From positions 17,933-81,932 of the forward strand of contig JAUVAV010000010.1 in NCBI GenBank assembly GCA_030591525.1: 64,000 nucleotides of DNA, read 5' to 3'. Both the position numbers and the translations under genes were made by a program. Below are positions 1-64,000 of this stretch, piece after piece (the first letter of the stretch is position 1; every line of letters begins with the position of its first letter). A model generated the notes under the pieces. It made no database searches and had not been told where the DNA came from. It worked only from the letters and a program-made list of their open reading frames with translations. The DNA is from a candidate division FCPU426 bacterium (lineage in GTDB: Bacteria > Oederibacteriota > JAAXVQ01 > JAUVAV01).

Positions 1-2
1 TT

Positions 3-302
3 CCCTTAACCATTAACGCGGCCTTTATTTCCCTGGTAGCTCAGTTGGTGGAGCCGGGCGGCCTTGAGCCGGGATACCGGCTGGCGCTCTTGGTCGTGGT
101 AATTGGCTTGACTTTTCTGACGGTTAGTACCATCCCCTATCCCAATCCAGCAGATCGACCGGTTATCTTTTTACTGGTGCTGTTGGCCGTGGCAACGATA
201 TTTTTAGGCCCACCGGCCGCCACGAAGATAGCGGTTTGGCTGCTGCTCGTGGGTGGGACGATTTATATAGTTATCGCGCCATTCGGTGTGAAGAAAGGAT
301 AA
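3..302 (+). CDS. pssA: C-terminal part of a CDP-alcohol phosphatidyltransferase, probably phosphatidylserine synthase; truncated by window edge
   Basis: Frame is open from the window edge (PLTINAAFISLVAQLVEPGG...); hydrophobic, with a PssA-like LTFLTVSTIPYPNP motif and TM tail; immediately upstream of leuA, a common arrangement. Confidence 0.5.
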   Translation, partial: PLTINAAFISLVAQLVEPGGLEPGYRLALLVVVIGLTFLTVSTIPYPNPADRPVIFLLVLLAVATIFLGPPAATKIAVWLLLVGGTIYIVIAPFGVKKG

Positions 303-308
303 TCAACC

Positions 309-1865
309 ATGCCTGAAACAGTAAAAATATTTGATACTACTTTGCGGGACGGGGAACAGTCTCCCGGGGCCAGCCTGGATAGGAACCAAAAAGTGGAGAT
401 AGCCCGGGCTTTGGAGACCTTGGGAGTGGACATAATTGAGGCGGGATTTCCTGTTTCTTCGCCAGGTGATTTTGAAGCGGTGCGGGCTGTGACCAAAGCA
501 GTTACAGAACCCGTAGTAGCTGGACTGGCCCGTTGCCAGAAGGCGGATATCAAGACAGCCTGGCAGGCGCTGCAGAGCGCCAGGCGGCCCCGAATTCACA
601 TCTTTCTCTCAACCTCACCCCTGCACATGAAATACAAGCTGAAGAAAAGACCAGAGGAAGTAATGCGCATTGCGGAGAATATGACCCGTTATGCGTGTTC
701 GCTCTGCCAGGATGTACAATTTTCGCCTGAGGATGCCACCCGTAGTGAGTTGCCTTTTCTGGCCCAGATTGTAGAAACCGTGATTCAGGCCGGAGCCTCG
801 ACCATCAATATTCCAGATACCGTAGGTTATACCACTCCTGGGGAATTTGAGGTTTTAATTCGCGAATTGTATGCTCGAGTTCCCAGCCTCCGGCAGATTA
901 TGGTTTCCGTGCATTGCCATAATGACCTGGGCATGGCCACGGCGAATTCCCTGGCCGCAATTCGCGCGGGCGTCCGCCAGGTAGAAGGTACCATCAACGG
1001 GCTGGGAGAACGCGCGGGCAACGCGGCCCTGGAAGAGATTGTAATGGCCCTCAAGACCCGTGCAAAATTCTACAGGGTGAGGACCAATATTCAAACCCGG
1101 CAGATCGTGCGCATATCCCGTTTGGTATCTTCAGCCACGGGTATAGTGGTTCAGCCGAACAAGGCCATTGTGGGCGGAAATGCCTTTGCCCATGAAGCGG
1201 GAATCCACCAGGATGGGATTATTAAGCAGAGGCTGACCTATGAAATTATGAATGCCCGGGATATAGGACTTAAGGAAAACCGGCTGGTTTTAGGCAAGCA
1301 TTCCGGCCGGCACGCCTTGGCCAAAAGGCTCCGGGAATTAGGCTACCAGCTGGAGGAAAAAGAACTTCAAGGTTTTTTTGAACGCTTTAAGGAACTGGCG
1401 GATAAAAAGAAAGAGGTTTTTGATGAAGATCTGTTTGCGCTGATGGAAGAGCGCACGGGTGCGCCCAAGAAAGTCTACAGTTTGGAACACGTCCAGGCCT
1501 CTTCGGGAAGCGGCCTGGTACCCACGGCCGCGGTTCGCCTGCTTAAAGAGGGTCAAATACTTCAAGGATCTGGAACAGGCGACGGCCCGGTGGACGCGGT
1601 GTATAAAACCATAGATGCTCTATTGGGCCGGCAGCATAAATTAACCGGTTACGCGATCCAGGCCATTACCGGCGGAACCGACGCCCAGGGCGAGGTTACG
1701 GTTCAACTGGACAGCCATGGCCGGGTGATTACCGGCCGGGGAGCGCATACTGATATTATTGTCGCCTCAGCCAAGGCCTATATAAATGCTTTGAACCGTC
1801 TGGCTGCCATGGAGAATGTTGTACGAAAAATCCCAAATCGCCGTTCTAAGGCGGTAGCACGCTGA
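309..1865 (+). CDS. leuA: 2-isopropylmalate synthase
   Basis: FDTTLRDGEQSPGASL, VHCHNDLGMATANSLAAI, GKHSGRHAL motifs; C-terminal regulatory domain. Confidence 0.97.
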   Translation: MPETVKIFDTTLRDGEQSPGASLDRNQKVEIARALETLGVDIIEAGFPVSSPGDFEAVRAVTKAVTEPVVAGLARCQKADIKTAWQALQSARRPRIHIFLSTSPLHMKYKLKKRPEEVMRIAENMTRYACSLCQDVQFSPEDATRSELPFLAQIVETVIQAGASTINIPDTVGYTTPGEFEVLIRELYARVPSLRQIMVSVHCHNDLGMATANSLAAIRAGVRQVEGTINGLGERAGNAALEEIVMALKTRAKFYRVRTNIQTRQIVRISRLVSSATGIVVQPNKAIVGGNAFAHEAGIHQDGIIKQRLTYEIMNARDIGLKENRLVLGKHSGRHALAKRLRELGYQLEEKELQGFFERFKELADKKKEVFDEDLFALMEERTGAPKKVYSLEHVQASSGSGLVPTAAVRLLKEGQILQGSGTGDGPVDAVYKTIDALLGRQHKLTGYAIQAITGGTDAQGEVTVQLDSHGRVITGRGAHTDIIVASAKAYINALNRLAAMENVVRKIPNRRSKAVAR

Positions 1866-1891
1866 GGGATATTTACTTTGGAGAGGGATAC

Positions 1892-2101
1892 ATGCCTAAA
1901 CAAAGACTTCAGCGCAGCAAAACCAACCGGATGTTTGCAGGAGTTCTGGGAGGGCTGGCAAAATATTTTGATATTGACGCCAGCTTACTAAGGATTTTAT
2001 GGGTTTTACTGACCGTGTTTACGGGATTTTTCTTAGGCATATTTGTATACTTGTGTGCCATTTTTATTATTCCCAATCAAGTTAAAATTAATAAAAACTA
2101 A
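1892..2101 (+). CDS. PspC domain-containing small membrane protein
   Basis: LQRSKTNRMFAGVLGGLAKYFDIDASLLRILWVLL is PspC-like. Confidence 0.85.
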   Translation: MPKQRLQRSKTNRMFAGVLGGLAKYFDIDASLLRILWVLLTVFTGFFLGIFVYLCAIFIIPNQVKINKN

Positions 2102-2173
2102 GCTGCTAACTGTAATAACGGGAAAGAACTAAGTGATTACTTAGAAGCTGTGAAATAATTGATTTATATAGAT

Positions 2174-2269
2174 ATTCCCCTCCCTTGAGGGGAGGGGATG
2201 AAGGGGAGGGTGAAAATAAAACGCTTATATTACCACCCTCTCCTAGCCTCTCCCATCAAGGGAGAGGAA
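2174..2269. repeat. Imperfect inverted repeat (CCTCCC..AAGGGAGG family)
   Basis: ATTCCCCTCCCTTGAGGGGAGGGGATGAAGGGGAGGGTG ... CACCCTCTCCTAGCCTCTCCCATCAAGGGAGAGGAAT; related arms at 26742-26826 and 53445-53481. Confidence 0.75.
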
Positions 2270-2345
2270 TAGACTTGTTGAATTTAAAAAAAACGATTTT
2301 TTCACAGCTTCTGACTGACTATTTACAAAAAGGAGTAGTTTGAAT

Positions 2346-3644
2346 ATGCCGCGACCCATGACAATCAGCGAGAAAATTCTGGCGCGGGCGGCCGGAAAAA
2401 AATATGTTGCGCCCGGAGAGATGATCTTGGCTCGGCTGGATCTCTGCCTGGGAAATGATATTACCGCTCCCCTGGCAATCAAGGAGTTTTACGGCAACGG
2501 CGGAAAACAGGTTTTTGATCGCAAACGAGTGGCCTTGATACACGATCATTTTACCCCCAACAAGGATATTAAATCAGCCCAGCAGACCAAGCTCCTGCGT
2601 GAATTTGCCCACGAGCAGAAATTAAAGTATTACTGGGACCAGGGAGAGTGCGGGATTGAACACGCCCTGTTGCCGGAGCAGGGAGTAGTAGTACCCGGCG
2701 ATTTAATCATTGGCGCGGATTCCCATACCTGTACTTATGGAGCCTTGGGGGCCTTTGCTACGGGCGTGGGCTCCACGGACCTGGCAGCCGCCATGTTGAC
2801 CGGCCGGGCCTGGTTCCGCGTGCCTCCCAGCATCAAGCTTATATTTCGGGGGAAGATGCCCCGGGACGTAACTGCCAAGGATTTAATCCTGCTGGCCATT
2901 GCGCGTCTGGGTGTGGACGGGGCCAATTACCGGGCTTTGGAGTTCACTGGTCCGGTGATCTCCGGTCTGTCCATGGCCGGGCGTTTTACCATGAGCAATA
3001 TGGCGATCGAGGCCGGGGGCAAAGCCGGACTGGTTGTGCCGGACGCTGTTACTAAGAAGTATTCTCTGGGCCGCGCTCAGCGTAAGCCTCGTTACTATGC
3101 CTCGGATGCAGACGCGGTTTACGAAAAAGTGGAGGAATTCGATGTAAGCCGGCTGGAACCTCTGGTAGCCAAGCCTCATCTGCCATCTAACGTAGAACCG
3201 GTTTCCCGGCTAAAAAATATAGTTTTAGACCAGGCTGTGATCGGTTCATGCACCAACGGCCGGATCGAGGATCTGCGCGAAGCAGCCAAGCTATTGAAAG
3301 GCAAAAAGGTTAGTTCCCGGGTGCGAACTATAATTTTTCCGGCTACCCCAACTATCTGGAAACAGGCGCTTAAGGAAGGGTTGATGGAAGTTTTCACCTC
3401 AGCCGGATGCATTATCTCGCCTCCGACCTGCGGACCCTGCCTGGGAGGGCACATGGGCGTTCTGGCAGAAGGCGAGCGCGCCGTGGCTACGACCAACCGG
3501 AATTTTGTGGGGCGCATGGGTCATACCAAGAGCGAGGTTTACCTGGCCTCGCCCGGAGTGGCCGCAGCTTCAGCCATCAAAGGGCGCTTGGCGCATCCCC
3601 AAGAGGTTCGCGGATCAAAGTGGAAGCAAGGAGTTAAGAAATAG
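2346..3644 (+). CDS. leuC: 3-isopropylmalate dehydratase large subunit (LeuC/homoaconitase type)
   Basis: GADSHTCTYGALGAFATGVGSTD, IGSCTNGRIEDLR, PTCGPCLGGHMGVL; ATG at 2346. Confidence 0.95.
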   Translation: MPRPMTISEKILARAAGKKYVAPGEMILARLDLCLGNDITAPLAIKEFYGNGGKQVFDRKRVALIHDHFTPNKDIKSAQQTKLLREFAHEQKLKYYWDQGECGIEHALLPEQGVVVPGDLIIGADSHTCTYGALGAFATGVGSTDLAAAMLTGRAWFRVPPSIKLIFRGKMPRDVTAKDLILLAIARLGVDGANYRALEFTGPVISGLSMAGRFTMSNMAIEAGGKAGLVVPDAVTKKYSLGRAQRKPRYYASDADAVYEKVEEFDVSRLEPLVAKPHLPSNVEPVSRLKNIVLDQAVIGSCTNGRIEDLREAAKLLKGKKVSSRVRTIIFPATPTIWKQALKEGLMEVFTSAGCIISPPTCGPCLGGHMGVLAEGERAVATTNRNFVGRMGHTKSEVYLASPGVAAASAIKGRLAHPQEVRGSKWKQGVKK

Positions 3645-3685
3645 TGTTGAGGCGGATCTTAGCTGGGATATGTCACTTACAGGAC

Positions 3686-3713
3686 GTAGGGGCGACGCAT
3701 GCGTCGCCCCTAC
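3686..3713. repeat. 28-bp perfect palindrome GTAGGGGCGACGCATGCGTCGCCCCTAC
   Basis: Direct reading; same outer arms as 53367-53394. Confidence 0.9.
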
Positions 3714-3770
3714 AACTACGGATGAGGCCATAACAAATGGCTGATATAATACAAAAAAGGATAAGCGAAC

Positions 3771-4271
3771 ATGAAATTTCAAGGCAAAACCTATAAATTC
3801 GGAGATAATGTCAACACTGACGAGATTATTCCGGCCCGCTATCTGAATACCAGCGATCCCCAAGAACTTGCAGCCCATGTGATGGAGGATGCGGATCCCG
3901 GTTTCCCCGGCCTGGTAAAACCGGGAGATATTGTACTGGCAGGAAGAAACTTCGGCTGCGGCTCTTCCCGCGAGCACGCGCCCCTGGCGTTAAAAACCGC
4001 GGGCGTAGCTTGCATAGTAGCCGCAAGTTTTGCCCGGATTTTCTACCGCAATGCCTTTAACATCGGGCTGCCCATCCTGGAATGTCCGGATGCCGCTTCT
4101 GAGACTCAGGCCGGGCAGAAAATAGCCATTGACGCGGGACAGGGAATAATCAAGAACCTGACTACAGGTAAAACATATCAGGTTGATCCCATCCCGCCTT
4201 TTATGCAGGAACTGGTCGCAGCCGGCGGCTTGATGGAGTATGTGAAGAGGAATTTAACCGCTAAATTTTAA
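3771..4271 (+). CDS. leuD: 3-isopropylmalate dehydratase small subunit
   Basis: FGDNVNTDEIIPARYL, GRNFGCGSSREHAPLALK. Confidence 0.96.
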   Translation: MKFQGKTYKFGDNVNTDEIIPARYLNTSDPQELAAHVMEDADPGFPGLVKPGDIVLAGRNFGCGSSREHAPLALKTAGVACIVAASFARIFYRNAFNIGLPILECPDAASETQAGQKIAIDAGQGIIKNLTTGKTYQVDPIPPFMQELVAAGGLMEYVKRNLTAKF

Positions 4272-4318
4272 TAGGTACATATGCTCCGGGGTTTGCCGCG
4301 GGGTGGAGGGCTCACTAA

Positions 4319-4720
4319 TTATCCCTTCATTCCAATTTTATCTCGAATTATGCGAACTATCTCCTCGGCTATATCTACAGAAAAGATAGCTTCATCCCGG
4401 GAAGGCTCAACTTCACTCGGAGGATAACGAACATCAATAGCGTAACCGGACAGTTCAGCACAAGCTTTACGGAATTGATCGAGTTCCGGAAAAATTGAAA
4501 TTGTCAAATCCAACAACCTTACCAATTCGTGTATTTTAGGAAATTCAATCTGCTGAAAAGTTAAAAAAGCTTTAAGCGATTTTTCCACTGCTTGTTGAGC
4601 ATGAAAAGTCACGGTATCTGTAGGAGCTTCCGGGAGAAGAAGTGTCTGACGAGCTGTAATAAGATCATTGTCAGCTTTTTTCAACCACTGATATGCGAAT
4701 TCAATGTTTTGCTCGCTCAT
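4319..4720 (-). CDS. HEPN domain-containing protein
   Basis: AYQWLKKADNDLITARQTL..., FHAQQAVEKSLKAFLTFQ; overlaps the adjacent nucleotidyltransferase gene. Confidence 0.85.
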   Translation of the reverse strand: MSEQNIEFAYQWLKKADNDLITARQTLLLPEAPTDTVTFHAQQAVEKSLKAFLTFQQIEFPKIHELVRLLDLTISIFPELDQFRKACAELSGYAIDVRYPPSEVEPSRDEAIFSVDIAEEIVRIIRDKIGMKG

Positions 4721-5063
4721 AAACTACCTTTCCGGAACGGAATACCTCTGTAATGATATGATTAACTGTGCCATTCCAACGAGCGATTTCTTCGGGTGTA
4801 TAGACTAAAATATCCATGGCACAAGGCATGGGTTTGAAAAGCAGCCGAATAGGAACTGAACGTTTGTGCGCCGGGAGATCGGTGTCCATAACGACTAAAA
4901 TATCCAGGTCGCTATCCGCTGTAGATTGATTTGAGGCATAGGAGCCAAAAAGTATAATTTTAAAAGGCGAGAAATTATCAGCGATAGCTTTTATTACCAA
5001 TTCAACAGAAGCCGGGGAAAATATTTTCCCCGTTTGTTGTTCTTGAAGGGAAATATGTTTCAT
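4701..5063 (-). CDS. MNT-type nucleotidyltransferase domain protein
   Basis: LFGSYASNQSTADSDLDILVVMDT (GSx..DxD motif); MNT/HEPN pair. Confidence 0.85.
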   Translation of the reverse strand: MKHISLQEQQTGKIFSPASVELVIKAIADNFSPFKIILFGSYASNQSTADSDLDILVVMDTDLPAHKRSVPIRLLFKPMPCAMDILVYTPEEIARWNGTVNHIITEVFRSGKVVYERAKH

Positions 5064-5261
5064 AACTATTATGTGTCTCTTTTCAATTATTTCAATTCCT
5101 TACCTGCCCGTATGCCCAGTGGATTGCCGCGGCGTTGCCTGATTAATTTCCCGCTTTGGAAAGGTAGCCTGCCGGAAAACATATTTTACTTTAAATAAAT
5201 AACTTTTGCATTATTTATTTTTCGAAACATATCACCTGCTTTTCCTTATAAATAGATCCCG

Positions 5262-5303
5262 TTAGGAGCCTGTCGGACTTAAGTCTTTTTCCCCCCTCGG
5301 CCT
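5262..5303. repeat. Solo end of the CTAGGAGCCTGTCGGACTTA repeat family
   Basis: TTAGGAGCCTGTCGGACTTAAGTCTTTTTCCCCC matches the reverse complement of the right end of the 42551-42782 element. Confidence 0.8.
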
Positions 5304-5312
5304 GAGTGGAAA

Positions 5313-5921
5313 TCATCGTTTCTGCATCCGGCGCAGAACGCCGATGACAATACCCTGGATGCGCAGGTCTCCGGCCTCGACATAAATCGGCTGCATTCCA
5401 GTATTGGAAGGCTGGAGCCGGACGCGGCCGGCTTCGCGATAGAAGCGCTTGACAGTCGCTTCGTTTCCGATCAGCGCCACCACAATCTCGCCGTTTTCCG
5501 CCTGGCTGCGTTTTTCTATGATGATGTAGTCACCATCCATAATGTGATCCCCGATCATGGAATCGCCCTTGACGCGCAGGACAAAGGTCTCTTGGCGTCC
5601 CAGCATATCCTCAGGCAACACCATACTCTCGGGATGCTCAAGCGCCTCAATTGGTGAACCTGCGGCAACCAAGCCTACTAGTGGTACTTCCAGCGCGCGC
5701 GGCTGCTCGTCCGGTTGTTTTAATGTAACATGGCGGGCACGCCCTCCTTCCCGGCTAAGCATGCCTTTCTCCTCCAGCGTTTTGAGATGTTTATGTACCG
5801 TTGCAACCGAGGAGAGGCCGAAGTGTTCGCCAATCTCGCGCAAGGTGGGAGCATAGCCATTAGTCTGGATACAGGCTTGTACAAAATCCAGGATTTGTTT
5901 CTGTTTACGCGTCAGAGCCAC
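5313..5921 (-). CDS. lexA: LexA repressor (SOS regulator)
   Basis: LTRKQKQILDFVQ..GYAPTLREIGEHFGLSS..., VAAGSP cleavage region, GDSMIGDHIMDGDYIII, ATVKRFYRE. Confidence 0.97.
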   Translation of the reverse strand: MALTRKQKQILDFVQACIQTNGYAPTLREIGEHFGLSSVATVHKHLKTLEEKGMLSREGGRARHVTLKQPDEQPRALEVPLVGLVAAGSPIEALEHPESMVLPEDMLGRQETFVLRVKGDSMIGDHIMDGDYIIIEKRSQAENGEIVVALIGNEATVKRFYREAGRVRLQPSNTGMQPIYVEAGDLRIQGIVIGVLRRMQKR

Positions 5922-6294
5922 CTTTCCACCTCCTTTTCCTAAATAAATTTTCCGAGATGAGTCAGAACTGCGCTTTTTTGTTACGCCTTCGGTGAAATGA
6001 ATTCGCCTGGTCTATTTTAGCAGACAACTCAAAATTCCTCTCACCCAAAGACGAACAAAAGCCAAAAAAAAATAGAATAAAAAAAGCTTCAACTCAATAT
6101 TTACCATTTGTTCGTATTATTGTCAAGCAATATTTCGTAAATTATTCGCTCTACTCATCAGCTATATCCATCCTCCTGCCCCCGATAAATCCGAATTCTT
6201 ATTATTGACCTACTATTCCGGCTTTTGTTATACTTTTATTAATAAATCACTGCTGTCCAAATTAACAGTACATCCTGTTTACTAATAGCTCTGG

Positions 6295-6723
6295 GTGGTG
6301 TTTTCTATGCGGGAACTTTTTAACCGATTCTCAATTGCCTATTTTGCCGGCGCCATTGGTGGTTTGGCTTATGCTTTAATAGCATGGTTCTGTGACCAAT
6401 GGGGGCTTTTTGAGTTATTTTCCGTAAAAATGAGTGTCGCCAGCCTGAGCTGGACTTATTTGGCCCAACGGATTTTAAAAGGGTCTTTATGGGCGCTATT
6501 ATTAGTGTTGTTGGGCCCTTTTTTCCGGGCCCGGGGCGCTTTACTGGGTTTGATATTAAGTCTTCTGCCCAGCACCTATGTTTTATTGGTTTATTATCCT
6601 GGTCATAATTTGGGTTTTTTGGGATGGGACAAGGGGCCGCTTACATTTATGTTTGTTTTACTATTTAATGCGGCATGGGGGTTTATTGCCGGCGGCATAT
6701 ATGCCAAGCATTATCGTGCTTGA
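6295..6723 (+). CDS. Hypothetical integral membrane protein
   Basis: 142-aa ORF with several hydrophobic segments; ATG at 6307 also possible. Confidence 0.6.
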   Translation: MVFSMRELFNRFSIAYFAGAIGGLAYALIAWFCDQWGLFELFSVKMSVASLSWTYLAQRILKGSLWALLLVLLGPFFRARGALLGLILSLLPSTYVLLVYYPGHNLGFLGWDKGPLTFMFVLLFNAAWGFIAGGIYAKHYRA

Positions 6724-6847
6724 TATATTTTTTCCATGGGCCGACCCCGCCAACTCCCAGGATGGTTAATCAGCACACCCTATAATTTGGTTTTTCAGTA
6801 CTCTCAATATTAGGTTATCAAATAATTAGGAGGAAAGGAGCAGAGAA

Positions 6848-7090
6848 ATGCAATTAATCATCATCAAATTAAAATCAAGAAGCTCCCAAGCTGTGAAAGT
6901 GCAGGAAGTATTAACTAAGCATGGTGGTGATATTCAGGTGCGATTAGGGTTGCATGGGGCAGCGGCGGATAATGGCGATGAGGACGGTTTGATTATCCTG
7001 AAAGTAAAATCTGATCAAAGTGTGGTTAATAGTCTTGTTTCAGATCTTAATAGCGCAGGACAGGTCGAAATCAAAAATGTTTCCTTTTAA
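6848..7090 (+). CDS. Hypothetical small protein
   Basis: Preceded by AGGAGGAAAGGAG ribosome-binding-like sequence. Confidence 0.65.
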   Translation: MQLIIIKLKSRSSQAVKVQEVLTKHGGDIQVRLGLHGAAADNGDEDGLIILKVKSDQSVVNSLVSDLNSAGQVEIKNVSF

Positions 7091-7107
7091 ATCCGGTATG
7101 TCATTGC

Positions 7108-7250
7108 CTAGGAGCCTGTCGGACTTTGTTGTTGACTTATGATATAATGACAGCAGTTTCCCCCTTTTTGAAAAGGGGGAAGTTAAGTAAAAATGCAATT
7201 TAATACTCAGATTGACTTTTTTAACGCTGCTAAGTCCGACAGGCTCCTAG
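7108..7250. repeat. MITE-like element, family 1 (CTAGGAGCCTGTCGGACTT termini)
   Basis: CTAGGAGCCTGTCGGACTT ... AAGTCCGACAGGCTCCTAG terminal inverted repeats. Confidence 0.85.
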
Positions 7251-7316
7251 GGTGACGAAATTAAATATTTTATGGTCGCCGGATATTCCCGGGGGCATAG
7301 GCACGTCCCCCTGCTT

Positions 7317-7583
7317 CTAGAGGCAGATAATATTCACATGATCCGTTAAAGGATTTTGGGAAGGGAGAACCTTTATTTTAATATCTTCCTTAGGAAGATT
7401 CAGTTTTTCAACCATGAATTTCCGGATCGTTTCACCTTGCGTCTGACCCAATTCCGGCTCCAGCGCCAGCAGGCAACGGCCCTTGAGGTATAAGGCCTCC
7501 GGAGTATGCAGTTGAGCCAGGCGCTCCAAAGCCTGGGCATGTTTTTGATTAAAAATATCAATCCGCGCCAAACCGGTCAACAC
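7317..7583 (-). CDS. Hypothetical protein; true start uncertain
   Basis: GTG-start ORF; the frame stays open upstream to about 7676, overlapping the end of the HAMP gene. Confidence 0.5.
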   Translation of the reverse strand: MLTGLARIDIFNQKHAQALERLAQLHTPEALYLKGRCLLALEPELGQTQGETIRKFMVEKLNLPKEDIKIKVLPSQNPLTDHVNIICL

Positions 7584-7644
7584 GTTATTGTTTTTCCGGT
7601 AGAAAGGATAGCGGGAAAGAAATAATGCTTTTCTACCTCTGGGA

Positions 7645-8211
7645 TCAAAATTCTTCGCCCTTCGGGGCGGGGGATTTTAATATTTTTCCGATCTTGTTTT
7701 TGTCAGGACCGGATAAATTTGCGACGGCTTTTTCAAGATCTTCCCGGCGGCTTTTTAATCCTGCCAGCATTCGGTTAAAGGCTTCTTCCACATCATGAAA
7801 TTCATCGTTTTTACGAATTTTCATAATGACGTTTAGATCCCCCTTTTCGATTTGATGCATCATGCGTTTTAAATTATAAAGGGGACCGGCAATACGGTGG
7901 GAGTAAAAAAGGCTGAAAATCACAATCAGGATACTGCCGAGTAATGCTGAGAATAGCATGGGCAACCAAAGAATATCCAGAACCCGCGTAAAGACCATGG
8001 TGGGACTTAAGGTGTTCGCGAAATAAACTAAATCCTGGGATGAAGGACTGAATATTTCTTTCAACTTCAGGAAACCGACCGTAATAAAATGCGAAAAGAA
8101 AATGCTTGCGATCACGACTGTTCCAAAACGCCAAATAACCCTGTGCTGGAAACTTTTTTCAATCAGAAATTGGTGCCGCCGCTGATATTTCTTTTTGGTT
8201 TGCTGTTGCAT
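7645..8211 (-). CDS. Membrane protein with HAMP-like domain
   Basis: Two TM segments; YSHRIAGPLYNLKRMMHQIEKGDLNVIMKIRKNDEFHDVEEAFNRML. Confidence 0.75.
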   Translation of the reverse strand: MQQQTKKKYQRRHQFLIEKSFQHRVIWRFGTVVIASIFFSHFITVGFLKLKEIFSPSSQDLVYFANTLSPTMVFTRVLDILWLPMLFSALLGSILIVIFSLFYSHRIAGPLYNLKRMMHQIEKGDLNVIMKIRKNDEFHDVEEAFNRMLAGLKSRREDLEKAVANLSGPDKNKIGKILKSPAPKGEEF

Positions 8212-8236
8212 GACGATTATCCTCTCTTGGTCTTAT

Positions 8237-8929
8237 TTACTCGGCCACCACAAAGGCGCCGTTATACGCTCTCCGGCCGATCTCAATCTGGTAAATATAA
8301 ATTCCCTGCTTAATTCGGTTATGGCGGTCCCGGTAGTCCCATTCCGCCAGATATTGATTGCCTATGTTTGGGACGGAAAGTTCTTTCACCAAATAACTAT
8401 GCAAGTTGAAAATACGTACCTTGATATATTGCGCCGGTTCTCGCGACTTGAAGAAAATTCTTAAGGTTTGGAACTGTTGCCCATGAGGCGTTACGACTCT
8501 TGTTTCTAAATGAGTTTCAAAGAATAATTTATCTGTAAACCGAGGAGTAAGTGTGATGGTTGATGTGGGTGTTTGAGTAACCGTTATTGTATTCGTATAT
8601 ATGGGAGATGCCGTAGACGTGGGTGTATTCGTCGGAGTGGCGGTCGAGGTCACTGTGCCGGTAGGTGTCACCGTATAGGTTAGCGTGGCCGTCGGGGTTA
8701 TCGTTAATGTTGGAGAAGGCGTTGGCGTCACTGTCACCGTGTATGTTGGTGTACAAGTTATTGTCAGTATGCCTGTGGCTGTATTCGTAACCGCTTCTGT
8801 GGTGTAAGGAGACGTCTGGTCCGAATATATCACAGCCGCATTACTTATGATGGAGCTGTCCGGGTCCATGGAGGATACATCCACATCAAATTTCAAAATA
8901 AAAGGCCATAATAAATATGAATATACCTT
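8237..8929 (-). pseudogene. C-terminal fragment of a secreted protein: Thr/Pro-rich linker plus C-terminal sorting-like domain
   Basis: Frame begins mid-domain (KVYSYLLWPFILKFDVDVSSMDPDSSIISNAAVIYSDQ) with no signal peptide; C-terminus parallels that of the 32859-35936 product. Confidence 0.6.
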
Positions 8930-9352
8930 TCAAATAAACTTAAAAAAGATCAATTCTAGAAAAATTATACAAATATTTTGCACAATACGTCAATGAAAAA
9001 GGGAAGACATACAAAAGAGTGGGCAACTATTAAATATTATAATAATAAAGCCAGCTTATTTCCTCTTGCTACTGGGCTACCATTAATTGAGTTCTCCCTT
9101 TGAACTGCCCAGGATAGTGTTGTCCGGCCCGGTATACCGGGGGAGTAAAGGGCATGAACATTCTCTTGCGGAGTTATAGCCCGCCTATTTTCAGCTGCGG
9201 GAATATTTAATTCAAACTGACTTAATTATTGACGCGGCAAATCGACCATTGGTATAATTTCCGAGAACTCTTCGGAAGGCGGAGGCGGAAGAAGATGCCG
9301 CCGCGGAGAAGAAAAAGTCTACTAGTAATAAAAAATCGGTAAGGAGGAATTC

Positions 9353-10672
9353 ATGTATTTCAAAAAAATATTTCTATTGGTAGCAATCAGTACCTGGGCG
9401 GCTTTCCCTGCCAGTGCCATGGATGCCCGGAAAGAGGTTTTAAGCGGGGTCAGTATAGCGGAGAATGCGCTGGCCGGCATTGCCCTGGATTCTGCTGACA
9501 GTTTTGTCAACCCGGCTTATATCGTGGATTACAACAGCCTTCTCGGTATAGAAGGGACATCTATGGCGAATGATTTTTATACCGGGTTTGTTTTTATTGA
9601 GCTGGCCAAGCTCGGGCTGCCCGGCAGCCTGGGCATTCAAGTGGCGCGTAATTTTGGCCTGCTGAAACAAGGCACACTGAGCGATACACCCAGGAATATT
9701 AATAATTTAAATGCCGAGATTCTCGCTACCTCTCCTACTATGAACGTAAACGCCACTATAGATGGTAATTCCCTGACCGATTTAAATGATGTGGAATCTT
9801 TTGGTATTATCTATGGCCTGCCGCTGGGGGGTGTTGCGAAAGCCGGCTTGGCGTTTAATTATATTGGCAACGGCGTGGAAGGCAAGGAAGCCGTAGGCCT
9901 TCCACTCTCCGCTGATATCAGCAAATCCCTAGGTGATATGGAGGTCCGGTTGGGCGGTGAATATAAGCTGGGTGAGACGTTTACCGCTGCCCTGGATTTA
10001 GGGATGGGATTGCCGGCCTATGATTTTACCTACACTTCCCCTACCCTGAGCCAGAAAGCATCTTTTAGCAGCGTGAATTTAGATACCAACCTTCGTCTGG
10101 CCTATGCCTTGAACCATAACTTTGATATTATTGGGTTGGCCGGATATGCCAATTTCGGGGGCAAAGTGGATATTGATCCTGACACCCTGACCGCCGACGA
10201 TGCCGCCACGCTTACCATGACCCGCAATGATATTTACGTCGCCCTGGGCGGATTATGGCAAGATGAAACCGGTTTGGCCGGCCTGGCCCTGGGGTTTGTC
10301 AATCAAGCATACCAGGATGAGCAAAAATACGAGACCGCCGGCTTTGATGCCAAAAATAATCCTGCCTCCCTGTATTTTCCGACACTTCAATTTGTTGTCG
10401 AGAAAAACATGGCCACCTGGCTGTGCTTGCGGGCTTCCATGTTTTATGAGACTAAAAAAACCTCCGCGGATAGGGAAGTGGGCGGAATAAGCTACGACTC
10501 CAAATCCAAGGCGGTCTCCACGGTAAACACCGCTTTAGGCACTACCATCAATGTCGATGATTTTATTATCGAAGGCGTGATATCCAAACTGCTCTTATTT
10601 GACGGCCCGAATGTGATTGGGGGCAGAACCCCGCGCTTAAATACCAGCGTATCGGTGGGCTATAAATTTTAA
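9353..10672 (+). CDS. Secreted, probably outer-membrane beta-barrel protein
   Basis: Signal peptide; alternating barrel-like pattern; ends in VSVGYKF. Confidence 0.6.
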   Translation: MYFKKIFLLVAISTWAAFPASAMDARKEVLSGVSIAENALAGIALDSADSFVNPAYIVDYNSLLGIEGTSMANDFYTGFVFIELAKLGLPGSLGIQVARNFGLLKQGTLSDTPRNINNLNAEILATSPTMNVNATIDGNSLTDLNDVESFGIIYGLPLGGVAKAGLAFNYIGNGVEGKEAVGLPLSADISKSLGDMEVRLGGEYKLGETFTAALDLGMGLPAYDFTYTSPTLSQKASFSSVNLDTNLRLAYALNHNFDIIGLAGYANFGGKVDIDPDTLTADDAATLTMTRNDIYVALGGLWQDETGLAGLALGFVNQAYQDEQKYETAGFDAKNNPASLYFPTLQFVVEKNMATWLCLRASMFYETKKTSADREVGGISYDSKSKAVSTVNTALGTTINVDDFIIEGVISKLLLFDGPNVIGGRTPRLNTSVSVGYKF

Positions 10673-10870
10673 AACCCGTCCTGCCGGGTGACCGTTGGGT
10701 TTCTCTTGAGGGGCTGAGTCTCATAATACTTGCAGACTGTTAAGCTGCTGCCGGCTGGAATGCCTGTATGCTGCCGAATGGATAGTAAAGTTTGATAATC
10801 AAGTCTGGGCGGATGATATCAATCTCTTACACTCTCGAGTTTAAAGCAGCGATAAGCCGGGCGGGGATAA

Positions 10871-12277
10871 ATGAAAATGAATATAAAGATAATTATTTTG
10901 GTGGTTATAGCAATTCTGGCAAATGCCGGGACCGGTTTCTCGCAGACTTTTAATTGGATTATAGAAACTGTGGATTCAGATGGCGGCGGTTCCACCTCCA
11001 TAAAAATAGATAGCAATGATTATCCTCATATTAGTTACTATGATAACACTAGTTTTAATCTGAAATACGCTAAATGGAACGGTTCTAGTTGGAATAAAGA
11101 GGTAGTGACTTCTATTGAGGCGTACAGTTATTTTACTTCGCTGGCATTAGATGCTTATGATTACGCACATATAAGCTATCAGTACACTATTAATGCTGAT
11201 GCCAGAGAGTTAAGATATGCGAAATGGAACGGTGCTTCGTGGAATACGGAGATTGTAGATTCAACCGGGAACGGGGGTTGGGATTCATCTCTAGTGTTGG
11301 ATTCCCACGGCTATCCCCATATCAGTTATCTTGTGCATCCGATTAGTGCTTCACAATTGAAATATGCACGATGGAATGGCATTTCGTGGAATATAGAAAT
11401 AGTCGATTCATTCGCTGGAGTTGAAATCAACCATACCACTATAGCTTTGGATTCTAATGACTATCCCCATATAAGTTATTGGGACAAAACCAATGGAAAC
11501 TTGAAATATGCCAGGTGGAATGGATCTTCATGGGATATAGAAGTTGTTGATTCCGCGGGAAATGTGGGTATTAATCCCTCCCTGGCCCTGGACTCCAACC
11601 ATTTTCCGCATATTTCCTATGGCGGGAACTATACCAGCGGGAATCTAAAATATGCTAAATGGAACGGTTCCAGCTGGAATATTGAAGTGGCAGACAGTGC
11701 GGACGATGTAGGCCAATACTCCTCTTTAGCATTTGGTTATGATGAATATCCGGGTATAGCCTATAGGGACAGGACAAACAGGAATGTGAAATTCGCAATA
11801 TGGAAGGGGGCTTTTTGGGAAGTGGAGACAGTGGATTCTTCGCCCCAAAATGTTGGACAATGTACATCTATGGTATTGGGAAACAGCGATTATTCTCCTC
11901 ACATAAGTTATCTGGAGTCAACTACCGGTAGTTTAAAATATGCTAAAGGAGTATATATTATTCCGCCGACGACCCCGACTATGACACCGACACAAACGCC
12001 GGATTTGGGATATTCTTTTCAGGTTATCCATGGACTGATCCGGAGCTCCCGCGGAGAGAGCGCTAAAATGCTGGTAGAACTTCCTTGCGCCGGCTATGTC
12101 TGTCTGCGAATTTACGATATCACGGGGCGAAAAATTGCCACGCTCTTAGACGGTTCTTTATCGGCCGGGTCCCATGAGATTCTCTGGAACGGAGGGGACG
12201 CCGGGTCCGGGACCTACCTGGTATATTTTGAGGCCAAGGACCATCAAGCTCGAGGCAAGCTGGTGCTGGTCAAGTAG
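10871..12277 (+). CDS. Secreted repeat protein with C-terminal sorting-like (FlgD-like) domain
   Basis: Repeats of LKYAKWNGSSWNIEVVDS..SLALDSNDYPHISY; C-term RIYDITGRKIATLL...GSGTYLVYFEAKDHQARGKLVLVK. Confidence 0.75.
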   Translation: MKMNIKIIILVVIAILANAGTGFSQTFNWIIETVDSDGGGSTSIKIDSNDYPHISYYDNTSFNLKYAKWNGSSWNKEVVTSIEAYSYFTSLALDAYDYAHISYQYTINADARELRYAKWNGASWNTEIVDSTGNGGWDSSLVLDSHGYPHISYLVHPISASQLKYARWNGISWNIEIVDSFAGVEINHTTIALDSNDYPHISYWDKTNGNLKYARWNGSSWDIEVVDSAGNVGINPSLALDSNHFPHISYGGNYTSGNLKYAKWNGSSWNIEVADSADDVGQYSSLAFGYDEYPGIAYRDRTNRNVKFAIWKGAFWEVETVDSSPQNVGQCTSMVLGNSDYSPHISYLESTTGSLKYAKGVYIIPPTTPTMTPTQTPDLGYSFQVIHGLIRSSRGESAKMLVELPCAGYVCLRIYDITGRKIATLLDGSLSAGSHEILWNGGDAGSGTYLVYFEAKDHQARGKLVLVK

Positions 12278-12535
12278 CCGGGCGGCCCTGGTTTCTGCCT
12301 TAGCCTGCCCTGCCCGCCACCATTGCGCATTCGCCGGCTCTTCCACCATAACCATCATCCTGCCCTTTATTCTTCCGCCGGATAGGGCAGAGAATATCCG
12401 GGTCTTTCCAATTCCTATGGCCGTTCTCCGGGCAGGGGGTTTTTGCGATCATATAATAAAATTTTTAATGAATGGAAAAGAACTGGAAAAAGTGATATAA
12501 TCTTTGTATAAATTAACCAAAGGGGGAATAGAAAA

Positions 12536-13861
12536 ATGAAACAGATGGTTTGTAAAAATCTGATCAAAATATCCTGGTTTTTAGGAAGTGTACTACTAAT
12601 CACTTCTTCTTTGGGATGGAATATACCTTTTTGTGCGGCTGAGGTTGGCAGCAGCTCTTTTAGCTTTCTGCGCATAGGAGCCGGCGCCAGACCGGTAGGC
12701 ATGGCTGAAGCATATACGGCTCTGGCGGATGATATAAACTCGATTTACTGGAATCCGGCGGGTCTGGGTAAAATAAGCCGCCATGAGATCACTGCTTCTT
12801 ATTTAAGCTATGTCGTAAACATTAATTCCGGTTACCTGGGATACACCCAACCCATGCTGGGCGGTGGTTTCGGCGTAGGCCTGATTTATTTGGACTATGG
12901 CGAGATACCAGTAACTACCGGAGAAAATCCCACCGGCGATGGCGAGGGGACCTACCGGCCTTATGATATTGCCGCAATAATTTCCTATGGATGCAGTCTT
13001 CATCCGGCACTCAACGTGGGAATAAATCTTAAAGGCGTGTATGAAGATATCCAGGGATACACGGCCAACGGCGTGGCCGTGGATTTGGGCGGGATATATG
13101 AGTTGACCAGAGCGCGGGACATGAGCGTGGGTCTAACCGTGAAGAATTTAGGGTTTCAGACCAAGGCCTTTATAGACGAGAAGCATAACCTGCCCCTAAC
13201 CATTGATCTGGGTTGGGGCTACAAAATGCTTTCCGATACCTTGCGTTGGGGCCTGGATTTTATTTATCTGCCTATGGATGAAAAGTTTAATGCGAACCTC
13301 GGCGGCGAGTATTGCTGGCGGTCAAAAAGTTATGAACTATACGGGCGGCTGGGATACCGGACAGCAGGCCAGGATTTAAAAACTGATTCCAACGAGGATA
13401 TCCTAACCGGCTTCTGCCTGGGAATAGGCGTTGCTTTGAAAGATTACCAATTGGATTATGCTTTTGTTCCCTTTAATAAATTAGGTTATGTGCATCGGGT
13501 TTCCTTGGGCATGCAATGGGGCGGGACAACTGCCAGCTACGTCCGGCCTCAAACTACGCGGCGGGTAGTTTCGGGTGATAGATCCGGCCGGCCCAAAGCA
13601 GCGCGGCGGGGAGGTTCGGGCCAAAAGTATTATCAGACCGGACAGAAATTCTATAAGCAAAAAAAATACCGGACCGCTATCCGGGAATACAAACAGGCTA
13701 TAAGCCGCGGATATAAAACCGCCAAAGTCTATGAGATGATGGGTTATTGCCACTACAAACTCGGCCAGAAATCCGCGGCCCGGCGGGCTTATAAGCAGGC
13801 CTTGAAGCTGGAACCCAACAACCAGCGGATTAAAAGGAGTTTGCAGAAGATGGGAAAATAA
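12536..13861 (+). CDS. PorV/PorQ family (UPF0164-like) outer-membrane protein with C-terminal TPR-like region
   Basis: SSFSFLRIGAGARPVGMAEAYTALADDINSIYWNPAGLGKI; C-term AIREYKQAISRGYKTAKVYEMMGYCHYKLGQKSAARRAYKQALKLEPNN. Confidence 0.85.
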   Translation: MKQMVCKNLIKISWFLGSVLLITSSLGWNIPFCAAEVGSSSFSFLRIGAGARPVGMAEAYTALADDINSIYWNPAGLGKISRHEITASYLSYVVNINSGYLGYTQPMLGGGFGVGLIYLDYGEIPVTTGENPTGDGEGTYRPYDIAAIISYGCSLHPALNVGINLKGVYEDIQGYTANGVAVDLGGIYELTRARDMSVGLTVKNLGFQTKAFIDEKHNLPLTIDLGWGYKMLSDTLRWGLDFIYLPMDEKFNANLGGEYCWRSKSYELYGRLGYRTAGQDLKTDSNEDILTGFCLGIGVALKDYQLDYAFVPFNKLGYVHRVSLGMQWGGTTASYVRPQTTRRVVSGDRSGRPKAARRGGSGQKYYQTGQKFYKQKKYRTAIREYKQAISRGYKTAKVYEMMGYCHYKLGQKSAARRAYKQALKLEPNNQRIKRSLQKMGK

Positions 13862-13872
13862 GCAGGAGCAAA

Positions 13873-13917
13873 CAAAAAAACCGGGCAGCCGGCTGACGGC
13901 ATGCCCGGTTTTTTTTG
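13873..13917 (+). terminator. Rho-independent terminator
   Basis: AACCGGGCA-GCCGGCTGACGGCA-TGCCCGGTT followed by T-run. Confidence 0.85.
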
Positions 13918-13946
13918 TTATTGACTAAAGAACGGAAGTAATAAAG

Positions 13947-16544
13947 ATGCCATTTTCCGGAAAACAGCTGATTGTGAATTTTTCGGCGCTGCTGGGGATT
14001 TTGACCATAGCCGGTATGGCAAATAGTGCCGACGTAAAAATTTGGGATCTTAATGCCAAATACGATTACAAGCATTATGGATTTACTGATCAATGGAACG
14101 ACCGCGCCAACTGGACCCAGGTGTCTTATGGAACCGTAGAATATACCTTTAATGGCGATTGCGCCCTGGAAGGGGAGAATTTCTGGCTCTCTCTGCATTC
14201 CAGTCCTTATGATGCGGTTTTTCTTTATGCCAAAGTAGCTGAAGACGGAACTCCCTCGCGTCATAATGAGCTGTATAGATCATGGGATACGCCCAATGGT
14301 TTGCGGAATTACGGCGGGGGCTCGCAATTAGTGAAAATTTTGAAGAATCAGGCCGAAGAGGTCATGGTCTACAGCGAAGCTATTACGTATGAGCGGGGAG
14401 GGTATGTAACCACGGTAACCAATTCCTACCGCGCCCTGAGCGGGAAACAATGGCTGGAGATAAGACCAATCAGCCAGGCCTCAGAGCAGGGAATGCACGG
14501 CGAGTCCCGCATCCATATATCACCCGGTCAAGGCACGGGGGGCGCAGATTATTTAGTGGATTCCTTAAAGCATGGCTTGGGCGGAGGGGGCGAGAGGGTT
14601 TATCATCCCGATGCGAGCGTCATGCTTATCGATTTTATCATGGACGCGGATATTATCTGGACCATGAACTGGAAGAATCCCCGGGCCTTGCGGGCGCGTT
14701 CGGACACGGCATTAGGCGGCTGGCCTTCGGGCTGGGATCATATCGGCGACAATTACTCTGAGATAAACCGGATTATTACCTCGCCTTTTGTATATTATGA
14801 TAATGCACCGATAGTCATAGGGATATTATATACCAAGTACTGGCACTACCAGAATATCAATCAAGCCGTAACCGCCGGAGTCCCTTTTAACGGCACCTGG
14901 ACCAGAGCGTATGACCGCTTATGGCCGTACGAAACATCGCATCCTGGTGTAGGCAGTGCCTGGACTCCGGGCTATCCCGGGAAATACCGGATTACGGGAT
15001 GTGTAAATGGCGCCTATTATCTGAATGAGGTTGACATAGTTACGCCCGGCTCCGCTTTCACCTTTACCAGTCCGGTAAACGGAACCCTGGAATATTTAAT
15101 AATATACCTATATGAAGCCAATGCTTCTACTCCCAGCAACGTGGTTACGCCGCTGAGTATATATAATGAAGCCATTCCCGCGGTAGTCGTTAACGGCAGC
15201 ATAACCGGCCTGGTTACCAATGAAACCGGCGATCCCCTTTCCGGAGTGAAGATAACCAATGGAGTGGCAGAGGCTTTGACCTCGGCCGAGGGAATCTACC
15301 TTTTATCAGGCATTCCGGCCGGAGTATACGCACTGACAGCATCCGCTTCCGGCTATAACCAGGCTTTTAAGCCCGCGGATGTGATCGGCAGCAGTACCAT
15401 TACCGTGAATTTTCAATTAGTCGTAGATGAGAGTCCGCCGCAGCTCATGGGTGTAAAAGCTGTGGATATTTCCCAGGATACTTGCACCATCACTTGGGGA
15501 ACGGATGAGTTGTCCGACAGCCAGGTGGAGTATGGACTTACTGAAAGTTATGGAAAGTCCAGCCTACTGGACACGCAGCTAACCTTGACGCACAGCCAAG
15601 CCCTCACCGAACTGCAGGCCAACACTCTCTATCATTTCCGGGTAAAAAGCAAAGATGCCAACGACAACCAAGCTGTGAGCGGGGATTATACCTTTATTAC
15701 TCTTCCGCCCCTGGATCCGGACAATCCCACTTGGTGGAGTTATTACATAGGCAATGGGGAAGGGGTTTGGGGCCGGACCTATGCTGAGGCCCATTCCGGA
15801 ACATTCAGCGCTATGCTTAAAGCTACGGTTTACGGCGGGAGCTCGATAAACATAGGGCTGATAGCCGGCAAATCGGATGGGTATAGTGGAGAAGAAGCAT
15901 ATTCCATATCGGCGAATACCACTTATAATTATTCTTTTTGGATAAAAGGCGATCTCTCTGAAACGATGGTATCCGTCCTGGCCTGGAACTCGGAAGAGGG
16001 GGCGTCCGGAGACCGCGTCTACATCGGTTTGGGCACCCTAGACCTGCAACCTACCTGGCAGAAGCATGAGGGGACTTTTACTACGCAGAATAATACCCAG
16101 AAGTTTGTCCTGCTTTTCAGAGCCTATGGCAGCTCATCAGAAGTTAACTTGGGAGCCCTATATGTAGACGATGTATATGTCGGACTAGCGGGAGGGGAAA
16201 ATTTGATCCAAAATCCCGGAGCCGAGGATCCTCCTTCCTCTGCGCCGCCGCCCGAACAGCCAACCTCTCTGTCTTTGTTATTGGATAGAGTCATAGTCGG
16301 TCCTAATCCTTTTTGCGCAGATCAGTATGCCTCGCCTAAGATACGCTTTAACCGGCTGCCGGGCCTGTGCACCATAAGAATCTACACTATGTCAGGGGAA
16401 TTGCTCCAGACTATCAAGCATCGGGCGGCTGACAATGAGAGCAGTGAGGAATGGGATGTGTCGGGCATAGCCGCCGGCGTTTATCTGTATAGCCTTGAGT
16501 CGGGCCGGGAAAAAAGACAGGGCAAGGTAAGCATAATCAAATAA
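13947..16544 (+). CDS. Secreted multidomain protein (carboxypeptidase-regulatory-like, FnIII-like) with C-terminal sorting-like domain
   Basis: GSITGLVTNETGDPLSGVKITNG; FnIII-like region; ...EEWDVSGIAAGVYLYSLESGREKRQGKVSIIK. Confidence 0.8.
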   Translation: MPFSGKQLIVNFSALLGILTIAGMANSADVKIWDLNAKYDYKHYGFTDQWNDRANWTQVSYGTVEYTFNGDCALEGENFWLSLHSSPYDAVFLYAKVAEDGTPSRHNELYRSWDTPNGLRNYGGGSQLVKILKNQAEEVMVYSEAITYERGGYVTTVTNSYRALSGKQWLEIRPISQASEQGMHGESRIHISPGQGTGGADYLVDSLKHGLGGGGERVYHPDASVMLIDFIMDADIIWTMNWKNPRALRARSDTALGGWPSGWDHIGDNYSEINRIITSPFVYYDNAPIVIGILYTKYWHYQNINQAVTAGVPFNGTWTRAYDRLWPYETSHPGVGSAWTPGYPGKYRITGCVNGAYYLNEVDIVTPGSAFTFTSPVNGTLEYLIIYLYEANASTPSNVVTPLSIYNEAIPAVVVNGSITGLVTNETGDPLSGVKITNGVAEALTSAEGIYLLSGIPAGVYALTASASGYNQAFKPADVIGSSTITVNFQLVVDESPPQLMGVKAVDISQDTCTITWGTDELSDSQVEYGLTESYGKSSLLDTQLTLTHSQALTELQANTLYHFRVKSKDANDNQAVSGDYTFITLPPLDPDNPTWWSYYIGNGEGVWGRTYAEAHSGTFSAMLKATVYGGSSINIGLIAGKSDGYSGEEAYSISANTTYNYSFWIKGDLSETMVSVLAWNSEEGASGDRVYIGLGTLDLQPTWQKHEGTFTTQNNTQKFVLLFRAYGSSSEVNLGALYVDDVYVGLAGGENLIQNPGAEDPPSSAPPPEQPTSLSLLLDRVIVGPNPFCADQYASPKIRFNRLPGLCTIRIYTMSGELLQTIKHRAADNESSEEWDVSGIAAGVYLYSLESGREKRQGKVSIIK

Positions 16545-16785
16545 AAGCCCGGCGGCCCCCTCGGGCGGCGCGTCAGAGAAAATTATTTTCAGCAATTTGC
16601 CCGCAAAGGCAAGTGTGAGGATCTATACTCCGGCCGGCCGATTGGTGAGGAGCATAAACCATCAGGCCTCGGCTGAGGGCGGGAGCGAGGAATGGGACGT
16701 CTCAGGCGCAGCCGGCGGTGTGTATATCTACTGCGTGGAGTCAGGGCAGGGTAAGCAACGGGGAAAGGTCAGCATTGTAAAATGA
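16537..16785 (+). pseudogene. Orphan C-terminal sorting-like domain (fragment), out of frame with the preceding gene
   Basis: SEKIIFSNLPAKASVRIYTPAGRLVRSINHQASAEGGSEEWDVSGAAGGVYIYCVESGQGKQRGKVSIVK; no signal peptide. Confidence 0.7.
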
Positions 16786-16828
16786 ACCGGAAACCGTTAT
16801 TTCTCCGGAAGGTAAAAAAATGGCCGGC

Positions 16829-16984
16829 CTAGGAGTTTGAGCAATTAGTCATAGACTAATTGCTCAAACTCCAGAGCAATTGAGAATTGAACAATAGAGC
16901 AACAGAAAAACTCGATTGCGGTCTATTTTCTATTGTTCAATTGCTCAGGAATTAAAAAAACCGACTAATTGCTCAAGCTTCTAA
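16829..16984. repeat. MITE-like element, family 2 (CTAGGAGTTTGAGCAATTAGTC termini) with internal hairpins
   Basis: 19-bp perfect stem GGAGTTTGAGCAATTAGTC-ATA-GACTAATTGCTCAAACTCC; right end GACTAATTGCTCAAGCTTCTAA; near-identical copy at 27797-27954. Confidence 0.9.
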
Positions 16985-16993
16985 TATAATCAG

Positions 16994-19108
16994 GTGGTGA
17001 GGCAAATGCATGAATGGGGTTTAAAGGGAATAGCTTTTGCCGGCTTTCTCGGGGTTTTGATTATTACCAGAACCGCTTTTGGCGGCTCGGCTTTATATAA
17101 TCCGGCGGAAGATAGAATAGAATATGAAGGCATAATTACGATTGAAGAGCTTTATCAGCAAATCGGCAATGGAGCGTATTTGGGAAAACCGGAAAGCAAT
17201 AAATATATTTTACATAAAAATATGTTTGGGAAGAAAAACAGCGGGCTTGATTTAAGCAACGCCGAATTCGTATTTGATGGCTTTTGGCGAATTCTGGCGC
17301 ACGGCAAGATAACCATGAATGACGCGGTAATATACTCGGTCAACGGGCAGGGTCTGATCAGATGTTATCGCGGAGAAAGCGGCATGGATTCAGGGCAGTT
17401 TGGATTATTTGCGAATAATCTAAGATGGTGGGAAACAAGATTAGAGGCCGATGGGAATAGCTATAGTTTCTTGTATAAATGCATGATTACCAACTCAACG
17501 ATGGAAGGATTTGTATTTCCTACGGAAGCAAACATCTTAACCCCGTATTGGCCCAATTATCTGGCCCCGTTATCGATTAGAATGAGTCATGGTTCCGAAA
17601 TCCGCAATGTCGGCTTTAAAAATGTTATTTGGGGGTTGCCTCTGGACACCTGGCAGGCATATTCGGGAGTAGTCTGTCTAAGTAACAATAGCCATACCAT
17701 CATTGATACGGTTACTTTTGATGATATAAATCTTTCTTTGCGCGATAACAGCAATGTTGGGGCGATCGGCATGTGGTCGAATCATTGTATTGTCAGAAAC
17801 ATGACGGCCAAAGGGCTGAATTTAGCCGGCGCCCTGGCCGAACACGCACAGGTGGCAGACGGGATAACATTTTCTGACATTATATTAGAAGGGGAAAACA
17901 TTCCGGCCGGCGGGCTGTTATCCCTGGGCTACAATCGGTATGGACACCGGGGATCAAGCACGGGAATATATATTGAAAAGCTTAATAATATAACCATGAA
18001 AAATTTCACCAAGGGAATCCAGAGTATTACGGCCAGCGGCTTTGAAATTACCGATTTCACCATTTCGCATACCAATATTGGCGCGGATATGGGAATGGTC
18101 TGGATGCTGAATGCGTCTGAAATAAGTTATGGCGATGCGGTTGAACCGCGCTGTTTAAGGCACGGCAAAATAGAAAATACGGCAACCGGGTATTACCTGA
18201 AGGGGACTTGCACGCAGGCCAATGACGGGACGCCTATCCCGGCATCGTGGGGAATTGTGAAGGTTTATAGCGAGGACGTTCAAATTATTGCCAGCGATAA
18301 AGCGATCACGTCTACCTGGCCCACCCGGCACGAATTTTACGGATTAAACGATACCTACTTCGGAGCAAATCACGATATATATATTACCCGGGATGATTTT
18401 CAAATAAATTTGATAAATTGCTCATTTGACCCCCAGAAAACGGAAATCACGTCATCGGCCGATAATTCATATGTCAAAGATTACCGGTTAATTACCGTGC
18501 GAGTCGTAAATCAACACGGCAATCCGGTGGACGATGCGCAGGTAATGATTTTGCCGGAAAATGGCGGTGAAGTTGTCGGAGCCGAGGGTTGGCCGCAAAC
18601 TATGTTTCAAACCGATGATACGGGTTATACCTCCCGGGCATCTGCTAATAAAGCCAATTCACCCGCTGTCTTGAACTGGAAGAAAACCAATGCGAATACG
18701 ACGGAGAACTATACCTATGAAATAAATGCCATTAAGGATGGCGAAACGGTTAAAGCTAATCAGGTCGCCCCGGGGGAAATATTTGACTACCAAACTTACG
18801 GAAATATAATCACTCTCGAGTTGCCCCTGAAAGACAACCCGCCGCTTCGCGCCTACCCCAATCCTTTTAATCCCAAGTGGCACACCCAGGGCTTCACCAT
18901 AATTAACTTAGAGGCGCAAACCGGGATGAGTATCTTTTCTATAGACGGGGAACTGATTAGAACCCTTGCCGATAGTGACGGTGATGGGAGAATCGTTTGG
19001 GATGGCCGGAACGAAAGCGGCCACCGGGTTGCCAACGGCATCTACCTGGGTTTGATCGAGAGTCCGGCCGGGGAGACCCGGAAGGTAAAAATCGCAGTGG
19101 AGAAATGA
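16994..19108 (+). CDS. Secreted protein, probable beta-helix body, Ig-like module and C-terminal sorting-like domain
   Basis: N-terminal signal; YRLITVRVVNQHGNPVDDAQVMI module; RIVWDGRNESGHRVANGIYLGLIESPAGETRKVKIAVEK; start may be ATG 17006. Confidence 0.75.
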   Translation: MVRQMHEWGLKGIAFAGFLGVLIITRTAFGGSALYNPAEDRIEYEGIITIEELYQQIGNGAYLGKPESNKYILHKNMFGKKNSGLDLSNAEFVFDGFWRILAHGKITMNDAVIYSVNGQGLIRCYRGESGMDSGQFGLFANNLRWWETRLEADGNSYSFLYKCMITNSTMEGFVFPTEANILTPYWPNYLAPLSIRMSHGSEIRNVGFKNVIWGLPLDTWQAYSGVVCLSNNSHTIIDTVTFDDINLSLRDNSNVGAIGMWSNHCIVRNMTAKGLNLAGALAEHAQVADGITFSDIILEGENIPAGGLLSLGYNRYGHRGSSTGIYIEKLNNITMKNFTKGIQSITASGFEITDFTISHTNIGADMGMVWMLNASEISYGDAVEPRCLRHGKIENTATGYYLKGTCTQANDGTPIPASWGIVKVYSEDVQIIASDKAITSTWPTRHEFYGLNDTYFGANHDIYITRDDFQINLINCSFDPQKTEITSSADNSYVKDYRLITVRVVNQHGNPVDDAQVMILPENGGEVVGAEGWPQTMFQTDDTGYTSRASANKANSPAVLNWKKTNANTTENYTYEINAIKDGETVKANQVAPGEIFDYQTYGNIITLELPLKDNPPLRAYPNPFNPKWHTQGFTIINLEAQTGMSIFSIDGELIRTLADSDGDGRIVWDGRNESGHRVANGIYLGLIESPAGETRKVKIAVEK

Positions 19109-19148
19109 GCGCCAAGCAAGTTGCTGCTTGACCAGTCGGCTGAAAGGA
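19106..19148 (+). other. Conserved post-stop hairpin-bearing element, copy 1
   Basis: TGAGCGCCAAGCAAGTTGCTGCTTGACCAGTCGGCTGAAAGGA; similar to 41990-42033. Confidence 0.65.
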
Positions 19149-19157
19149 AAATGGATT

Positions 19158-20453
19158 ATGAATTTAATGAAGAGAATAATGCAAACATTATTTGTAATTG
19201 CAGTACTTACTTTTTTTTCACAGAGTGCTTTTGCTAAACTTTCTTTTCCTTACGACACAGAACCGTTTGCTACGGATAGTTCCGGCGTTTCTGCTAGTAG
19301 AGACAGTGGTGGGCATTTCAGAAGACCAGAACGAGGATATTTTAATCTTATATATTGGATAGGTACCGGCACTACACCTGGTTCCTTAATATTAGATTTT
19401 GAGAACCCTTTTACTGATGCTGTAGATAAAGATTTTGCAATTTTAACAGATTCTGAATCTTGGGGACCACTTGCCGATATTGCAAGGTTTGAATTTTTTT
19501 TAAATGATACCTTGCAAGGATGGTTTGATGCAGAGTTACGCCCTGATGAATTATTTGAATTTGAACTCCCGGGAAATGGTATTATTGCAAATAGGATTGT
19601 AATTACGAATATTACTCCTGACCCCGACGGCGTTAATAATCTTGCTACCATGACATTTACAGATGCGGGAGTAGCCTATCCCCTCGATCCCGGTGCCATC
19701 TCAGGCATGGTCACAGATCAGGATACAGGCAATCCTCTGGAAGAAGCAACCGTATCGGCTAATTCCTATTCAAACCCAACTAATTCAACAGGTTACTACA
19801 CAATAACCTTGCCCCTAGGGATCTACGCCCTAACCGCATCAAAGGCAGGGTATGAAGAGAAAACCGAAGAAGGTGTGGAAGTAGCAGCGGGGAAAACTAC
19901 GCTGGTAGATTTCCATTTAACCAGGATTAATCACGCGCCCACCATATCGGGGTTAGTTAATCAATCGGGTATAGTAGGAGTTCCTTGGAAATACGATATT
20001 TCCGAAAACATTTCTGATTCCAATGGTGATCTCTTGATCGTAGCTACAGATGATCCCGAAAATATCGCGGTAGAGGGATATGTGCTTGCTTTTTGTTATC
20101 AAACTTTAATAAATAATAAATCCGTGGTTATTAAGGTTACCGACCCCGGGGGGTTAAATACCAGTCAGACGATTTATGTTAGCGTAAAAGGTGCGGAGAA
20201 AACTAGTATTTATCCCAATCCCTACATTGCAGGTAAAGGATATCCGGAAAGGATTATCTTTGGTGGACTGCCAAAGGAAGCGACCTTGAGGATATATACC
20301 ATCTCAGGGGAATTAGTAAAAGAAATAAGCCCTCAACCGATAAACGGTGGAAGTGTGGAATGGGATGTATCGGGTATATCTTCCGGAATATATCTGTATA
20401 CGATTATTTCTCCGGGAGGAAAAAATAAAGGGAGAGTGAGTATTGTAAAGTAG
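19158..20453 (+). CDS. Secreted protein with carboxypeptidase-regulatory-like domain and C-terminal sorting-like domain
   Basis: GAISGMVTDQDTGNPLEEATVSANSYSNPTNSTGYYTITLPLGIYALTASKAGYEEK; ends VEWDVSGISSGIYLYTIISPGGKNKGRVSIVK. Confidence 0.78.
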   Translation: MNLMKRIMQTLFVIAVLTFFSQSAFAKLSFPYDTEPFATDSSGVSASRDSGGHFRRPERGYFNLIYWIGTGTTPGSLILDFENPFTDAVDKDFAILTDSESWGPLADIARFEFFLNDTLQGWFDAELRPDELFEFELPGNGIIANRIVITNITPDPDGVNNLATMTFTDAGVAYPLDPGAISGMVTDQDTGNPLEEATVSANSYSNPTNSTGYYTITLPLGIYALTASKAGYEEKTEEGVEVAAGKTTLVDFHLTRINHAPTISGLVNQSGIVGVPWKYDISENISDSNGDLLIVATDDPENIAVEGYVLAFCYQTLINNKSVVIKVTDPGGLNTSQTIYVSVKGAEKTSIYPNPYIAGKGYPERIIFGGLPKEATLRIYTISGELVKEISPQPINGGSVEWDVSGISSGIYLYTIISPGGKNKGRVSIVK

Positions 20454-20460
20454 AAAAGTA

Positions 20461-23280
20461 ATGAGTTTTAAAGACAGGTGCATTAGTTTAGATTTGCTTT
20501 ATTGGCGCATAATGGGAGTTGAGGATGGAAAAATGAGAGATATTGAATTAAAGTGGTTGAATAAAGCCAATCTTTGCATGTTTTTAAGAATGAACTCTGT
20601 TATCTGGGTGATGCTGTTATTTGCAGGGGCAGGTATGGCAAGGGCTGCTGCACTGCTAATTACTGATTGGTCTTCTGTTGGGGGAACTACTCAAAACAAA
20701 GATGATAATAAAGACATAATGTATTTGGTGACAGAAAATGACAACTTGACTTTTTCAGTCACGGTAGATCAGGCAGTAGATTACGAATGGCAGGTAAACA
20801 AATCAACCGAGACATCAGTAAATGCCGATACATTTGCTTGGACAGTTCCCGAAGAAAAGGGCATATGGGAAATTCATTTAAAATGCTGGAATCTAACCAA
20901 CGAAGAAGCGCATAAGGAGTGGGTGGTATCCACTTTAACTCCTGCCGAAGCGCCGGAATTTTTTGATTATTTTGCAGATTTGGAATATTTGAGCGGGAGA
21001 ACGGCAAAAGATCCATGGGATAGGGCATTGAGTGAGTGGGCGCCATACAATAATAATCCGGCTTATATAGTACTAGATGCTTCCCGAGGATTTGTGCGAC
21101 GAACCTCTGATGGTATCAATCTGCCCATAAATACGAATATGTCAGTAAAATGCGGCACCTGGAAATTTAAATACAGATTTCCCGACGGCAATACCGGTCA
21201 TTATGGTTTTAGTGTTAATTACAACTGGAGTTCCAGTATAAATCGCAATTGCTATTATGGGAAGTGTTCGGATGCCCATCACCATTGCTGTGTTTATGTA
21301 AGACCGGAGTGCGCTTTCAGTTTTGAGTATGACGGGACCGGATGGCCGGAAGACGGCAAATGGCATCAAGTGACAATTATTCGTACCCCGGAGACATGGG
21401 TTTATGTGTATAACGATTACATATTTGAGTTTTATGTACAGGACAAGCTGGATATTACGCCGGAAAAAATTCTTTTGACTTTGAGCCGCTATGAAGGGCA
21501 TACCATGCACATTGATAATCTGGAAATATACCGGGATAAATATTTATTTCCGGAAACCGAAATTGCTTATAAGCCATATACCTGGAATTATTATTATAAT
21601 ACCGGTGATGGCTGTTTTCATCCGGAAACCAGGGAAGGGATTGTAGTAAAAGGGCGGAATATCAGATTGGCGGATATTGCCGCCGCGGTTAACGATGCCA
21701 CGAAATTTACCTATAACGGCAATACGGCCATATGCTATGTTGACCTGGTAATCTACGATGGAAGCGAATTAATAATGAACAATGAAACTTTGAAATTCCA
21801 TTGTGATTACGACGGAGAGTGTCATTTGGTTTTGAAGTATGGGGCGGAAATGAGCATGGAAAACAGCGTGGTTACTACGACCAACGAGCATTATTTCGTA
21901 TGGAATAATGCCAGCTCCACCACCCATTTAGGGCGTGCAACATGCTCTGAACGGGTAGATCCTATAGAATTTCAAAAAGTGGGTTTTTCCGGCGGCGTAT
22001 GGCCCTTGGGGAATGCGGGTTTAATCCGATTTTCCGCCGACAATTCGATTATAAATAATACGGCCCACATATTTTTTGATTCGCCTATGGAATTGAATAT
22101 TACTGATACTAAATTCACGAATTTGCATGAATTGGATATAGGCAATTACACCGGGGTGGCTACCACCGGGCAGCAGCGATCCCGCCAGAGATGGTTTCCC
22201 CATGGGGATAAATCATTTTGGGTGTATTTAGATGAAGTAAATACGAATAAATTTAATTTCCAGGGCGTTTCTTTTAGCGGCCAAGAGAGCCCCATCAATG
22301 TGACTTTTTTAATTAATGCCTTAAGAGATAAATTGAATGTGTATGATATGAATTTGGAAAACGAGAATATCGTAATTAAAAAATCATTGCCCCAACAAGC
22401 CGGACAATCACATACCTGGGTGCCCTATGTGGCCGCCAGTTATGAGTCTGAGAGTTATGGCGGCGAGGGAACCGGGATGGATAGCAAACTGGGATTGGTG
22501 AACTGCAAATTTAAGGATATAGTTGTTCCTACGGATAGGGCTTGGGCAATACCAAAATATTATTGTGATGTAAAAGTGGTTAATCAGGCGGGGCAGCCGG
22601 AAAGCGGTGCCATGGTAACCGTAACTAATGAGGTCGATAACACCTATTATCCCTCGGAAAATATTGAGGTGAAACAACAGGTGTTTGACCCCAAGCCTTC
22701 CTCGGCCAACCAGTATTCTTATTTATCCTACCAGCTTATACAAGGATTATCCCATACTTCGGCTGTCACCGGCGCCAACGGCCATACCCCGCTACCCTCG
22801 GATAAATCGCAAACCCTGGTAATTGCGGATTATGTTAAAGACCAGGCCGGAAAAAGAGAATTTACCTATACTGTCAAAGCGGAGAAAAACGGGGTAATCG
22901 GAACGGTCAGAAGAATAAATCCGGATGCCGGCTGGTATCGGCCTGATCCGGAGGTGCCGGCCCGGACTATTGTAGTGGTTCTGGGCGTGCTGGATGTTCC
23001 CTCGGACTTAAAGTCCGTAAAGGTATATCCCAATCCCTTCAATCCCAGGTGGCACACGCAAGGTCTGACCATAGATAATCTTGCCGCTCAGGCCAGCATA
23101 AAAATCTATACTGTTGCCGGCGAACTGGTGAGAACCCTGCAGGAGCGGGAAGGTTATGGGAGGGTTAGTTGGGACGGCAGGAACGAAAGCGGCCAGCGAG
23201 TTGCCAATGGCATCTATATCGGATTGCTGGAGAGTCCGGACGGAGAAATCCGGAAGGTGAAAATTGCGCTGGAAAAATAG
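20461..23280 (+). CDS. Large secreted protein with N-terminal Ig-like domain, Ig-like module and C-terminal sorting-like domain
   Basis: N-term TDWSSVGGTTQNKDDNKDIMYLV...TFAWTVPEEKGIWEIHLK; ends VSWDGRNESGQRVANGIYIGLLESPDGEIRKVKIALEK. Confidence 0.78.
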   Translation: MSFKDRCISLDLLYWRIMGVEDGKMRDIELKWLNKANLCMFLRMNSVIWVMLLFAGAGMARAAALLITDWSSVGGTTQNKDDNKDIMYLVTENDNLTFSVTVDQAVDYEWQVNKSTETSVNADTFAWTVPEEKGIWEIHLKCWNLTNEEAHKEWVVSTLTPAEAPEFFDYFADLEYLSGRTAKDPWDRALSEWAPYNNNPAYIVLDASRGFVRRTSDGINLPINTNMSVKCGTWKFKYRFPDGNTGHYGFSVNYNWSSSINRNCYYGKCSDAHHHCCVYVRPECAFSFEYDGTGWPEDGKWHQVTIIRTPETWVYVYNDYIFEFYVQDKLDITPEKILLTLSRYEGHTMHIDNLEIYRDKYLFPETEIAYKPYTWNYYYNTGDGCFHPETREGIVVKGRNIRLADIAAAVNDATKFTYNGNTAICYVDLVIYDGSELIMNNETLKFHCDYDGECHLVLKYGAEMSMENSVVTTTNEHYFVWNNASSTTHLGRATCSERVDPIEFQKVGFSGGVWPLGNAGLIRFSADNSIINNTAHIFFDSPMELNITDTKFTNLHELDIGNYTGVATTGQQRSRQRWFPHGDKSFWVYLDEVNTNKFNFQGVSFSGQESPINVTFLINALRDKLNVYDMNLENENIVIKKSLPQQAGQSHTWVPYVAASYESESYGGEGTGMDSKLGLVNCKFKDIVVPTDRAWAIPKYYCDVKVVNQAGQPESGAMVTVTNEVDNTYYPSENIEVKQQVFDPKPSSANQYSYLSYQLIQGLSHTSAVTGANGHTPLPSDKSQTLVIADYVKDQAGKREFTYTVKAEKNGVIGTVRRINPDAGWYRPDPEVPARTIVVVLGVLDVPSDLKSVKVYPNPFNPRWHTQGLTIDNLAAQASIKIYTVAGELVRTLQEREGYGRVSWDGRNESGQRVANGIYIGLLESPDGEIRKVKIALEK

Positions 23281-23343
23281 CGGCGACAGCGATTGCCGAT
23301 TCTCAGCGAGGAAAATAAAAGCAACAGATAAGGAGATGAGGAA

Positions 23344-24279
23344 ATGTTTACCCGGCAAATGAGGTTAGTTTTACTGTTTGCTTTAATAATTTCTTTAGGT
23401 GTTGTCAACCAGCTCGGCGCCACTTTTTCCAAGAGTGACGCCGGAACCGCTACGGCAAATTTCCTGAAATTAGGAGTGGGCGCCAGAGCGGCAGCCATGG
23501 GGGATGCGTTTACCAGTATTTGCGATGACGCGACCGCGGTATACTGGAATCCCGCCGGATTGAGTAAAATCCGGAAACATTCTATTTCTTTCATGCACGC
23601 TTTATGGTTTGAAGATATCTTCTATGATTGGGTTTCCTATGCCCTGCCGCTTAAAAGGAATGGCACGGCCGGTATTGGAATCCAATATCTGAATTACGGC
23701 GGAATTCAAGAGACTGATGAATTTGGAGTCGAGCGAGGTCTGTTCTGGCCGTACGATTTAGCCGTGACAGTTTCCTATGCCAGAAGTATCTCGAATATTT
23801 CCCTGGGAGGAAGCCTGAAATACATTGCCTCGAAGATTAAAAACACGGCATTTTCCATCGCGCTGGACGCGGGTGTTAAGTATGCGCTTTTCGATGAGAA
23901 ATTATCCCTCGGCCTGGTAGTCCGAAACCTGGGGCCGGGGATGCAATATGGCGGTGAAGGCGATCCGCTGGCCATGGATATCAAAATTGGTCTGGCGTAC
24001 CGTATATTTAATGATTGGCTGATTGCCTTGGAGGCTGACGCGCCGCTGGCCAATGAGGCCGGTTTTGGAATCGGGAGTGAATATAATTACCAACTAAACA
24101 AAGAAATCATTATATCCGGCAGAGCCGGTTATAACACCAGTGCCCGGTATACCGGCGGATTAAACGGCTTAACAGCCGGCACTGGAGTGAATTATCTGGG
24201 ATGCAATTTTGACTATGCCTTGGCATCGTTTGGAAAACTCGGAATGACGCATCGGATATCGATTAGTCTGAAGTTTTAG
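23344..24279 (+). CDS. PorV/PorQ family (UPF0164-like) outer-membrane protein
   Basis: ANFLKLGVGARAAAMGDAFTSICDDATAVYWNPAGLSKI...; ends MTHRISISLKF. Confidence 0.88.
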   Translation: MFTRQMRLVLLFALIISLGVVNQLGATFSKSDAGTATANFLKLGVGARAAAMGDAFTSICDDATAVYWNPAGLSKIRKHSISFMHALWFEDIFYDWVSYALPLKRNGTAGIGIQYLNYGGIQETDEFGVERGLFWPYDLAVTVSYARSISNISLGGSLKYIASKIKNTAFSIALDAGVKYALFDEKLSLGLVVRNLGPGMQYGGEGDPLAMDIKIGLAYRIFNDWLIALEADAPLANEAGFGIGSEYNYQLNKEIIISGRAGYNTSARYTGGLNGLTAGTGVNYLGCNFDYALASFGKLGMTHRISISLKF

Positions 24280-24290
24280 AGATATATTAA

Positions 24291-24318
24291 ATTACCCCGC
24301 ACTGAAGTGCGGGGAATT
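24291..24318. terminator. Hairpin CCCCGCACTGAAGTGCGGGG downstream of PorV-like gene
   Basis: Perfect stem; same core as the hairpin at 52252-52282. Confidence 0.6.
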
Positions 24319-24606
24319 TGATCCGAGTTTAGCCGGGGCCATGAATGACAACTGTGCAGTTAAAGCAAACTTGGCTGATGGCGCAGGATGTAAAGCAGGA
24401 CGGCGGGATATACTTGCGGCTCCATAACAAATTAAGCGGCATAAATTGTTTTACAAAAGCAGCGCGTTCGTTTATATTGCTATTTAAATTGGTTGTTCCC
24501 TTCAGATTGCTGCAGGAGTAATTGATTAAAAATACGCATCTCTTGTCTTGTTGTGAGCAGCGTGAAGCTGCGTCGGTTAGCCGACGCTAAAATAAGGAGG
24601 ATGTTA

Positions 24607-25668
24607 ATGGGAAAGACTTACAAGATCGCGGTTCTGCCGGGCGATGGTACCGGGCCGGAGGTAATAGCCGAGGGACGTAAAGTTCTGCAGGCGGTGGCTG
24701 ATAAGCAGGGAATTTCATTTGATTATACCGAGTATGATCTGGGAGGGGAACGGTATTTGAAGACCGGAGAACTGGTCCCGGACTCAGTACTGGATGAATT
24801 GGGCAAGGTTGACAGTATTTACCTGGGCGCAATCGGGCATCCGGATGTCAAGCCCGGGCTCCTGGAAGTCGGTATTCTGCTCAAGCTTCGTTTTCATTTT
24901 GAACAGTATATTAATCTGCGCCCCGTAAAGCTGTACCCGAATGTGGAAACGCCGCTGAAAGACAAGGGGCCGGAGCAGATAAATTTTGAGATTATTCGCG
25001 AGAACTGCGGCGGGATTTATACCGGCGTGGGCGGCTCGGCGCATAAAGGAACGCCCCTGGAGTACGCCACCCAGATCATGACCTATTCGCGGCCCGAAGT
25101 GGACCGCTGTCTGCGTTATGCTTTCCAGCGCGCCATGAAGCGGGCGAAGAAGAGCCTCACCCTGGTACATAAGATGAACGTGCTTACCGAGGTGGGCGAT
25201 CTTTGGTTCCGGGCTTTCCATGAGATGGGCGAGAAGGAGTTTCCCGAGGTTAAGCGTGATTACGCGCACGTGGACGCGACCACCATGTGGATGGTGAAAA
25301 ATCCCGAATGGTTCGAGACCATGGTAACGGCCAATTTATTTGGAGATATCATAACTGATCTCGGGGCCATGATCCAGGGCGGCATGGGCATTGCCGCGGG
25401 CGGAAACATCAATCCCGGGGGAATATCCATGTTTGAACCCATTGGCGGCTCGGCGCCCAAGTACACGGGTCAGAAGAAGATCAATCCTTTGGCCGCGATC
25501 TGCGCGGCCGGCATGATGCTCGAGTATTTGGGAGAGGAACAGGCCGGTCAAGCGGTGGAGAACGCGGTTATTAAAGCGCTGGAGTCAGGCAAGATAAAGT
25601 CTTTGGCCGCCGGCCGCATGGGTCTGGACACCGGGCAGGTCGGGGATTTAATAGCCAGTTTGATTTAA
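24607..25668 (+). CDS. leuB: 3-isopropylmalate dehydrogenase
   Basis: [66 protein letters not shown]. Confidence 0.88.
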
Positions 25669-25694
25669 ATTATTGAAGTATGGAGTTGTTTAAC

Positions 25695-26705
25695 ATGCCA
25701 AAGCAATACCGTATCGGCATCATGGGCGCGACCGGCGCAGTGGGATCAATTATGCTCCGGATTCTGGAAGAACGCGATTTTCCGGTGGCTGAATTGCGTC
25801 CTCTGGCCTCGGTCCGCTCGGCCGGCAAGCTTTTGAAATTCCGCGGGGAAGAGGTGAAGATCCGGGAACTTACGGAAGATTCCTTTAAGGGACTGGATAT
25901 TGTCCTGGCCTCGGCCGGGGCCTCGATTTCCAAAAAATACGTGCCCCATGCGGTTGAGGCCGGAGCAACGGTGATTGACAATACCAGCGCCTTTCGCATG
26001 GAACCGGGAGTTCCCCTGGTGATTCCCGAGGTCAATGCCGAAGATATCTTTAAACATAAGGGAATTATTGCCAATCCCAACTGCTCAACTATTATTATGC
26101 TGGTTCCATTAAAGCCTTTGCACGACGTGGCCCGCATCCAAAGAATCGTGGTAAGTACCTATCAGGCAGTTTCCGGGACCGGCAGTCAGGCTATCACAGA
26201 GTTGGAAGACCAGGTTAAACAGTTTGTCTCCGGAGAGCCGATCAAGCATGAAGTATATCCTTATCAAATCGCCTTTAATGTTCTGCCGCATATAGACACC
26301 TTCCAGGATAACGGTTATACCCGGGAGGAGATGAAAATGCTCAATGAGACCCGGAAAATGCTGCATGATGATTCCATCCAGGTTTCCGCCACTGCGATCC
26401 GGGTTCCGGTTTTTACCAGCCATTCCGAATCCCTGCAAATAGAGACGGAAAAGAAACTGACCGCCCAGCAGGCCCGTGAACTGCTGGAGTCCGCGCCCGG
26501 CGTAAAAGTAGTGGATGATCCGGCTAATCTGAAATATCCCATGCCCCTGGACACTTCCGGACAGGATCTGGTTTTTGCCGGCCGCATCCGGGAGGATATT
26601 TCCCATGCCCATGGCCTGGCGCTCTGGGTGGCAGGGGACCAGCTTCGCAAAGGAGCGGCCACCAATGCCGTGCAGATCGCGGAGATATTGATCCGGGGAA
26701 AATAG
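25695..26705 (+). CDS. asd: Aspartate-semialdehyde dehydrogenase
   Basis: IGIMGATGAVGSIMLRILEERDFP; IIANPNCSTIIMLVPLKPLHD; VSTYQAVSGTG. Confidence 0.96.
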   Translation: MPKQYRIGIMGATGAVGSIMLRILEERDFPVAELRPLASVRSAGKLLKFRGEEVKIRELTEDSFKGLDIVLASAGASISKKYVPHAVEAGATVIDNTSAFRMEPGVPLVIPEVNAEDIFKHKGIIANPNCSTIIMLVPLKPLHDVARIQRIVVSTYQAVSGTGSQAITELEDQVKQFVSGEPIKHEVYPYQIAFNVLPHIDTFQDNGYTREEMKMLNETRKMLHDDSIQVSATAIRVPVFTSHSESLQIETEKKLTAQQARELLESAPGVKVVDDPANLKYPMPLDTSGQDLVFAGRIREDISHAHGLALWVAGDQLRKGAATNAVQIAEILIRGK

Positions 26706-26741
26706 ATAGTTACTGTTGCGGGAAGCCAAAATGAAGTACTC

Positions 26742-26826
26742 CCCCTGGATGGGAAGGTTGGGTGGGGGTGTCTTCAAAGGTTATTTCACCCTCCCCTTAA
26801 TCCCCTCCCATCAAGGGAGGGGATTT
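26742..26826. repeat. Imperfect inverted repeat of the CCTCCC..AAGGGAGG family
   Basis: ACTCCCCCTGGATGGGAAGG...GGGTG / CACCCTCCCCTTAATCCCCTCCCATCAAGGGAGGGGATT. Confidence 0.7.
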
Positions 26827-26869
26827 TAGTCTTTCCGCAATAGATACTAATTAATCAATGGGGGCGACG

Positions 26870-27808
26870 ATGACCAATAAGGTGGCAATTATCGGGGCCG
26901 GTTCAGTCGGGGCTACTTTGGCCTATGCCCTTATGCAAAGCGGAACCGCCAGAGAAATAGTTTTAATCGATTTGAACCGGGAAAAAGCCTGGGGTGAAGC
27001 TATGGATTTGCAGCAAGGAGTGGCTTTTACTCGTCCGGTGAATATCCGGGTTGGTGACTATGGGGATTGCCGGGATGCCGCTGCTGTAATTATCACGGCG
27101 GGCGCTAAACAAAAACCGGGAGAAACGCGGTTGGTCTTAGCCGGCCGCAATGCCCGGATAATGCAAGCCATGATTCCGGAAATTGTTAAGCATGGATTTT
27201 CCGGTGTGTTGGTCATAACTTCTAATCCGGTGGATGTGTTAACGCAATGGGCCTGGAAAATTTCCGGCTTGCCGCGCGAGCGTGTGATGGGATCAGGCAC
27301 GGTGCTGGACAGTGCCCGATTACGCGCCTTGCTGGCCGATCGTTGTAAAATCGATGCCCGAAGCATTCATGCCATGATTGTTGGCGAGCACGGCGATTCG
27401 GAAGTAGCGGCCTGGAGCGCCGCCACCATCGGTGGGGTTGCCATCAGAAAATATTGTGATGCCTGCGGGAAGTGTCCCGCCGGCGAGGAATATCCGAAAT
27501 TATTGGATCAGATAAAAAATGCGGCTTATGAGATTATTAAACGTAAAGGCGCCACCTGCTATGCGGTGGGGTTGGCGCTGGTTCAAATTGTGGAGGCCAT
27601 TCTCAGGGATGAGCATAGAGTATTACCTGTCTCGCATGTTATCAAAAATGTTTATGGTATAAAGGACGTTGCGATATCCTTGCCGGCAGTCGTAGGGCGC
27701 AGTGGTATTGAAAAGGTTATACTGATGGAATTAACCCCGGCGGAGGAAGAAGCTTTGCGGAATTCGGCCGCTATAGTTAAAAACAGTTATGCGGGGCTAG
27801 GAGTTTGA
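26870..27808 (+). CDS. ldh: L-lactate dehydrogenase (LDH/MDH superfamily)
   Basis: NKVAIIGAGSVGATLAYAL; AGAKQKPGETRLVLAGRN (LDH-like GETR); ITSNPVDVLT; GEHGDSE. Confidence 0.85.
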   Translation: MTNKVAIIGAGSVGATLAYALMQSGTAREIVLIDLNREKAWGEAMDLQQGVAFTRPVNIRVGDYGDCRDAAAVIITAGAKQKPGETRLVLAGRNARIMQAMIPEIVKHGFSGVLVITSNPVDVLTQWAWKISGLPRERVMGSGTVLDSARLRALLADRCKIDARSIHAMIVGEHGDSEVAAWSAATIGGVAIRKYCDACGKCPAGEEYPKLLDQIKNAAYEIIKRKGATCYAVGLALVQIVEAILRDEHRVLPVSHVIKNVYGIKDVAISLPAVVGRSGIEKVILMELTPAEEEALRNSAAIVKNSYAGLGV

Positions 27809-27954
27809 GCATTTAGTCATAGACTAATTGCTCAAACTCCAGAGCAATTGAAAATTGACCAATAGAGCAATAAAAAAACTCAATTGCGGTCTATTTTCTA
27901 TTGTTCAATTGCTCAGAAATTAAAAAAAATCAGACTAAATGCTCAAGCTCCTAG
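27797..27954. repeat. MITE-like element, family 2; overlaps the 3' end of the ldh ORF
   Basis: CTAGGAGTTTGAGCATTTAGTC ... GACTAAATGCTCAAGCTCCTAG; near-identical to 16829-16984. Confidence 0.9.
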
Positions 27955-28336
27955 GAACTAACTTTCTTCATTACTTGCGTGAGTGGGTCTTCAAACGCTA
28001 GTATATGACCTTACCCCTCCTGCCTCAAATCCCATAGCCGGTGGTTTGAAATTTTTTTGAGATTTTTCCTTAAAGAAGTAGAACGAAATGTCGAAACTCT
28101 ACATATGCGTATCCAAATGTTTTATTCATCCGTTTTTTAAAAAAGGAGGAGGAGAAAATTCCGGAGAAGCCGGGAACTACAGAGTTTCCAGAAAAAAGTA
28201 AGCGATTACTTACGGCGTGCAGTTTAGTGCCGGCTGAGGGAATGCGCATGCAACCGAAAAATGTTCTGTAAAGTTAAAAAGATTTCCCGGTATTTCTGCG
28301 GTGGATTTTAAAAATACGCAAGGAGAAGGAGAAAAA

Positions 28337-29947
28337 ATGAAAACATTTTTAGGATTTCTATTCAGCATTGTCATATTGTTTACATCGGGTTCTGCCTTAG
28401 CCATTACCTGGCCGGATAATATAGGCTGGCGAATAGCAACCATGGGCGGAGCCGCTTTGGCCTTCGAAGACGAGACTACTGCCTTGACACTTTTTAATCA
28501 TGAAAATCCCGCTGGAATCGTTTTTGAAAAAAATTTAAATCGAACGGATGGCGGCTTGTCCTATATCAGTAAAAGTGTTTCAGGAGAACTTTGGCCTGGT
28601 ATGACACAAAAAACTGTTACCACCGAAATGGGACTTATTCCTTCGGGTGCGGAATACGGCAGCAGTATCTGCCGGCTGACTGATAATATGTTTCTTAGCT
28701 ATGGCGTGGGCGGCGGCCTTAGCAATATCAACACCACCTTAACTTCACCGGTCGCCACCATCGAAGATACGTTTTCGACCTTGGCTTATTCGGGCCTGGC
28801 ATATTTGGCTTATAAATTCGATTTCGGGCTGGCTTTAGGCGGAGGATTGGCTTATAGCAGAATGACGGGAGGTCCCCAAAGTCTCGATGGCATTTACAAC
28901 CTATATGCCCCTTACGGCGGGAGTACCAGCAAATTTGATCTTTCGGCCGGCAATTTAAATTGGGACCTGGGAGCCGCCTATGTTAAAGAACTCGCGAATG
29001 GCAATTCATTGACTCTGGGTATCCAATGCGGAGCCGATGATGAATTACCCAATCTGGACAATGTCGATCCGACCGATCCGACGAGCCTGGTAGGGGCCCA
29101 GGGTGATTTTGACATGATTTTGGATTTGGAAGGAACCATTCCTCTGTTCGGAGACAGCTCTGGCAAAACCAGGCTCACACCTTCACCCTTAAAAGTCGGA
29201 GGCGAAGCCATCTTTAATCTGGGAACCATGCTGGAAGCCGGTTTGCTGTTCGATTATAAAATGCGCGAGCTCAATTACAAGGAAGAGGCAAATGGCTCTG
29301 TGACTGCAGATTTCAAAATATTTAGCGAAAGCGGTCTCGGCTTAACCCCCGTGGTCCGGGCCAAGCTTCAACTGGGAGAGGATCTCCATCTCCTTCCGGG
29401 CGCAATGTTTACCACGTGGGGAAGCGGAATTCAGGATAGCTACACCATTTATCTCGCGACAAATGAAACTTTTAAAGACGCAAGCACTACGATAAACCAC
29501 AGCACTTTTGCCCTTGGGCTGGGCGTACAGGCCTTGGGCAAGAAGCTTCAGGCTGGTTTGCAGTATGCATTTGCTGCCAACACGGCCACGACCTCCAGCT
29601 TCAATCCGGATGGCAGTTCAGCCGGCCCGGACACGGACGTTGATAGCGGTTTGAGCAAGCTCCAAGGCGGTGCGGAATACTGGCTTCTTCCCATTTTTGC
29701 CCTCCGTGCCGGGTATGCCATATTAACCGATACCCTCAAAGAGGGCGCTCTGAATCCCTCGGGTGATCCGGTTGATTTGAGGTCCCTGGACAACCGTATA
29801 ACCTTTGGTCTGGGTTTGGCAATACCCGACGGCCTGGCAGCCGATCTTCTCGTCAAGTTGGATACTATCACGCAGGAACCGAAACCCGATCCCGTGGCGA
29901 CCCATAATGTTACGGATATTTCGCTGGGGCTTCATTTGCCTTTCTAG
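28337..29947 (+). CDS. Secreted, probably outer-membrane beta-barrel protein
   Basis: Signal peptide at ATG 28337; repeated barrel-like GLALGGGLAYS, FGLGLAIPDGL; ends ISLGLHLPF. Confidence 0.65.
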   Translation: MKTFLGFLFSIVILFTSGSALAITWPDNIGWRIATMGGAALAFEDETTALTLFNHENPAGIVFEKNLNRTDGGLSYISKSVSGELWPGMTQKTVTTEMGLIPSGAEYGSSICRLTDNMFLSYGVGGGLSNINTTLTSPVATIEDTFSTLAYSGLAYLAYKFDFGLALGGGLAYSRMTGGPQSLDGIYNLYAPYGGSTSKFDLSAGNLNWDLGAAYVKELANGNSLTLGIQCGADDELPNLDNVDPTDPTSLVGAQGDFDMILDLEGTIPLFGDSSGKTRLTPSPLKVGGEAIFNLGTMLEAGLLFDYKMRELNYKEEANGSVTADFKIFSESGLGLTPVVRAKLQLGEDLHLLPGAMFTTWGSGIQDSYTIYLATNETFKDASTTINHSTFALGLGVQALGKKLQAGLQYAFAANTATTSSFNPDGSSAGPDTDVDSGLSKLQGGAEYWLLPIFALRAGYAILTDTLKEGALNPSGDPVDLRSLDNRITFGLGLAIPDGLAADLLVKLDTITQEPKPDPVATHNVTDISLGLHLPF

Positions 29948-30027
29948 CCGGTTTAGAGTATAACTATTTTGTGTTGCGCAAACGAGTTCGAATGCAAATA
30001 GGGTTCACTCCTCCGGAAGCCTGAAGT

Positions 30028-30180
30028 GAGGGACATGGCGAACTATTGATTCTGCTGCAAAACCCTTTTGCTGTCTTTGCGAGGAGCGGCAGCGACGAAG
30101 CAATCCCGGTTTTATAAGGATGAAATCAGCTTGCCGCGCCCGCAATGACAATATAGTTAAATAGTTAACCATGTCCTCTA
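30028..30180. repeat. Nested inverted-repeat element
   Basis: Outer arms GAGGGACATGGCGAACTATT / AATAGTTAACCATGTCCTCT; inner GCGAGGAGCGGCAGCGACGAAGCAATCCCGG shared with 57724-57868. Confidence 0.7.
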
Positions 30181-30208
30181 TGTTACTGATTAATTTTTCA
30201 AAGAGCTA

Positions 30209-32260
30209 ATGTGGACAAAAATGAAAACAAAACTATTTTATTACTTGGTTATTTTATTGTTTGCTGGGGTGGGGGTGGTGAATGCTGCTGGGGTCATTCC
30301 AGAGATGGATTTGATCACAAGTTATTCATCTACTGGCGGAACTCCTCAATTTAAAGATAATGACCAAGACCTAATCTATAAAATAGACCAAGGAGATGAG
30401 ATTGCTTTTACTATAACTACTACCCAACCGAATTTAAATTATCGCTGGCATGTAATCAAAGGGAGCGAAGTTTTGGCTGCTTTAACCGCAGGAACCACTT
30501 TTGCCTGGACTGTCCCAATCGAAAAATCTACTTGGAAAATATATGTTGAAGTAACACTCGAAAATGAGATGAATGATATTATAGGAAGAGATTATTTGAA
30601 TTGGTCGATTACGACCTCTGACCTTATAATCGTAACTTGTGGTGAATCAATCCAAAATGCAATAAACTCCCTTCCTCCGGAAGGCGGTATAGTAGAACTT
30701 GGAACGGGAATACATGCCCCGACTTCTTCTACCCAAATCATCAACCGAACTAATATAACAATAAGAGGAGCAGGTGCAACCAGAGAAGAGACAGAGATAA
30801 AATATGGCGCACCCCGGCCTACATTTCATACATTTTATATAACAAACGCTCAAGGCATCACCATAGAAAATATGTATATTCACTCGACGGATACGAGTTA
30901 TTTATCTAAAACTGATGGAGATGCAATAGCTATTAGCCCCCCCTTAGCTGATAGTATAACAATATCAGATATAAAGGTTGAATGGATGTGTGCGGGAGTG
31001 CATACATACAGTATCGTGGGTTGGGATTGGCCGGAAGAAAGTCAATGGACTCAAAATTTAACCATAGAAAATTGTTTGTTCTTAAATTGCAGAGATGGAA
31101 TAACTTGGTGGACTACTCGTAATAGTAAAGTGACGAATTGTGAAATAAGCTATATTCGAAGTTGGCCGGGTATCAACCTGAATCGGGTGAATCAACATCA
31201 CGTATTTGAAAATAATACTATACATTCCAATTCATACACAGGGATATATGGATATAGTTCGTGTTCTGATATTACAATTAGGAATAATATGATATATGGC
31301 AATAAGGGAGGTGTGCTTTTTTATACGTCAACCATCAATTCAGTAATAGAAAACAATGAAATTAAAAACAATCGCGCCGATGGCGGAGTGACATTATATT
31401 CTAGCGGTGGATACTCCCCGGGCAATATTGTCATCAAGAATAACAGAATCTTTAGCAATTCGGGCAATGGGATCAGGATTTACTATGACGGCCTTGATCC
31501 AGGAGTTCGCATATTCTCTATTATCAACAATGTTATCTGCGGCAATAATTTGGACGGGATAGATCAGAGCGTCTTATCTTCTACCACGACGGTTATAAAC
31601 AATATTATTGCCAATAATTCTCAATATGGCATACATAGAACACAGGGTACTATAATCGATACGTATAATAATGTTTGGAATAATGCAGCCGGCAACTATA
31701 ATGGCATCACTATCGGAACCGGTGATATATCTATAGATCCTTTGTTTGCAGACTCATCAAACTATGATTTCCACCTGAAAAGCACTACGGGAAGATGGGA
31801 TGGAACTACCTGGGTTATTGATTCTAATCACAGCCCCTGCATAGATGCTGGTGACCCTTCTTCAGATTATTCCCATGAACCTGATTATCCTAATGGACAA
31901 ATTAACCTGGGCGCTTACGGGGATACCGCCGAGGCTTCCAAAAGTAGTTTTGCCTTTGGGTCCCCAACACCGCCGGAAGATTTACCCAAGGAGAGCAGGA
32001 TAATAATAAACGTTTATCCTAATCCTTATGTAAAAGGGAAAAGTGCACAAGAGAAAATAAATTTTGGCAATTTATCTAAAGCCGCAGAAATAAAAATATA
32101 TAGTGTGGCCGGTGAATTGATAAAAGAAATAAAGCATAAAGATATAGCTGACGGAGGTAGTGAAGAATGGGACATATCGGGAATATCGAGCGGGGTTTAT
32201 ATGTATACCATTATTTCGCCTGCTAACCAGGAGATTGGCAAGCTGAGTATAATCAAGTAA
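30209..32260 (+). CDS. Secreted right-handed beta-helix repeat protein with N-terminal Ig-like and C-terminal sorting-like domains
   Basis: ESIQNAINSLPPEGGIVELGTG; ITIRNNMIYGNKGG.. repeats; ends EEWDISGISSGVYMYTIISPANQEIGKLSIIK. Confidence 0.85.
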   Translation: MWTKMKTKLFYYLVILLFAGVGVVNAAGVIPEMDLITSYSSTGGTPQFKDNDQDLIYKIDQGDEIAFTITTTQPNLNYRWHVIKGSEVLAALTAGTTFAWTVPIEKSTWKIYVEVTLENEMNDIIGRDYLNWSITTSDLIIVTCGESIQNAINSLPPEGGIVELGTGIHAPTSSTQIINRTNITIRGAGATREETEIKYGAPRPTFHTFYITNAQGITIENMYIHSTDTSYLSKTDGDAIAISPPLADSITISDIKVEWMCAGVHTYSIVGWDWPEESQWTQNLTIENCLFLNCRDGITWWTTRNSKVTNCEISYIRSWPGINLNRVNQHHVFENNTIHSNSYTGIYGYSSCSDITIRNNMIYGNKGGVLFYTSTINSVIENNEIKNNRADGGVTLYSSGGYSPGNIVIKNNRIFSNSGNGIRIYYDGLDPGVRIFSIINNVICGNNLDGIDQSVLSSTTTVINNIIANNSQYGIHRTQGTIIDTYNNVWNNAAGNYNGITIGTGDISIDPLFADSSNYDFHLKSTTGRWDGTTWVIDSNHSPCIDAGDPSSDYSHEPDYPNGQINLGAYGDTAEASKSSFAFGSPTPPEDLPKESRIIINVYPNPYVKGKSAQEKINFGNLSKAAEIKIYSVAGELIKEIKHKDIADGGSEEWDISGISSGVYMYTIISPANQEIGKLSIIK

Positions 32261-32302
32261 GAGAAAATCGAGACAAAGTGCGGTAAGCAGCGGGATATAT
32301 TT

Positions 32303-32647
32303 ATGATATTAAAGCATCAACCAGCAGTCGGCAAAACAGTCCTTAAAGCAATGCGCAAACAAGTGAAAATAAAATGGAAATTACACTTGCATTCAGAAAC
32401 AAGCTTGATAGGCCTGGCTGAAAAGTACAACGCTGTAGCCAGAGGATGGATTTAGTATTATAGTAAGTTTTACATTACTGAAATGATTGGTCTTGCAAAC
32501 TATCTTAATTTAAGATTGGTTAAATGGGCAAGGCGCCAGTACCAAAGCATCAAGAGACACAAGAAAAGAGCGTGCGATTGGCTGAGACGGGTTTTTCGGG
32601 CAAATCCGAATTTATTTGAATATTGCCAAGGGTTTAAGGTGGGCTAA
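32303..32647 (+). pseudogene. Degenerate group II intron reverse transcriptase/maturase, C-terminal fragment
   Basis: One frame: HQPAVGKTVLKAMRKQVKIKWKLHLHSETSLIGLAEKYNAVARGWI*YYSKFYITEMIGLANYLNLRLVKWARRQYQSIKRHKKRACDWLRRVFRANPNLFEYCQG; in-frame TAG at 32453. Confidence 0.85.
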
Positions 32648-32650
32648 TGG

Positions 32651-32723
32651 GAGCGGTGTGAATCGCGGGGTTCCCGCACCGTTCTACGAGCGGCTAAAGG
32701 AGAAGTTCCTTTGGTCGACTCAC
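32651..32723 (+). ncRNA. Group II intron domain V/VI remnant
   Basis: GAGCGGTG...CACCGTTC helix (domain V-like, starting GAGC) followed by AAAGGA-GAAG-TTCCTTT helix and GGTCGACTCAC. Confidence 0.75.
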
Positions 32724-32858
32724 CTCAGTCGGAGCGCTCAATTATTTCCTTGCGGTTTTTCAAGAGTTGGAGAGACTTTTTCAGTACTGCCGATTTGGTA
32801 AATATCACATTCATTCGCTTAGATGGGGTGAAGAATAAATCAGGCGTAAGGCAACAGG

Positions 32859-35800
32859 ATGAATAAAACCATATTGAATTCCATATTGCTCCCTCTTTTT
32901 ATTTTCGTTCCACTCTCGCTTGCTCAAGGGGGGTGGGTCCAGGATGGCGGGATTTTAAATGTGGATACAAACCAATCCGGAACTGATCCCAGTATTGCCA
33001 TGACCAATGGTACGCCGTATGTCACTTGGCGGGAGCCCAGCGGTTCTCAACCTCAAATTTTTGTTAAGCATTACAATGGCAGTAGTTGGATCCCGGACGG
33101 CGGGAGCCTGAATGTGAATACGGGCGTGACTGCGGCAGAGCCCCATATTGCCATCTATAATACTACACCGTATGTGGCTTTCTGGGAAGTTGATATCGTT
33201 GCCGGTGGAAATCAAATCTATGTTAAGCATTATAATGGCAACAGTTGGGTCCAGGACAATGGGAGCTTGAATGTCAATACGGGCCGTAATGGTTACCAGC
33301 CTTGCATAGCATTTTCCAATAGTGCGCCGTATGTGGCTTGGGAGGAAACCAATGGTGTTAAAAGTCAAATTTATGTCAGGCATTACAATGGCAGTAGTTG
33401 GATCCCGGACGGCGGGAGTCTGAATGTTAATACCAGCCAGGATGCATTTCGTCCCAGCATAGCTATTTTAAATGATACGCCGTACGTAACCTGGTATGAA
33501 TCCGATGGCACTCGCTATCAAATCTATGTGAAGCATTACAATGGCAGCAGTTGGATTCAGGACGGCGGGAGTCTGAATATCAACACCGGCCAGCACGCAT
33601 ATTATCCTGTCATAGTTAAGTCAAATAGTACGCCCTATGTAACCTGGCGGGAATACTTTAACTCTAAAACGCACATCTTTGTGAAGCATTGGAATGGCGT
33701 TGACTGGGACCAGGATGGAGCGGGAAGTTTGAATGTTAACGCAAATCAAGGTACCAATACTCCTGATATGGCGGTTTACAATGGCACACCGTACGCAAGC
33801 TGGATAGAATGGAACGGAACGAACTATCAAATCTATGTGAAGCATTACAATGGCAGCACTTGGATTCAGGACGGCGGGGGTTTGAACGTGAATATGGACC
33901 GGGATGTCTATGGCCCCAGCATCGCGAATTCAAATGGAATTCCGTATGTAAGCTGGTATGAAGGTAATGGTTCTAAATATCAAGTTTATGTCAAGCATTA
34001 TGAGGTTCCAGCCACTTCAACAAATACGCCGACCATGACCCCGACTGGGACTCCGACCGACACGCCGACCAGTACGCCCAGCGCCACTCCGACGGATACT
34101 CCGGAGGAAGATACCCCGACTGATACGCCCACCAACACCCCGACGTGCACATCAACAGACACACCGACTGCTACGGCTACGCCGACCAATACCCCAACCG
34201 GTACGCCTACGTATACGCTGACCCATACGCCCAGCGCCACTCCGACCGACACTCCGGAGGAAGATACCCCGACATGCACACCAACAGACACACCGACTGC
34301 TACGGCTACGCCGACCAATACCCCGACCGGTACTCCGACTGACACGCCGACCCATACGCCCAGCGCCACTCCGACCGACACTCCGAGTGAGGATACTCCC
34401 ACGGATACCCCGACCTCAACCCCGACTTATACAGCAACGCCCACGGCTACGCCGACGTGGACTTCAACGGGTACACCTACCGAGACCCCGACGTATACCA
34501 TGACCCCGACTGATACGCCCACCAACACCCCGACGTGCACACCAACAGACACACCGACTGCTACGGCTACGCCGACCATGACCTCAACCGGTACGCCTAC
34601 GTATACGCTGACCCACACGCCCAGCGCCACTCCGACCGACACTCCGGAGGAAGATACTCCGACCGATACCCCGACCTCAAGCCCGACTTATACTGCAACG
34701 CCCACGGCTACGCTGACACGGACTTCAACGGGAACGCCCACCAATACCCCGACCCGTACTCTGACCGACACGCCGACCCATACGCCCAGCGCCACTCCGA
34801 CCGACACTCCGAGTGAGGATACCCCCACGGATACCCCGACCTCAACCCCGACTTATACAGCAACGCCCACGGCTACGCCGACGTGGACTTCAACGGGTAC
34901 ACCTACCGAGACCCCGACTGATACGCCCACCAACACCCCGACATGCACACCAACAGACACAGCGACTGCTACGGTTACGCTGACCATGACCCTGACCGGG
35001 ACACCGACTGACACGCCGACCCATACGCCCAGCGCCACTCCGACTGACACACCGAGTGAGGATACTCCCACGAATACCCCGACCTCAAGCCCGACTTATA
35101 CTGCAACGCCCACGGCTACGCTGACACGGACTTCAACGGGAACGCCCACCAATACTCCGACGTATACCATGACCCCGACCGATACGTCCACCGGTACCCC
35201 AACGTGCACACCAACAGACACAGCGACTGCTACGGCTACGCCGACCAATACCCCAACCGGTACGCCTACGTATACTCCGACCAGTACGCCCAGCGCCACT
35301 CCGACGGATACTCCGAGTGACGATACTCCCACGGATACCCCGACCTCAAGCCCGACTTATACCGCAACGCCCACGGCTACGCCGACCGTAACCGGGACCT
35401 ATACCCTAACTTCAACCAGTACGGCAACATCTACGAGTACACCGGGAGATACGGTTACCTTTACGAAGACTCCCACGGCTACCCCGACCCTTACCGTAAC
35501 TCCGACCTCTACGCGTACCCCGACGATAACCACCACTTTTACAATAATGCCTACTTTTACGATATCGCCTACCAGTACCATAACTCCTACCATTACGCAG
35601 ACCGCGACTCCCTCGCTTACGGTTACCCCTCCATTCACGGATAGAATATTTTTTGAGACTCATTTGGAAACCAAGGTAATTACTCCCTATGGCAAGGATT
35701 ACCGAACGCTGAGAATTTATTTCAAGTCCCTGGAGTCTGAACAAAATATCCAGGTCCGGATTTTCACCTTGCATAATCAAGAAGTAAAAAAACTGGATAT

Positions 35801-35936
35801 TCAAAATTTGGGGGATAGATATCTGGCGGAATGGGATGGCCGGGATCAAAACAATCAAATCAAGCAGGGGATATATATGTACCAGATAGAGATCCGGAGA
35901 AAAGCCTATAACGGTACTTTTGTAATTGCCAAATAA
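32859..35936 (+). CDS. Giant secreted protein: propeller-like repeats, long Thr/Pro-rich linker, C-terminal sorting-like domain
   Basis: Repeats [37 protein letters not shown] linker; C-term [15 protein letters not shown]...[22 protein letters not shown]. Confidence 0.88.
34010..35635 (+). repeat. Thr/Pro-coding tandem repeat tract with about 7 higher-order [15 protein letters not shown] iterations
   Basis: Direct reading of nucleotide sequence and translation. Confidence 0.9.
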
Positions 35937-35976
35937 AAAAGCTCTTTTTCGGCATAATACATTAGCCGTACGTTAA

Positions 35977-36057
35977 TTGGGTTATCCCGGATTTGACAGA
36001 CACCTCCCTGTCTGTTGTCTCCATTTTTAGGTGTCTGTCAAACCCGGGATAACCCAA
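35977..36057. repeat. Long inverted repeat (29-bp arms, 1 mismatch)
   Basis: TTGGGTTATCCCGGATTTGACAGACACCT ... AGGTGTCTGTCAAACCCGGGATAACCCAA. Confidence 0.9.
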
Positions 36058-36179
36058 TAACCATTCACCCAATTTGCCTTGCATACTAATATATACAGTT
36101 TTATAATATGAAGGTAGCCAGCGGAGGTTAGGTCGATATATGTTCGTAATTTGCCTGCGTAGACTTGTGCTCATAAATA

Positions 36180-38021
36180 ATGAAGGTTTTTATGAAAAAT
36201 ATAATCAATGATATTCAGTCATTTTATAAAAAAATGAGCGTTTGTATAGGGAACAGCGTTAAAACAATTTTTCTTTTTGTAATTAGCATTTTTTTAGCGA
36301 TTTTTATGCTGCTTGCTCTATCAAACATAGCAAGTGCTGTAATTGTCGATCCTGGGGAATCAATCCAAAACGCTATAAATTCACTTCCGGCCGAGGGAGG
36401 ACTTGTCGAGCTTTTAGATGGAACTTATAATCTAACTTCTCCCTTATGGATAAATAAAAGCAATGTCACCTTAATGGGGCAGGGAATGGATAAATCAATA
36501 ATCAATCAAGTTGCTGTTCAAACCGATGGCATTATTGTTTCCAAATATTATGATTATGGCGCCAGAGATACTTGGCTTTATAACAACGGAATTAAATGGG
36601 AAGTACAAGTTCAATGGTTTAAAGATCACCCCGATGAAGTGGTTAATAATGCAACAATAAATCATTTAACTATTAATACCCATGGTTCAATCGGCCGTTT
36701 CAGCGGGGTGGGAGCGGTTGAAATAACAAACTTGACTGTTTCAAAAGTGAAGATTCAAGGAGATGCGACAACCAACCAACCCAGAGGTGTTTTCATAAGT
36801 CATTTTATTGATGCCACGGTTGAAGATTCTGTCATTGATGGTGTAGGCGAAGGACTGACGATGCATGGAGGCAGTTATAGAGGTAAGGTTATTAACAATA
36901 CGATATCAAATACAAAGCAATGGACAGTGATTCAATATAATGGGGTTTCGGGGAAAGACGGGATAGATGCTTTAATTAAAAATAACACTCTTATTAATAA
37001 CCAAGGATGTCTGTACGTATATTCGAGTTCGAATGTTAATGTAACTGGAAACACTGTTTCAGACACTTATTATAGATATGGAATTTGGATAAATCTTCCA
37101 ACTGGTAGAATTGAAGTTAATAATAACAAAGTTTGGAATGTTCATTATGATGATTATTCTTTAGCGGCAGGAATAGGTGTAGAGCAAAAGTATATCCACT
37201 TCATTGATTCAATTCCAGTAAATATTAATAATAATTTAATTTATAACAATGAAAAACATGGTATTAGAATTTGGCATTCATCTGCATATAAAAATATGAG
37301 TGGCGCAATATTATCTAATACCATCTATAATAATGGCGCGGATGGGATTAATAATTATCAAGACCAGCCATTAGATGCTGTGAGAAACAATATAATCGTT
37401 AATAACACATTATACGGATTAGTAAACATCTCAGATAATTCGTGTAATTGCGTTTGGAACAACATGGCAGGTAACTACCAGAATACTCCGGCCGGGACGG
37501 GTAGTATTTCGTCAGACCCGTTATTTGTAGATGTTGCAACCCATGATTTTCATCTTAAGTCTCAGTATGGCCGGTGGGATGACTCTGGGTGGGTAAATGA
37601 TGGAGTAACCTCTCCCGGTATAGATGCCGGCGATCCATACGATGCTTATTCCAATGAACCAGAACCCAATGGCAGTCGGATAAATATGGGTGTTTATGGA
37701 AATTCCGTCGAAGCTTCCAAAAGCAGTTTTGCTTCAACTCCGCCCATGCCAAATGAAAATAACGAAATGAAAATTTATCCCAATCCGTATATAAAAAGAA
37801 AAATTAACGAAGATAAAATAACCTTTGCTAATTTACCCCCAGCAGCAAGGATAAGGATTTATGCTGTTTCCGGAGAATTGGTTGAAACCCTGGAACATAA
37901 AGATATAGCTGATGGCGGAAGCGAGGAATGGGATGTATCCGAAATAGCTGGGGGAGTGTATGTGTATACTATCATTTTTCCGGAAGGTAAAAAAACCGGA
38001 AAGGTGAGTATAGTAAAGTGA
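36180..38021 (+). CDS. Secreted right-handed beta-helix repeat protein with C-terminal sorting-like domain
   Basis: GESIQNAINSLPAEGGLVELLDGTYNL; parallel beta-helix pattern; ends EEWDVSEIAGGVYVYTIIFPEGKKTGKVSIVK. Confidence 0.85.
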   Translation: MKVFMKNIINDIQSFYKKMSVCIGNSVKTIFLFVISIFLAIFMLLALSNIASAVIVDPGESIQNAINSLPAEGGLVELLDGTYNLTSPLWINKSNVTLMGQGMDKSIINQVAVQTDGIIVSKYYDYGARDTWLYNNGIKWEVQVQWFKDHPDEVVNNATINHLTINTHGSIGRFSGVGAVEITNLTVSKVKIQGDATTNQPRGVFISHFIDATVEDSVIDGVGEGLTMHGGSYRGKVINNTISNTKQWTVIQYNGVSGKDGIDALIKNNTLINNQGCLYVYSSSNVNVTGNTVSDTYYRYGIWINLPTGRIEVNNNKVWNVHYDDYSLAAGIGVEQKYIHFIDSIPVNINNNLIYNNEKHGIRIWHSSAYKNMSGAILSNTIYNNGADGINNYQDQPLDAVRNNIIVNNTLYGLVNISDNSCNCVWNNMAGNYQNTPAGTGSISSDPLFVDVATHDFHLKSQYGRWDDSGWVNDGVTSPGIDAGDPYDAYSNEPEPNGSRINMGVYGNSVEASKSSFASTPPMPNENNEMKIYPNPYIKRKINEDKITFANLPPAARIRIYAVSGELVETLEHKDIADGGSEEWDVSEIAGGVYVYTIIFPEGKKTGKVSIVK

Positions 38022-40048
38022 GGGATTTACAAACGTTTTTCGAGAAAACTTACCTCCCAAACTTTAAAAAGGTCTTAACGGTTATCGGTTTTATGCTCTT
38101 GTTTGCAGGTGGCGACATGGCAAATGCCGCCATTACCGGCACATCACCCAATCCCTCAGGCGATACCAACATTTCTGATGACACAATCTGGAAGGATGAA
38201 AATATCACTTTATCGGGTGATATTATAATTCACCCTGGCGGCAGCTTAAGCTTAGATAACACCGCCTTGATATTTGCCAGCACGGACACAGATTTTTACG
38301 GGATAGAAATTAAAAAAGGCAATGCAACCGCAAATGGAGGCAGATTAAAAATTAGCAATGGTAGTAGTGTGACTGTCCAAAACCCGGATTATAATACATG
38401 GATATATGCAGAATATGAACATCCGCCTTCATCAAAATGTCCGGTTATTCAGGCCAGTGACTCTTCCTTTTCGGAGTTGGGTAAAGGTATTTTTGGAGGA
38501 GACGAACCGAAACGTTATGGTCTGGAGATGCGTAAGACTACGAGCGAGTCATATTTTGACAATATAACTATCACAAACTCATATCATGGTATTTACTTAG
38601 GGGATGGTGGAGAACCTGTGAACATAACAAACTGTAGAATTGAAAATATCGAAAGTTCTGCTATTCATATTAAATATGTAGGTGCGTATATATACAATAA
38701 TATTATAACGGATATAAAATTTGGGGTTTATGCTTATGAAACCGATGGTTTGCAAATTATAGGTAATACTTTTGATGCAGAGAATCATATTGGCAATTAT
38801 GTTATAGATATAATGGCTCGCGATAAGAATTTTATATTCAAAGACAATGTAATTAAGAATTTCCAGAGAGGGATATACCTTAATGGTTCGCAACAAAACG
38901 GGTTGATCGAGAATAATACACTAATCGATGGGATAGGACTTGGGATTGGGATTAACACGGGTGGTGAAAATATTACAGTAAAGGATAATACCGTGATTAA
39001 TACTCAGGACGGCATTATAGCTTTGGGCAACAATATTTTGATATATGATAATGAAATAATAAACCCGAAATATCCAACCTTCAATACTGCGGGAATACGT
39101 ATCGGGGGACTTCATAATAGTTCGATATACAACACCTCTATCAGAAATGTCGACCAAACTACAACCACAGGTATTAATTTGTATCAGGATTCATCGAATT
39201 TAATTATAAAGAAGGTTACTATATCCGGTGGTTTGAAGTACGGCATAACCATAAGTAATACAGTAGATACCCGATTTGTGGATTTGAATATTTCTGATGC
39301 TTTGACTTATGATGTTGATTTCAAAGGTTTGAATGAAAATATCAAGTTTATAAATGCAAGCTTTAATGTCTCGAAAATCAATTTTACAGATAATCATGAT
39401 GTTTTTTTGCCTTATTACTATCTGGATGTTAAAGTTGATGACTTCAAGGGGAATCCAGTTGGAAATGCTATCGTAACCATTAGCAACGAAGTTGATAGTA
39501 ATTATTCTTCTATCAATGTTAAGGGAGAAAGTGAAACGATATTTGTAACCGGAGCAGATGGGCATACGCCATTGCCCTCAGATTTAGCAAGTTCAGCGGC
39601 AATATTGGATTATTGGCAGACTAACACCGAAAAGAAGAAGATGAAATATACTATTACTGCTGAAAAAGATGGTTATACCGCTGCGGTAATAGATATTGTT
39701 TCTGGTGAGAGTTGGTATAGAGAAGAACCCGGAGTCTATCAGAATACAATAACAATTATTCTTCCAATGATTCAGTCAACAAATATGGACAAGATAAAGG
39801 TTTACCCTAACCCCCACATTGCGGTCGGAGGATATTCGGGAAAAGTAATATTTGCTGGATTGTCAAAAGAAGTAACCCTGAGGATTTACACGGTATCCGG
39901 TGGATTGGTAAAGACCATAGAACATAGGGCTACAGCCGGCGGCGGCAGTGTGGAGTGGGATATATCGGGGATCAGCAGCGGAGTATATCTATTTGTAGCG
40001 GTGTCGGAAGAGAAAAAACAGACGGGAAAAATCTCTATCATTAAGTAG
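38018..40048 (+). CDS. Secreted NosD-like beta-helix protein with Ig-like module and C-terminal sorting-like domain
   Basis: GTG start overlaps the previous stop (GTGA); YYLDVKVDDFKGNPVGNAIVTISNEVD module; ends VEWDISGISSGVYLFVAVSEEKKQTGKISIIK. Confidence 0.82.
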   Translation: MRDLQTFFEKTYLPNFKKVLTVIGFMLLFAGGDMANAAITGTSPNPSGDTNISDDTIWKDENITLSGDIIIHPGGSLSLDNTALIFASTDTDFYGIEIKKGNATANGGRLKISNGSSVTVQNPDYNTWIYAEYEHPPSSKCPVIQASDSSFSELGKGIFGGDEPKRYGLEMRKTTSESYFDNITITNSYHGIYLGDGGEPVNITNCRIENIESSAIHIKYVGAYIYNNIITDIKFGVYAYETDGLQIIGNTFDAENHIGNYVIDIMARDKNFIFKDNVIKNFQRGIYLNGSQQNGLIENNTLIDGIGLGIGINTGGENITVKDNTVINTQDGIIALGNNILIYDNEIINPKYPTFNTAGIRIGGLHNSSIYNTSIRNVDQTTTTGINLYQDSSNLIIKKVTISGGLKYGITISNTVDTRFVDLNISDALTYDVDFKGLNENIKFINASFNVSKINFTDNHDVFLPYYYLDVKVDDFKGNPVGNAIVTISNEVDSNYSSINVKGESETIFVTGADGHTPLPSDLASSAAILDYWQTNTEKKKMKYTITAEKDGYTAAVIDIVSGESWYREEPGVYQNTITIILPMIQSTNMDKIKVYPNPHIAVGGYSGKVIFAGLSKEVTLRIYTVSGGLVKTIEHRATAGGGSVEWDISGISSGVYLFVAVSEEKKQTGKISIIK

Positions 40049-40294
40049 TGGAAGAAAAGTTTCGTAGCTTAAAAGAGAGGCTGGCTACTATGAATAGAAT
40101 CGGCAGAGAATAATCCCGTCGTAATTCCGGGGACATAATACAGAATTATTTTATAAAAAAAATGCAAGGAAACACACGGCCTCCTGAGGAGTGAGGGAAT
40201 TTGAAAATATGTCATAAAGTAAGTGCGGAAATGGGTGGAGTGATCTTTCCCCGCAGTCCACTATGAATTTTACAATTGGGAGAGATTAATAATC

Positions 40295-41992
40295 ATGCTG
40301 AAAATTATACTTCTGTGGGTTTTTCTAATAGCTTTTTATGCGACAAGAATTTTTGCAATGACTCTTGTTCAAACCACAGTTTCTGATTTCAGAAACGGAT
40401 ATTTTGATGGAAATGTGGATATTACCTCGGATGCCGGCGGCGCCATCTCCCTGGCAAAAAGAGGCGGAAGTGTTGAACCGTTTTTCACCAGCTATACCTT
40501 GCCGAACAATATTTATCGAGGTCATGGCAATGCGATTGCTAAGGGTTATTTGTTCACCCTCGCTGGGCTTAAAGATTTTGGCGGGTATGCTGACAGTCTG
40601 TCATCAGTTTATTCCGCGCCCCTGGGATTAGATGGAGATGTCGGTGCCTGGAGCGAGGTTAATTCTTTGCCGGTCAAAGTGCTTAGCCATTGTGCGGTAA
40701 GTGCCGGCGAATATATTTTTGTAATCGGTGGATATGTTCCTGGCCCAACTTGGACTATTTTAGACTCGGTTTATTCGGCTAAAGTCAATTCGGATGGAAC
40801 TATCGGGCCCTGGGCCACCTTAACGCCCTTGCCGGAAAAATTGTATTCTCATCAGGCAGTCTTGGTTGATGGTCACATTTTTGTGCTTGGGGGAATGAAT
40901 GCCGTGGGCGCTGGCGACCAATCAGCTGTTTATTCGGCCAAGCTGAAGCCGGATGGAAGCATTGAGAATTGGATTATTCAAACCTCTCTGCCCAAGCCTT
41001 TGATTGGCTGTTCAGCGGTTAGCCTAAATGGATACCTCTATATTTTAGGGGGGAGCAGCGGCGCACTGCAGTCTTCGGTTTATTCAATAAAAGTTAATGC
41101 GGACGGCACTTTTGACGGCAACTGGAACACTTTGACAAATATGCCCAAGGCGCTGGATAGTTTTGCGGCTATTGGCAGCAATGGGTATATTTTTGTAACC
41201 GGAGGCTATGGAGGACTCTTTCAGTCAGCCGTCTATTCGGCTAGGGTGAATTACGATGGGACCATAGGCATCTGGGCAACATTGAATTCTTTGTACAATG
41301 ATACCCCAGCGCTTAGCCATCAGGGATTATCGGTGAATCAATATTTATTGATTTTGGGCGGCAATACCGCAGGCAATATTCAGACGGGGAAAATTGAATT
41401 AACCCATGAAAACAGCGATTTGGGATATTATAATAATTATTTTATTTTTTCGGAAGACCATTCACTGGATACCTTATCCTGGCAGGGTAATTTTCCGGAA
41501 AATATCCGGTTGCGCTATCGAACCGCCAATCACTTATCAGGAAAATATTCCGGCTGGAGCGATTTTTCGAATACGCAATCCATCGCGATAAACACTAATG
41601 CCGGATATTTAGAGTATCAAATAGAGTTTGATGGATCTGTCTTAACCCAGCCTCCGGCGGTGACGGAAGTTAGTCTCCTCTACGATACTGATGATTCTGC
41701 ACCCCTGTCGCCCACACCATCCATGCCGGAAAAAGCGCTAATTAGAATTTATCCCAATCCTTACAGAAAAGGCCTAACACCCGGGAATGAGATTTATTTT
41801 TGCGAATTGAATGACATCACGACTATCAAAATATTTACCCTAGCCGGCGAATTGGTAAAACAATTTGATTACCCCGGCGGCAGTAATAATACAGTCAGTT
41901 GGGATGTATCTGAAATTGCTCCGGGTATTTACTTCTATTTTCTATATGCGGATCAAAAAATCACAAAAGGTAAAATAGCCATTCTAAAGTGA
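40295..41992 (+). CDS. Secreted Kelch-like repeat protein with C-terminal sorting-like domain
   Basis: Repeats LPKPLIGCSAVSLNGYLYILGGSSG..SSVYSIKVNADGT; ends VSWDVSEIAPGIYFYFLYADQKITKGKIAILK. Confidence 0.82.
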   Translation: MLKIILLWVFLIAFYATRIFAMTLVQTTVSDFRNGYFDGNVDITSDAGGAISLAKRGGSVEPFFTSYTLPNNIYRGHGNAIAKGYLFTLAGLKDFGGYADSLSSVYSAPLGLDGDVGAWSEVNSLPVKVLSHCAVSAGEYIFVIGGYVPGPTWTILDSVYSAKVNSDGTIGPWATLTPLPEKLYSHQAVLVDGHIFVLGGMNAVGAGDQSAVYSAKLKPDGSIENWIIQTSLPKPLIGCSAVSLNGYLYILGGSSGALQSSVYSIKVNADGTFDGNWNTLTNMPKALDSFAAIGSNGYIFVTGGYGGLFQSAVYSARVNYDGTIGIWATLNSLYNDTPALSHQGLSVNQYLLILGGNTAGNIQTGKIELTHENSDLGYYNNYFIFSEDHSLDTLSWQGNFPENIRLRYRTANHLSGKYSGWSDFSNTQSIAINTNAGYLEYQIEFDGSVLTQPPAVTEVSLLYDTDDSAPLSPTPSMPEKALIRIYPNPYRKGLTPGNEIYFCELNDITTIKIFTLAGELVKQFDYPGGSNNTVSWDVSEIAPGIYFYFLYADQKITKGKIAILK

Positions 41993-42033
41993 GCGCCAGG
42001 CAGAGCTGCTGCCTGGCCGGTCGGCTGAGAGGA
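41990..42033 (+). other. Conserved post-stop hairpin-bearing element, copy 2
   Basis: TGAGCGCCAGGCAGAGCTGCTGCCTGGCCGGTCGGCTGAGAGGA; similar to 19106-19148. Confidence 0.65.
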
Positions 42034-42118
42034 GCCGGCCTATGGATTGTAAGCCAGGGGACGTCCCCTGCGTCTATTCAGGAAAAGGGATATGACCCAT
42101 TGTATACAAGGAGGCTGT

Positions 42119-42436
42119 ATGGAATATTGCGTAATATTGGTCACAGTGCCCAATCAAGAACTTGGCGAGCGGATTGCCAGGATTTTAGTGGAGGAAAAAC
42201 TGGCCGCCTGTGTTAATCGCATTCCGGGATTAATATCCATTTATTCCTGGCAAGGAAAAGTAGAACAAGCTTCCGAAGAACTTTTAATTATCAAAACCCG
42301 GCGGAATTTGGTTGAGGCTGTCAGCCAAAAGGTAAAAGAATTGCATCCGTACGAAGTACCGGAGGTAATAGCTTTGCCGATTATAGGAGGCGCGCAGGAT
42401 TATTGTAATTGGATAGGTGGAGAAACAGTATCCTGA
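42119..42436 (+). CDS. cutA: Divalent-cation tolerance protein CutA
   Basis: VILVTVPNQELGERIARILVEEKLAACVNRIPGLISIYSWQGKVEQASEELLIIKT; HPYEVPEVIALPI. Confidence 0.95.
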   Translation: MEYCVILVTVPNQELGERIARILVEEKLAACVNRIPGLISIYSWQGKVEQASEELLIIKTRRNLVEAVSQKVKELHPYEVPEVIALPIIGGAQDYCNWIGGETVS

Positions 42437-42550
42437 GGGGTCTTGAAAAAATGGATTGCCCGCTAACGAAAAACAGCATTTTGCTGCCTAAAGACGGAAC
42501 CCGCCGTGTGGATAAGAACACCCTGGTTGCGCTTACGCTAATGGTTGCGG

Positions 42551-42782
42551 CTAGGAGCCTGTCGGACATAGGCACAAAAGCGGATTTTAAGCACTCTTCC
42601 CCCTTTGAAAAAGGGGGATAAAGGGGGATAAAGGGGGATTTTGAACAGATAGTTGTGCGTTTTTTCAGCAAATCCCCCTGCACCCCCTTCTCCCTGGACT
42701 AAACCATCCCCTGGACCAAATCATCCAGGACAGGCAGGACAGGCCGAAGGGGGAAAAAGACTTAAGTCCGACAGGCTCCTAG
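42551..42782. repeat. MITE-like element, family 1
   Basis: CTAGGAGCCTGTCGGACATAG ... CTTAAGTCCGACAGGCTCCTAG; interior has direct repeats of AAAGGGGGAT. Confidence 0.85.
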
Positions 42783-42893
42783 GCAGATAAAATCATAAAA
42801 GATTAATTGATTCCGGCCACCTGTGGTATACTATTTATCTGGGATTTTGTTGTGGCCGGAATCAATAGTTTATAATTATTAGGGAGAATAGAT

Positions 42894-44459
42894 ATGGATT
42901 TAAAAAAGTTTAATTTAATGTTTTCTAAAATAGAGTTGCCCAGGTTAGAGTTGCCAAAATTTAAGCTTCCCAAGATAAAGATGCCAGAGCTTAAAATCGG
43001 AGATATAAAAGCAAGAATTCCAATTATTCAAGGTGGAATGGGAGTAGGAATCTCTCTTTCCAAACTTTCTTCTGCGGTTGCCAGAGAGGGAGGTATAGGA
43101 GTAATAGCTGCCAATGCAATAGGAATGATTGAGCCGGATTATTTCAAGAATGGGGTTGAAGCAAATATGAGGGCTTTAAGAAATGAAATAAGAAAAGCCA
43201 GGAGTCTGAGTGATGGCATAATTGGTGTTAATATTATGATTGCTTTGAATGATTTTCAAAATATGCTTCAGGTTGCAATTGAAGAGAAGGTTGACATTGT
43301 ATTTCTGGGAGCGGGACTCCCTTTAAGGGGGATTCCGATAAAAGAGATTAAAAGAGCTAATGTAAAGGTTGTGCCAATTGTAAGTTCGGCCCGCGCAGTA
43401 AGATTGATATTCAAATATTGGCAAAAAAACTTTGCTACCATCCCTGATGGTGTTGTGGTTGAAGGACCAAAAGCCGGAGGCCATTTAGGTTTTAAGGAAG
43501 AAGATATAGAGAATCCGGATTTCAGACTTGAGAATTTAATTCCGGAAGTTGTTAAGGAGGTCAAAGAATTTGAAAAACAGTTTGCCAGGGAAATACCGGT
43601 TATTGCTGCAGGCGGTATTTTTGATGGGAAAGATATTTATGAGTTTTTAAAACTTGGTGCTAGTGGTGTACAGCCGGGGTCTAGATTTGTTGCTACCGAA
43701 GAGTGTGATGCTGATATAAACTTTAAAATGAGCTTTGTGGACGCAAAAAAAGAAGATATTGTTATTATACACAGCCCCGTGGGGATGCCGGGAAGAGCTA
43801 TTTTTAACAGTTTTTTAAAAGGGGTTAATTCCGGCGAGAAAAAAGAGTTCAAGTGTCCCTGGAGATGTCTTGAGAGTTGTAAGGCAGACAAGGTAAATTA
43901 CTGTATATCTATTGCTCTTAATAATGCTAGAAAGGGTATTTTAAAGCAGGGATTTGCATTTGCGGGCACAAATGTTTATAGAATTGATAAAATAGTTCCT
44001 GTGAAGGAACTGATAAATGAAATTACAGAGGATTATCTTGCGGTGGTTGAAAATGGTATTAGCCGGATTAAGCACGAGTATGAAAAAGTCAAGAAAAAGC
44101 TCATGGGATTGAAAGAGGAGTATGAAAAAACAATTGAAAGAGGATCTAATCTTTTTAAAGAGGAATATAATAAAGCTTTTACCAAGGGGTCAGCTAAACT
44201 AAAAGGTGAACTAGAGAAAAGTTTTAATATGTTAGCCGCGAATTCCCCAGCTTTCCCTGATAAAGACATCAGGACAGGCAAGGCGGGGATGAAGCGGGAT
44301 AGTAATAATGATTTCCTGCAGCTCATATCCAATTCCCCGCTCTTTAGAGCGGGGAAATTGAATAAAATTAACTGGCTGAAATCAGAGTATATTGAAAATT
44401 TTAAACTAATTGATAAAATCAAAGCACAATTTATGGCAAAAACCTTTGGTTTGATTTGA
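42894..44459 (+). CDS. NAD(P)H-dependent flavin oxidoreductase / nitronate monooxygenase-like
   Basis: IPIIQGGMGVGISLSKLSSAVAREGGIGVIAA; GPKAGGHLGF; PVIAAGGIFDGKDIYEFLKLGASGVQPGSRFVATEECDA. Confidence 0.88.
   Translation: MDLKKFNLMFSKIELPRLELPKFKLPKIKMPELKIGDIKARIPIIQGGMGVGISLSKLSSAVAREGGIGVIAANAIGMIEPDYFKNGVEANMRALRNEIRKARSLSDGIIGVNIMIALNDFQNMLQVAIEEKVDIVFLGAGLPLRGIPIKEIKRANVKVVPIVSSARAVRLIFKYWQKNFATIPDGVVVEGPKAGGHLGFKEEDIENPDFRLENLIPEVVKEVKEFEKQFAREIPVIAAGGIFDGKDIYEFLKLGASGVQPGSRFVATEECDADINFKMSFVDAKKEDIVIIHSPVGMPGRAIFNSFLKGVNSGEKKEFKCPWRCLESCKADKVNYCISIALNNARKGILKQGFAFAGTNVYRIDKIVPVKELINEITEDYLAVVENGISRIKHEYEKVKKKLMGLKEEYEKTIERGSNLFKEEYNKAFTKGSAKLKGELEKSFNMLAANSPAFPDKDIRTGKAGMKRDSNNDFLQLISNSPLFRAGKLNKINWLKSEYIENFKLIDKIKAQFMAKTFGLI
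44223..44361. repeat. Palindromic repeat element inside the C-terminal coding region of the flavin oxidoreductase
   Basis: TTTAATATGTTAGCCGCGAATTCCCC ... GATGAAGCGGGATAGTAATAATG ... AATTCCCCGCTCTTTAGAGCGGGGAAATT; ends match 57915-58070. Confidence 0.8.
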
Positions 44460-44716
44460 GAATGACTGCGCGGCAATTACTTTATTCCGCACCACCCCCA
44501 ACCTGCCAAAATCGACTTTCCCTTTCCGGTTTTTGGTTGTACTTTGCCTGTTTAAGCTAAATTTCTGTGAGAAGTTAGGGGACATGGTGGACTCCCTCCA
44601 GATTGCCGGAGGGTGTTCTAATTCACTTAACAATTGACCAATTCTTCCGGGTTTTGTTACACTTTTTCGCAAGGGCGCGGCTGCTAAGGCCGGGCAGATC
44701 GCGGAGATGTTAATTT

Positions 44717-45484
44717 GTGATAAAAAATAAGGATGAAAAGGTCAAGCGCCTGGCCGTGCTTCTGGAATACGACGGTTCGGCTTTCAGCGGCTGGCAGGTC
44801 CAGGCCAACAGCCATACGGTTCAGGCTGAGCTGGAAAAAGCCATCTGGAAGGCTTTTCGCGAACATAGACGGGTCCAGGGAACCAGCCGCACGGATGCCG
44901 GGGTTCACGCGCGCGGCCAGGTGGCAGCCTTTGACCTGGCATATCCCATCCCGCCTGTGTCTCTGGTTATGGCTTTAAACAAAATTATGCCTCCCCGGGT
45001 GCGGGTTATAAAGGCCTGGCCAATGCGGCCCGGCTGGGATCCTCAGCGGGCTGCGATCAGTAAAACCTACACTTACCTTATTTATAATCGTTCCATATAT
45101 TCGCCCCTGTGGGCAGGAAGAGCCTGGCAGATTTTCCAGTCCCTGGACCTGGAGGCCATGCTCCGGGCCGCAAAATGCCTCGTGGGACAACACGATTTTT
45201 CTTCCTTCCAGGCAGCCGGCGGAGCGGCAGAAGATGCGGTCAGGCGGCTGACAGCTATAACCATAACCAGGCAGAACAAATTGGTAAAGATCAAGATAAC
45301 GGGCAATGGATTTGTTTACCGTATGGTGCGTAATATTATCGGCACCTTAGTGGAAGTCGGAAAAGAAAGATTAAAAACCACGGAAGTTAAAAAAATTCTG
45401 ATGGCGCGGAATCGCAAACTTGCCGGGCCGACCGCGCCGGCCTATGGATTGTACTTGGAAAAGATCAAGTTTGCGGGGAAGTGA
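44717..45484 (+). CDS. truA: tRNA pseudouridine(38-40) synthase
   Basis: LEYDGSAFSGWQVQANSHTVQAELEKA; QGTSRTDAGVHARGQVAAFD; GNGFVYRMVRNIIGTLVEVG. Confidence 0.96.
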   Translation: MIKNKDEKVKRLAVLLEYDGSAFSGWQVQANSHTVQAELEKAIWKAFREHRRVQGTSRTDAGVHARGQVAAFDLAYPIPPVSLVMALNKIMPPRVRVIKAWPMRPGWDPQRAAISKTYTYLIYNRSIYSPLWAGRAWQIFQSLDLEAMLRAAKCLVGQHDFSSFQAAGGAAEDAVRRLTAITITRQNKLVKIKITGNGFVYRMVRNIIGTLVEVGKERLKTTEVKKILMARNRKLAGPTAPAYGLYLEKIKFAGK

Positions 45485-46809
45485 ATTTATTTATGCCTAT
45501 GGCTGAAAAACCCAAATTTATTGTTCAAGTAGTAGGGTGCAAGGTGAACCAGGTGGAAGCCAACATGCTGGAAGAGCAATTCGAGGCGCACGGCTGGAGT
45601 CCGGCAGTGGGAGAGGAAACGGCGGATCTTTTTATTATCCACACTTGTACGGTTACCCAGAGAGCGGACCGCGATTCGCGGCGTTTAATTATTCGGGCGC
45701 GGGAAAAGAATCCTCGCGCCATGATTGTTGCCTGCGGATGCCTGGCGGAGTTGGAACCGGATTTTTTATCCGGGCTGCCCGGGGTTATAGCTGTAATCCG
45801 GCAGGCCCAGCGGGGTCAGGCGGCGGCTAGGGTGCAGGAAATCCTCTCTTCCGGTTGGTCCCGGCAGGTTAAGGGAGAGGTGAAAAAAAATTCCAGCTCT
45901 TTTTTTCGTCAGCCGTATAAGATTAAGCAAAACGGCCGGGCCCGGGCTGTGATCAAGGTGGAGGATGGATGCGATGGCCAGTGCACATACTGCCGCGTGC
46001 GATTGGCCAGAGGGCAGCCGGTATCGCGTCCCTTGCCGGATATTCTGAAGGAGGCCAAGGATCTGATACAGGCCGGCTTTCAGGAATTGGTGATTACCGG
46101 AGTAAACCTGGGATGCTGGCAGCCGGGACTTTCGCGCATGATATCGGCCATAACGGATTTGCCCGGCGAATTTCGCCTGCGTATTTCTTCGCTTGAGCCT
46201 CAGCACATTACTTCTGAATTTATCGCGGCTTGGGCCAAGGCCGGGGACCGGGTTTGCCCGCATTTGCACCTGCCAATACAGAGCGGGGATGACGCGATAC
46301 TGTCCGCCATGGGCCGTAAATATACGGTTTCTGAATTGAAAAAAATGATAGAAGAACTGAGAAGCGCCCGGCCGGAATTGGCCTTGACCGGAGATATCAT
46401 AGTCGGTTTTCCCGGGGAATCCGAACGGGCCTTTAATAACACCTGCAGCCTGGTTCAGGAGAGCGGTATGGTCAGACTGCACGTGTTTCCTTTCTCAGCC
46501 CGGCCGGGAACTCCGGCAGCCATATTTCCCGGACAATTGCCCAGCCGGGAAATTACGGCCCGGGCTAAAAAGCTCAGGGATTTGAGCGCGGAACAGGCGA
46601 AAACATACCATAAATCCCTGATCGGACGGGATACGGATGTGCTTCTGGAAAAAAATCCGGCGTGCGGCGAATGGCTTGGTACTACCGGAACCTATAATCG
46701 CGCCCGGGTTTTAACTAAGGCTTTGGAGGCGAAAGCCGGCTGCTTGATTCGCGGACGGATAACGCGGGTATCCGGAGAATTACTGATGGTTGAAGGAGAA
46801 AAAGCATGA
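45481..46809 (+). CDS. mtaB: tRNA (N6-threonylcarbamoyladenosine(37)-C2)-methylthiotransferase MtaB
   Basis: VVGCKVNQVEANMLEEQF; IKVEDGCDGQCTYCRVRLARG; HLPIQSGDDAILSAMGRKY; start may be ATG 45493. Confidence 0.92.
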   Translation: MNLFMPMAEKPKFIVQVVGCKVNQVEANMLEEQFEAHGWSPAVGEETADLFIIHTCTVTQRADRDSRRLIIRAREKNPRAMIVACGCLAELEPDFLSGLPGVIAVIRQAQRGQAAARVQEILSSGWSRQVKGEVKKNSSSFFRQPYKIKQNGRARAVIKVEDGCDGQCTYCRVRLARGQPVSRPLPDILKEAKDLIQAGFQELVITGVNLGCWQPGLSRMISAITDLPGEFRLRISSLEPQHITSEFIAAWAKAGDRVCPHLHLPIQSGDDAILSAMGRKYTVSELKKMIEELRSARPELALTGDIIVGFPGESERAFNNTCSLVQESGMVRLHVFPFSARPGTPAAIFPGQLPSREITARAKKLRDLSAEQAKTYHKSLIGRDTDVLLEKNPACGEWLGTTGTYNRARVLTKALEAKAGCLIRGRITRVSGELLMVEGEKA

Positions 46810-48692
46810 ACCTATTCGGTAAGATTTTCAGCGGGTTTCGTAAACACGAGATGGGAATTATAATAGCATTGCTGGTGGGCGGGTTTTTCAGCCTGATGGC
46901 TTATTATGATTTTTTTGCTGGTTATGAAAACAAATTTCATGATTTGCGTTTTATGCTGCGTGAAATCCGTGAGCCGGAGCCGGATGATAAAATTATGATT
47001 GTGGCAATTGACGACCAATCCCTGGAGACAGCGAAATACCGCTGGCCCTGGCCGCGCTCGGTATACGCCAAGGCAATTGACAATTTATCGCGGGCCGGGG
47101 CTACGGTGATAGCTTTTGACTTAATATTTTCCGAGCCCACCAAGGAAGAATTGAAAATCCAGGACCGGATTCTGGGCGATGCCATTATCCGGTCGCGTGC
47201 CTGGATAGTTTTAGCGAGTAAATTTTATACTAAAAAATCGGATCGCGCCACTCAGACAGCCTATGTAGCGGCCCTGCCCAAGATCGATCCGGGCAAGACG
47301 CATGTGGGGTATGTTAATTATTGGCCGGATGATGATGGGATAATGCGTCATGCCGCATTGCTCCGCAAGCATCAGGGTAAACTCTACCAATCTTTTGTCC
47401 TGAAGATACTTTCGCGGTTTTACCGCGTCAAGTCGCCCCAGGCGACTCTTACTAATAAACTGCTGACCTATGGGCCGCTGAAGATCTCCGTGGAACGGGG
47501 AGCACGGCTGATAATTAACTACCGGGGCGGGCCGGGGAAATTTAAGACTATCTCAATTGACAATATTCTCGATAACGAAATATTTGAGGGACTTAGGGAG
47601 ACCGGTATGTTTAAAGATAAAATCATTCTGATCGGTCCGACTTTTATCGAGGCGCAGGATATTCACTTTACCCCTTATTCCCCGAAGTTCGGCGATTTGA
47701 AGGAGGCCGGCAAAACCTCGGGCGTGGAGATTCACGCCAATGTGCTGGATACGATTATGCGGGGAAATTATATAAAAACGCTGGGCGTGCTGCCCCGGAC
47801 ATTGATTTTTCTGGTGCTTACTTTACTTCTGGCCCTGGTAAATGTTCACTTGCGTCCGTTTAAAGCTCTGTTGGTATTATGCGCCATGTGCGTACTTTAT
47901 TTATCGGTCAGTTTCTGGGTGTTCTGGGAGTATAACCTAATATTGCCTGTGGTTAATATCATACTGGCTCTCTTTATAACCCATCTCGGGGTCATGGTCT
48001 ACCTCCTGCTGACAGAAGAACGACATAGCCGGCAGATCAAGAACATATTTTCCAGGTATGTATCGCCCCAGGTTGTGGAGCAGTTGGTTAAAGATCCACG
48101 CGCCGAGTTGAAGCTGGGCGGGAACAAACAGGTTGTTACTATTTTATTCTCCGATATACGCGGATTTACCACTTTGTCGGAAGAGCTTTCTCCCGAGGCG
48201 GTAGTTGAGCTTCTGAACGAATATTTTCAGACCTGGACCGATATGATTTTTAAATATGACGGCACGGTGGATAAATTTATCGGAGACGCGATTATGGCGA
48301 TTTTCGGGGCGCCGGTGGCGCATCCGGACGATCCCCTGCGGGCTGTGCAAGCTGCCCTGGCCATGCAAGCGGCGCTTATGGAACTGAATACCAAGTGGGC
48401 GGCAGAAGGTAAAAGGATGTTTAAAATTGGAGTGGGAATAAACACCGGAGAGGCGATTGTCGGAAACATGGGCTCCCAGCAGGCTATGGGATATACGGTT
48501 ATCGGGGATGCGGTAAACCTGGCTTCCCGGCTGGAAGGTAAGACCAAGGATTTGGGCGCGGAGATATTAATATCCGAGAGTACTTATCAAGCAGTGAAAA
48601 ATAAAGTCGAGGCGCAGGAACACCAGGATATAACCGTGAAGGGGAAGGCACGGGCCATGTCAGTGTATGATGTAAGGGGATTAAAAGTTTAG
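46806..48692 (+). CDS. CHASE2 domain-containing class III adenylate/guanylate cyclase
   Basis: DDKIMIVAIDDQSLE..YRWPWPRSVYAKAIDNL (CHASE2); TMs; VTILFSDIRGFTTLSEEL; KFIGDAIMAIFGAP; YTVIGDAVNLASRLE. Confidence 0.93.
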   Translation: MNLFGKIFSGFRKHEMGIIIALLVGGFFSLMAYYDFFAGYENKFHDLRFMLREIREPEPDDKIMIVAIDDQSLETAKYRWPWPRSVYAKAIDNLSRAGATVIAFDLIFSEPTKEELKIQDRILGDAIIRSRAWIVLASKFYTKKSDRATQTAYVAALPKIDPGKTHVGYVNYWPDDDGIMRHAALLRKHQGKLYQSFVLKILSRFYRVKSPQATLTNKLLTYGPLKISVERGARLIINYRGGPGKFKTISIDNILDNEIFEGLRETGMFKDKIILIGPTFIEAQDIHFTPYSPKFGDLKEAGKTSGVEIHANVLDTIMRGNYIKTLGVLPRTLIFLVLTLLLALVNVHLRPFKALLVLCAMCVLYLSVSFWVFWEYNLILPVVNIILALFITHLGVMVYLLLTEERHSRQIKNIFSRYVSPQVVEQLVKDPRAELKLGGNKQVVTILFSDIRGFTTLSEELSPEAVVELLNEYFQTWTDMIFKYDGTVDKFIGDAIMAIFGAPVAHPDDPLRAVQAALAMQAALMELNTKWAAEGKRMFKIGVGINTGEAIVGNMGSQQAMGYTVIGDAVNLASRLEGKTKDLGAEILISESTYQAVKNKVEAQEHQDITVKGKARAMSVYDVRGLKV

Positions 48693-48707
48693 AGGGAATC
48701 TTCGTAT

Positions 48708-48796
48708 GTCACCCCGGCATGATTTTAGCCGGGGTCCAGAAAGATTTTCAAAGATAAAGTTACTGGATTCCGGCTAAAATCATGCCGGAATGACAG
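48708..48796. repeat. Inverted-repeat element (GTCATNCCGGCATGATTTTAGCCGGNNTCCAG)
   Basis: GTCACCCCGGCATGATTTTAGCCGGGGTCCAG ... CTGGATTCCGGCTAAAATCATGCCGGAATGACAG. Confidence 0.85.
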
Positions 48797-48901
48797 CATA
48801 ACGACAATTCGCACGAATAACGATTTTTTAAACGTATTAGCTGCAAATCGGCTTATGTAGCCTTATTTACGCAAGACTCTATAATTATCTGGAATGTAAT
48901 C

Positions 48902-49732
48902 ATGAAAACACTTTTATTTATAATTATAAGCCTGGTATTACTTAAATTGCTGGTTATGTTTATGGAGCAAAAAAACTTGTACTATCCCAGCCGGGATATC
49001 CCGGCAAGCCCGGCAAATATAAATCTGCCGTATGAAGAGGTATATTTTCGTACCCGGGATGGTGAGACACTGCATGCTTGGTTTATCATGGCAAAAAAAC
49101 CAGCAGCCACGGTTTTATATTGTCATGGCAATGCCGGCAATATTTCGCACCGTTTGCATCGGGTAAAATTTTTCAATGATATGGGGATTAATGTCCTGAT
49201 CTTCGATTACCGGGGATATGGCAAAAGTTCAGGCCGGCCAGGAGAAAAAGGCTTATACCACGACGCCCAAGCCGCGTATGATTATTTAATCGCGGAGAAA
49301 AACATCAAAAGCCAGGACTTGATGGTATATGGAAAATCCCTGGGCGGTGCAGTGGCCGTGGATTTATGCCTGAAACGGGAGGTGGGGAAATTAATCCTGG
49401 AAAGCACCTTCGCTTCGTCAGCAGAAGTGGCGAAGGAGATTTATCCATTTTTACCCCTAACCCTGTTGCTGACCCAAAAATATAATTCTCTTAAAAAAAT
49501 CGATAAAATAAGCATTCCCAAATTAATCGTTCACGGCCGGGATGATGAGATAATAAAATTCAGACATTCCAAAATGTTATATGAAAAGGCGGCCGAACCC
49601 AAGAAACATATGCCTTTTACCGGCGGCCATAACGATGAGGTTTTCGTAACCTCGAAAGAGTACCGGGATATAATCAAACAATTTCTTCTGGCGCCTGTCC
49701 TGCCTGGTTTAGTTCAGGGCGGCTCGGAATAA
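48902..49732 (+). CDS. Alpha/beta hydrolase
   Basis: VLYCHGNAGNISHR; GYGKSSG; VYGKSLGGAVAVDLC; HGRDDEIIKF. Confidence 0.9.
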   Translation: MKTLLFIIISLVLLKLLVMFMEQKNLYYPSRDIPASPANINLPYEEVYFRTRDGETLHAWFIMAKKPAATVLYCHGNAGNISHRLHRVKFFNDMGINVLIFDYRGYGKSSGRPGEKGLYHDAQAAYDYLIAEKNIKSQDLMVYGKSLGGAVAVDLCLKREVGKLILESTFASSAEVAKEIYPFLPLTLLLTQKYNSLKKIDKISIPKLIVHGRDDEIIKFRHSKMLYEKAAEPKKHMPFTGGHNDEVFVTSKEYRDIIKQFLLAPVLPGLVQGGSE

Positions 49733-49797
49733 CATGCGAAGGAGAATTTGTAGGGGGCGAGGCGTACCCCGCCGCTGCCAGAATGTCGAACAAATTT

Positions 49798-51165
49798 TTA
49801 TTTATACTCGATATAAGCGGCGCCGATTTCCAGTTCCGCGGAGCTGCGGTGCATAAAATATTTAAGATAATAATAATGTTCTTCATCTTCATAAATAATC
49901 CGGGTTTTTTTAGTGCTTTCCGGATGGGATAAAACACTGGTTAAGGTCATTTGCTCCCGGCTGATATCCTTGCCATTTAAAGACACGTTCCAGTCTAAAT
50001 TGAAAACCACTTGTTCCGGCTGCGTGGGAACCTGTTTTCCTTTTATGGAGAATTCGATAATTGCTTGATTTTCCATCTTCCGGTTGGCTTTGTCATATAG
50101 CAGATAGCTGAACTGTTTCAGCGCATTTACTTCCTGGCGGGATTTATCATCCGCGCTGAAATCCAAACGGCGGGATAAGGCGGGCAGCCAGTTTTCAACA
50201 AATTTGGGCTCAATATAGTTTTTGCCGCGTTTAACCAGTATCTCCATGTAGTATTTCACCTGCCAATGAATATCATAATGCAGCAGGTGGGGGCCGGGAG
50301 GAATCCGGTTTAAGGCTTGGCGAACCTCCTGGGTTCGCTCGCCCTTAAGGACGATTTTTTCTTTTTGGTCCAAGTAGACCTCGGCGGCGTGTAGTTTTAC
50401 AAACCAAACCGAGGTGTTTTGGTATAACAAAAGGGACAAGGCCAGGCCCGCGCCCAGCAGGAAAATGCCCAAACTAACGCCCCAACGCGGGAAGTTTCGT
50501 TTTTTCCTGCCTTGGGCGGGCGGCCGCGGCTGGGAGTGGCGTTTATCGCTGACTTCATATATTTCTATCGGTGTTTTGATACCTTTTAAAAAATATTTCC
50601 CGTGCCGGACCCATGCCAGGGAACCGGCACGGTTGCTTTCCAGCCAGCCTTTGGCGCTGTCAAAAACCGGATAAGTGAGATAAATTTGACCCCCGTCCGC
50701 CAGGCTCTCCACGCGGGAGGCCCGGTTAACATGGCGCCCGAAAAGATCGAGCTGCATTTGATTTTCAACGGTAACCTGGCCCATGTGCAGCCCGATGCGG
50801 ACTTCGATAGCTTCCAGTTCGGGATGTTCGGCATTAAAAGTCCGGAGGTTTTCCTGAATTTGCAAGGCGCCGGCTACGGCGGCCGATGGTTCGTGAAAAA
50901 CCGCCATAATGGAATCGCCGATATGTTTAACGATCAGGCCGTCCGCGTGCTTTTCAATGGCCGGGACCAGAAGCTGATTATGCAGACCGAGAATTTTATG
51001 GGAGTAAAGTTCGCCTTTTTCTTCGGATAACCGGGTAAAGCCTTTAATGTCCGTAAACATAATGGTTAAGACGGAAGTGTCTTTTAACTTCCGGAATTTA
51101 TCAACGGCGGAGACTTCCTCTTTAGTAATTATCATGGGTTCTGGGGAAGAGTTGGTATTTGGCAT
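49798..51165 (-). CDS. Class III adenylate/guanylate cyclase domain protein with TM segment and extracytoplasmic C-terminus
   Basis: LTIMFTDIKGFTRLSEEKGE; VKHIGDSIMAVFHEPSAA; FGRHVNRASRVESLADGGQIYLT. Confidence 0.88.
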   Translation of the reverse strand: MPNTNSSPEPMIITKEEVSAVDKFRKLKDTSVLTIMFTDIKGFTRLSEEKGELYSHKILGLHNQLLVPAIEKHADGLIVKHIGDSIMAVFHEPSAAVAGALQIQENLRTFNAEHPELEAIEVRIGLHMGQVTVENQMQLDLFGRHVNRASRVESLADGGQIYLTYPVFDSAKGWLESNRAGSLAWVRHGKYFLKGIKTPIEIYEVSDKRHSQPRPPAQGRKKRNFPRWGVSLGIFLLGAGLALSLLLYQNTSVWFVKLHAAEVYLDQKEKIVLKGERTQEVRQALNRIPPGPHLLHYDIHWQVKYYMEILVKRGKNYIEPKFVENWLPALSRRLDFSADDKSRQEVNALKQFSYLLYDKANRKMENQAIIEFSIKGKQVPTQPEQVVFNLDWNVSLNGKDISREQMTLTSVLSHPESTKKTRIIYEDEEHYYYLKYFMHRSSAELEIGAAYIEYK

Positions 51166-51476
51166 AAAGACTCCGGATTTAAATTATTTTTCCCACACTT
51201 GGTCGGTAAGTGTGCCGCGGGACAGAAATAACGATAACAAATTCCGGATATAGGAGTCAATATATAAAGGAACTGTCGCCAATAAACGTTTTCTTGGAGA
51301 TTCCTCGTTTCACCCGGGATGACGAACTCATTACACGCCTCCTTTTTGAAACCAGGGCACCGGATAATACTCAAATTAGGGTTAAAGTTACTTCGTTAAA
51401 AGCCCGAAAATAATTATAAGAGATGAAGCTTTAAATAAGAGATGAAGCTTTAAAATCAGCCGATAGAAATGTTGAG

Positions 51477-52253
51477 GTGAGGGGAATGCTGCCGGAACAT
51501 TATGCTGAGGTCAGTGTGGGTGGAATGTTACGTTTGTTGGCAAGGTATCATCAAACGGGAATTTTAAAAGTCCGCGGAAAAGATGAAACCGGCGAGATAT
51601 TTTTAGAGGCCGGTTGCATTGTAGGCACAGACCCTAAGGGTGCAAATCTTAAGAAAAAGGTACTTTCGCTTCTTTTGGCCCGGGAGGGAAGGTTTCATTT
51701 TCAGTCTAAAAATGAGGTTTCCGCTGCTGTGCGGCAGGGAAAGTTGGAGGAAATCGAAAATCTTCTTTTGGAAGTTTCGAGAAACAGCGATCCCCAAGAG
51801 ATGGCAAAATACATTCCTCCCCCGGAAACCGTCCTGCAATTAGCCCCGGTCTTGGACACGGAGAAAAACCTGCAGCTGAATATGAGGCCGGATGAATGGA
51901 ATGTACTGATTAGTATTAACGGTGAAGAATCACTGCAGGTACTATGTGGGAAAAGCAGCTTAAAAACCGAACGTCTGCAGCAAATATTATATGGTTTATG
52001 GTCTGCCGGCCTTATCCGCAAAACCCGATTCCGTATTTCGCGAGTCTTTGAAATTGCCGCCCGGGAATTGGGAAACCTGGGGGAGGCCTTGATCCGGGAA
52101 GCTTTCCGAAAACTGAATTTAGACCGGAACCGCATGCACATGCCTGAATTAATTCAACTGTTGAATGAACTGCAACGGAGTATTACTATCCTGCTGGGGC
52201 CTACCAAAGCCGGAGAGGTTATCGAGTTGATGTGGCAGGAGGCTAAACGTTAA
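51477..52253 (+). CDS. DUF4388-like (PATAN) domain protein
   Basis: VGGMLRLLARYHQTGILKVRGKDETGEIFLEAGCIVGTDPKG; start may be ATG 51486. Confidence 0.65.
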   Translation: MRGMLPEHYAEVSVGGMLRLLARYHQTGILKVRGKDETGEIFLEAGCIVGTDPKGANLKKKVLSLLLAREGRFHFQSKNEVSAAVRQGKLEEIENLLLEVSRNSDPQEMAKYIPPPETVLQLAPVLDTEKNLQLNMRPDEWNVLISINGEESLQVLCGKSSLKTERLQQILYGLWSAGLIRKTRFRISRVFEIAARELGNLGEALIREAFRKLNLDRNRMHMPELIQLLNELQRSITILLGPTKAGEVIELMWQEAKR

Positions 52254-52282
52254 ATCCCCCGCACTGAAGTGCGGGGGATTTT
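52252..52282 (+). terminator. Rho-independent terminator-like hairpin
   Basis: AAATCCCCCGCACTGAAGTGCGGGGGATTTT directly after the stop codon. Confidence 0.75.
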
Positions 52283-52337
52283 GAGCTGAGATATAAAAAA
52301 CCGGGCTGAATTCATCAGACGGGAAGGGGATAAGGGT

Positions 52338-52718
52338 ATGGAAAACCAGATTTGGGAAACTGTGGGTTATTTAGTCGCCATAGCCGGTGCTTTTTGCTTG
52401 TGGATTAATTATGCTCTTTTTGGATTAGTGGCTCGCCGTTTCCGTCAAGTATTTGGATGCACTACTTATAGTACTTTACTGATTCTGGCCCCGACCGGGC
52501 TGTTGTTATATACCCTGTTTCTTCTTTTTAAGGCCACGCCGTTACTAAATGATCCGCGAGTTGCTTCGCTGGCTCAATGGGGAGGGCATTTATCCCTGCT
52601 GGCTTCCGGCTTTTTCTGTCTTATCGGAACCGCGCGGTTTTCACATGTGCTCAACAAGGTTACCCGGCCGCTTACGGAGCTTCGCTCCTCATCCGGCGTG
52701 CAGGAGGAAATAAAATGA
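52338..52718 (+). CDS. Hypothetical membrane protein
   Basis: Several TM segments; translationally overlaps the next ORF (ATGA). Confidence 0.65.
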   Translation: MENQIWETVGYLVAIAGAFCLWINYALFGLVARRFRQVFGCTTYSTLLILAPTGLLLYTLFLLFKATPLLNDPRVASLAQWGGHLSLLASGFFCLIGTARFSHVLNKVTRPLTELRSSSGVQEEIK

Positions 52719-53086
52719 ACAGTTTTGTCTGGATTCAGCATTATCCGCTGGAAGCCCTTCCCTATGAGATAGGTTTTGTCCTGCTGGCTTTTTCCATGAT
52801 TTGGTATGGTTTGATTTTAAAAAAATTAGGGCGGCTTACCAGCGAACGCCCCATCTGGATTTTCCCCCTGATAGGAGCAGGCTTTATTTTAGCCTCGGCG
52901 GTTATGCATTCCGTGGCCTATGTGGTTTTTTTGCCCAGGATGGATGACCTGCGATCATTGGAGGAAATAAGCCGGTTCAGCACATTTATGCTGCAATGGC
53001 GAAGCGGGTCGCTGGCCGGAATTTTGATAGGTGGAATATTTTCATTGCTAGGCGGAAGCATTTATTATCGTTCGACCACCCGGTAG
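52715..53086 (+). CDS. Hypothetical membrane protein
   Basis: MNSFVWIQHYPLEALPYEIGFVLLAFSMIWYGLILKKLGRL; start ATG 52715. Confidence 0.65.
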   Translation: MNSFVWIQHYPLEALPYEIGFVLLAFSMIWYGLILKKLGRLTSERPIWIFPLIGAGFILASAVMHSVAYVVFLPRMDDLRSLEEISRFSTFMLQWRSGSLAGILIGGIFSLLGGSIYYRSTTR

Positions 53087-53366
53087 GTATCATCTGGACT
53101 TGCCTTAGAGTACCTCTGTAAAACCCGGTTTTGAAATCATTGCGGTTCAAATTAATCTGGAGCCCGGCTTTCCAGGCAGGTTTTTTCTTATAAGCCTTAG
53201 CGCAGGGGCCGGCCTCCTTGTCCTGCCTGTCCTGAGCGTAGCCGAAGGGAGCGAAGCTGAAGGGTGTGCCGGCTTGTGCTTTCAAGTTCATGCGGATATT
53301 CAATGGGCGGCGGGGGGTCACGGGGGGCCGCCCCTACAATGTACATGCTTGCTTATCCTGGAAGTC

Positions 53367-53394
53367 GTAGGGGCGTTTAATTAAACGCCCCTAC
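53367..53394. repeat. 28-bp perfect palindrome GTAGGGGCGTTTAATTAAACGCCCCTAC
   Basis: Direct reading. Confidence 0.9.
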
Positions 53395-53406
53395 ACAAAC
53401 CATATA

Positions 53407-53543
53407 CTAGGAGCCTGAACAATTAGCCGGTTTTCATACAAATAATTCCTCTCCCTCGAGGGGAAAGGTTAGGTGAGGGTGCAATTTTACGTCAAAAAGG
53501 GAGGGGAATACTTGAATTTCGGACTAAATGCTCAAGCTCCTAG
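53407..53543. repeat. MITE-like element with hybrid family 1/family 2 left end
   Basis: CTAGGAGCCTGAACAATTAG ... GGACTAAATGCTCAAGCTCCTAG. Confidence 0.8.
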
Positions 53544-53550
53544 CCCAAAC

Positions 53551-55308
53551 TTACCAGCGGATGCCTTTTTTCTGGCTGTCAATGATATCCTGGCGGGTTT
53601 TTTCGTAACTGCGCTGGACTTCCTGGTCTTCAGGGTTCTCTTTCATCAGTTTTTCCCAGGAGTGTGCGGCATCTTTCAGCTTACCCTGTTTGGAAAGGTC
53701 CACCGCTTTTTTATGCAGCTCGCGCCGTTTTTTATCAATTTGCATCTGCCGGGAGGATTTATCCGCTTGTTTTTCCGATTCGGACAGACGGGCGCGGGCA
53801 TTGCGAAGATAAGCATAGACCTGCTTTTGCAGGGGAGTATTTTCAATTACCTTTTCCCAATGCGCAATGGCGTTTTTCCAGTTTCGGCCCGTGTACGATT
53901 TTAATCCCAGCCGGAATTCATTTTGCATACGCTTGATCATTTGTTCATTCAAAATGGAGGCTTGGGGGCTTAAATCTCCGGCTTTCAATTCGGCCTGTTT
54001 AATCAGGCGCTGCGCTTCCGAGTTATTCGGATCCCGTTCCATCACGGTCCGGCATTCCACCATGACATCGATGTAGCGCTTGGCCTTGAAGTATTTACGG
54101 GCGCTTTCCAGGGATTTTTGGTTTTCCATTTGGTTGAAAATATCGCGGCATTTTGTTAATTGCGCCCGGGCTTCGGCATTATCCGGTTCCCAATCAAGTA
54201 TTTTTTCCCAGAGTTTAGCGGCCGGGGAATAATCCTGAGAGGCCATCGCGGCCACGGCTTTTTGCCGGTGTTCGGAGGTTATATTTGCTTTGAGGTTTTC
54301 AACGATAGCCAGGCGTTTGCGATCTTCTTCCGCCGCCCGCTGCTCTTTTAAGCTGGCCACATCCGCGCCCAGGTCAATAGTAAGCGTTATCATATGACGC
54401 AGGCCCAAGGCGGGAAAACTCACGGCATAGTCCAGGGCAATATCCGCATAGCGCAGTCCGGCCCCGGCTGACAAATATTCATGGTCCCAACCGCCGCGGA
54501 TTGAAAAGAGGTTGTAGAATTTGCCTTCCAGGCCGCCATGCCAGCGTAGATCGGCCCGCTCCGGCTTCTCAACTTCGAAACGCACCAGTAAGTGATCCAG
54601 GAAATCGTAGGAAAGATCCAAATTGGTTGAGCAGCCGAAGCGCCAGTTGGGATGCAGTTGTTCGCTTTCCCGGCTTAGACGGATGATCGGTCCCACCAGA
54701 TTACGAAATGAAAGACCAAGATTGATATCCCGGAATAGGTCGGCTGCCCAGGTCTTGGGGAAAGGCCGGGGAAGTTTTATAAATATTCCGGCGTCCATAC
54801 CGGGAGCGGTGCTTACCCGGTTATCCAGGTGCAGGTCATGAACTTTAACACTGGCTCCCAGAGACAAGGGTCCCAGAAAGCGGTAACCATAAGCTATGGC
54901 TAAATGTTGTTCGATCATTTCAAAGGTGCCATCAGGAAGATTATTGCCGGTGCGTCGCTCGATTTCATCCAACTCTAAGCGCATTATAGTCAGCGAGAAG
55001 GAGCCCCAGTCCAGAGTGGGATAGACAACTCCCAGACTCTTGTGCCAGGCTTCCCCGAATAAAGAAACCATTTGGAGGCCGACAGCAAAGCGCGGAATAT
55101 AACCTAATCCGGCCGGATTCCACTCGGCGGTAAAAGCGGATTCATACTCCGTGACCCCGGCGCGGCCCAAGGCCATAGTTCTTGCTTCCGCGCCGATATA
55201 AAGCGCGGATTCAGTCCCGGCGTCGTGAGCAGCATACCCGGCCGGAGGAAGGCTAACGGCGGCCAATAAAGCCAAGCCCGGATATCCGATAAAATTAAAT
55301 ATTTTCAT
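53551..55308 (-). CDS. PorV/PorQ-like barrel domain fused to C-terminal TPR-like repeats
   Basis: SALYIGAEARTMALGRAGVTEYESAFTAEWNPAGLGYI; C-term AAKLWEKILDWEPDNAEARAQLTKC... repeats. Confidence 0.78.
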   Translation of the reverse strand: MKIFNFIGYPGLALLAAVSLPPAGYAAHDAGTESALYIGAEARTMALGRAGVTEYESAFTAEWNPAGLGYIPRFAVGLQMVSLFGEAWHKSLGVVYPTLDWGSFSLTIMRLELDEIERRTGNNLPDGTFEMIEQHLAIAYGYRFLGPLSLGASVKVHDLHLDNRVSTAPGMDAGIFIKLPRPFPKTWAADLFRDINLGLSFRNLVGPIIRLSRESEQLHPNWRFGCSTNLDLSYDFLDHLLVRFEVEKPERADLRWHGGLEGKFYNLFSIRGGWDHEYLSAGAGLRYADIALDYAVSFPALGLRHMITLTIDLGADVASLKEQRAAEEDRKRLAIVENLKANITSEHRQKAVAAMASQDYSPAAKLWEKILDWEPDNAEARAQLTKCRDIFNQMENQKSLESARKYFKAKRYIDVMVECRTVMERDPNNSEAQRLIKQAELKAGDLSPQASILNEQMIKRMQNEFRLGLKSYTGRNWKNAIAHWEKVIENTPLQKQVYAYLRNARARLSESEKQADKSSRQMQIDKKRRELHKKAVDLSKQGKLKDAAHSWEKLMKENPEDQEVQRSYEKTRQDIIDSQKKGIRW

Positions 55309-55309
55309 C

Positions 55310-57667
55310 CTACTTCACCACCGCGATCTTACGAATTTGAACGATTGGTTCTCCGGAACCAATCGGTTCGGCTTTGAGGCGAAGAAGATAAACCCCATTT
55401 ACGACCACGGTTCCTGTGGCGGTACGGCCATCCCATGACAGGATATGGGCTCCCGCGGCCTGGGTTTCGCCGGAAGCCAGGATGTGGACCTGATCACCGA
55501 TTAGAGTGTAAAGTTTGGCCGTTACCCGGGAGGGTCCCGGGAGGTAATACGCAATATGCGTTTGCGCCCGGCCGGCGTAAAAAGGATTGGGATAATTCGA
55601 GAGCCGGAGCCGCCCCTCGCCGCCGCCCACGGCTGCGGCTTGACTCATAATCGGCCAGGCGCCGGCGACAAAAACCAGGCGGGTGGGATCAGAGGGTTGG
55701 ATGACGGATATACTGGTATTATCGGATAAACCCAGACTGAAAGTATTATCTTGCGGCCCGGCGTTCATCCGGACATCCAGCAAAAGCTGGGTCGAGGAAT
55801 AAGGCGCTAAAGTTATATCCGGCAGGGTTAAAAAGACTGTGGCGCCGGCGGCCGGCGGCACGGCCTGGGATACCTGTGTATGGTTGGCATCACATATATA
55901 AACCACGGCGCAATTCCGGAAGAGTTCTAGGGGATGGCCGGCCTGATTGACGGCGGTTAGAGTAAGCCCCTGAGCTACCAGGTTGCCCATTTCAGCGGGA
56001 CCGGGGTGAGATAATGTCAATTCCAGGAGTGAGACGCGTTGCTCCGGATACAAGGTGACAGGCGCGACTGATTGGCCGGTGACTGCAAAAGTGCTGGCAA
56101 TACGAACCGTATGGGAGAACATGGGAAAGCTGTCAGAATCATAGGCGGCCGCGACATTAACCGGCAGCATGGTATTGGCATCCTGAGCCTGAATGCCGGT
56201 TGCGCCTGTCAAACAGAGCTTGAATTCCGTAGCCGTGGCCAGGGGGAGAATATCAGCCAGGACTGTCACGGTTAGGGGCTGATAAACCGGAACCGAGGCA
56301 TAACTGTTGCTCAAGGCAATAGAGACCAGGCTTCCGGTGTCAGGGATATCAGTAGTTTCACCATATAGGACTGGTCCGGAAACGGCGACCCGGGAAAAAA
56401 CCGTTGAGGGGGTTAACGGATCGCCTGCGCCATTGGTAATCGCCAGGGTAATACGAGTAACATCCACGCGCGTGGTTCGCGTATTTCCAGGATTATTAAA
56501 TGTAAAACAGACGGGATTCACGTTGGTCTGCCCCTTGAGCACCACGCTGTTTTCCGCTAACACGGGAGTATGGTAGATATCCAGTTGGGTAGCTGAAAAA
56601 AGAATCTTGAATGGGTCGGTAGACATAGGGAAGTTTTCTCCGCTGGCCGGGTTAATACTTACGGATTTCAAGGAATAAGCATCAACTGCCATAAGATCCG
56701 CGGAGGCGTTCCACTCCAAATAAAATTCGGAGACAACGGTAAGGGTGTTGGAGGTAACTGTGCCGAAAAGTTCCAGTTCTAAATCCGCCAGGGCGGTGAC
56801 CGAGACCGAGAGCGGGAAAAAAACACCAACCGGACTGCCGGGCAGGGATGAAACAGTGGAGCATATAATATGGGTTGTTTTATCACGCAAGCCCATTGAT
56901 GCCAGGGCGGTATCCGGAGCTATAATCGTGTGGGAGATATCTTTTACCGTGATAGTCAGACCCTGCAGGAAGATCGGCGAGGTAAAAGGCGTGCCAATAT
57001 TATTAAAAGTGAAATCTAAAGGAACAAAGTTCTGTCCGGTCGAGAGGGAAGAGAGGGAGGTTTTTTGATGGGATATTTCCACTTCCGTGGCGGCAAAATA
57101 GGGACAAAGGTAGGTAAAAGCGGTTGGCGGGGTTTCCGGGTAAACCGGCAGCTGAGTCTGAGGCTCCATGGCACCGGAAGCAAATTGAATACAGTTTTGA
57201 AAAGTATAGAAGGCACAGACGGCATTAGGGGTGGGGGAAGAAGTAATATCAATAGTCACGTACAGGGCGCTCCCATCCGCGACAAATTGGTTGAGCGACA
57301 TATCGCCCCATCCGCCGCCCATGAATGCCAGGGTTTTTACAAATTGAGCGGTAGAGGTATTGAAATTGCCGGTATCCGCGGCAACATACCAGAGGCGTAC
57401 CGAGCCGGTAACAATATCTGTTCCATCCTGGGCAGCCGGGACATAATTATCATTTAAAAAAGCGAGGAAATTCAGGGTGTCGCCGGAAGGTTCGGCAGTG
57501 ATGGTAATTCGCATGGCTACATTATACTGTGAAGAAGCCAGAAACCATTGATCATGCGAGGATACCAACACCGGGGTTGCGCTGGTTACTTGAGCCGGTG
57601 AACTATTGATCACTAACAGATTAATCAAGACGCCAAGAAATAAAAAGGGAATAAAAGTTGTTTTCAT
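55310..57667 (-). CDS. Large secreted protein with FlgD/sorting-like C-terminal domain
   Basis: Signal peptide; C-term LRLSNYPNPFYAGRAQTHIAYYLPGPSRVTAKLYTLIGDQVHIL...NGVYLLRLKAEP...IRKIAVVK. Confidence 0.78.
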   Translation of the reverse strand: MKTTFIPFLFLGVLINLLVINSSPAQVTSATPVLVSSHDQWFLASSQYNVAMRITITAEPSGDTLNFLAFLNDNYVPAAQDGTDIVTGSVRLWYVAADTGNFNTSTAQFVKTLAFMGGGWGDMSLNQFVADGSALYVTIDITSSPTPNAVCAFYTFQNCIQFASGAMEPQTQLPVYPETPPTAFTYLCPYFAATEVEISHQKTSLSSLSTGQNFVPLDFTFNNIGTPFTSPIFLQGLTITVKDISHTIIAPDTALASMGLRDKTTHIICSTVSSLPGSPVGVFFPLSVSVTALADLELELFGTVTSNTLTVVSEFYLEWNASADLMAVDAYSLKSVSINPASGENFPMSTDPFKILFSATQLDIYHTPVLAENSVVLKGQTNVNPVCFTFNNPGNTRTTRVDVTRITLAITNGAGDPLTPSTVFSRVAVSGPVLYGETTDIPDTGSLVSIALSNSYASVPVYQPLTVTVLADILPLATATEFKLCLTGATGIQAQDANTMLPVNVAAAYDSDSFPMFSHTVRIASTFAVTGQSVAPVTLYPEQRVSLLELTLSHPGPAEMGNLVAQGLTLTAVNQAGHPLELFRNCAVVYICDANHTQVSQAVPPAAGATVFLTLPDITLAPYSSTQLLLDVRMNAGPQDNTFSLGLSDNTSISVIQPSDPTRLVFVAGAWPIMSQAAAVGGGEGRLRLSNYPNPFYAGRAQTHIAYYLPGPSRVTAKLYTLIGDQVHILASGETQAAGAHILSWDGRTATGTVVVNGVYLLRLKAEPIGSGEPIVQIRKIAVVK

Positions 57668-57723
57668 AATAAAGAACCTCTGTAATTAAATAGTGATATA
57701 CCAACTGGTATTTTTAATTATTT

Positions 57724-57868
57724 CTGATTCTGCTGCAAAATCCTTTTTGCTGTCTTTGCGAGGAGCGATAGCGACGAAGCAATCCCGGTTTTATAAGGAT
57801 AAAATCAGATTGCCGCGCTTCCTACGGTCGCTCGCAATGACTTCTTAGGGGGTTTTGCAACAGAATCA
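57724..57868. repeat. Inverted-repeat element with GCGAGGAGCGATAGCGACGAAGCAATC core
   Basis: TGATTCTGCTGCAAAATCC ... GGGTTTTGCAACAGAATCA; core shared with 30048-30150. Confidence 0.8.
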
Positions 57869-57914
57869 TTTCTATATATAGTATCGTATGAATTGATAAT
57901 AACTTTATATTTTT

Positions 57915-58070
57915 TTTAATATGTTAACCGCGAATTCCCCGGATTGACTTCGTGACATGAGATGAAGATTATTATTGATATGCATGTTCAAGCCGGTGAT
58001 GAAGCGGGATAGTAATAATGGTTTTCTACAGATCATATCCAATTCCCCGCTCTTCAGAACGGGGAATTGG
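57915..58070. repeat. Palindromic repeat element; noncoding homologue of 44223-44361
   Basis: TTTAATATGTTAACCGCGAATTCCCC ... GATGAAGCGGGATAGTAATAATGG ... CCAATTCCCCGCTCTTCAGAACGGGGAATTGG. Confidence 0.8.
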
Positions 58071-58340
58071 ATTTTTATCCGCCTTTGCAGATGACCCCGG
58101 TTGGTGCTGCATAAGTTAAACTGAAATACATAATTTGAACTGCCAAAATATATGACATAATAATGCTATAATAGTAAATGTCAATATTGACATAATATAT
58201 TATTTAATATATAATAAATTGTAAGGTTACTTATTATTAACTATATATTTATAAAAAAGTAATATAATATTATAGTTGGTTTTTATTGCGGTATGACAAA
58301 GTGTGAGAATACCCTTTAAAAGGGCTTTCCGCAAAAGATA

Positions 58341-58764
58341 CTAGGAGCTTGAGTAATTAGTGCGTTTTGTCATACCCGCATGTAGTTAGCGGGTATCCAG
58401 CGTTTCACCCAGCCCAAAAATGGCCGGGATAGAGGGAAAAAAACTTGTTTTAACTGGGATCGCCGAGCTCCAGCTCGGCAATTCAATCGGTTATTGATCC
58501 GTCACGCCGTATATGTGATCAGCGTCGCTATAGGTCAAGCATCTGTGCGAGAGTGCCGTCCGGATTTATTGCCGAGCTGGAGCTCGGCGATCCCAGAATA
58601 CTGTTGACTATTCTCAGTTATTCGCCGGGTTCTCCGACAGGCTCCCAGGCGAAGTTTCTTAGAAGGGATTTTTCAATGTTTATAAAATAATGCTTTTCTG
58701 GATTCCCGATACGAGCATTCGGGAATGACAACCTAAAAAAGCGACTAAATGCTCAAGCTCTTAG
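58341..58764. repeat. Composite MITE-like element, family 2 termini, carrying nested inverted repeats
   Basis: CTAGGAGCTTGAGTAATTAGTGC ... GCGACTAAATGCTCAAGCTCTTAG; inner 29-bp perfect IR at 58454-58482 / 58568-58596. Confidence 0.85.
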
Positions 58765-58883
58765 TTAAACCTACGATTAAGAAATTCTATGCTTGTGAAG
58801 GAGTAAGAAATTAAATTGAAATAAAAATACTTTGTTACAGCAGAAAAACTTTTCATTGATAATAAGACATACGGGGGGCGTGG

Positions 58884-61800
58884 GTGTTTTTATTCAAACA
58901 AAGTAAATTTAATCCATGGCCATACTTGATGATTCTGGGAGCAGCAGCTTTTATCTTGCTGTATGCTCACAATTTACATGCTGCCTATGCTCCTGCGCCG
59001 CCGGATAACATTCTGGCGTGGGATCCGGTGGCGCGCGAATATGTTGCCCGGGTTGCCATTACTCCGGAAAAGGCCAAAGTAAAAAAACATGGTTTATCCA
59101 TAGCAGCCGGACGTTTGTCTAAGTTTGCGGCTTCATCCCCCGGATTGGTACGCGCGATTAGGGCCGGGAAAGTTGAAAGCGCTGTTTATCATCCTGAATT
59201 GAAGATGGGCCGGGGAGGTGAATTCCGCCGCGGACAACGTCTTTATCTGGAATACACTTATAAAAAACTTAAATCGGCTTCTACTAAAAAAAGAAAATTA
59301 CTCACGCCTGCGAGGGGACATAATCGCGCTGCGCTTACCCAAAAAAACCGATTAACTGACAATCGCATCGAACTCGCCTTGAATGACAAACTCGATAACC
59401 AATGGTACCGCTTGACCGCTCGAATCCCTGAAGGCTACAGGGTTACAAAAATCATGCGCGAGGATGGCTTGGAGATATCCAATCGGAATGAGGAGATTCA
59501 AGGCCAGGACGTAGTTAAACCGGAAAATATTGTCTGGTATAAGGAAGGCGATCAGCTGGTTTTTTACGATGACCCCATAACCGGATATACCGTGTTTCTC
59601 AGTCCGCCCGGACCGAACAATTCACTTCTGGTGGAAATTGCCCAAAGTAGTAATACCCGGGATTATGCGGGGCAAATTTCCTGTATTGCGTACCCGTATA
59701 ACGGCGGCGAGCCGGCTGCGAATTCTGATCATGTCGGCCGGTCTGATGATAATAGTTTAGGCAGCGATAATGAGGGCCGATACGGCGGAAGCAAATTCGC
59801 CTTGCGTTTTACTGCCAACGGGCAGACCCGGCAGTATGGTAATTTTATTTATTGGTTGTTTGGAGACGTTTTTACGGGTGCGGACGGACGCATTGAGGAA
59901 TTCTCCCGGACTTATACCTATTTGAATAACACCCCGAATAATGTCCTGGAATCTGTCATTGTGACTGAAATGGCTGCCCCGGCCGGAGCCCCCATACCCG
60001 TAACGATTACCCAGAAAATTATTATCCGGGGAAATTTAAAATGGTTTGCCACCATTTATTACATCAAGAATGCGCACAGTTCCACAGCTGCCAGTAATCT
60101 CAGATTTTTTCAGGGCATGGATTGGAATTTTAACGGGCGGAAAGCCAATGATAATTGCGCGTACGATGCGGGCAATGATACGGTTTACGGCTATAAGCCG
60201 GCCGGCAATCCTGTCTCGTATGGCGGCTACTCGGGGTATGAATCATCCAACCGGCATGATGTGGAAAGGTATAATATTATTTGGGACCGAATACTCAATA
60301 ACAACCTGACCAATGGCAACAGTTATGTCGGTGATGCGGCCACGGCCCTGGACTGGGATCATGCCGGTCTGGCTGCCGGGGATACCTGGGTAGTGCCCAT
60401 TATCTGGGCTTACGGTAATACTAACACGGCCAGCGGGCAGCAGGATATGCAGGACGGAATCGATTATGGGAAACTGAGACTGCATGATACCGGGATCCTT
60501 GAGATCACGGCGCCATCCGAAGGAGAGGTTTTTAATGGCAGTGTAACCCCCACGGTGGGCATTGATGCCACGGCGGCGCTTTACGGCATGCAGGATTTCT
60601 CCGGATTGCCAATCCATGTTTCCATTACTTCTACTGCTCCGGCTTTTACTCCCATTGACATTACCTTCACCGCGGTGGATCTCAGTGTGCCGGATTCGGA
60701 AACTACCACGGTAACTTATTCCTTCGATATTTCGAGTGTGCCGGCCGGCACTTATACTGCCAGAATTTATACGGATTTAACCGGCGATACCGCTTATTCC
60801 GATCAAAGCCCCACCAATAATTATAAAACCGTAACCTTTATAGTAGGCGGTTTCTCCATGGCTCCGGACGGCAATGCGACCACAGGGCCGGGGATCACGG
60901 AATACTATGGCGTCTCGCTTACCAGCAATTCGGTTACCGACCGTTTTGACCTGTTGGTCTCGAATTCCACGGCCGGATGGTCTTCCCGGCTTTTAACCCC
61001 GGCCGGAGTTACGATCGCGGCTGATGTCAATGGTGATGGAGCATGGGATAGTATTGCGGGCGGCTATGATACTAACGGTAATAATGAACCGGATGTGCCG
61101 GTAAGCGCGGGCACTTCCACTTTCCTGTTATTTGCCAAAACAGTGCCTGGGGATGAAGAGGGCGGGATTACGGATACCACGGTTTTAACCGGCAGCCAAC
61201 AGACCGGGAGCCTCACCGGTTTCGCGACTTTTACCACGCAGTGTACTGATTCCGCCACCCGGACCAAGACGCTTTATTTGCATTCTTCCACGGAAAATTA
61301 CAAATTGAATACCACGGTGGATACCAATTCCACCGGAACTTCTACGCAGGTGGATCGTTTTTCGCAGCAAACCTGGTCCATGCAGCCCGCCCTGGCGGAT
61401 GATTTTAAGATTAATACCGATGTTTCCATTCCCCTGGTATTAAGTACCGGGAATAAAAGTATTGATGCCACGGTAACCTTGTTTTATACCAATGGAGAAA
61501 ACACAATAGTCATAGGCGAGGATACCATTACCGGGATTAAGATTTCAGCTGGATCACCGGCAACCCGGACCTTTACTATCAGCGTTCCGGATACCATTAC
61601 CGTGCCGGCGGGATATCGCCTGGTTCTGCGTTTTATACATCCCGGGTATGGTGACAACGCGGTTTTTCACGTCTATCACTCCTCAACCCAGCAATCCCGC
61701 ATCAACCTCTCGACTACCACCTATATCAGCGTGGACAATATCCAGACTTTTGATTCCCTGGGTAATACGCGCCTTTCGCTCGCCACCGGTTTGGCCAGCT

Positions 61801-64000
61801 CATTCGGCGCCCTGATTCAAGATCCGTTGGGTGCCTATGATATTACGGGCGCCGCCATAACCATCCTGGATTCTTCCGGCACTACGCGCGTGAATGCCGC
61901 GGCCATGACGTTATTAGCCACGAATTCCAGCGACCCGGGTCTCTGGCGCTGGTACGAGTACCAGTATACAATTCCTGCCGGCCCGATTGGCACCTGGACG
62001 GCCTTTGTCACGGCCACGGAAAGCAATGGAGTCACACAAACCCGGTTTTATGAATTCGAGGTTCAGGATCCGGATTATATCGGGATTTTCCCGGTTTTTT
62101 CAACGCAGCCCGTAAATGCCTCGCGGGATTTAACTGCCCGGGTATTTGATGCGCTGGGAAATTCACTTTCCACTGTGCAGAATTTTTCGCTGTCAGCCAC
62201 CGGTTCAGCAGTGTTTACTGCACCATCGGCGGGTAATCCCATCAATGTTAGTTCGGGAAGTGACGGCTCGGTTTTAGTAACTTTAACCGATGGAACGGCG
62301 GAATCCGTGACCATTACCGCGAGTCATGCCTGGGGTACGCCGGCTAATGCTGAATCCGCCTTAACCGTATTCAGCCCTCCGGACCATGCAGTGGCAAGTG
62401 CGGATGACGGCAGCGCAGTAGTAGGCGCGGCCGGGCCGGGGGAAGACATCACCATTCAATTGTATAATATCGACGATATAGCGGTTGGAATCAGCCGCTG
62501 GATCACTGTAACCGCGAGTGATTCCGCATATTTTGCAACTGTGCCGGGCGGTTGGACTAATGCCGGCGCAACCGCCTATGGACCTACTGACAGTAATGGT
62601 CAGGCCGTCTTAAATGTTCGTGATACCGTGGCGGAAACCGTCAGTATTATGCCGGACAGCGGCGCCTGGGGCAATCATGCGAATGATATAGCTGCTTCAG
62701 TTATTTTTGTAGCCGGAGGTGCCGATCATCTGGTGGTTTCGGATCCTACCGGAACCCCCGTGACCGCAGGAGGAACCCGTGTGCTTAATATCCAGGTAGT
62801 GGATGCCGATGCAAATAATGTATCCAGCGCCGAGGCCATTACCGTAACCGCCACAGGGGACGCTACCTTCTCGGCAACCACGCTTTCCGGGGCGGCCGGG
62901 ATTGGAACTTATTATGTTACCGGGACCACAGCTGCGAATGGGTCGGCAACTATTACCATAACTGATCAGACGGCCGAGACTGTCCAGGCTGTTCCCAATT
63001 CTCCCACCCTGCCTGGTTCCCAGGCGAGTCCGGACCGGGATGTTTCCGAGACCGTGACATTTATTGCAGGGGTACCGGACCATGTAATAGTTTTACCGGA
63101 ATTGCAATACGTCTTAACCGGTAATACGGCTATGGTTGATGTGCAGATAGCAGATCAATATGGGAATGTAACCTCATCAGCCTCGGTATTGACTGTTATT
63201 ACTAATGGCTCGCCAATATTTATTGCTACTACCCTGGAAGGTCATGGGCCGCTTTATGTACAGAATGTGACCGGCGTGGCGGATGCCAATGGTTGGGCTC
63301 AAATGACCTTGCAAAACGACGACCCCCAGCCGAATACTGTAACGGCAAGTTGTAGCGGATTTCCGAATATAGTCGCGGATGTCCCGGCTTTAATTGTTTG
63401 GAGTAATAATCCGCCGACTCCAACTTATACAGCCACGCCAACGATTATACCTACTTCAACATATACACCAACTTATACGGTTACGCCGACCGCAACGCCA
63501 ACAAGCACAGCCACGCCGACCGCAACGCCAACGAGTACAGCCACGCCGACAGCTACACCAACGAGTACAGCTACCCCGACTGCCACACCCACGAGCACCG
63601 CCACGCCGACCGCTACGCCGACAAGCACCGCCACGCCGACAGCTACACCGACGAGTACTGCGACCCCGACAGTCACGCCAACAAGCACAGCCACGCCGAC
63701 TGCAACACCGACGAGCACAGCCACGCCGACTGCCACACCCACGAGCACAGCCACGCCAACTGCAACACCCACGAGCACAGCCACGCCGACTGCCACACCA
63801 ACGAGCACAGCCACGCCGACTGCCACACCAACTTATACAGCCACGCCGACAGCAACACCAACGAGTACGGCCACGCCTACGGATACACCAACGAGTACGG
63901 CCACGTCTACGGATACACCAACGAGCACAGCCACGCCGACGGCTACACCGACAAGCACAGCCACGCCGACTGCCACACCCACGAGCACAGCCACGCCGAC
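58884..64000 (+). CDS. Giant secreted adhesin-like protein, Ig/invasin-like repeats and Thr/Pro-rich linker; truncated at window end
   Basis: GTG start, signal segment [25 protein letters not shown]; frame open at all points checked up to 64000; ends in [10 protein letters not shown] repeats. Confidence 0.85.
63483..64000 (+). repeat. 30-bp coding tandem repeat ([10 protein letters not shown] unit)
   Basis: ACGCCGACCGCAACGCCAACAAGCACAGCC repeated with mostly synonymous variation up to the window edge. Confidence 0.9.

Follow-up and report, generated by a model that had tools for sequence, protein, structure and literature searches.

The window analysed is a stretch of 64,000 nucleotides, and the genome to which it belongs is a 91-contig assembly. 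An oxidoreductase gene on its forward strand carries an extra segment within the coding sequence. The open reading frame has no stop throughout and specifies 521 amino acids. Its product matched the Pfam NMO family (PF03060) with an E-value of 7e-56 and scored under the FabK equivalog cut-off. Most homologues of the protein stop soon after the position equivalent to residue 385, and the closest homologue group has a C-terminal extension without the insert. The original prediction, made from the sequence alone, had placed an in-frame palindromic repeat at 44223-44361 in this extension. The reading frame was indeed open through the segment and encoded the peptide quoted there, and the location in the extension held. 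The features at the locus are as follows.

42894..44459, forward strand: host open reading frame (P0001), a nitronate monooxygenase / FabK-like flavin oxidoreductase with a helical C-terminal extension.
44223..44227, forward strand: target and left cleavage sequence TTTAA, which is host DNA according to the alignment with empty orthologues.
44228..44362, forward strand: inserted palindromic element of 135 bp (45 codons), TATGTTA...TTGAA, exactly missing in the orthologues L100, L101 and L102.

L100, L101 and L102 are the closest orthologues and come from three Candidatus Aminicenantes assemblies. Their protein identities to the host gene product are 91, 89 and 92%, respectively, and their length is 476 aa against 521 aa in the window. 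The DNA alignment contained one 135-bp insertion, between AGTTTTAA and TAAAATT. The three are orthologues of the kind that the original prediction asked for: they lack the insert, by exactly its 45 codons, and the frame is clean across the junction. The empty target reads TTTTAATA in L100, TTTCAATA in L101 and TTTAGTA in L102. The predicted insert is therefore real, but its boundaries were off by 5 and 1 bases, as the empty sites give 44228-44362. The presence of the same peptide in orthologues of distant taxa was checked and rejected. No match to the element was obtained in the genomes that hold the three orthologues, and the insert in the oxidoreductase gene was seen in one genome only. The window matches L100-L102 from 42864 to 44463 at 89–92% DNA identity, with the flanking DNA unmatched, and a search for the gene in the same-genus genome G001 gave no match. 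Therefore, the gene may have been gained horizontally, the element being inserted afterwards. Translation through the insert would be marked by peptides such as DSNNDFLQLISNSPLFR.

The segment 44223-44361 was compared with its own genome and gave 85 BLAST matches with a best E-value of 5e-77, so that the repeat is not a chance resemblance. These correspond to about 40 distinct places after left and right halves were merged by hand, which bears out the predicted dispersed palindromic repeat. The copies are mostly intergenic, and about 2–3 of the approximately 40 lie within genes in this genome. One non-coding copy lies in the window itself.

57915..58074, forward strand: non-coding copy that belongs to a larger loop type (153-bp class); its altered right end reads GGGGAATTGGATTT.

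This copy had been predicted at 57915-58070; it is real and runs to 58074, but it is of a different loop type from the insert and its right end is altered. Two further stretches of the window, 7610-7682 and 24274-24322, match the element's right half in degenerate form. The element was present in 6/6 genomes of the bacterial family, and one genome of the order gave a single weaker match at 77% identity. The other 38 genomes of the phylum that were searched contained none. A separate search with the window copy returned one weak 35-base match in another family. No left end was found in the viral contigs searched, and none in phage records. The window gave no Rfam match above thresholds; membership of the L010 copy in an Rfam family was rejected, as its matches were sub-threshold chance ones.

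Short forms with internal deletions, roughly 45–95 bp long, were observed in G002 and G003 (L167, L168, L169, L171 and L174). They retain the left end and mostly also a recognisable right end. Some element copies, L026 among them, contain a second small repeat family of the AACCATCCAGGACAGGCAGGACAGGC type inside their hairpin loop. This family also occurs at 42704-42750 of the window, and approximately 30 short matches to it were obtained in G001. An additional small palindrome, TTGCCCGGCGAATGCCGGG, lies within the right hairpin of an element copy in G002 (L208, 1481-1650).

The insertion rule was read from five pairs of filled and empty sites, namely the window gene against L100-L102 and the following four.

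L010 against L129 of G001: junction between CCGGTTAA and TCCTG, insert of 111 bp.
L004 against L148 of G001: junction between TTTTTTA(A/G) and GGAATTG.
L026 against L157 of G001: junction between ATTTAA and GGAGCAAG.
L044 of G001 against L182 of G000: junction between GGATTTAA and ACGTCC.

All five pairs fit one description: the element starts with TATGTTA directly 3′ of (N)TTAA, ends with TTGAA and leaves no detectable duplication. TTAA is present at the filled site of every pair. Three empty relatives depart from it by one base (the partner of L004 with TTTAG, L101 with TTTCAA and L102 with TTTAG), as is expected of diverged orthologues. Almost all copies have TTAATA on the left, and on the right they have TTGAA, or TTTAA in a diverged subgroup. 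The base 3′ of TTGAA varies among copies, which argues against a fixed longer duplication. A target duplication of AAT(A), hinted at by the window junction alone, was rejected on account of this variable base and its absence at the L004 and L026 junctions. The element has no terminal inverted repeats. The two junctions share an AA, which follows from the TTAA target and the TTGAA end.

The internal organisation of the window copy is listed below.

44241..44244, forward strand: candidate left guide AATT, which would pair with TTAA by the IS608 rule at 3/3 positions.
44245..44288, forward strand: left hairpin CCCCAGCTT / AAGGCGGGG with a 26-base variable loop, from the sequence.
44330..44333, forward strand: candidate right guide CAAT, which would pair with the right-end TGAA by the IS608 rule at 3/3 positions.
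44335..44354, forward strand: right hairpin CCCCGCTC-TTTA-GAGCGGGG, from the sequence.
44358..44362, forward strand: right end TTGAA, a candidate right cleavage site conserved in most intact copies; the empty sites fix the junction.

The left hairpin differs from the CCCCGGCTT/AAGCCGGGG consensus at 2 positions. IS200/IS605 elements have no terminal inverted repeats, generate no target site duplications, carry subterminal hairpins and insert 3′ of a tetra- or pentanucleotide (PMC7290912). The target of IS605 is TTTAA, and mini-IS605 forms keep 100–150 bp from each end (PMC2993954). Each hairpin of IS608 has a four-base guide immediately on its 5′ side; the first base of this guide pairs with position –3 of the cleavage site and the second with –4 (PMC5934647). 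The published TTAC/AAAG and TCAA/GAAT sequences suggest a further pair between the fourth guide base and –1. In the element, the left and right guides each overlap the maximal stem by one base, in the same register. The pairing was computed for the right end and assigned by inspection for the left, within essentially one sequence family. Because the copies are not independent, the 3/3 pairing at both ends is only suggestive of an IS608-like chemistry.

The boundaries, the empty sites and the target are given by the alignments, and from them we infer HUH-Y1 as the enzyme class of the mobiliser. The element is very probably a non-autonomous, hairpin-ended element of the IS200/IS605 type, inserted in frame after TTAA with no detectable duplication. 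In the oxidoreductase gene it would have entered immediately 3′ of TTAA without target duplication, like IS200/IS605 elements.

A possible but less favoured explanation is a REP/BIME-like palindrome spread by the RAYT enzymes of the genome itself, not by an IS200/IS605 TnpA. The genome encodes four Y1 transposases, all RAYT-like with open frames of 275–355 aa, and Y1 genes are present in 9/9 genomes searched. In addition, REPs can sit inside genes, also in Rickettsia conorii, and like the element they are hairpin repeats, mostly intergenic, in genomes that hold Y1 transposases (PMC3733652). However, the GTAG and CGTC families of REP/BIME differ from the element, which is a two-hairpin unit of 111–180 bp with fixed asymmetric ends, beyond the 20–40 bp of a REP. 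GTAG occurs in it only internally on the reverse strand and not at a hairpin foot. Nor do the RAYT loci carry its ends: these were not found within about 1.5 kb of the three loci scanned, and the fourth (L115) was also negative. The two explanations overlap, because RAYTs are HUH-Y1 relatives of IS200 TnpA and the chemistry is the same in kind. The RAYT-like Y1 genes therefore remain candidates for the mobiliser of the IS200/IS605-type element. Neither the surroundings of Y1 genes nor a search for long-spaced ends revealed an autonomous TnpA copy with the ends of the element, an absence that weighs little in draft genomes. Right-only and left-only copies and their surroundings were short deletion derivatives or decayed copies, with no second end at transposon distance. 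A 145-aa IS200-type TnpA in G003 was rejected as the parent, as its ends do not resemble the element.

After NTT-AAN, the element encodes (F/V)NMLAANSPAF...GMKRDSNNDF..ISNSPLFRAGK. Its length of 135 bp together with this open frame would add 45 residues to the oxidoreductase and leave the gene unbroken. Compact copies are mostly open in the NTT-AAN frame, and in many of them one antisense frame is open as well; the larger loop types are mostly closed. The common core lengths of 111, 135, 153 and 171, plus one of 180, are each divisible by three, and the remaining single copies are mostly off these by 1–2 bases. The larger loop types share this property though they are mostly closed in every sense frame, and chance is possible. 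TTAA can be read in three sense phases: the first leads into the open frame, the second is a TAA stop that is kept intact and the third stops immediately (TTA ATA TGT TAR). Copies associated with long open reading frames occur in the open-frame phase and in the TAA-stop phase. Among 38 copies pooled from loci of six genomes, the target TAA closes an upstream open reading frame of at least 80 codons in 10, against 34 of 790 TTAA positions in the window. This background is from the window only and includes genic TTAA; therefore, the comparison measures survival and not target choice. The copies observed directly after a long open reading frame, with the target TAA as its stop, are L005, L006, L012, L014, L025, L033, L043, L046, L047 and L048. 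The frames closed in this way include homologues of ftsE, gyrB and mreB, recognised by inspecting the translations. Survivorship is the best reading of the pattern across the family: copies persist outside genes, after a TAA stop or in the single coding phase that gives the open frame. A rather doubtful extension is that the element has been selected to be harmless in genes. It would then be a selfish DNA compatible with proteins and mobilised by an HUH-Y1 enzyme, with a TTAA target that preserves stops and with compact forms of 111 and 135 bp, whose lengths are divisible by three and which mostly have one open frame on each strand. If true, unrelated proteins could in this way come to share one peptide in their linkers and termini.

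As judged from the reading frames, at least one other gene certainly uses the same frame, and two more probably do. The certain case is P0002 (L010), in which 37 extra residues lie exactly between the Memo (40-312) and AMMECR1 (399-549) domains. They are absent from the 84–87% identical G001 protein, which provides the empty site. A PMT_2-type membrane protein of G001 (L044) has 37 extra residues close to its N-terminus, which are absent in G000. Their translation is probable; the start codon is a predicted one, and a 5′ leader is possible. In L208 of G002, the peptide forms the C-terminus of an FtsL/DivIC-like protein with Pfam scores just under the cut-offs, and this case has no empty partner. 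Finally, an antisense copy may provide the C-terminal extension of a metallo-hydrolase-like protein in a 364-aa frame (L009), for which an empty site was sought and not obtained.

For the understanding of the effect on the oxidoreductase, a structure model was built on a shallow alignment of 10 sequences. Insert residues 451-473 were below pLDDT 50 and placed between helices of the extension. The insert is thus probably a disordered loop within the helical C-terminal extension, and for this reason the simplest reading is that it is tolerated there rather than useful.

It is improbable that the gene is dead or silenced and its frame open by accident. Its distribution is patchy, with no match in the same-genus genome, and a random stretch of 37–45 codons of this composition would be open with a probability of about 0.09–0.14. 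However, 521 codons without a stop and 89–92% protein identity to intact orthologues speak against it, as does the recurrence of the in-frame insert in at least one more gene for which an empty-site partner exists. Even less probable is the recruitment of the insert as a functional part of the enzyme, which the original prediction had called domestication. Although the frame is kept open and the peptide recurs in unrelated proteins, the insert was seen in a single genome, comes out as disordered in the structure model and is 93% identical to the nearest non-coding copy. Most compact non-coding copies are also open in the same frame, and therefore the openness needs no protein-level selection. 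No sign of such selection on the insert was seen in what could be tested, and a Pfam search with the peptide gave no family. An assembly chimera that placed a repeat copy in the gene is very unlikely. Repeats are a classic cause of misassembly, but the TTAA target and the element ends are exact at the junction, the gene is intact on both sides of the insert and collinear there with L100-L102, and the same anatomy is seen independently at four other sites.

The best-known examples of in-frame palindromic insertions come from Rickettsia. The Rickettsia palindromic elements (RPEs) are repeats of about 150 bp that sit in frame in unrelated genes with a conserved peptide (PMC10969869). Compared by behaviour alone, the element is alike in being a short dispersed palindrome with the same frame and peptide in unrelated open reading frames, and the analogy originally drawn is apt to this extent. 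Descent from RPEs is not supported: the element occurs in another lineage, only in its own family with one weaker match in the order, and its ends point to an IS200/IS605-type mechanism. Nearly half of the RPEs lie in genes in R. conorii, in contrast to about 2–3 of 40 copies here, and the element has a readable TTAA, no-duplication insertion signature. We know of no clear account of how RPEs move in Rickettsia. PATEs and mini-IS605 forms, which are non-autonomous IS200/IS605 elements, resemble the element in consisting of ends only, with subterminal hairpins, a fixed short target, no terminal inverted repeats and no duplication (PMC2993954, PMC7290912). On the other hand, translated in-gene copies are not described for them in the available parts of these papers, and the TnpA parent of the element was not found. 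The QMITEs of Coxiella burnetii are also fused in frame to genes on occasion, and one such fusion extends the C-terminus of EnhC (PMC5896051), comparable to the FtsL/DivIC-like case, but they are another element in another lineage.

By behaviour, the element is a new family of RPE-like protein-coding palindromes; by mechanism, it is most likely a non-autonomous element of the IS200/IS605 type. It adds an independent case of in-frame palindromes outside Rickettsia, with clean filled and empty pairs and a recognisable insertion signature. It also offers a testable model, in which single-strand HUH-type transposition into TTAA would sometimes add 37–45 residues to a protein.
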